In this document: piece by piece, positions 1-25,907 of the stretch
Layout: each line of letters opens with the position of its first letter
How positions within the stretch are numbered: position 1 is the first letter of the stretch
IMG/VR virus record: IMGVR_UViG_3300020371_000049
Location: 1 to 25,907 of that record
Strand: one strand, 5' to 3'
Origin: a virus
DNA: 25,907 nt
Translations under genes and position numbers: made by a program
The notes under the pieces: model-generated
What the model saw: the letters and a program-made list of their open reading frames with translations, nothing else
What the model was told of the DNA's origin: nothing
Database searches by the model: none

Positions 1-2
1 CG

Positions 3-401
3 CGAGATTATGAGTTTAAATTAGCGGCTAAGGCATCAGATAAAATGGTTGAATTAGGACTTGATCCAATCAACGTGCCTTGTCGGATCTCTGTAATGGC
101 ACAATTTGGTATTCCTAAATCATACTCTAAGAAGCGCAGAGACGACGCAGTACTAGGGAAAACTATCCCAACTAGGGTAGATGCTGACAATGTGTTAAAG
201 ATAGTTACAGACGCTTGTAATGGCGTCTTATACGAAGATGACCGACTAATATACAAAATGACAGTACAAAAAAGGTTTGGTGATCCTATGGTGATTGTTT
301 CTCTTGAATGGGACGTTAACACCAAATCTGACACAGTAAAGTATATTGATAAAGATAAGCTTATGCCTGAAGCCAAGGGTATGTGGAAAAACCTGATTTA
401 A
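3..401 (+). CDS. RusA-like Holliday junction resolvase (5' end outside window)
   Basis: RusA-family endonucleases cut Holliday junctions as dimers during phage recombination and replication. The sequence shows the family's acidic signature: a V-D-A-D-N segment around 178-192, then K-I-V-T-D-A-C-N-G and a Y-E-D-D segment near 229-243, matching the catalytic aspartates of RusA. The frame is open leftward past the ATG at 45 to the window edge, and the residues before that ATG look like coding sequence, so the gene probably starts upstream and the 118 residues from base 45 are only part of it. Its stop overlaps the start of the next gene in a TAATG junction, suggesting translational coupling. Family assignment is fairly secure; activity is inferred. 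Confidence 0.85.
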   Translation, partial: RDYEFKLAAKASDKMVELGLDPINVPCRISVMAQFGIPKSYSKKRRDDAVLGKTIPTRVDADNVLKIVTDACNGVLYEDDRLIYKMTVQKRFGDPMVIVSLEWDVNTKSDTVKYIDKDKLMPEAKGMWKNLI

Positions 402-1243
402 TGTTAGTACCGCGTAAAAAAAATGAAGACTTGAGAAACTATTCGGTTTTACCGTTTGACGCGGCAAGAGACACGCGTTTACATGGTACAGCCGCATTGA
501 GTGTTCTATGTGTGCTTTGTACTTATACAGATCAATTGGGTGTTACTTGGGTTTCACAAGGCAGAATAGCACGAGATATGGGTATCAGTAGAACGGCAGT
601 AACAAGACAAATAAAGAAGCTCATTGAATTTGGATATCTCGAGAAAGCAAAGAAGTTTAGCAAACATCAAAAGAGTGATAGTTTAAGAGTTGTATTTAAA
701 CGCGCTCCAAAAGACCTGAACGAAGCCAAAGCAAACTTAACAGCAGCTGAACAAATCAGGATTGAAGAACAGCGAGAACAGGCAAGAAATGAACAGCTGT
801 TCAATTATAATAAGACAAGAGAAAAACAAGGTCTCAAGCCTGTGGATAACTCAACCACCTGTTACATCCAGAGGTCACAGGTACCTGTCACATCTAGAGG
901 TAACACAAACGAGAACATTATACCGAATAATAATAATAATATATATAATGATGCTAGGCGGTTTTGTACTTTGTTTTTGAGGATATGTGAAAGTTACGGA
1001 ACACCACGACAAATTAATGAAAGAGACATTCAAACAGTCTCACAGTGGATAAAAGACGGTTTAACAATGGAGGAATGGTCAGGAATACTTAAAAACCATG
1101 CTGAATACTGCTACAAAAACAGACGAGATATAGCGCGAGCCATAGGATATTTTAAAATCCCAGTATCAAAAGCCCTCGGAAAGTCTAAGGATCACAGAGC
1201 CAACGACATATTAAAAGGAATAGTGAAGGGCAAAAGGTTATGA
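401..1243 (+). CDS. Winged-helix replication-initiator-like protein
   Basis: This is a 280-residue protein with a winged helix-turn-helix at residues 50-83 (S-Q-G-R-I-A-R-D-M-G-I-S-R-T-A-V), a charged linker at about 115-183 and a separate C-terminal helical domain at about 184-280. The linker ends in an asparagine run encoded by an AT-rich tract. N-terminal wHTH proteins of this layout occur among phage replication initiators (lambda O type) and among regulators. The gene carries an origin-like element in its linker (841-949), which favours the replication role. I chose the ATG at 401, which overlaps the resolvase stop; an in-frame GTG at 383 preceded by AAGGG at a very short spacing is the alternative. 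The wHTH is clear; the replication role is inferred. Confidence 0.75.
   Translation: MLVPRKKNEDLRNYSVLPFDAARDTRLHGTAALSVLCVLCTYTDQLGVTWVSQGRIARDMGISRTAVTRQIKKLIEFGYLEKAKKFSKHQKSDSLRVVFKRAPKDLNEAKANLTAAEQIRIEEQREQARNEQLFNYNKTREKQGLKPVDNSTTCYIQRSQVPVTSRGNTNENIIPNNNNNIYNDARRFCTLFLRICESYGTPRQINERDIQTVSQWIKDGLTMEEWSGILKNHAEYCYKNRRDIARAIGYFKIPVSKALGKSKDHRANDILKGIVKGKRL
841..949. other. Candidate replication origin inside the wHTH gene
   Basis: Three elements lie in order within 110 bases. Positions 841-849 read TTATCCACA on the minus strand, the consensus DnaA box. Positions 857-908 hold two abutting 26-bp dyads (see the repeat entry). Positions 926-949 are 24 consecutive A/T bases, a plausible unwinding element. 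A near-consensus DnaA box (8 of 9) in the same orientation lies at 1044-1052. In lambda the origin sits inside gene O, with inverted-repeat iterons followed by an AT-rich tract, and O binds them through an N-terminal wHTH; the layout here is the same. Function is inferred from arrangement only. Confidence 0.6.
857..908. repeat. Two tandem 26-bp dyad repeats (iteron or operator)
   Basis: The first 23 bases of the units, 857-879 and 883-905, match at 20 of 23 positions. Unit 1 is itself an inverted repeat: arms ACCTGTTAC (857-865) and GTCACAGGT (874-882) pair at 8 of 9 positions across the spacer ATCCAGAG. Unit 2 has the more degenerate arms ACCTGTCAC and GTAACACAA. The junction of the units makes a perfect 12-bp palindrome at 877-888. 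The 26-base period is not a multiple of three, so the copies encode unrelated peptides; the repeat is kept as nucleic acid, not protein, which points to a binding site. Confidence 0.75.
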
Positions 1244-1445
1244 GGGTTAGCCAAAACAACACAGGTTTTCGCATAATATAGATTATGTTAATTATTTGAC
1301 AGCGACAAAAAAATGTCAGGCGCTCTACAAAAACGGCACCCCTTGCCCCCCCTACCCCTGGCGTACTGCTGCAGTGTACCACAAAAATATTTTCTGGATT
1401 TTTTGTCAAAACCGTGCGATACCAAAGAAAACTGCGGAGTTTATT
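1244..1445. other. Gene-free gap between replication and packaging blocks
   Basis: About 200 bases without a convincing gene, the largest such gap here. It holds an AT-rich stretch at 1275-1296, a TTGACA-like hexamer at 1296-1301 with no good -10 at the right distance, a short inverted repeat TGACA...TGTCA (1297-1318), a C-rich tract at 1339-1358 and a small near-palindrome ACTGC-T-GCAGT around 1366-1376. The frame of the downstream gene stays open back to a TTG at 1296, but the strong start is at 1446. It may hold a promoter or packaging site; I cannot assign either. Confidence 0.5.
1339..1358 (-). other. G-quadruplex-capable tract on the minus strand
   Basis: The plus strand has C4, C7 and C4 runs separated by TTG and TA. 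Read on the minus strand this gives G4-TA-G7-CAA-G4; splitting the G7 run yields four G-tracts of at least three with loops of 1-3 bases, which fits the standard quadruplex pattern. Such a tract is conspicuous in an otherwise AT-leaning genome and sits in the only sizeable gap before the packaging genes. Its role is unknown. Confidence 0.55.
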
Positions 1446-1811
1446 ATGGCTAAAAGACCCAACCTTGAAAAAGCAAAACTAGAGTCAGCTGCTTATGCTA
1501 AAATGATCAGAAGTATGATTAACGCTCTTAACTCTGATCTAGTGGATTTGAAGGTAAAAGATGATAGGATCAAGTTAATACCTGTTGAAAAAGACGATAC
1601 GCCCAGAAGAATGTTTAGTGCTGCCGATAGATCGATGAAAATGTACATGGATTACATTCCACCATCTGCTGATCAGGCCACCAAAGAGAGGGTGAAGAAA
1701 AGGTTTCAACAGATTCAAAGAGAACGTATGAAGTTTATGGGTAGAGCTTCTATGAAGCAAGGCGCTAAAAAGTTTTATGAACGGCCGCCAAAAATGGCTG
1801 AAACAAATTAA
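1446..1811 (+). CDS. Hypothetical basic helical protein
   Basis: A 121-residue lysine/arginine-rich protein with no family I recognise. It is predicted by eye to be largely helical: a leucine/alanine-rich N-terminal helix (about residues 5-30), a short polar region with R-R-M-F-S-A-A-D, and a strongly basic helix (about 75-110) ending in K-K-F-Y-E-R-P-P-K. I chose the ATG at 1446 because CGGAG lies seven bases upstream; the frame extends to a TTG at 1296, but that start has no ribosome-binding site. It is the first gene after the gap, followed within four bases by another small protein, so it likely heads a transcription unit. A DNA-associated or virion-associated role is possible but unproven. 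Confidence 0.65.
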   Translation: MAKRPNLEKAKLESAAYAKMIRSMINALNSDLVDLKVKDDRIKLIPVEKDDTPRRMFSAADRSMKMYMDYIPPSADQATKERVKKRFQQIQRERMKFMGRASMKQGAKKFYERPPKMAETN

Positions 1812-1814
1812 AAT

Positions 1815-2189
1815 ATGGCTAATCTTGTACCATTTAATCCTAGCAAGCATAAATCTGTAGATGCCGTTTCACTTGGGCTGCCTGGCGCAAAGCCTGGGCA
1901 AAAAGCAACAGAATTTTTGGCTAGTGAAAAAGCTCCTGATGGTGGGGCTTGGAATATTCCGACTATTTGGTTCAATGAAGAAACAGGAAAAGCCACTTAT
2001 TTTAAAAATATCGATAGAGCCTGGAACGAGGCAAAGTCATATGAAGAAAGAACCGGAAAGAAGTTTCCGAGGTTCAAAACAATACCGCTTGCCGTAGCTG
2101 CTGCCGAAGGCAGAAGTAAAAGGGGTGGCGCTACAAAGAAGGAGCTGGTAACAGGGAAACCACGTTTACTATTTAGGAAGGACGAGTAA
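1815..2189 (+). CDS. Conserved phage protein with NIPTIW / FPRFKT motif region
   Basis: A 124-residue protein of unknown function. Its core (about residues 45-105) has W-N-I-P-T-I-W-F, then Y-F-K-N-I-D-R-A-W-N-E-A, then K-F-P-R-F-K-T-I-P-L-A and a basic G-R-S-K-R-G-G end. I recognise this pattern (a 'nIPTI' strand, an A-rich helix, 'FP.F.T...A...A..RS') as a recurring segment in phage proteins, sometimes at the C-terminus of larger virion proteins, but I know no function for it. The start is the ATG four bases after the preceding stop; there is no clear Shine-Dalgarno sequence, so coupling to the upstream gene is likely. The next gene starts immediately at its stop codon. Confidence 0.65.
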   Translation: MANLVPFNPSKHKSVDAVSLGLPGAKPGQKATEFLASEKAPDGGAWNIPTIWFNEETGKATYFKNIDRAWNEAKSYEERTGKKFPRFKTIPLAVAAAEGRSKRGGATKKELVTGKPRLLFRKDE

Positions 2190-2444
2190 ATGAAAAAAAT
2201 GTACAATGTAGTGCAGGGTCAGAAACGTAGAAACGATCCTGAGAAATCTGATTGGGTAAAGTTGGGTATAGCTTTTGAGGATAGTAAGGGTATGCGTATT
2301 AAGCTAAATGCGTTGCCTATTCCTAACCAAGAAGCAGAGATCTGGATAAGTTTGTTTCCGATGGACGATAAGGGTAAGTCGGGCGGTCAATCTTCTCCGC
2401 AAAATAACAGCTCTGATAATTTTGATGATGAGATACCATTTTAA
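2190..2444 (+). CDS. Small protein with SSB-like C-terminal tip
   Basis: An 84-residue protein with a compact strand-rich N-terminal region (about 1-60: Y-N-V-V-Q-G-Q, W-V-K-L-G-I-A-F-E-D, M-R-I-K-L-N-A-L-P) followed by a glycine/serine/asparagine-rich linker and an acidic end, D-N-F-D-D-E-I-P-F. That ending closely matches the C-terminal tip of bacterial SSB (E. coli ends M-D-F-D-D-D-I-P-F), which recruits replication and repair proteins. The body is much shorter than SSB, so it may be a minimal OB-fold-like single-strand binder, or a protein using the tip as a mimic. GGAAGGACGAG lies just before the ATG. The tip is directly visible; ssDNA binding is inferred. Confidence 0.7.
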   Translation: MKKMYNVVQGQKRRNDPEKSDWVKLGIAFEDSKGMRIKLNALPIPNQEAEIWISLFPMDDKGKSGGQSSPQNNSSDNFDDEIPF

Positions 2445-2863
2445 TGGCTAGAACGCGGCAAACTCCTATTGGTCGGTTTGGTGGTGTACGAGTTACACAG
2501 AAAAGGGTCAAAACGAGTGCCACGTTAGAAAGTAACAAAGAGGTTGTTGCCCAGGAGCTTATTGCCCTGGGTACGACTTCTATTACTGAGATTATGAATT
2601 TAGATGGCACAATGAAAGATCCGAAGGATATTCCGGACTATGCTCTCAGGGCTATCAAAAAAATAACACCTATGCCGGATGGTCGGGTAGCAATCGAGAT
2701 GCACGACAAGGTTTCGGTGCTGAGAGTGCTGGCAAAAGCAGCTGGTTGGCTCGATGCTCCGGATCAGGAAAGTGACAAGCCATCCATAGTAGGGATAAAC
2801 ATGAAAGGGCCGCAGACCACAGAGTATGCGGAGGTCATTGATGGACAAGACAGCAAGACTTGA
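2444..2863 (+). CDS. Terminase small subunit
   Basis: A 139-residue protein that I read as the DNA-recognition subunit of the packaging motor. After a basic N-terminus it has an alpha-helical region with E-L-I-A-L-G-T-T-S-I-T-E-I-M-N and a later segment D-K-V-S-V-L-R-V-L-A-K-A-A-G-W-L, a pattern shared with small terminase subunits that end their oligomerisation region with '..AL..L.KH.G..'. The position directly before the large subunit supports the call. The start overlaps the previous stop by one base (TAATG). The C-terminal 25 residues are polar and may contact the large subunit. The sequence family is diverse, so confidence rests partly on context. Confidence 0.75.
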   Translation: MARTRQTPIGRFGGVRVTQKRVKTSATLESNKEVVAQELIALGTTSITEIMNLDGTMKDPKDIPDYALRAIKKITPMPDGRVAIEMHDKVSVLRVLAKAAGWLDAPDQESDKPSIVGINMKGPQTTEYAEVIDGQDSKT

Positions 2864-2981
2864 GGTAGCAGTCTTAATGCTAGAGCAAAGAATAGAAGCG
2901 CTCGAAGATGCGTTGAGATCAATCAGACAGATCAGTCAGGAAACATTGCAGGACAAAAATGAGCGGAATACCGAGTCTTGA
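2841..2981 (+). CDS. 46-residue coiled-coil ORF bridging the terminase genes
   Basis: This short frame starts at an ATG with an excellent ribosome-binding site (GGAGG at 2830-2834, six bases before the start), overlaps the end of the small terminase gene by 23 bases and runs 23 bases into the large terminase gene. The product has a single predicted amphipathic helix, with leucines and isoleucines spaced as in a coiled coil (L-E-V-A-V-L-M-L-E-Q-R-I-E-A-L-E-D-A-L), then a polar tail. It fills the otherwise unexplained 95-base space between the two terminase genes. Function is unknown; a packaging accessory role is a guess from position. Confidence 0.65.
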   Translation: MDKTARLEVAVLMLEQRIEALEDALRSIRQISQETLQDKNERNTES

Positions 2982-4482
2982 TTTAAACTTTGAGAACAGC
3001 CCGACTGTTTGGAAGTTTTTACATGATGAAAGTTTTATTAGAGGGTTGATGGGTCCGGTAGGATCTGGTAAGTCCTATGGTTGTGCAGCCGAGGTGATGT
3101 TAAGGGCCGTAAAGCAAAAGCCTAGTCCCAGAGATGGTATCCGTTATTCGCGTTTCGTTATCGTCAGAAATACATACCCCGAGCTGCGCACGACAACTAT
3201 CAAAACATGGCAAGAACTTTTTCCCGAAGATGTGTGGGGCAGTATGCGCTGGCAACCACCTATCTCGCATCATATCAAGATCCCCACAAGGGACGATATC
3301 CCAGGCATCGATTGTGAGGTCATATTTATGGCGTTATCTTCTCCGCAAGACGTCAGAAAATTATTGTCATTAGAACTCACTGGTGCCTGGGTCAACGAAG
3401 CTAGAGAACTGCCCAAAGCAGTGATCGATGGATTAACACACCGAGTTGGCCGATATCCTACAAAATCCGATGGCGGTCCAACCTGGTATGGGATCTGGAT
3501 GGATACAAACCCTCCAGATAGCGATCATTGGTGGCATGAGGTAGCAGAAAAGAACCAAATCAAAGGCGCTTACCCTTGGACGTTTTTCAGACAGCCAGGC
3601 GGTGTTTTGCAAGCCTCACCCGACGAAGTGCCGGAAGAAAACCCAGATGCACAGGGATTTGTTTTTTCTGGTGGTAAATGGTGGCGTATCAACGAAAATG
3701 CTGAAAATTCTCATAATCTGCCACCAGGTTACTATCAACAGTTGCTTGGTGGTAAGAATGTTGATTGGATTAGGTGTTATGCTCAAGGAATGTACACATT
3801 TGTACAAGAGGGGCGTCCGGTATGGCCGGAATACGATGATGAGCTGATGTCGGGTAATGTGGAGGTAGATCCGTATTATCCAATACAAATCGGTGTAGAC
3901 TTTGGGCTTACACCAGCTGCGATCTTTGGTCAGCGTACTCAGGGCGGCGCATGGAAGGTTTGCGATGAGCTGGTGACGTTTGACATGGGGCTTGAGCGAT
4001 TTGGTCAGGAATTGCTGTCGAGAATAGCAGAACGATATTCTAAGCATGAAATACTGATATGGGGTGATCCGGCTGGTAATAAACGCGATGAGATCTATGA
4101 AGTAACAGCGTTTGATCATCTCAGATCCCTGGGATTTAAGGCACAACCTACAGATAGCAACGCTTTCCAAGTAAGACGCGAGGCTGGAGCTTCGCCAATG
4201 TCGAGGCTGGTTAGCGGCAAGCCAGGTCTGATTGTTGATAAAAAATGTTTGCGGCTGCGCAAATCATTGAGTGGTGGATATTTCTTTAAAAGGCAAAGCT
4301 TGGGCGCTGGGCAAGAAAGATTTAAAGATGCACCAGTCAAGAACGAACATTCGCACTGTGGCGATGCTTTTGGCTATCTCATGCTAGGTGGCGGTGAGCA
4401 AAGACGCTTACGGAGAGGATCATACGGTACGACTTTCCAACAGGGATCATATACTGCAAATAGCGACTTTAGCGTGTTCTGA
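2959..4482 (+). CDS. Terminase large subunit (ATPase-nuclease)
   Basis: A 507-residue DNA-packaging motor that translocates DNA into the prohead through the portal and cuts concatemers. The N-terminal ATPase shows a Walker A motif G-P-V-G-S-G-K-S at residues 32-39 and a Walker B-like segment L-T-G-A-W-V-N-E with the catalytic glutamate at 147. The C-terminal RNase H-like nuclease has the metal-binding acids D314 (in G-V-D-F-G), D370 (in G-D-P-A-G-N) and D469 (in H-C-G-D-A-F-G-Y). Length is typical of the family. AGGA lies five bases before the ATG. Both domains look intact, so the gene appears functional. The next gene begins inside its stop codon (TGATG). Confidence 0.95.
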   Translation: MSGIPSLDLNFENSPTVWKFLHDESFIRGLMGPVGSGKSYGCAAEVMLRAVKQKPSPRDGIRYSRFVIVRNTYPELRTTTIKTWQELFPEDVWGSMRWQPPISHHIKIPTRDDIPGIDCEVIFMALSSPQDVRKLLSLELTGAWVNEARELPKAVIDGLTHRVGRYPTKSDGGPTWYGIWMDTNPPDSDHWWHEVAEKNQIKGAYPWTFFRQPGGVLQASPDEVPEENPDAQGFVFSGGKWWRINENAENSHNLPPGYYQQLLGGKNVDWIRCYAQGMYTFVQEGRPVWPEYDDELMSGNVEVDPYYPIQIGVDFGLTPAAIFGQRTQGGAWKVCDELVTFDMGLERFGQELLSRIAERYSKHEILIWGDPAGNKRDEIYEVTAFDHLRSLGFKAQPTDSNAFQVRREAGASPMSRLVSGKPGLIVDKKCLRLRKSLSGGYFFKRQSLGAGQERFKDAPVKNEHSHCGDAFGYLMLGGGEQRRLRRGSYGTTFQQGSYTANSDFSVF

Positions 4483-4964
4483 TGGGTCTAATACAGCTTC
4501 CTACCTTTAAAATGAGGCCAGATGAACAAATCGTGCCGCTGCAATACAGCCATCTTCTCAGCATAGAGCTAGGGCCACATGAGTTAGAATATGCCGCAAG
4601 TATTCCTGGATATTTAGATTATGTTTGGGAAAATTCTGAACATGGATGGAGCTGGGCAGCGATTGGTCGAGGTAGAGTTGTTTGCGTGTTCGGTGTTCGA
4701 GATGTTTGGCCTGGTGTTGTGGAGGCATGGTTTATTCCAGGCGAAGGGCTAGAAAACCATGCAAGAACTACTTTGGTAGGCGCAAGAGCGCTTTTAGGTG
4801 AGGTTATAGGCAGATCCGGTATCAGAAGGATGCAAATTTTTGTAAAATCACAACATATGGTAGCATTAAGGTTTGCCAAAGCACTACATTTTGATGTAGA
4901 GTGCGAATTAAGGAAGTTTGGTCCAGAGGGGGCCGACTATTATTCAATGGTAAGGTTTGAGTAA
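4482..4964 (+). CDS. GNAT-like protein resembling T7 gp13
   Basis: A 160-residue protein with an acetyltransferase-like fold pattern: the segment W-S-W-A-A-I-G-R-G-R-V-V-C-V-F-G-V, a V-E-A-W-F-I-P strand, a helix with A-R-A-L-L-G-E-V-I, then R-M-Q-I-F-V and a terminal A-L-R-F-A-K-A-L-H-F-D-V-E-C-E-L-R-K-F-G-P-E-G. This end resembles the C-terminal motif of GNAT proteins and of the T7 gp13 family (internal virion protein A). The usual acetyl-CoA loop (Q/R-x-x-G-x-G/A) is not evident, so catalysis is doubtful. Here the gene follows the large terminase with a one-base overlap instead of lying in the internal-virion cluster. It may act in virion assembly. Confidence 0.65.
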   Translation: MGLIQLPTFKMRPDEQIVPLQYSHLLSIELGPHELEYAASIPGYLDYVWENSEHGWSWAAIGRGRVVCVFGVRDVWPGVVEAWFIPGEGLENHARTTLVGARALLGEVIGRSGIRRMQIFVKSQHMVALRFAKALHFDVECELRKFGPEGADYYSMVRFE

Positions 4965-5192
4965 ATGAGTGGTATTTTCGGAAAAAAGAAGAAGCCAGCG
5001 CCAGCGCCAACAAAAGCAGAAAAAACAATATCTCGACAAGAGCAAAGAGCTGAAGCTCAAGAGCAAACAGAAATGCAGGGCGCACAAAGACGCAGGAGAC
5101 TGCTTAGAACTGGCGGCATGAGGCTTTTATTTTCACCATTAAGACAGGAAGGCCCAGGAATAGACGAAGTTAAGAAAAAACTTGGCGGCTAA
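4965..5192 (+). CDS. Small basic conserved phage protein
   Basis: A 75-residue protein of unknown function. It begins M-S-G-I-F-G-K-K-K-K, has a proline/alanine stretch, an alanine/glutamine/glutamate helix (about 20-40), a basic R-R-R-R-L-L segment and the motif R-T-G-G-M-R-L-L-F-S-P-L-R followed by E-G-P-G. That last motif is one I have seen in short proteins encoded near terminase or portal genes of podoviruses, but it carries no assigned role that I know. The ATG directly follows the upstream stop. High charge and small size would suit a nucleic-acid or capsid-interior component; this is speculation from composition. Confidence 0.65.
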   Translation: MSGIFGKKKKPAPAPTKAEKTISRQEQRAEAQEQTEMQGAQRRRRLLRTGGMRLLFSPLRQEGPGIDEVKKKLGG

Positions 5193-5194
5193 TC

Positions 5195-5593
5195 ATGGCT
5201 AAAAACACAACAATAACATCATCAATCAGACCTAAAACGTATCAAGACGCCATCAAAGAAGGTCAGCAAAAACGTGGTGGTTTAACTCCTGGCAATATGC
5301 TTGATGATTTTAAAATGGCAATTGGTTTAAAACCGAAAACTGGTCTTTTTAATTTACAAACACGGCAAAGTATGGATCGCCGCCAACAGTTGCTCGAAGA
5401 TATGGAAAAGCGTCGCCGTAGAAAAAATAGACGCAAACAAAAAGGCGAAACCGCCGCGGAGCGAGAAGCAAGATTAAAACGAGAAGCTCTTGCTAGAGAA
5501 AGAGCCGAAGGTCAGAAAAAACGTAAGAAATTTTACAAAGAGAAGGGCGAAAGGTTAGCAAAATTAAAAGCTAAACTTTTGAATTTAACATGA
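5195..5593 (+). CDS. Highly charged helical hypothetical protein
   Basis: A 132-residue protein. The first 55 residues are mixed; residues about 60-130 form a long, strongly basic helix (runs such as M-E-K-R-R-R-R-K-N-R-R-K, then A-A-E-R-E-A-R-L-K-R-E-A-L-A-R-E-R-A) that looks like a single continuous helix or coiled coil ending K-L-K-A-K-L-L. I recognise no family. It starts two bases after the previous stop, with only a weak ribosome-binding site, and ends in an ATGA overlap with the next gene, so it is translated with its neighbours. The charge pattern suggests binding to DNA or to an acidic partner such as the scaffold. Confidence 0.6.
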   Translation: MAKNTTITSSIRPKTYQDAIKEGQQKRGGLTPGNMLDDFKMAIGLKPKTGLFNLQTRQSMDRRQQLLEDMEKRRRRKNRRKQKGETAAEREARLKREALARERAEGQKKRKKFYKEKGERLAKLKAKLLNLT

Positions 5594-5781
5594 CAAAAAT
5601 TAAAGAAGATCCGAGAGTATTTAGTAAAGTTGAGGTAGATCCGAAAAGGGCAAGAAATGAGAAGGGCCAACTAGTTGCGGATGACCCTTCTACTCCTGAA
5701 GTAAATGAAGCTTGGGAAGGCGGTAAGGCTCCAAAGAAAAAGGCAAAACCTCGTGGTAAAAAAAGCACATCAAAATCCTAA
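5590..5781 (+). CDS. Short lysine-rich ORF, possible first half of a frameshifted gene
   Basis: A 63-residue frame starting in an ATGA overlap. The N-terminal half is a real-looking mixed sequence (D-P-R-V-F-S-K-V-E-V-D-P-K-R-A-R-N-E-K-G-Q-L-V) and the end is a lysine-rich linker (A-P-K-K-K-A-K-P-R-G-K-K). It stops just after a run of seven As at 5758-5764. Skipping one base there joins it to the conserved domain encoded in the next frame (P-K-G-G-L-N onward), giving a 150-residue product. It may therefore be the N-terminus of that protein, separated by slippage, mutation or sequencing error. As a stand-alone protein I recognise no function. Confidence 0.6.
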   Translation: MTKIKEDPRVFSKVEVDPKRARNEKGQLVADDPSTPEVNEAWEGGKAPKKKAKPRGKKSTSKS

Positions 5782-6043
5782 AGGCGGTTTAAACGCCGCT
5801 GGTCGGGCCTTCTTCAAAAGGAAAACAGGGTCAAACCTGAAACCTCCGGTGAAGAGAGGCGATAACCCTCGCCGAGCGTCCTTCCTGGCTAGAATGGCGG
5901 GGAACTCTGGGCCGGAGCGTGATAGTAAGGGGAGACCTACAAGACTGCTCCTATCCCTCCGCGCCTGGGGTGCTTCCTCAAAAGCGGATGCTAGGAAAAA
6001 AGCAGCGGCAATAAGTAAGAGGAACAAGAGTAGAAATGCCTAA
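5705..6043 (+). CDS. Conserved basic phage protein (PKGGLNAAGR...NPRRASFLARM type)
   Basis: A 112-residue frame whose residues about 24-112 contain a strongly conserved phage motif set: P-K-G-G-L-N-A-A-G-R, G-S-N-L-K-P-P-V, N-P-R-R-A-S-F-L-A-R-M-A, then P-T-R-L-L-L-S-L-R-A-W-G-A-S-S-K-A-D-A-R-K-K-A. I have met this small family (possibly DUF6321) near portal genes of tailed phages; no function is known to me. The first 20 residues from the ATG at 5705 overlap the preceding frame and look like its out-of-frame shadow, so the true N-terminus is uncertain: a GTG at 5753, or fusion to the 5590 frame through the A7 run. It overlaps the portal start by eight bases. Confidence 0.7.
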   Translation: MKLGKAVRLQRKRQNLVVKKAHQNPKGGLNAAGRAFFKRKTGSNLKPPVKRGDNPRRASFLARMAGNSGPERDSKGRPTRLLLSLRAWGASSKADARKKAAAISKRNKSRNA

Positions 6044-7595
6044 ATTAAATGTAAAAGAAGTTATGGGGCGTGAGGCAAAAGCACAGGCTCGAAAAGATGA
6101 ATGGCGTACAATCTATGAAGATTGTTATGAGTTTGCTCTGCCACAAAGAAACCTATACAACGGCTATTACGAAGGCAAAACTCCAGGCAAAAATAAAACA
6201 CAAAGAGTTTTTGATAGTACAGCTGTTAACGCAACAAAGCGTTTTGCTAACAGAATGCAGTCCGGCCTTTTTCCACCCATGCGTAAATGGTGCAGACTAG
6301 AGCCAGGATCAGCCGTTCCAGAAGAAGAGAAAGAACGAGCGCAAGAAATATTAGATGCGTATGTAGATATTATGTTTGATCAGCTGCGTCAGACCAGTTT
6401 TGACTTGGCAATGGGAGAGTTTCTCTTAGATCTTTGCGTTGGCACAGCGGTTATGATGATCACGCCAGGCGATGAGGTTACACCTATTCGTTTCCTAGCT
6501 GTGCCACAATATTTAGTTGCAATCGAGGAAGGTGCATATGGGACGATTGATAACGTATATCGTAAGCTAAGAATAAAAGCAGAAGCAATACAAAGAGAGT
6601 TTCGTGACGTTCAGATAACACCAGAACTTCAAACAGCTATAGATGAAAAACCGCATGAAGAACTTGATTTATTTGACGCAATTATTTTTGATCAAGAAAC
6701 TGGACGTTATCATTATCATGTCGTTTGGCCGTACAAACAGCAAGAGCTAGTCTACAGAGAGATGGACAGTAGCCCATTTATTGTAGCCAGGTTTAGTAAA
6801 ACAGCTGGTGAGGTTTATGGTCGAGGCCCGTTGATTGATGCGATTGCAGACATAAAAACTCTTAACAAAACAAAAGAATTGATATTGAAGAACGCAAGTC
6901 TTTCGATATCTGGTGTATTCCTTGCAGCCGATGATGGTGTTCTCAACCCACAGAATATCAAAATTCAACCAGGTGCAATTATCCCAGTCGCTCGTAATGG
7001 TGGGCCGCAAGGTGCATCCCTAGCTCCTTTACCCCGAGCTGGGGATTTTAATACAAGTCAGATTGTTATTCAGGATCTGACAATGAACATCAAAAAGATC
7101 TTGATGGATGACAGTTTGCCGCCAGACACAATGAGCGCCAGGTCAGCAACAGAGATTGCCCAGCGCCAGCGTGAGTTGGCTACAAACTTAGGATCTGCTT
7201 TTGGTCGATTGATGACAGAGATCATGATACCATTAATATCTAGAACCCTATACGTTCTTGACCGTCAGGGCTTTATTCGTATGCCTCTAAAGGTTAATGG
7301 TGTTCAGGTTAAGGTTGTGCCAGTGTCACCACTAGCAGAAGCGCCAAAGATGGAAGAAGTAAACCAGCTTCTTAATTTTATGCAGATCGCTAATGCAATG
7401 GGGCCAATGGGTCAGACACTACTTAACATACCTGAGATAGTAGATTTCATTGCTGAAAAGATGGGTATCGATGCTCGATTGCTGAATACACCAGAAGAAC
7501 AACAGGCAATGTTAGAACAGATGCAGCAAGCTATGATGGCTGAACAACAGCCAGAAATGCCAACAGATGAAACTGTTGCTGGAGCGTTGCAATGA
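6036..7595 (+). CDS. Portal / head-to-tail connector protein (T7 gp8 type)
   Basis: A 519-residue connector that would form the dodecameric ring at one capsid vertex, through which terminase packages DNA and to which the tail attaches. The sequence follows the podovirus connector family: N-terminal W-R-T-I-Y-E-D-C-Y-E-F-A-L-P-Q-R, then R-V-F-D-S-T-A-V-N-A, R-M-Q-S-G-L-F-P-P, the central G-E-V-Y-G-R-G-P-L-I-D-A-I-A-D-I-K-T-L-N-K, and D-T-M-S-A-R-S-A-T-E-I-A-Q-R-Q near residue 370. Length is right for the family. The C-terminal 40 residues are glutamine/methionine-rich. It overlaps both neighbours by a few bases. The assignment is secure from motifs and from its place between terminase and scaffold. 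Confidence 0.93.
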   Translation: MPKLNVKEVMGREAKAQARKDEWRTIYEDCYEFALPQRNLYNGYYEGKTPGKNKTQRVFDSTAVNATKRFANRMQSGLFPPMRKWCRLEPGSAVPEEEKERAQEILDAYVDIMFDQLRQTSFDLAMGEFLLDLCVGTAVMMITPGDEVTPIRFLAVPQYLVAIEEGAYGTIDNVYRKLRIKAEAIQREFRDVQITPELQTAIDEKPHEELDLFDAIIFDQETGRYHYHVVWPYKQQELVYREMDSSPFIVARFSKTAGEVYGRGPLIDAIADIKTLNKTKELILKNASLSISGVFLAADDGVLNPQNIKIQPGAIIPVARNGGPQGASLAPLPRAGDFNTSQIVIQDLTMNIKKILMDDSLPPDTMSARSATEIAQRQRELATNLGSAFGRLMTEIMIPLISRTLYVLDRQGFIRMPLKVNGVQVKVVPVSPLAEAPKMEEVNQLLNFMQIANAMGPMGQTLLNIPEIVDFIAEKMGIDARLLNTPEEQQAMLEQMQQAMMAEQQPEMPTDETVAGALQ

Positions 7596-7849
7596 GTTCG
7601 GCTGACGGTTGGGATGGATTATCTCAAGCACAGCCGGAGCCGCAGAAAGCGGACGATTTAGATATACTGTATGGACGGTTATTTAAGTCACAGGAAGGCC
7701 AAAAGGTGCTAAGTCATTTGAGGCAGATAACAATTGAACAACCATCCTGGTTTCCTGGGGAAGATCCAAGCCAAGGCTACTTTCGAGAAGGTGCGGCTGA
7801 TCTTGTCCGGTTAATTATTAAAAGGGTGGAGAGGAGCGATAATGTCTGA
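7592..7849 (+). CDS. Bbp19-like small phage protein
   Basis: An 85-residue protein with a conserved-looking core: L-Y-G-R-L-F-K-S-Q-E-G-Q-K-V-L-S-H-L-R, then Y-F-R-E-G-A-A-D-L-V-R-L-I-I. The combination 'F....G..VL..L' with 'FREG...LV..I' resembles the small family named after Bordetella phage BPP-1 Bbp19, usually encoded beside portal and scaffold genes. Its function is not established to my knowledge. It starts in an ATGA overlap with the portal gene and ends eight bases inside the scaffold gene, so the three are probably translated together. Confidence 0.65.
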   Translation: MSSADGWDGLSQAQPEPQKADDLDILYGRLFKSQEGQKVLSHLRQITIEQPSWFPGEDPSQGYFREGAADLVRLIIKRVERSDNV

Positions 7850-8624
7850 AGAAACAGAAAACACAGAAAGCGTTGAAACACAGGAACCAGAAGCGCCACT
7901 GATAAATGTAGATGCAAAAGATGCGGAGCCTCAAGAAGAAGCTCCTATGCCTTTGCATGATGAGCCAGAAGAACAGGAACTATCAGAAGAAGATGATGAT
8001 GAAGTTTTTGAGCGGCCTGATTACTATCCAGAGAAGTTTTGGGATGACGATGGGCCGGACGTTGAAAAGCTTGCGAAGAGCTATGCAGAGTTGGAAAAAG
8101 CATTTAGATCCGGCAAGCATAAAGCACCGGAAGGTGATTACGATGTTTCGGATTTGGTTGATCGTGGCCTCGATTTGGAAGATCCGGCTGTTGAGGTATA
8201 TCAAAGCTGGGCTAAAACATATGGCGTTTCACAGAAAGCGTTTGAGGACTTGGCTGGTCAAATTCTGGAGATGAATGGCGAACAGGCCGAAGATATTGAA
8301 TATGATCGAAGAGTGGAAATGCAAAAGCTTGGCGCTAATGCTCAAGAAAAAATTGGTTTCCTTGAGCGTAACATCAAAGCAGCTGATCTTAACAATGCAG
8401 AAAAAGAAGCTCTAAGCATGAGTATCAATAGTGCTGACACTATCAATGCTTTGACTAAACTCATCCAGGGATACACGAATGAAAATATCCCAATAAAACC
8501 CGTTGTTTCAGAACCAGAAATGACAGTTACCGATCTTCAGCAAGCTATCGCAGATCCTCGATGGCAGACTGACGCAGTGTGGCGAACTAAGATCGAAAAG
8601 AAGTGGATGGAAGCAAACAACTAG
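7842..8624 (+). CDS. Capsid assembly scaffolding protein
   Basis: A 260-residue protein that would guide coat-protein assembly and then leave the prohead. The N-terminal 60 residues are extremely acidic (runs of E, D and P, including E-L-S-E-E-D-D-D-E-V-F), followed by Y-Y-P-E-K-F-W-D-D-D-G-P-D-V-E-K-L-A-K-S-Y-A-E-L-E-K, a segment typical of podovirus scaffolds, and then a long helical region with a charged end (W-R-T-K-I-E-K-K-W-M). An AGGAG site lies five bases upstream. Acidic composition, helical content and position directly before the capsid gene agree. No protease gene or cleavage motif is visible, so exit without proteolysis, as in T7, is plausible. Confidence 0.85.
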   Translation: MSEETENTESVETQEPEAPLINVDAKDAEPQEEAPMPLHDEPEEQELSEEDDDEVFERPDYYPEKFWDDDGPDVEKLAKSYAELEKAFRSGKHKAPEGDYDVSDLVDRGLDLEDPAVEVYQSWAKTYGVSQKAFEDLAGQILEMNGEQAEDIEYDRRVEMQKLGANAQEKIGFLERNIKAADLNNAEKEALSMSINSADTINALTKLIQGYTNENIPIKPVVSEPEMTVTDLQQAIADPRWQTDAVWRTKIEKKWMEANN

Positions 8625-8802
8625 ATGTTGTTGCAATGTATGTCGTTTGCGTGTATATGTGGTGTAACGGATAACCGCTTCGCGGCCTGTTTATGTGGTG
8701 AATCCACTGGTGGGCGCGGCCACTACCGCGCAAGCGACCGCCCGATTGCATCGGCTAACGGTAGGCGTTTTATAATGGAAACCTTAAAAGGAGGCTTCTG
8801 CT
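8625..8802 (+). promoter_or_regulatory. GC-rich structured leader before the capsid gene
   Basis: This 178-base space is visibly richer in G+C than its surroundings and holds successive small inverted repeats: CCGC/GCGG (8675-8685), GTGG/CCAC (8695-8707), GCGCGG/CCGCGC with a six-base loop (8714-8731), CCGAT/ATCGG with a three-base loop (8742-8754) and AACG/CGTT (8757-8769). It ends with a TATAAT hexamer and an unusually strong AAAAGGAGG ribosome-binding site. An ORF crosses it but looks non-coding. It could be a structured 5' untranslated region controlling the most highly expressed virion gene, or a processing or stability element. Confidence 0.6.
8746..8776 (+). promoter_or_regulatory. Candidate promoter for the capsid gene
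   Basis: A perfect -10 hexamer TATAAT lies at 8771-8776, 26 bases before the capsid ATG. The best -35 candidate is TTGCAT at 8746-8751, matching only the TTG part of the consensus, with a long 19-base spacer. A start of transcription near 8783 would leave a leader of about 20 bases carrying AAGGAGG. The -10 is convincing; the -35 is weak. Confidence 0.4.
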
Positions 8803-9636
8803 ATGGCGCAGAACGTAACAACGGCCTTTGTAACACTATTCGATCAAGAAGTGAAACAGGCCTATCAAGGCGAAGCACTGCTTCGCGGCACTATGAGAAC
8901 ACGCACAGGTGTTCAGGGAAACACAGTTAAGTTTCCAAAAATTGGTAAAGGCGTAGCAACGGTAAGGGTACCCCAGACCGATGTGACACCTCTAAACGTC
9001 ACCTATAGCCAGGTGACAGCAACTATGTCTGACTTTATCGCAGCTGAATATTCTGACATCTTTCATCAGTCACACATCAACTTTGATGAGCGTCGTGAAC
9101 TGGTGCAAGTTGTTTCAAAAGCGATTGCAAGACGTATGGATCAGCTTTGCATTGATGCTCTTAATGCTGCTTCATCACCATCAACGGTTGCTACGTCAAT
9201 CGGTGGTGCTGGCACAAACATGAACATTGAAAAGCTTCGTGCAGCTGCTAAAGCTCTAAACGACAACAACGTACCAGCTGAAGGGCGTCACCTATTGATG
9301 CACTCTTCTCAGCTTGATGCGTTGCTTGGTGAAACAGAAGTGACTTCCGCAGACTTTGCAACAGTAAAGGCGCTTGTTCGCGGCGAGATCAATTCGTTCA
9401 TGGGCTTTAACATAATCACTATGGGTGATCGTGATGAGGGTGGTGTTCCAAAACCATCTACTCGTTCATGTTTTGCATGGCACGAAAGCTCAATGGGTTA
9501 TGCTGAAAGCATCTCACAAAAGAGTGAGGTTAACTACATACCTGAAAAAACATCTTTCCTAGTAAGCTCCATGTTCTCAGCTGGAGCCGTAGCGATCGAT
9601 GACGAGGGTATAGTAAAAATTAGCTGTACTGAGTAA
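8803..9636 (+). CDS. Major capsid protein
   Basis: A 277-residue coat protein, presumably of HK97 fold, that forms the icosahedral shell. Supporting patterns are the N-terminal F-D-Q-E-V-K-Q-A-Y-Q-G segment, K-F-P-K-I-G-K-G-V-A, the long helix E-R-R-E-L-V-Q-V-V-S-K-A-I-A-R-R-M-D-Q and the following A-L-N-A-A, a mid-region with I-E-K-L-R-A-A-A-K-A-L and R-H-L-L-M-H-S-S-Q-L, and the late G-F-N-I-I-T-M-G strand. These are typical of capsid proteins in podoviruses with T7-like connectors. The strongest ribosome-binding site in the window (AAGGAGG) precedes it, as expected for an abundant product. It sits directly after the scaffold gene. Confidence 0.88.
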   Translation: MAQNVTTAFVTLFDQEVKQAYQGEALLRGTMRTRTGVQGNTVKFPKIGKGVATVRVPQTDVTPLNVTYSQVTATMSDFIAAEYSDIFHQSHINFDERRELVQVVSKAIARRMDQLCIDALNAASSPSTVATSIGGAGTNMNIEKLRAAAKALNDNNVPAEGRHLLMHSSQLDALLGETEVTSADFATVKALVRGEINSFMGFNIITMGDRDEGGVPKPSTRSCFAWHESSMGYAESISQKSEVNYIPEKTSFLVSSMFSAGAVAIDDEGIVKISCTE

Positions 9637-9648
9637 GGAGACTGACAC

Positions 9649-9927
9649 ATGGCTTTTTCAAGTACAAATTTTGCAACCATCGGAGCGTCAAAGAAAGGTA
9701 ATGCACCTTCTTTATACTCCTATCAAACCGCTGATACGATTGCAGACGTAAATACTGAGGGTTATTTCAATGACCTATCAGATACTCTTGCAGTTGGCGA
9801 TTTAATCTATGTTGTTTCATCTACTGGCGGCACTCGCGTTTCTACACTAACGCAAGTTCTTTCAAACACCAGTGGTGTTGTTGACGTTGCAGACGGAACA
9901 ACACTAGCGGCAACAGACGGTGACTAA
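9649..9927 (+). CDS. Small strand-rich virion protein, possible capsid decoration
   Basis: A 92-residue protein starting with an AAGGAG site. After a short polar N-terminus it has W/Y-type strands: L-Y-S-Y-Q-T-A-D-T-I-A-D-V, G-Y-F-N-D-L-S-D-T-L-A-V-G-D-L-I-Y-V-V-S, then S-G-V-V-D-V-A-D-G-T. The phrase 'GYFND....L..GD.I.V' is common in small proteins encoded immediately after capsid genes and in fibre-associated proteins of tailed phages. Location 12 bases after the capsid gene suggests a decoration or head-fibre role, which is inference. The gene is followed by a hairpin that may reduce read-through. Confidence 0.65.
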   Translation: MAFSSTNFATIGASKKGNAPSLYSYQTADTIADVNTEGYFNDLSDTLAVGDLIYVVSSTGGTRVSTLTQVLSNTSGVVDVADGTTLAATDGD

Positions 9928-9935
9928 TTAAATAT

Positions 9936-9955
9936 GGGGCTGGGTAACTGGCCCC
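9936..9955 (+). terminator. Weak terminator-like hairpin
   Basis: GGGGC (9936-9940) pairs with GCCCC (9951-9955), extendable by one T-G pair, around an eight-base loop. It is followed by TTATA, not a real U-run, so it would be a poor intrinsic terminator; partial termination or transcript-end protection after the capsid and decoration genes is plausible. Confidence 0.35.
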
Positions 9956-9977
9956 TTATACACATTGGAGGGTTATG

Positions 9978-10595
9978 ATGGCCGTAGGTGATACAGATTT
10001 ATCTATTTGTTCAGACGCATTAATCTTGCTGGGGGCCGCGCCCCTTTCTTCGTTTACAGAAGGAACAGATACCGCTCAAGCTTGCGACCGATTATACCCA
10101 GATTTAAAAAATACATTACTTAGTACCTATGTTTGGTCTTGGACACTTGCCAAGATACAGCTTCAAAGATTATCAACAACACCAGTAAACGAATGGGAAT
10201 ATGCCTATCAGATGCCAGGAGATGATTTAACTGGTGCATTGGCTGTATTTGAAAATGACAGTACAGCACAAAGATCTGTTCGTTATGGCTGGGAAATATA
10301 TGGCGATCAGCTCTACACAAATATGGAAACGGTTTACATTGATTATCAGCAAACCATCACTGAAGCTAAGATGCCTAACTATTTTGTTCGTTTGCTAAGA
10401 ACGGCACTAGCAGCTGAACTAGCGATTGTTATTACAGACCAAGCTTCAAAAGCAGATTATTTTAGAGCGTTAGCGTATGGAAGCCCTGGAGAGAATGGCC
10501 GAGGCGGTCTAATGCGTGAAGCTATGAACATTGATGCTAGAGGTCAGTCAACACAAATTGTCGAGGACTATTCGCTAATACAAGTGAGGCAGTAA
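9978..10595 (+). CDS. Tail tubular protein A (T7 gp11 type)
   Basis: A 205-residue adaptor that docks the short tail onto the connector. It has the family's N-terminal pattern (I-C-S-D-A-L-I-L-L-G-A-A-P-L-S-S-F), then A-C-D-R-L-Y-P-D-L-K-N-T-L-L, the W-S-W-T-L-A segment, W-E-Y-A-Y-Q-M-P and the C-terminal helix L-R-T-A-L-A-A-E-L-A-I-V-I-T. There are two adjacent ATGs; I chose the second because GGAGGG at 9967-9972 is five bases from it and only two from the ATG at 9975. The next gene begins directly after its stop. Order (capsid, tubular A, tubular B) follows T7. Confidence 0.88.
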   Translation: MAVGDTDLSICSDALILLGAAPLSSFTEGTDTAQACDRLYPDLKNTLLSTYVWSWTLAKIQLQRLSTTPVNEWEYAYQMPGDDLTGALAVFENDSTAQRSVRYGWEIYGDQLYTNMETVYIDYQQTITEAKMPNYFVRLLRTALAAELAIVITDQASKADYFRALAYGSPGENGRGGLMREAMNIDARGQSTQIVEDYSLIQVRQ

Positions 10596-12794
10596 ATGCG
10601 CGTAACTCAGTTTCAAACAAACTTTTCTGTTGGTGAACTAGATCCGCTATTACGAGCCAGAACAGATCTATCACAGTATCAAAACGCTTTGGAAGAAGCA
10701 ACAAATGTTATTATTCAACCTCAAGGCGGTCTGAAGCGTAGGGATGGCCTAAAGTTTATTTATGATTTTGGCTCAAGCTTTACAGATTTTAAACTGATAC
10801 CGTTTGAATTTAGCGTAACAGATAGTTACCTTTTAGTGTTGGTTGTTGGCCGTATCTATGTATTTAAAGATGCAGTTTTGCAAACTGACATTAATGGGTC
10901 AGGCAATGATTATATTACTGCTACAGATATTACAGCGGCTATGCTTGACGAGTTAACATTTACACAGGCTGTTGATACGCTTATTCTATGCCATGAGGAT
11001 TTACAGACCAAAAGGCTTGTAAGAAATACTGACACAAGTTGGACATTAGAAAACCTACCGCTAACAAACATTCCTCAGTATGCATATGCGTTTCTTACTA
11101 ACCAGCCAAACTTTACAATTACACCCAGCGCAGTATCTGGCAACATTACTATTACAGCTTCAAGCGTAACAACAGATACCGGAACTGCTCAAGCTGGGGG
11201 ATATGATACTATTACATTAAAAGCCGCAACAAGCTATACATCTGATGATGATCCAAACGGTATGTTTATTACACTCACATCCGGCACAGGATCAGGACAG
11301 ACTAGGCATATAGAGGACTATGTGGCCTCAACAAAAGTAGCTACAGTATATCCGGCATGGGATACGCAGCCAGATGCAACAACAGGATATAAGGTTGAAG
11401 CGTTTGCTCCAACAACCGTTGGCGAATATGCCCAGGTTACAAGTACATTTGGACGAGCTAGGTATGTAGAATATGTAAGCGCAACAGTAATGAAAGCGGT
11501 AACAGAAGTGCCGTTTTTTGACACAAGCGCTGTTGTAGCTGGTAACTGGGAAAGTGAGCATGGCTATGAAGATGTTTGGTCAAACACTAGAGGTTGGCCT
11601 AAATCAGCAACATTTCATGAAGGCCGATTATATTTTGGTGGGTCAAAGTCCAGACCTAATACAATATGGGGATCAAGGGTCATAGACTTCTTTAACTTTA
11701 ATCCTGGTACTGGATTAGATGATGAAAGCGTTGAGGCAACTATAAACACAAATCAACTAAATAGTATTGTAAATGTTATTGCTGGCGCTGATCTTAGAAT
11801 ATTTACTACTGGCGGCGAGTTTGTTGTTATTCAATCAGAGGATGCCCCAGTTACTCCAACAGACTTTTTAATACGTCCACAAACAAGATTAGGCTCTAAG
11901 CCAGGTGTTCCAATAGAAGATCTAAATGGTGCGTCTGTGTTTGTTCAACGGCAAGGTAAATCAGTCAATGCATTTCAATATGGGTCAAATACTAACTCAT
12001 ACCAAGTGCAACAAATATCTGTGCTTTCATCGCACCTTATAAAAAATCCTGTTGATATAGCTGCTCGAAGATCAACGTCTACAGACGAGGCTGATCGATT
12101 GTTTCTTGTTAATGGCGATGATGGATCAATGTCGGTGTACTCTATTCTTGTTGGGCAAGAGGTTATAGCGCCCAGTCAGTTTACAACAGATGGAGAGTTC
12201 GTTGCCGTAGCAACAGAGATCTCTAATACATATTGTATTGTAAAAAGAACGGTAGACTCATCAAATAAATATTTTTTAGAAAAGTTTGACGAAACCCTTA
12301 CCTTGGATAGCGCTAAGACTGGAGGAGCGGCCTCCTCAGTAACGATGAACCATCTAGAAGGTAAAACCGTTGAGGTTGTTCGTGATGGCATTGTGGAGCC
12401 AACTCAAACGGTTCCAGCTAGTCCTTATACAATTACGTTTGCAAGCGCAGCAACGACAGACTTTCAGGTAGGACTAGAATATACTGTTCAGGCAAAGACA
12501 ATGCCAACTGAGCCAGTATTAGGCTCTGGTTCTGTGCAGGGTGTAAAGAAGCGTATTGTTCAAGTTGATGCGCTTCTCAATGAAACAAAAGATCTTGTAA
12601 TTAATGGTAAGCAAATATCATTTAGAAATCTAGGTGTTGGGGTTTTAGATAAACCTGTTCAAGCATTTACCGGATTAAAAACAGCGCATGGTATTTTAGG
12701 ATACAGTGCTACCGGACAAATAACATTAACGCAAAATGTTCCTTTGCCTATGACTGTATTGGGCTTGGAATATAAATTAAGTGTAGGAAACTAA
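10596..12794 (+). CDS. Tail tubular protein B / tail nozzle (T7 gp12 type)
   Basis: A 732-residue tail nozzle protein that closes the tail until DNA ejection. The N-terminus shows the well-known podovirus pattern: F-S-V-G-E-L-D-P-L-L-R-A-R-T-D-L, then Y-Q-N-A-L-E-E-A-T-N-V, P-Q-G-G-L-K-R-R-D-G, and L-I-P-F-E-F-S. Later G-W-P-K-S-A-T-F-H-E-G-R-L-Y-F-G-G and the surrounding W-G-S-R...F-F-N-F motif are also diagnostic. Residues about 180-275 form an inserted strand-rich region (T-S-G-T-G-S-G-Q-T-R) of the type found in variable domains exposed on the tail. Length is near that of T7 gp12 (about 790). The call is secure. Confidence 0.9.
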   Translation: MRVTQFQTNFSVGELDPLLRARTDLSQYQNALEEATNVIIQPQGGLKRRDGLKFIYDFGSSFTDFKLIPFEFSVTDSYLLVLVVGRIYVFKDAVLQTDINGSGNDYITATDITAAMLDELTFTQAVDTLILCHEDLQTKRLVRNTDTSWTLENLPLTNIPQYAYAFLTNQPNFTITPSAVSGNITITASSVTTDTGTAQAGGYDTITLKAATSYTSDDDPNGMFITLTSGTGSGQTRHIEDYVASTKVATVYPAWDTQPDATTGYKVEAFAPTTVGEYAQVTSTFGRARYVEYVSATVMKAVTEVPFFDTSAVVAGNWESEHGYEDVWSNTRGWPKSATFHEGRLYFGGSKSRPNTIWGSRVIDFFNFNPGTGLDDESVEATINTNQLNSIVNVIAGADLRIFTTGGEFVVIQSEDAPVTPTDFLIRPQTRLGSKPGVPIEDLNGASVFVQRQGKSVNAFQYGSNTNSYQVQQISVLSSHLIKNPVDIAARRSTSTDEADRLFLVNGDDGSMSVYSILVGQEVIAPSQFTTDGEFVAVATEISNTYCIVKRTVDSSNKYFLEKFDETLTLDSAKTGGAASSVTMNHLEGKTVEVVRDGIVEPTQTVPASPYTITFASAATTDFQVGLEYTVQAKTMPTEPVLGSGSVQGVKKRIVQVDALLNETKDLVINGKQISFRNLGVGVLDKPVQAFTGLKTAHGILGYSATGQITLTQNVPLPMTVLGLEYKLSVGN

Positions 12795-12795
12795 A

Positions 12796-13248
12796 ATGGC
12801 AGCAATGGCAGGACCAGGGGCGCAACTTTTCTTAGGCGGCTTATCAGCTATGGGTCAAATCTCAGCTGGTAGGGCAGAGAGAGAGCGTTATCAAAAAGAG
12901 GCAGATCTAGCTGATTTAAGAGGCAGAACAGAGGCGCTTGCATACAAAGATAAAGGTAATGAAATATTATTTAATTTAAACAATACGTTAGCAGCAATTA
13001 TTGCAAGATCTGCGGCTGGCGGTGTTGACCCGACGTCTGGGTCTGCTGCGGTTGTGGCTGCTGCGTCAACAGCTGATGGCATTACTGAAGCTAATATTGC
13101 TGCTGACAATGCAATACTAGCTATTGAGCAAGCTTCTGAGCAAGCAGATATTTATAGAAAAGCTGGAGATACAGCATACAAAACATCACTTATTAAGGCT
13201 GTTGGCACTATTGGTCAGTCTGCATATAGGTATGGGCAATTAGTATAG
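12796..13248 (+). CDS. Internal virion protein B-like (T7 gp14 type)
   Basis: A 150-residue protein with an N-terminal glycine/alanine-rich hydrophobic segment (residues 5-25), a helical region rich in E, A and R, and a central G-G-V-D-P-T-S-G-S-A-A-V-V-A-A-A segment flanked by helices. This matches the small ejection proteins of podoviruses (gp14 type), which insert in the outer membrane and form the start of the DNA conduit. AGGAA precedes the ATG at a short spacing. Location between the tail nozzle and the two large internal proteins is that of gp14 in T7. Sequence similarity is diffuse in this family, so context carries weight. Confidence 0.75.
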   Translation: MAAMAGPGAQLFLGGLSAMGQISAGRAERERYQKEADLADLRGRTEALAYKDKGNEILFNLNNTLAAIIARSAAGGVDPTSGSAAVVAAASTADGITEANIAADNAILAIEQASEQADIYRKAGDTAYKTSLIKAVGTIGQSAYRYGQLV

Positions 13249-13261
13249 GTTAGGTTAAAAA

Positions 13262-15751
13262 ATGCCAGTTCTTCCAAGATATCAAAAAACAGGAATAAAA
13301 GTCAGACAGCCTTCTGGTATGGACTTTGCTGATGCACGAGAAGCTGCTCGTATGGGAGAAACATTATCAGCTGAACTAGACCGCATGAGTGATTTTGCGT
13401 TTCGTGAGGGCGAAAAACTGGCAGTGCGTAGAGGGCAAGAACGTGTAAGACAAGAAGGCGCTGTTCCTGTGCTTACTGCTTTACAACAGAAAGAGGGGCC
13501 ACGCACTATAGCAGAACAGGCTGCTTTTGATGCAGCTAACAGAATAGCTGTTGTTGAAATAGAAACAGCTGCACGATCTGATATGCGGAAGCTAGTTACT
13601 GAAGCTGACGAAACAAACATGGAGATATCCGTTTTTAATCAAAAGATGAGCGATATCCAAGATGGTTACGCGGCCTCTATGCAAGTTGTTGATCCGGTAG
13701 CGGCTGGTGTTCTTAATGCAAGGCTTCAAGAGGACAATGTAGCGTATTCAACAAAATATTCAGAGATTGTTACTACAAAAGCAAAAGCTGCTTACGCAGA
13801 AAACACTCAAACTATACTCGATGAGGGTGTGCAAACTATTCGTGATTTCGCTTTAACGGAAGGGGCAACCAAAGAAGCAATAAGAAAGAAAGGTGAGGAG
13901 CTTTTACAAACAGCCTTAGATAGAGGCGTTGGAGATAAGAAAGCTAATAAACTTGTCGATGCAGCTGTAAATGATGCAATTGAACAAAATCTTTACTACA
14001 AATACGAAAACGCAGAAGGCATTTTGGAAAAACAAGCTATTGTTAATGAATTGTCAGAAATAGAAGTGTTTCCTGGCAAAGATTACGTAGGAACAATTAC
14101 TTTAAAGGATCGTTTTATAAACGATTTAGATAGACAAATAAATGCTGGAAGAAGTCAATTTACTACTGAGCTAGACGATGCAATAACATTTCTCGTTAGC
14201 ACTGGTAAAATTAAACCAGGCTTTGAGGTAGATGAAGATAAGCTTACAGAATTATTTTTTGATGATCAGGAAACATTAGATGCGCTATTGAGGCAATGGG
14301 AAAATGCCCAAGAAGATGTAAAAAGATATGGCTCATTATCTTCAATGCCGATAAGCAAAATTAACGAAGTTTTATCAAAGTTAAAAAATGATGCTGAGAA
14401 CCCACCGAAGGGCGCTACTGGCGCGGAAGCTGAACTTTTAAAAACAAGGTATAATAATTTTAACACAGCTGTAATTCAGCGACAAGAAGCTTTGCGAAGC
14501 GATCCAGCATTATATGTAACCCAGACAAACAAACAAGCCGAACAGTTAACATCTACATTTTTTAAAGCATTAGGTGAAGGGAATATAGGTCTTGCGGCAA
14601 CGGTTCTTAGTGGTCTTAACGAAACTTTAAATATTCAATATGATGCTATAGGCGTTCCTCAAAGCGACAGAAGGTTGTTGTCAAAAGATGTGGCGCAACA
14701 AATGATACAAAGTATTCAGGCAATTGATGATGATGCAGAAATTGCAATAATTAAAGAAATACAAACCAGTCTTGGAGATTTAGCGCCTAGGTTTGCTGAC
14801 GAGCTTAGAAAAAATGGTTTGGCTCCAGAGTATGTTGAGGCTCTTTTTACGGATGATCCAGGTTTACATTTAGAACTGGTGCAATTGTCACAATCTAAAG
14901 AAGCAGACTTGGAACCAAAAGGGGAAGGAATTGCTGCGAATGCAGAAAAAATATTACTTGCTGAAGTAGATGATTATAGAATAGCGTATTTAAGTGGTGG
15001 AGATAGCGCGGCTTTAAAGCAATATAATCAGCAATATAATGTTGCTAAAAAACTTATGTATAAATACATGACTGTTAATGGAATGGATGGTCAGGCTGCT
15101 GCGGAACGAGTAAGAAATGAAATCTTTCCAGAGTATAATAATGTCGTAAATACGCCTAGTGGACAGTTTATTGTTCCAATAGAATTTAACGGACAAACTA
15201 TCGAAATATTAAGCAATCAGCTTCTTACCTTTAATAAACTTACTGAGTTAAACATTAAAGAATTAGATATGACTGATTATCCGAAAGATGTAAGTGAGGT
15301 TATTTCTTTGCAGTCTCTTGCAACAAGAGGTGTATGGTTAAACAATAGCACTGGGGACGGCATAGTTCTTCATTTTCGAACAAATACCGATAGATTATTG
15401 CCAGCAAAATATAACGATGGTCGGGTGTTTGATCTTAAGTTTAAAGACTTGCTTCGTATGCAGGAAGCCCCTTCGTTCGCTCCTTCTCTTCCAGAAGATC
15501 CTGTTGTTGATATTTATGGAGGGGCAGAAACCTTTATGTCTCCAGAATACAAAGAACAAGCACAAAAAGCTTTTGGTATAGAAGATACTAAATTAGAAAC
15601 AAAAGAATTTGATCCTAAATCGTTTCTTCGAACAATAGACCTAAATGCGTCTAGAAAAGATCAAAATGCTTACAGAAAATACATAATAGATGAGTTTGAA
15701 AAAAATAATAACGAGCCTTTAACTTACCCTCAATGGTTTAAAACTCAATGA
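13262..15751 (+). CDS. Internal virion protein (T7 gp15-like position)
   Basis: An 829-residue, mostly helical protein. The N-terminus (R-Y-Q-K-T-G-I-K-V-R-Q-P-S-G-M-D-F-A-D-A-R-E-A-A-R) and the following helices, then repeated acidic/basic amphipathic segments to the end, resemble gp15-type ejection proteins that form the periplasmic tunnel. I saw no catalytic motif, signal peptide or membrane segment. The only mixed strand region is residues about 620-720. It follows the gp14-like gene by 13 bases, ends in an ATGA overlap with the next gene and is slightly larger than T7 gp15 (747). The call is by size, composition, N-terminus and gene order. Confidence 0.75.
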   Translation: MPVLPRYQKTGIKVRQPSGMDFADAREAARMGETLSAELDRMSDFAFREGEKLAVRRGQERVRQEGAVPVLTALQQKEGPRTIAEQAAFDAANRIAVVEIETAARSDMRKLVTEADETNMEISVFNQKMSDIQDGYAASMQVVDPVAAGVLNARLQEDNVAYSTKYSEIVTTKAKAAYAENTQTILDEGVQTIRDFALTEGATKEAIRKKGEELLQTALDRGVGDKKANKLVDAAVNDAIEQNLYYKYENAEGILEKQAIVNELSEIEVFPGKDYVGTITLKDRFINDLDRQINAGRSQFTTELDDAITFLVSTGKIKPGFEVDEDKLTELFFDDQETLDALLRQWENAQEDVKRYGSLSSMPISKINEVLSKLKNDAENPPKGATGAEAELLKTRYNNFNTAVIQRQEALRSDPALYVTQTNKQAEQLTSTFFKALGEGNIGLAATVLSGLNETLNIQYDAIGVPQSDRRLLSKDVAQQMIQSIQAIDDDAEIAIIKEIQTSLGDLAPRFADELRKNGLAPEYVEALFTDDPGLHLELVQLSQSKEADLEPKGEGIAANAEKILLAEVDDYRIAYLSGGDSAALKQYNQQYNVAKKLMYKYMTVNGMDGQAAAERVRNEIFPEYNNVVNTPSGQFIVPIEFNGQTIEILSNQLLTFNKLTELNIKELDMTDYPKDVSEVISLQSLATRGVWLNNSTGDGIVLHFRTNTDRLLPAKYNDGRVFDLKFKDLLRMQEAPSFAPSLPEDPVVDIYGGAETFMSPEYKEQAQKAFGIEDTKLETKEFDPKSFLRTIDLNASRKDQNAYRKYIIDEFEKNNNEPLTYPQWFKTQ

Positions 15752-17586
15752 TACGATCAAGAACTCTAGCAACAGAAAACAGAATACTTCGGCAAATAGC
15801 CGGAAATGAGTTATCTGTTGATCTTGGAGCAGCTGTTGGTGCTGCTTTTAATATGCCCACAATGGGATCTTTGTTGCTAGATAAAATAGAACAAAATACC
15901 GCAGATACAGATGCAAGGCGGCAAGTGTTCTTAGAGATGGATGCTATTCTTCAAGAAGAGCAAAAAGAAATAGAAGATCAGTTAGCTTCAGAAACAGATC
16001 CACAAGAACTAGATAGATTACGCACAAGGGCGACTGAAATATCTGAATTATTAGGAACTCCAAAGGTTGATAGGTTTCAAGAAAAAGCATTAGAAATTGG
16101 AGTTTTTAGAACACCAGAAGAATTAAAAGAAATATTTGGTGATATCATTGAGTTTAATAGGCCCATGTCAGAAGAAGAAGCTGACTTGCTTGTGCAAAAC
16201 AAAAAAGAAGAAATGATTAGAGAAGCAATTATACAAGCTGGGCCAAAAGGTTTTGTGCCTGGCGTTGCTAAGTTTGCTGGCGGTATGGCGGCAATGGCAA
16301 CAGATCCATTAGAGCTTGCTTCTATGTTTATTCCTATTGTGGGCGCTACTGGTAGAGCAAGGTCTATAGCAAGATACGGAAAGATACGAGGTAATGTTGT
16401 TGTCGGTGCAAAAGAAGGTGCGTTTGGTTCAGCAATAACAGAGCCTTTTTATTATGGTTTATCAGTCAATCAACAGCTTGATTATACAATGCAAGAAGCT
16501 CTGTTTAATATTGGCGCTGGTTTGTTTCTTGGTGGCGGTATTGGTAGCTTGGCTGGCGCTATTATGGCTAGAAGCGTAAACGAAAAAGAAGTTGTTGATA
16601 TAGCTGACTTCGCAGATATTTTAGAAACAAGAAAGTTTGACAAGCCTATTTCTGAAGCAGAAGCTATAGAACGTGCTAATAAATCTGTTGCACAGATACG
16701 AAGAGCTAACAATATAACAGGAGATCATATAACCTATGATCTGGCTCTCAGACAATTTATCACGGATCAAAATATAACAGCTGATATTATTCGTCCAAGA
16801 GCCGTTGGGAGGCCTACAACATTAGGTGAATTTATTAGATCAAAAGGCGGTATCAACGATAACAAGCCAACATTTAGAGGCGAACTAAGAAGCAGAGACA
16901 TAAAACCTCGCACTGGATACATTAAGAAAAATGGAACGGTTGTTAATTTTATAAGCGATAATGCTTCTGACTTAGATCTTGATGATATGGCAGAGTTAGC
17001 TTTTGAGGCAGGGTATTTAGGTAATAGGCAAACCGATGAGCTGCTTCAGAGAATAGAAGAAGATGTTGCTGGCGATTATACGTTCTCTATGGCTGACCAA
17101 GAGCAAGCAGATCTTTGGAGGGCATATCATCGAGGCGAAAGAGATTTTGATAAAGAGATAGATTTTCGTAATGAGGTTAGAGAAGAGCTAAAAACAATCG
17201 GTCATAAAAATGTTACTGATGATGAGGTAGCAGCTGTTGCTGATCGTATGGCTAGAACTGGCGAAATGGCTGAAGATGCAGCCCAGGCAATAGCTATAAA
17301 GGTTGAAGATGTTCGTCAAGAAATGCTTGCTAAAATGGCTTTAAGCCCAGAAAACGAAAAACTAGCAGACTTCTCTGCGTCAGAACGTGCTGATGAAGTG
17401 TCGGACGTAACACCTTATGATGAGATAATTGAAAGAGAAGCTGAGATTGTGGCGCAAGCTAGGGCGTCAGGTGAGCTTACGGACGAACAAATAAAAGCGC
17501 TAGATGAAATAGAAGAATTTGATAAAAGCCATGAGGCAAGAGTAGATGTTATTCGTGCTGGTATGGCTTGTGTGGTGAGGCGATAA
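15748..17586 (+). CDS. Internal virion protein, gp16-like hydrophobic part
   Basis: A 612-residue protein beginning in an ATGA overlap. Residues 1-165 are helical and acidic. Three hydrophobic, glycine/alanine-rich stretches follow: about 168-202 (F-A-G-G-M-A-A-M-A-T-D-P-L-E-L-A-S-M-F), 223-239 (G-A-F-G-S-A-I-T-E-P-F-Y-Y-G) and 250-274 (G-A-G-L-F-L-G-G-G-I-G-S-L-A-G-A). Such segments are typical of the giant ejected proteins of podoviruses (gp16 type) that cross the inner membrane. The C-terminal half is charged and helical. I saw no transglycosylase motif. The next gene starts at its stop (TAATG), so the two may be halves of what is one protein in other phages. Confidence 0.72.
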   Translation: MIRSRTLATENRILRQIAGNELSVDLGAAVGAAFNMPTMGSLLLDKIEQNTADTDARRQVFLEMDAILQEEQKEIEDQLASETDPQELDRLRTRATEISELLGTPKVDRFQEKALEIGVFRTPEELKEIFGDIIEFNRPMSEEEADLLVQNKKEEMIREAIIQAGPKGFVPGVAKFAGGMAAMATDPLELASMFIPIVGATGRARSIARYGKIRGNVVVGAKEGAFGSAITEPFYYGLSVNQQLDYTMQEALFNIGAGLFLGGGIGSLAGAIMARSVNEKEVVDIADFADILETRKFDKPISEAEAIERANKSVAQIRRANNITGDHITYDLALRQFITDQNITADIIRPRAVGRPTTLGEFIRSKGGINDNKPTFRGELRSRDIKPRTGYIKKNGTVVNFISDNASDLDLDDMAELAFEAGYLGNRQTDELLQRIEEDVAGDYTFSMADQEQADLWRAYHRGERDFDKEIDFRNEVREELKTIGHKNVTDDEVAAVADRMARTGEMAEDAAQAIAIKVEDVRQEMLAKMALSPENEKLADFSASERADEVSDVTPYDEIIEREAEIVAQARASGELTDEQIKALDEIEEFDKSHEARVDVIRAGMACVVRR

Positions 17587-20111
17587 TGTCAGTTTGTTTA
17601 AATGTAATGAAGAAAGCAAATGCAAATCGTCTGAATGATGATGAGCTAAAAGAACTTCTTGCAGAGCTACAAACAGAAAAGAAAGCTAGGCAAGCAGCCA
17701 ATCAATTACAGAACCTAGATAAAGCTGTTTTCAATCGTGGCGAGCTAATGATTAACGAAGCTGACGTCGCAAGAATGATTGAGAAACGTAGTCGTTATAA
17801 AAATATAATTGTAGAACAGAGGGCGATGGCTCTAGCAGAACGTGCCAACGAAGCGGTTCAAGATCCTTCTCTGGGCTTAGAGGCTTTGTTGGTTGGTGTA
17901 AACGCAAAGTTTGAAGGCGCACAAAAATCTGTTGATGCTCTTAATCAGGCGCTTATGTCTGAGTTTATGGGTGGGTTTATTGCTGATCTTAAAAAAGCAA
18001 AGCTACACACTCAGTTTAATAACATGAAAGATGATTTTGAGAGAGAGGTATCTAGGGTCTTAGAAAACCTTAATCAAAAAGAACCGTTGCCTAATTCTAA
18101 AATTAACGCAAGTGAAGAAGCCATTGCGATGGGCGAGATTATGTTTAAATACCAGCGCCAAGCGTTTCAGCGAGAAAACATGGCTGGAGCATTTATACGC
18201 CTTAAAGAAGGTCGTGTTGTCGGGGCAAGCCATGATATTCGCAGAATGACTAAAGGCGGCAAAGAGGCGTGGGTAGAGTTTATAAATCAAAGAATAAATT
18301 GGCAGAAAACAGCTAACGGAGAGTTTTATCTTCCTGATGAAATGCTTGCAGATAGAGAACTTGTGCAAAAACTTGCGACTGATAGAAAAGCTTTTCTCGA
18401 AAGATCTTATGATGCAATTACAACAGGCGTTAGAACGCAAACGGAAAGAACAGAAATATCTAAGTCATTTAAGGGGCCAAGCAATCTAGCTAAACGTGAA
18501 AGTTCCAGCTCTTTGTTTACTTTTAAAAGTGCAGATGATTGGTACGACTATGACCAACAGTTTGGTCGAGCCTCTTTGCGTGAAGCATTTGTGCAAGACA
18601 TTCAATCCTCATTGCGATCAACAGCACTGATGGAGCTGCTAGGAACTAATCCTGAAGCAATGGTTGATCGTATTCAACAACGTCTTCTAGAAAAATACAA
18701 AAGTGATCCAAAGAAAGTTAAAAGATTAAAAAGAGAAACGGCTGCTATAAATTTTAAGGCTGCTTATGCAGAGGTATCTGGAGATGTGAATTTAGGTTCT
18801 CACGCAACCTTAGCAAGAACATTTCATTTTTTAAGATCATGGCAAACAATGGCTAAACTAGGCGGTGCATTTATATCTGCTTTCTCTGACGTTGCATTTA
18901 TTGCAGCAAACAGAATGTATCAGGGTCGCTCATTGATGGATAGCTGGGGCGATGCTTTTAGCGCTGTATTTAGGGGTATGAACTCTGGTGAAATGCGTGA
19001 GTTTGCAGATCGTCTAGGTGTTGGTATTGAGGGACAGCTTGGGGATTTCATGAGTCGTTTCAATGCGTCTGATGATATACCAGGGCAAACATCAAAATAT
19101 ATGTCAATGTTTTTTAAGCTCAATCTTTTGCAGCCTTGGACGGAAAGCAACAAGCGCGGTGTTACGCTTATGATAGCTAACGATCTTGGTCGTGAGGCAA
19201 GCAAGAGCTTTAACAAGTTGCCTGATGATTTGCAGAGACTTTTGAGCATATATGATATCGATGCTGCTAAATGGAACAAGGCTCGTAAGAATGCTAAGAA
19301 AGGCCCAGATGGTAGAACATATCTTATACCTGGTGAGATCGAAGACATTTCGTTACGTCAAAACTTTTTTGCATTGCTTGTGTCTGAGGCTGACAATGCT
19401 GTTCCTTCGCCTGGCGCAAGAGAAAGAGCAATACTAAGAAGGGGATATCGTCCAGGAACCTTTGCTGGCGAAAGTATAAGGTTCTTAACACAGTTTAAAT
19501 CTTTTGGCGTTACAGCTCTTACTAAACCGCTAGGGCGTCAGATTTATGGTTACGGTGCGGCAACAATGAATGATCAGCTAAAACGTGGTTTTGGCGCTAA
19601 TATGGGGATAGTCAATGCTGTTGTAGGTACGACTGTTATGGGCTACTTTGTTATGCAGCTCAAAGAAGTTATGAAGGGTCGTGAGATGCGCCCACATTCT
19701 CCAGAAACTTTTTTAGCGGCTGCTATGCAAGGTGGCGGTCTTGGAATATATGGAGACTTTCTATTTGCTGAAGCAAATAGATACGGCGGTGGCACATTAC
19801 AAACATTGGCCGGACCATTTGTAAGTGAAGCGTCTGAGTTAGTAGATCTTTTGCAAAGAGCTAGGGGTGTTGTTTTAGGTGGAGATGAAGATATAGGCGG
19901 CGATTTTCTTAGATTTGCCAAAGGGAATATACCTTTTGCTAACCTGTTCTACACCAAGCAAGCTATGGATTATTTAATCTGGTATCAGTTACAAGAAACA
20001 ATTAATCCTGGCTATCTTCGAAGAATGGAAAAGCGAGTAGAAAGAGAAAACAATCAAAAATTTATTGTAAGACCATCAAGTATTATCGCAACAGGTGGTG
20101 GATTTAGGTAA
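17586..20111 (+). CDS. Internal virion protein, gp16-like C-terminal part
   Basis: An 841-residue protein from the ATG at 17586, which overlaps the previous stop; the frame also runs back to a TTG at 17568 that I reject because GAGGCG precedes the ATG. The first half is helical and charged. From about residue 605 it carries a segment I recognise from the C-termini of large podovirus internal proteins: A-V-P-S-P-G-A-R-E-R-A, F-A-G-E-S-I-R-F-L-T-Q-F-K-S-F, a hydrophobic G-I-V-N-A-V-V-G-T-T-V-M-G (about 674-686), then L-A-A-A-M-Q-G-G-G-L-G-I-Y-G-D-F-L-F. These are membrane-associated and presumably ejected. No enzymatic motif is visible. The gene ends the internal-virion cluster. Confidence 0.75.
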   Translation: MSVCLNVMKKANANRLNDDELKELLAELQTEKKARQAANQLQNLDKAVFNRGELMINEADVARMIEKRSRYKNIIVEQRAMALAERANEAVQDPSLGLEALLVGVNAKFEGAQKSVDALNQALMSEFMGGFIADLKKAKLHTQFNNMKDDFEREVSRVLENLNQKEPLPNSKINASEEAIAMGEIMFKYQRQAFQRENMAGAFIRLKEGRVVGASHDIRRMTKGGKEAWVEFINQRINWQKTANGEFYLPDEMLADRELVQKLATDRKAFLERSYDAITTGVRTQTERTEISKSFKGPSNLAKRESSSSLFTFKSADDWYDYDQQFGRASLREAFVQDIQSSLRSTALMELLGTNPEAMVDRIQQRLLEKYKSDPKKVKRLKRETAAINFKAAYAEVSGDVNLGSHATLARTFHFLRSWQTMAKLGGAFISAFSDVAFIAANRMYQGRSLMDSWGDAFSAVFRGMNSGEMREFADRLGVGIEGQLGDFMSRFNASDDIPGQTSKYMSMFFKLNLLQPWTESNKRGVTLMIANDLGREASKSFNKLPDDLQRLLSIYDIDAAKWNKARKNAKKGPDGRTYLIPGEIEDISLRQNFFALLVSEADNAVPSPGARERAILRRGYRPGTFAGESIRFLTQFKSFGVTALTKPLGRQIYGYGAATMNDQLKRGFGANMGIVNAVVGTTVMGYFVMQLKEVMKGREMRPHSPETFLAAAMQGGGLGIYGDFLFAEANRYGGGTLQTLAGPFVSEASELVDLLQRARGVVLGGDEDIGGDFLRFAKGNIPFANLFYTKQAMDYLIWYQLQETINPGYLRRMEKRVERENNQKFIVRPSSIIATGGGFR

Positions 20112-20116
20112 TAATA

Positions 20117-20145
20117 TTGGAAAACCAAACAACATATGGTATAAG
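20117..20145 (+). promoter_or_regulatory. Extended -10 promoter before the tail fibre genes
   Basis: TTGGAA (20117-20122) is separated by exactly 17 bases from TATAAG (20140-20145), which is preceded by TGG, forming a TG-extended -10. It lies in one of the few intergenic spaces (20112-20170), directly upstream of the fibre adaptor. The match would suit the host sigma-70 polymerase, consistent with no phage polymerase being visible here. Confidence 0.55.
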
Positions 20146-20170
20146 ACAAACAAATCAACGGAGTATATAG

Positions 20171-20782
20171 ATGGCCGATATTCCAATTAACAATGTAGCA
20201 AGGCGTGTACAGTTTACTGGTAACACTGGTACTGGACCATTTGCTTTTAATTTCAACATCTTAACTAACAGTGATCTCGTTGTTTACAAGAACACTACTC
20301 AACTCACACTAACAACTGACTACACTGTAGCTACAAATGCAAATGGTACCGGATCAATCACACTGGTGGATGCACTTGTGACATCGGATGTATTAACGCT
20401 AATCGGTGCAAGAAACTTAGAACGAACAACAGACTTCGTAACAGCTGGTGATTTGCTAGCGTCAAGCCTTAACGAACAGCTCGATAGCCTGGTTATTATG
20501 GCTCAACAGCTCGATGAAAAGATGGATCGAGCGCTCAAAGTAAATATTGGCGATGTTATTGATAGCTTAGAACTTCCGTTAAAAGCAGATCGACTTGGAG
20601 GAGTGTTAGCCTTCAACGAGGTTACTGGCAATCCAGAAACAAAATCACTCACTGGTTTGGGTACGATTACTATTCCGGTGCCAGTATTGCAGGGTGGTAC
20701 TAACGCAACTACTGCGGAGGCTGCTCGAACAAATTTAGGAACTACTGAGGAAGCTGAAGTTTTAGCTTTGGCCTTAACATAG
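20171..20782 (+). CDS. T7-type tail fibre N-terminal adaptor, short form
   Basis: A 203-residue protein. Residues 1-150 match the T7 gp17 N-terminal domain, which anchors fibres to the tail: F-A-F-N-F-N-I-L-T-N-S-D-L-V-V-Y, T-L-T-T-D-Y-T-V, G-S-I-T-L, and the helix A-S-S-L-N-E-Q-L-D-S-L followed by Q-Q-L-D-E-K-M-D-R-A-L. The C-terminus ends with G-G-T-N-A-T-T-A-E-A-A-R-T-N-L-G, a motif common near trimeric fibre junctions. No long receptor-binding part follows, so it is probably an adaptor onto which a separate fibre docks. GGAG lies eight bases before the ATG, and a promoter-like sequence precedes it. Confidence 0.85.
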   Translation: MADIPINNVARRVQFTGNTGTGPFAFNFNILTNSDLVVYKNTTQLTLTTDYTVATNANGTGSITLVDALVTSDVLTLIGARNLERTTDFVTAGDLLASSLNEQLDSLVIMAQQLDEKMDRALKVNIGDVIDSLELPLKADRLGGVLAFNEVTGNPETKSLTGLGTITIPVPVLQGGTNATTAEAARTNLGTTEEAEVLALALT

Positions 20783-20791
20783 GAGAAAAAT

Positions 20792-21238
20792 ATGGCAAAT
20801 GATGCTTCAGTAACAATGACCGCTACGGTCTTACCTGATGAGATTGCGAAAGCTATCTCTGGTACAATCACTGTCAGTCCAGCGGATGCTAATGACAAGT
20901 GGTATTACAAATTAACTAGCGTATCAAACTCATCAACAGATTTGATTGCTGGTTATTTTACAGATTATACAGCGGTAGATGATGATACTGCTCCAACAGC
21001 TGTAGCTACTGGCGATAAGGTAAAGTTTTTGTTTATTAAAAACACAGATACTGCAAATGATATTCACTTTGTTATTGATGCTGGCACAGCGTCAACAAGC
21101 GTTAGTGATGGGATTAAAGTATCTGCTGGTAATTCAGTAGCACTTGAGCTTCCAAATACAACGGTAGCTGACATTCACGCTATCTCATCTACATCAACAG
21201 TAGATTGTGTTGTGGCTGCTTTGATAGACGATGTGTAA
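20792..21238 (+). CDS. Small beta-rich virion protein
   Basis: A 148-residue acidic protein of unrecognised family. Composition is high in T, A, V, D and S with alternating hydrophobic residues typical of an all-beta protein, including W-Y-Y-K-L-T-S-V and K-V-K-F-L-F-I-K-N-T-D-T. A GGAG site six or seven bases before the start and its place right after the fibre adaptor suggest a tail or head surface component. It is the first of three similar-sized proteins between adaptor and large fibre. Confidence 0.6.
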   Translation: MANDASVTMTATVLPDEIAKAISGTITVSPADANDKWYYKLTSVSNSSTDLIAGYFTDYTAVDDDTAPTAVATGDKVKFLFIKNTDTANDIHFVIDAGTASTSVSDGIKVSAGNSVALELPNTTVADIHAISSTSTVDCVVAALIDDV

Positions 21239-21249
21239 GGGGTTAGATT

Positions 21250-21561
21250 ATGGCTAACACATTTACCAGGCACGTTAATACAAATGTAGGTATGACAGCG
21301 GTTACTATGTACACAGTAGCCGCTAGCACAACTACAGTTATTATGGGTTGTCACGTTGCTAACCTTACATCGAGCGCAATCACTGTAACGCTTACGGCAG
21401 CTGGGGCAACATTAGCTAAAGATGTTTCTATACCAGCTGCTTCAGCATTAGATGTATTGAATGGTAGTAGAGTTAATCTTGTAGCAACAGATACGGTTAC
21501 ACTTGTAAGCAGTGCGCCAGTTAGTGCTGATGCTATTCTCAGCATAATGGAGAGGACTTAA
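21250..21561 (+). CDS. Small beta-rich virion protein
   Basis: A 103-residue, threonine/alanine/valine-rich protein resembling short structural proteins I have seen near fibre genes in marine phages: M-Y-T-V-A-A-S-T-T-T-V-I-M-G-C-H-V-A-N followed by S-I/A-T-V-T-L segments, suggesting a beta-sandwich. It overlaps the next gene by one base (TAATG). Function is unknown; a virion surface role is an inference. Confidence 0.6.
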   Translation: MANTFTRHVNTNVGMTAVTMYTVAASTTTVIMGCHVANLTSSAITVTLTAAGATLAKDVSIPAASALDVLNGSRVNLVATDTVTLVSSAPVSADAILSIMERT

Positions 21562-21962
21562 TGTCATTTAGATATATAGGCGCATCTCCACCAGCTGCTG
21601 CTATTGCTGCTAACTTTACTACTTTAACAGCAACTACAGCTGTTGCTGCTACACAAACAAACGATGCTGCTACTGGCAATCTGACGTTAGATTTTAGTGC
21701 CAATCAAAACTTTATTTTAACACTGACTGGCAATCTTACTTTAGATAATCCAACAACTGAGATTGTCGGGCAGTCTGGTTTCATAGTGTTTATTCAAGAT
21801 GGCACAGGAGGCCGCACAGTAAGCTTAGGCACAGATTATGAGACTGTAGGTGCTGGCGGTCTAACACTATCTTCAGCGGCCAGCGCAACGGATATAGTGC
21901 CGTATGTTACTATGGCTGATGCTCGTATTTTATTAGGCGCACCACAGTTAGCGTTTGCATAG
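21561..21962 (+). CDS. Small virion protein with NLTLDF...GFIVFIQDG motif
   Basis: A 133-residue protein. The second half contains N-L-T-L-D-F-S, L-T-G-N-L-T-L-D-N-P-T-T-E, G-Q-S-G-F-I-V-F-I-Q-D-G-T-G-G-R-T-V-S-L-G and an end at A-R-I-L-L-G-A-P-Q-L-A-F-A. This set recurs, as a domain or a whole protein, in tail-associated proteins of many tailed phages. Its role is not established to my knowledge. GGAGAGGA precedes the start. It lies ten bases from the large fibre gene and may form part of the same structure. Confidence 0.68.
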   Translation: MSFRYIGASPPAAAIAANFTTLTATTAVAATQTNDAATGNLTLDFSANQNFILTLTGNLTLDNPTTEIVGQSGFIVFIQDGTGGRTVSLGTDYETVGAGGLTLSSAASATDIVPYVTMADARILLGAPQLAFA

Positions 21963-21971
21963 GGGAAATAT

Positions 21972-24900
21972 ATGTCAGGCCCATTTGGTTCACAGCAATG
22001 GATGTACAATGCTAGCAGTGGGTTTTATCCCTATGAGCTAAACAACTCTTTAAAGTTTGAAGATGGCGATAGTGCATATCTAAGCAGAACACCATCAAGT
22101 GCTGGCAATAGAACAACATGGACATTATCAATGTGGGTAAAAAGGGCTAACATTAGCACTAGCCAAATGTTGTTTTCCGCAGGAACTTCAAGCATTCATT
22201 ATGCAAATATTCAAAGCGATAATACAATTCGTTGGAGAAATTCTACACTTGATTATGAAACTACACAAGTCTTTCGAGACTCATCGGCGTGGTATCATCT
22301 TGTATTTAAATGGGATACAACAAACTCAACAGCCGCAGATCGGGCTGAGATTTATGTTAATAACGAAAAAATTACTGTTTATGATGTAAAAACAAACGCT
22401 AGCTCTAGTGAAAATAGTATTTGGAATAATAACGTCAAGCATACTTTAGGAAACTATGCTTATAATAATACTCTTTACTTTGACGGTTACATGACCGAAG
22501 TAATCTTTATTGACGGCACTGCTCTAGATCCTAGCAGTTTTGGAGAAACCAAAGAAGGTATCTGGATACCCAAAGATCCAACAGGTTTAACCTACGGCAC
22601 CAATGGTTTTCGTTTACCTTTTACAGCAACAACAACAGCTAACGGTTTTAATACAGTTACTTATGAGGGAACTCACCCAACACAACAAAGCGTAGAAGGT
22701 GTGGGATTTCAACCTAATTTTGTTTGGGTAAAAGAAAGAGATGGTACTGCATCTCATGGACTATTTGATAGTGTAAGAGGGGTAGAAAAAAGATTAAAAT
22801 CCCAAGCAACTGATGCAGAAGCAACATCATCAAGCAGTGTAACATCATTTCATAGCGATGGTTTTACCGTTGGAAATAACACTGGCGTAAACAGTGATGG
22901 AAAAGACTATGTTGCATGGTGCTGGGGTGGTGGCACTAACGATAAAACATATACTGTAACTGTTGTTGATGATAGTGGTAATAAATACAGATTTGATGGA
23001 CATGGAACAAGTTCAATAACTCTTGAGCTTACTGAGGGTGCTACTTATACATTTAACTATCCATCTGCTCACCCACTTAGATTTTCTACAACATCCGATG
23101 GTACGCATGGCGGTGGATCAGAATATACAACTGGTGTTACTCATGTAAGCGGTACACAAACAACATTTACTGTACCTTCTGGTGCGCCAGTTTTATATTA
23201 TTATTGTTCAATTCATAGTGGCATGGGTGGTCAAGTAAACACCAACACAACAGATGGTCCTACTCATGCAGAGGGTACAATACTTTCAAGAGCAAAACCA
23301 AATGCTGACTATGGGTTTAGTATTGTAACTTGGACAGGTAACGGCACTGACGGAGCTACAGTAGGTCATGGGTTAAGTCAAACACCTGAAATGATTATAA
23401 TTAAAAAAAGAGCCAATAATTCTGGTGGAAATATAGGAAATTGGATTACTCAACATGTTGGTTTATCAACCACTCCAGAAGCAACGTCTAGCACTTTTAC
23501 GCTAAGTGGTTATACAAATGGCGCAATTTATTTAAATCTTAATATGGCGCAATCTAGTTATGGTTTTGATGATCAAGTTAATGGCAACACAGACACTTTT
23601 GTAGCGTATTGTTTTCATAGTGTTGATGGCTATCAAAAGCTAGGAAGCTATACTGGTACTGGTTCGTCAGGTAATTCTATCACTGGCCTTGGTTTTAAGC
23701 CAGCTTGGATTATGATTAAAAGAACAGACTCTGCTGATGATTGGTGTATATATGACAACACAAGGCACCCTAGTGCTTCTACTGATACACGGCTAGAAGC
23801 AAATGATACTGCCGCTGAAGTGTCTGCTTCTAGCATTGAGATTACGTTTGATAGTGATGGATTTACTGCAAATGGAACCAATTCATCAATTAACACATCT
23901 GGCGGCACCTACATCTATCTAGCTATAGCAGACACAAGGGATGCACTTTTTACTTCAGACGCATCTGGCAATGGCAACAACTGGACGCCTAATGCTTTAC
24001 AGCATAGCGATGTTATGCCTGACACTCCGACTGATGGGTTTGCTGTTTTAAACGGTATTACATCTGGAAGTAGTGTTGGTACTTTGACCGAAGGTAACTT
24101 GCAATATCAAGGAGCGTCTAGTCAATGGGAAAGTAAAGTATCTACTATTGGGGTAAGTTCTGGCAAATGGTATTATGAAGTAAACCCAATATCTGGATCA
24201 TCATCACAAGGTATTTTCTTTGGCATAATTAATATGTCTGATACTTACCTAGTCTCATATCTAGGTAACTATGGTAACTCTTGGGGTTACTATGGATTAA
24301 ATGGTGCAAAATATAACAATGCGGCAGGAGTAGGTTACGGTGCTACTGTAGCTGATGGTGACATAGTAGGTGTTGCTCTTGATGTAGATGCTGGGACACT
24401 TACGTTTTATAAAAATGGTGTGTCTCAAGGTGTTGCTTTTTCTGGTTTGTCTTTAGGTGGTAGTTACGACACAGAATGGTTTTTGGGTTTGTCTTGTTAT
24501 GGAACAGCAAAGGCTGCTATAAACTTTGGACAAGACAGTAGTTTCTCAGGCAGACTTGTTGCTCAAGGCAATGCAGATGATAACGGCAAGGGTGACTTTT
24601 ATTACGCACCACCGTCAGGACATTTAGCTCTTTGCAATGCTAACCTACCTGATCCAGCTATTGATCCTGCTGCTGGTGATGCCCCAGAGGATCATTTTAA
24701 TACTGTGTTTTATAGTGGTAATTCTGGTTCAGGTAATGCTGTTACTGGTGTTGGCTTTCAGCCTGATTGGACATGGGTTAAATCAAGAAACACTTCTGGT
24801 GAGGCTCAAAAAGTAGTAGACTCTGTGCGTGGTGCTGGACTTACTGTTTTTCCTAGCGGCGCATTTGCCGAGACTGATTATAGCGGTGGAGTTGGTTTTG

Positions 24901-25700
24901 ATAGTTTTGATGCTGATGGCTTCACTGTTAGCCACAATGCCGCAAACAATCAATGGAATGTTTCTGGTCGTACTTACGTTGCATGGAACTGGAAAGCTGG
25001 CGGCACTGCTGTTGCAAATGACGATGGAGATATTGACACAAACGTATCTGTCAATGATGATGCTGGTTTTTCTATAATTAGTTATACTGGTAATGGCTCA
25101 AGTTCTATACAAACAATAGGTCATGGTTTATCTACAAAACCAGATTTAGCGTTTATCAAAGTTAGAACTCAAGGCTATAATTGGATGGCTCTTTTTGATT
25201 GTTTAAATGGTTCTTTTGATTACATCCAAGGTTTAAATACAACTGCTGTTGCTGCAAATTATTCAGGCACTTTTGCAAATGCAAGCACACTTACGTTGCT
25301 TGCTAGTAGTGGAAATGTAAACGGATCGGGTGAAAATTATATCTGTTATTGTTTTGCATCAAAAGATGGCTTTAGTAGAATGGGTCAGTATATTGGAAAC
25401 GGTAGTTCAAATGGGCCGTTTATGTATACTGGGTTTAGGCCAGCATTTGTTATGGTAAAAGCAGCAACAGGGGCCGTTCAGCACTGGTGGATGTTTGATA
25501 ATAAGAGAGAGGGTTATAACGTAGACAATGATCCTCTTTATGCAAACCTTACTAGTGCAGAAGGCGCACAAAACATGATAGATTTTTATTCAAATGGTTT
25601 TAAGATAAGAAATTCTTCAGCTTCAGTGAATGGTTCTAATGTTAACTATCTTGTTATGGCTTTTGCCGAACAACCTTTTAAATATGCAAACGCACGATAG
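21972..25700 (+). CDS. Large mosaic tail fibre (LamG, cupredoxin-like, SPRY, six repeats)
   Basis: A 1242-residue receptor-binding type protein. Residues about 25-195 are a LamG-like jelly roll (L-S-M-W-V-K-R, W-Y-H-L-V-F-K-W, Y-F-D-G-Y-M-T-E-V-I-F-I-D-G). About 224-322 is the first of six related modules marked by 'F-P-x5-K' and a terminal Y-V-A-W-C-W-like strand; the others lie at about 450-555, 558-656, 908-1015, 1031-1128 and 1130-1240. Between modules 1 and 2, residues 323-425 form a cupredoxin-like domain with H367, C412, H415 and M418. Residues about 717-860 are SPRY-like (W-Y-Y-E-V, D-I-V-G-V-A-L-D, L-T-F-Y-K-N-G). It lacks a T7-type anchor, which the adaptor upstream supplies. Confidence 0.85.
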   Translation: MSGPFGSQQWMYNASSGFYPYELNNSLKFEDGDSAYLSRTPSSAGNRTTWTLSMWVKRANISTSQMLFSAGTSSIHYANIQSDNTIRWRNSTLDYETTQVFRDSSAWYHLVFKWDTTNSTAADRAEIYVNNEKITVYDVKTNASSSENSIWNNNVKHTLGNYAYNNTLYFDGYMTEVIFIDGTALDPSSFGETKEGIWIPKDPTGLTYGTNGFRLPFTATTTANGFNTVTYEGTHPTQQSVEGVGFQPNFVWVKERDGTASHGLFDSVRGVEKRLKSQATDAEATSSSSVTSFHSDGFTVGNNTGVNSDGKDYVAWCWGGGTNDKTYTVTVVDDSGNKYRFDGHGTSSITLELTEGATYTFNYPSAHPLRFSTTSDGTHGGGSEYTTGVTHVSGTQTTFTVPSGAPVLYYYCSIHSGMGGQVNTNTTDGPTHAEGTILSRAKPNADYGFSIVTWTGNGTDGATVGHGLSQTPEMIIIKKRANNSGGNIGNWITQHVGLSTTPEATSSTFTLSGYTNGAIYLNLNMAQSSYGFDDQVNGNTDTFVAYCFHSVDGYQKLGSYTGTGSSGNSITGLGFKPAWIMIKRTDSADDWCIYDNTRHPSASTDTRLEANDTAAEVSASSIEITFDSDGFTANGTNSSINTSGGTYIYLAIADTRDALFTSDASGNGNNWTPNALQHSDVMPDTPTDGFAVLNGITSGSSVGTLTEGNLQYQGASSQWESKVSTIGVSSGKWYYEVNPISGSSSQGIFFGIINMSDTYLVSYLGNYGNSWGYYGLNGAKYNNAAGVGYGATVADGDIVGVALDVDAGTLTFYKNGVSQGVAFSGLSLGGSYDTEWFLGLSCYGTAKAAINFGQDSSFSGRLVAQGNADDNGKGDFYYAPPSGHLALCNANLPDPAIDPAAGDAPEDHFNTVFYSGNSGSGNAVTGVGFQPDWTWVKSRNTSGEAQKVVDSVRGAGLTVFPSGAFAETDYSGGVGFDSFDADGFTVSHNAANNQWNVSGRTYVAWNWKAGGTAVANDDGDIDTNVSVNDDAGFSIISYTGNGSSSIQTIGHGLSTKPDLAFIKVRTQGYNWMALFDCLNGSFDYIQGLNTTAVAANYSGTFANASTLTLLASSGNVNGSGENYICYCFASKDGFSRMGQYIGNGSSNGPFMYTGFRPAFVMVKAATGAVQHWWMFDNKREGYNVDNDPLYANLTSAEGAQNMIDFYSNGFKIRNSSASVNGSNVNYLVMAFAEQPFKYANAR

Positions 25701-25709
25701 GAGAGATCA

Positions 25710-25907
25710 ATGCCTTGGAAATATAGTGGACGAGTTATCAAAGTTGGTCGATCTTGGGCTGACAACGATGGCATCAAGCACCCATACAACTGGAACAACT
25801 GGTCGGCTGATGAGAAAGCAGCAAGGGGTTTGACATGGGAAGATGACCCAGCCCCATATGATAATCGTTTCTACTGGGATGCTGATACACCCAAAGCTCT
25901 AGATGAT
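25710..25907 (+). CDS. Hypothetical phage protein (3' end outside window)
   Basis: The first 66 residues of an open frame reaching the window edge. AGGAGA lies before the ATG at a normal spacing, ten bases after the fibre stop. The product is polar and tryptophan-rich: W-K-Y-S-G-R-V-I-K-V-G-R-S-W, then H-P-Y-N-W-N-N-W-S, L-T-W-E-D-D-P and R-F-Y-W-D-A-D-T-P-K-A-L-D-D. I have seen this end pattern in short fibre-adjacent proteins of marine phages but know no function. Codon use fits its neighbours. Confidence 0.7.
   Translation, partial: MPWKYSGRVIKVGRSWADNDGIKHPYNWNNWSADEKAARGLTWEDDPAPYDNRFYWDADTPKALDD

Follow-up and report, generated by a model that had tools for sequence, protein, structure and literature searches.

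A probable DnaA-assisted replication origin embedded in the winged-helix initiator gene of a podophage

Positions 839-950 of the viral DNA analysed here very probably form an initiator-bound, DnaA-assisted theta origin, which lies inside the initiator gene of a marine podophage and recruits the host replisome. The stretch analysed (the window) is the whole IMG/VR record IMGVR_UViG_3300020371_000049, 25,907 bases in length, and is probably a fragment since its first gene is truncated at the contig edge. The parts of the element, their order, their conservation at the DNA level, the initiator-like family of the encoded protein and the absence of the replisome families searched for were observed directly. 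A first-pass annotation of the same DNA had placed a consensus DnaA box at 841-849, two 26-bp dyad repeats over 857-908 and a 24-base A/T-only run at 926-949, in this order. Recomputation reproduced all of these coordinates: the box is an exact match on the minus strand, the repeats were found as 20-bp dyads with a 26-bp period, and the run is the longest of its kind in the record. The gene and the embedded element comprise the following features:

401-1243, plus strand: wHTH replication initiator gene, 280 aa from ATG 401, with an alternative start at GTG 383
839-849: CCTGTGGATAA, which spans the DnaA box and is invariant across 17 homologous genes
841-849, minus strand: DnaA box TTATCCACA, the single exact match in the window
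857-882, no strand assigned: 26-bp repeat 1 (iteron 1), with the dyad TGTTAC-N8-GTCACA at 860-879
883-908, no strand assigned: 26-bp repeat 2 (iteron 2), with the dyad TGTCAC-N8-GTAACA at 886-905
926-949, plus strand: A/T-only run of 24 bp, candidate DNA unwinding element, the longest A/T-only run of the 25.9 kb
839-991, no strand assigned: synonymous-site constraint block that outlines the embedded DNA element

Inside the gene, the DnaA box is followed by the dyads and then by the A/T run. The direct repeats at 857-879 and 883-905 (23 nt, period 26 bp) are 87% identical and belong to a 26-bp repeat whose consensus is about TGTNACNNCYAGAGGTNACA. Each repeat contains one 20-bp dyad, TGTNAC-N8-GTNACA, and the array is present once in the window. 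The 40-bp stretch at 913-952 is the least stable of the window.

Codon resampling for the same protein yielded the DnaA box in 3.6% of draws, both dyads in 0.17% and the 24-nt A/T run in 3.0%, and all three parts together in 0 of 200,000 draws. Mere codon choice in a repetitive hydrophilic linker is thus an extremely unlikely origin of the element: poly-Asn codons are A/T-rich by nature and neither the box nor the A/T run is rare when taken singly, but the joint occurrence was never drawn, and the synonymous constraint found in both clades of homologues and between them contradicts a coincidence. The first-pass annotation had argued that the weight rests on co-location, and we agree, in that the single parts are modest evidence and their co-location and conservation carry the weight.

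An alignment of homologues had been set by the first-pass annotation as one of the tests that could refute the origin; run here, it did not do so. The 17 homologous genes fall into two clades, A and B, with 84-91% and 58-60% identity to the window protein, respectively. All 17 keep the box, the dyads and the A/T-rich tract, the one exception being L010, whose second dyad has one outer base changed. In L008 and L010, both of clade A, the A/T-only run is shorter, at 12-14 nt. Over 839-991, synonymous differences amount to 0.34 of expectation within clade A, 0.31 within clade B and 0.39 between the clades, as against about 1.15 over the remainder of the initiator gene. None of 5000 permutations gave a dip as low, a count that provides no exact probability because the permutations shuffle codon columns without modelling the tree. 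The lowest 20-codon synonymous ratio of the initiator gene is 0.07, at 839, versus 0.31-0.70 in neighbouring control genes from the same contigs. Synonymous sites are thus frozen where the parts lie and free elsewhere. The repeats are conserved as DNA and not merely as protein, as had been proposed: synonymous variation collapses over 839-991, and AGAGGT falls in different reading frames in the two repeat copies, given the 26-bp period. In four homologues (L004, L009, L012 and L013) a 12-bp in-frame insertion just after the DnaA box adds a second box-like sequence, TGTTGATAA, and an in-frame insertion of the same length at the same place gives the box-like TGTTAATAA in L005 and L006. A weaker dip in synonymous variation was also seen at 4809-4960 of the window, at the end of the gene that follows terL.

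Since GTNAC equals its reverse complement and occurs four times at 13-bp spacing, a reading of the array as four units of 13 bp is possible as well. Judged from the sequences, two dyads are favoured over four direct repeats, because conservation extends to the outer T in the first half-site and the outer A in the second, whereas the inner flanks vary. Clade B dyads match at the variable half-site base N, and most clade A dyads do not. The sequences are also compatible with a 46-nt hairpin formed across the dyads. We therefore considered whether the element, rather than being an origin, acts as an RNA or cruciform hairpin to regulate the gene or operon at the level of expression or translation. 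The outer arms are 100% paired in 11 of 11 sequences, with a switch from T-A to G-C between the clades, and RNA folding of the clade B member L025 gave z = -4.3. Such a hairpin is nevertheless very unlikely to be what the element is for: strong folding was confined to the clade B member tested, the other members having z between -1.2 and -2.8, one position of the inner arms is unpaired in 8 of 11 sequences, and the conserved DnaA box and A/T tract, which both lie outside the hairpin, would be left unexplained.

The product of the 401-1243 gene carries an HTH_36 winged helix (Pfam, E=2e-12). Its Phage_rep_O score of 14.1 bits lies below the Pfam cut-off of 28.7, and its likeness to lambda O is seen only through the O-like families of PHROG, where its matches are to replication initiation, O-like and DnaD-like families. 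No plasmid Rep family matched it in Pfam at E 0.1, which separates it from plasmid-type Rep proteins such as TrfA in RK2. A structure prediction made with 17 sequences had a mean pLDDT of 51.8, the wHTH region scoring best. Positions 827-934 code for residues 143-178, which have pLDDT below 50 and almost no secondary structure, and which this weak model predicts to be disordered. This would agree with an origin tucked into the linker, the model being too weak to rest on. A fold search of the model against the PDB gave no match at E below 0.001, the best matches, all above that value, being a DnaD model and mostly wHTH regulators. A search of about 85,000 bacterial and archaeal genomes turned up no relative of the protein.

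As wHTH regulators typically recognise inverted half-sites in pairs, the dyads could serve as an operator, bound by the wHTH protein or by another regulator to control transcription, a role that would also suit the regulators among the best fold-search matches. We consider this highly improbable: the dyads lie about 460 bp into the gene and their array is not repeated in the window, replication-protein families dominate the PHROG matches, and an operator would leave unaccounted for the DnaA box and, beside it, the least stable stretch of the window.

The window holds three further genes that bear on its context:

3-401, plus strand: RusA-like resolvase gene (PF05866, E=2.4e-16), its 5' end lost at the contig edge
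2190-2444, plus strand: small conserved gene (phrog_18187, unknown function) that matches the place of the annotated ssDNA-binding protein of phage MEP301, by position only
2444-2863, plus strand: terminase small subunit gene (PF03592, E=2e-5), at 25.6 bits just under the Pfam cut-off of 26.1

By terminase and portal, the nearest isolate to the window is Methylophilales phage MEP301 (66% and 60% identity, respectively). A 34,304-bp contig, L035, probably represents a complete genome of this phage group because its ends are identical over 55 bp. Its genes include those for an annealing protein of the Sak type, a Gam-like protein and a regulator resembling Arc. The ORF at 4549-4980, which precedes its initiator gene, looks by eye like the window RusA. 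Searches for family-A DNA polymerase, DnaB, IstB/DnaC (PF01695) and lambda P (PF06992) gave no match in the window, the L035 record and two further relatives, and no P or DnaC-like helicase loader of the kind that pairs with lambda O was found in these four records. The first-pass remark that no polymerase is in view thus holds for DNA_pol_A in the window and the relatives searched, on the basis of family-A polymerase searches together with the published MEP301 annotation (PMC8024684). This replication setting fits a host-dependent phage. The small terminase gene about 1.5 kb downstream might point to a packaging site (pac or cos), or the element might be an attachment site; almost certainly it is neither. 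No tyrosine integrase matched in the window or in the probably complete L035, the initiator gene has no relative in the bacterial and archaeal genome collection, and neither type of site would require a DnaA box and an A/T tract.

For the origin that we favour, we infer binding, melting, DnaA involvement, helicase recruitment and a replication start at the element, which would proceed as follows. The 839-950 region would act as a theta origin sited in the part of the initiator gene that encodes the disordered linker. The encoded protein would bind both TGTNAC-N8-GTNACA dyads through its N-terminal wHTH domain, probably as dimers, and the dyad-bound initiator would strain the adjoining A/T tract at 926-949 until it opens. 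Host DnaA at 841-849 would assist this opening and would probably help to bring host DnaB, given that the searches revealed neither a phage helicase nor a loader of the lambda P/DnaC type; the host replisome would then copy the phage genome.

We also searched for the DNA pattern beyond this gene family. A scan of 2.9 million viral contigs for the box together with the dyads returned 19 sites, all in this HTH_36 initiator gene family. The dyad array on its own returned 23 stretches, namely 19 in the initiator family, three within tandem repeats of 13 bp that belong to no recognisable gene, and a single one, in L041, that sits in a true Phage_rep_O gene (PF04492, E=4.6e-16). In this last gene (L041:1938-2780), GTTACC-N6-GGTAAC dyads encode VTPGG/VTAGG peptide repeats. 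The related GGTNAC pattern gave three matches in viral contigs: two HTH_36 genes, in L048 and L049, and an intergenic array in L047. The HTH_36 genes (L048 around 12246; L049 around 13506, minus strand) carry GGTGACA/TGTCACC arrays, and in one of the two, that of L048, an A/T tract encoding NNIYNDNNNNNI follows the dyads. The L047 array (around 3264) has GGTCACG dyads near CCTGTGGATAA and CCTGTGGACAA and is perhaps another origin. The GTNAC dyad code therefore occurs inside three unrelated replication-initiator-like genes that were found by DNA pattern alone, and may be an iteron code common to unrelated wHTH phage initiators. A search for GTNAC arrays in about 85,000 bacterial and archaeal genomes gave 44 stretches. 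Most of these are tandem repeats of 13 bp, and none was recognised as part of a replication gene; in bacterial genomes, the dyad array by itself is not specific. None of eight named phage O genes checked holds GTNAC dyads, and any iterons there therefore differ.

How the MPP-C cyanopodoviruses, another group of marine podoviruses without a DNA polymerase gene, replicate has been stated to be an open question (PMC9860041), and for MEP301, which has no polymerase, dependence on the host is all that was concluded (PMC8024684). Polymerase-less marine podophages now gain a concrete and testable initiator gene, a candidate binding site and a candidate unwinding tract, with strong comparative support, and the origin question for such phages reduces to a bench test on a short DNA fragment. 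Synonymous constraint inside the linker of a wHTH gene is, moreover, a method that could locate origins in other uncultured phages.

Among known systems, the origins of lambda and Stx phages resemble the window element in placing dyad-symmetric iterons, and an AT-rich tract after them, midway along the initiator gene (PMC7466680). The lambda origin occupies the middle part of gene O; its iterons are imperfect inverted repeats of 19 bp, and unwinding there requires at least two of them together with the AT region (PMC7466680). The first-pass annotation had called the window element lambda-like, and the architectural part of this reading stands: dyad-symmetric iterons lie in the linker-coding part of the initiator gene and the AT-rich tract adjoins them, as at ori-lambda (PMC7466680). 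It does not extend to the protein, an HTH_36 member below the Phage_rep_O cut-off, to a P/DnaC-like partner, or to the DnaA box beside the iterons, which is a feature of iteron plasmids such as RK2 (PMC4980987). Ori-lambda has four 19-bp iterons and Stx phages have six, and these phages have a P helicase loader (PMC7466680), whereas the window has two dyads on a 26-bp period and no loader was found here. Lambda O belongs to Pfam Phage_rep_O, and the likeness is judged on architecture, not on the letters of the lambda iterons. Pseudomonas phage MD8 likewise has repeats within an O-like gene and no DNA polymerase gene, but it is a lambdoid temperate phage with a P-like protein (PMC8508860).

MEP301 shares the lack of a DNA polymerase gene (PMC8024684). 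Its gp55 (L027 34057-34662, annotated as hypothetical) is 32% identical to the window initiator over 90 residues of the wHTH region, but the TGTNAC-N8-GTNACA dyad is absent from the entire MEP301 genome. We considered gp55 as a carrier of the element and rejected it, as it has neither the dyad pattern nor an iteron-like array nearby.

The RK2 oriV has DnaA boxes, iterons and an unwinding element in that order, and DnaA first takes the helicase complex to its boxes (PMC4980987). The window follows the same order of DnaA box, iterons and AT-rich element, with one box, two iterons and an HTH_36 initiator in place of the four boxes, five 17-bp iterons and TrfA of RK2; its element is embedded, whereas PMC4980987 does not describe oriV as lying inside the initiator gene. 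Nothing in the element is categorically new. We regard it as a variant, because embedding of the lambda type and order of the RK2 type combine here with no loader gene found. It is conceivable, though somewhat doubtful, that it works as a hybrid origin, in which the embedding is lambda-like, host DnaA takes the place of a phage loader by delivering DnaB through the conserved DnaA box, which stands in RK2 order, and the GTNAC dyad may be a shared iteron code.

Follow-up and report, generated by a model that had tools for sequence, protein, structure and literature searches.

The window, i.e., the whole stretch of 25,907 bases analysed here, is a viral record with terminase, head–tail adaptor, major head and tail genes. 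Its terminase is closest to that of Methylophilales phage MEP301, at 66% identity. The gene of interest encodes a long tail fibre or virion structural protein (Table 1), which matches two PHROG families, phrog_19943 (virion structural protein, E 8e-270) and phrog_24898 (tail fiber protein, E 3e-132). The N-terminal region of this protein presumably resembles a concanavalin-type lectin fold. Further along, the protein carries two versions of a DUF7483-type sequence: an interrupted one in the N-terminal half and a complete one at the C-terminus.

The two parts of the interrupted copy flank a domain of about 100 residues. The upstream flank aligns with the first half of the C-terminal DUF7483 domain (39% identity, E 2e-14) and, additionally, with residues 438–556 of MEP301 gp16, while the downstream flank aligns with residues 114–329 of the C-terminal domain (33% identity, E 2e-31). 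Because the flanks align successively with the C-terminal DUF7483 (residues 5–106 and 114–329 of that stretch), the domain sits in a short linker between the repeat halves. The linker of the C-terminal DUF7483 domain has no insert. Both the domain and its four putative metal ligands were found exactly where the preliminary description had placed them.

Table 1. Features of the tail fibre gene, in positions of the window
Feature	Residues	Position	Strand	Basis
Tail fibre / virion structural protein, 1242 aa	1–1242	21972..25700	+	Open reading frame; phrog_19943 and phrog_24898
N-terminal region, family of unknown function	33–223	22068..22640	+	phrog_27411, E 2e-71 (whole protein)
First half of the N-terminal DUF7483-like repeat, directly 5' of the insert	203–321	22578..22934	+	Similarity to C-terminal DUF7483
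Cupredoxin-like domain, between the halves of the DUF7483-like repeat	323–425	22938..23246	+	AlphaFold2, PDB profile and fold matches; empty site in locus L147
First predicted metal ligand, immediately ahead of a beta strand	H367	23070..23072	+	Sequence, PDB-profile alignment, census
Predicted thiolate ligand, strand end, only Cys of the domain	C412	23205..23207	+	Sequence, PDB-profile alignment, census
Predicted metal ligand, loop ahead of the last strand	H415	23214..23216	+	Sequence, PDB-profile alignment, census
Predicted axial ligand	M418	23223..23225	+	Sequence, PDB-profile alignment, census
Second part of the N-terminal DUF7483-like repeat	431–654	23262..23933	+	Similarity to C-terminal DUF7483
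SPRY domain	732–853	24165..24530	+	PF00622, E 2.9e-14 (whole protein)
C-terminal DUF7483 domain	905–1235	24684..25676	+	PF24299, E 7e-184 (whole protein)

Fold of the inserted domain

Searched as a single sequence, the window domain had no match of note in the PDB (phmmer, best E 3), and it matched neither the Pfam copper families, including Copper-bind (PF00127), nor NCBIfam. A profile built from 32 diverse copies of the module (A1) placed a cyanobacterial plastocyanin at the top of its PDB hits (E 0.002), followed exclusively by copper proteins down to rank 10. Copper proteins account for 33 of the 40 hits up to E 10, and comprise plastocyanins, amicyanins, rusticyanins, pseudoazurins, nitrite reductases, multicopper oxidases, and a CuA subunit; the remaining seven are antibody chains and a polygalacturonase, and no phage protein is found among the 40. 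Aligned with plastocyanin, the phage module places its His, Cys, His, and Met on the four ligands of that protein. Copper-bind itself matched five of the 32 relatives at E <= 1. The fibre of cyanophage P-SSM2 carries two copies of the module, the second of which passes the Pfam threshold (23.3 bits versus a cut-off of 21.2; protein scanned whole), and it is the only one to do so among the proteins scanned with Pfam.

The AlphaFold2 model of the domain, based on a 22-row alignment, is a beta sandwich of nine strands with a pLDDT of 80.6. H367 precedes a strand, C412 ends one, and H415 and M418 lie in the loop before the last strand, so that the predicted ligands are positioned as in cupredoxins. 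A second model, of a fibre piece with its flanks, reached a pLDDT of 55.4 and was set aside. Structural comparison by Foldseek returned cupredoxins in 49 of the 50 best rows, headed by a type II secretion chain at rank 1, with modest TM-scores to PDB cupredoxins in the rows listed (0.40–0.49 by query length). With VIA-align, all 50 rows listed are cupredoxin-type proteins, counting coagulation factor VIII, which we take to be one. The examples include a nitrite reductase (Z 9.6, rmsd 3.4 over 101 residues) and rusticyanin (Z 9.4, rmsd 2.7 over 95 residues), with the reservation that Z-scores of 8–10 are only little above the 7–8 usual for models without a clear match. Thus, the cupredoxin-like fold put forward for this domain is backed by the PDB profile, the AlphaFold2 model, Foldseek, and VIA-align, the predicted topology having been judged from structural matches rather than from coordinates.

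In BFVD, 57 entries matched at E <= 0.001, and those with names include S-RIM14 gp9, the P-SSM2 proximal tail fibre, and a virion protein of S-TIM5. Three giant-virus 'beta-sandwich' proteins of 124–169 aa were also retrieved with the domain model at E 3e-8 to 4e-6 (A0A481Z6J5 and A0A481Z7Q7 from Pithovirus; A0A481YVH3 from Marseillevirus).

A four-ligand set across relatives

The motif C412-x2-H415-x2-M418 is the sole C..H..M arrangement in the 1242-residue fibre. When the protein was shuffled 20,000 times, any C..H..M appeared in 0.195% of the shuffles, and one with a His 41–76 residues upstream in 0.115%. His, Cys, His, and an axial Met, i.e., the ligands of a type 1 copper site, occupy the conserved positions of the fold, as judged by sequence and strand position.

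We performed a census of these residues by searching the collected loci with a profile whose four ligand columns had been masked, which yielded 193 rows from 162 loci. Leaving out two fragments with fewer than 60 aligned columns gave 191 rows; loci L090, L144, L146, and L148 were left out as duplicates. All four ligands are present in 184 rows, none in six, and one (the Met only) in a single row, while rows with two or three ligands do not occur. At less than 50% mutual identity (24 rows), the corresponding numbers are 19, four, and one. The preliminary description had named frequent replacement of C412, H415, or H367 in homologues as the outcome that would speak against a metal site; the census went the other way, and the recurrence of the four residues as a set in 184 of 191 copies settles the observation as real. 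These proportions favour copies that keep the ligands, because the IMG/VR and genome loci were retrieved by peptide-pattern searches, and certain patterns extended into the ligand loop. Named phage records, which were found by whole-domain tblastn and several of which were chosen for truncated-looking matches, have all four ligands in 35 of 44 rows (12/15 and 23/29). The nine other rows amount to seven copies from about three protein families, since two copies are each split into two rows.

Full-site rows are defined by their ligands, which are thus bound to be invariant within them. More telling are two absences: intermediates do not occur, and, at the lower identity cut-offs, no other column is invariant save one: among the 19 full-site copies less than 50% identical, a Tyr is the only invariant position beyond the site. 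A like set of 18 full-site copies, taken from the unmasked profile, has a median pairwise identity of 30% and a minimum of 20%. At the ligand sites, synonymous codons are freely exchanged (first His, CAC/CAT 93/91; Cys, TGT/TGC 103/81; second His, CAC/CAT 102/82). The ligand loop reads C-x2-H-x2-M in 183 of the 184 full-site copies and C-x2-H-x3-M in one, and the Cys is the only one of the domain in 175, which makes an intradomain disulphide impossible in those copies.

The seven copies lacking the set (L081, L160, L158, L157, L088, L152, and L149) belong to baseplate, fibre, or structural proteins of cyanophages; the carrier in L160, for instance, is a baseplate wedge protein. Six of the seven share their protein with a full copy, as in L081, where residues 367–469 hold a full site and residues 562–693 an empty one (L081:4996-5391). 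Their persistence in virion proteins indicates that not every use of the fold depends on a metal.

The module recurs in many tail parts of aquatic phages

Five related fibre stretches were retrieved through the upstream flank, four of which carry the module. The fifth (L147:2001-2996) is a close fibre relative whose DUF7483-like linker continues without interruption, so that the insertion site is cleanly empty. The fibre of MEP301 also lacks the module. A tblastn search of 50,697 phage records matched 330 records with the cyanophage gp9 form, 58 with the window form, 48 with the P-SSM2 form, and 24 with a fourth form, in record sets that overlap. Of the matching records, which number several hundred, 28 loci of named phages were inspected for the module. 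By organism name, the carriers are cyanophages, Pelagibacter and Methylophilales phages, marine or uncultured phages, and one lake Actinomycetia phage; no enteric phage appears in the organism tallies of these tblastn matches. The module is found in fibres, proximal fibres, the cyanomyovirus gp9 connector (at its C-terminus), baseplate wedge proteins, and a subtilisin-like protein. This cupredoxin family is therefore a movable module common to many aquatic-phage tail parts.

Several contigs of Pelagibacteraceae (SAR11), 57–133 kb in length, also contain the module (L091, L092, L094, L100, L101, and others). In L091 it lies within a T7-type tail fibre (PF03906), which makes integrated or co-sorted pelagiphages the likely source. 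Three further settings deserve a brief description. The cyanophage loci L163:1315-3327 and L164:1273-3327 encode a subtilisin-like protein and a hypothetical protein with the module at the C-terminus. The freshwater Actinomycetia phage copy (L154:2110-3495) is neighboured by collagen-like genes and a tryptophan halogenase. On a SAR116 contig, an RTX-like repeat and DUF5648 are joined to the module in one protein (L113:5938-7056), which is possibly cellular instead of phage.

Copper as the probable metal and comparison with known systems

The cupredoxin module is common in the virion appendages of aquatic phages and conserves a copper-type site there, beyond chance and beyond one fibre; its fold, its ligand set, the conservation of the ligands as a set, and its modular insertion have been established by computation. 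Type 1 copper is classically held in this way, by a lone Cys, two His, and a Met in a cupredoxin loop, and the findings as a whole suggest that the virus particles carry copper. We consider it likely that residues 323–425 of the window fibre form a cupredoxin module whose type-1-like copper site is intact, and that this module is inserted in a linker, displayed on the virion, loaded with copper, and active at host contact. Beyond the modest structural scores, the lack of a match for the window copy by itself, and the persistence of ligand-less copies, two findings count against a copper site: no single match to a solved cupredoxin is strong, the best being the profile hit at E 0.002, and the first His is followed by Pro, not Asn, in 173 of the 184 full-site copies (Gly in 6, Ala in 4, and Gln in 1). 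Asn follows the first His in many cupredoxins, and that of plastocyanin is visible in the PDB profile alignment.

We infer copper as the metal, its occupancy in virions, and a role in adsorption, along the following lines. Judging from the carrier proteins, the module would be displayed outside the capsid, on a fibre or connector. Each copy would take up one copper ion, probably after assembly, because the cytoplasm holds little free copper, and possibly after lysis. The module could then act at the first contact with the host, either as a metal-loaded binding face or as a redox-sensitive element. The empty site in L147 indicates that the fibre can fold without the module, so the module adds a function, and given sites on fibres, a fibre connector, and the baseplate, a metal-dependent contact or a redox-sensitive adsorption step is the simplest reading. 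The role of the metal may be structural, and the metal may be other than copper.

A bolder proposal, which we regard as rather doubtful, is that the copper is redox-active within the adsorption machine: copper-loaded fibre and gp9 cupredoxins would sense or exploit redox conditions at the host surface, or else engage a copper or redox receptor of the host, and so contribute to triggering attachment. They might underlie light-dependent adsorption of cyanomyoviruses, and phages would form a ligand pool for dissolved copper in the sea. Light dependence of cyanophage adsorption is described in a passage of PMC2984593, and its connection with a redox-active connector is speculative.

Three alternatives to a copper site at the host contact were weighed. 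The same four ligands might bind zinc or iron as a structural site that staples the loop and lends the domain rigidity in sea water, without any part for copper or redox chemistry. Metals in phage fibres have precedent, as iron is held at HxH motifs of T4 gp37 according to a passage of PMC11705849. This alternative is nonetheless unlikely: a His plus C-x2-H-x2-M in a cupredoxin fold aligns with type 1 copper sites and differs from HxH, and copies that lost the site remain in place, contrary to a metal required for stability. It is quite improbable that the domain is the metal-free scaffold that the preliminary description had allowed as an alternative, a beta sandwich of cupredoxin fold used as a spacer or for binding, in which His, Cys, His, and Met are inherited packing residues. 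The ligand-less copies do demonstrate that the fold serves without metal in virion proteins, and the domain is optional in the fibre. Packing residues, however, would be expected to drift one by one, and the all-or-none pattern of the census (184 copies with four ligands, seven with none or one, and none with two or three) is what a metal site would lead one to expect and hard to square with such a scaffold; moreover, His and Met conserved alongside a single Cys are understandable chiefly if a metal is bound. Finally, the alignment might mislead, and the domain might be an immunoglobulin-like sandwich of separate origin that arrived at the motif by convergence. This notion, encouraged by antibody chains among the weak profile hits, by PDB TM-scores below 0.5, and by a Foldseek rank 1 that is not a copper protein, is most improbable in view of the cupredoxins at all of Foldseek ranks 2–50 and in every VIA-align row listed, and of the acceptance of the second P-SSM2 copy by PF00127.

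If copper is bound, the virions of cyanophages, pelagiphages, and methylophilales phages would rank as metalloprotein particles. In that case, a domain of gp9 and numerous fibres, often sequenced but apparently never remarked upon, would become a testable element of adsorption. Copper binding would also carry the iron idea about phage tails over to copper, and provide a handle on both the light-dependent adsorption of cyanophages and the phage share of organic copper ligands in sea water. The natural ligand-less copies are useful metal-free controls. None of the literature matches listed ties a cupredoxin or type 1 copper to phage tail proteins, and an earlier remark is possible in subscription papers and preprints, which lay outside their scope. 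The copper-binding passage of PMC8115048 concerns viral NirK, not tail proteins, and plastocyanin, wherever it occurs in the passages of PMC3037559, PMC8115048, PMC11705849, PMC5083919, and PMC2984593, is the petE gene.

Among known cupredoxins, amicyanin was the one first proposed for the window copy, on account of its ligand spacing. The C-x2-H-x2-M loop indeed agrees with amicyanin, but the His–Cys distance does not: it is 45 in the window copy and 41–76 across the full-site relatives, versus 39 in amicyanin (His53–Cys92, in the numbering of the preliminary description). This spacing led us to reject amicyanin membership, and a specific kinship lacks support in the PDB profile search as well, in which amicyanins (best E 0.12) rank below plastocyanins. 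Plastocyanin and the Copper-bind family share the fold and four ligands in register with the module, and one phage relative scores above the Pfam cut-off, although the window copy is unrecognised by PF00127. Unlike plastocyanin, the phage module is fused inside virion tail proteins, has Pro, Gly, Ala, or Gln after the first His, and has a ligand loop of C-x2-H-x2-M versus C-x2-H-x4-M.

Phage-encoded cupredoxins are already known in the form of cyanophage petE plastocyanin, which passages of PMC3037559 and PMC5083919 present as an auxiliary metabolic gene. petE is a free-standing gene whose product is read as working in the electron transport of the host, whereas the module belongs to virion proteins, so phage petE plastocyanin is ruled out as the identity of the module. 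A link to a named structural protein is provided by the cyanophage gp9 baseplate wedge–tail fibre connector (phrog_677), whose C-terminal domain is the same module (E 6e-13) on another carrier protein; the domain goes unmentioned in the annotations seen, which give the connector name. The HxH iron sites of T4 gp37 and the associated 'Ferrojan/Trojan horse' idea, as given in a passage of PMC11705849, resemble the module in making tail-fibre metal a possible route to host contact. They differ in ligands, in fold, and in the probable metal, the phage module being a folded domain rather than a motif along the fibre.
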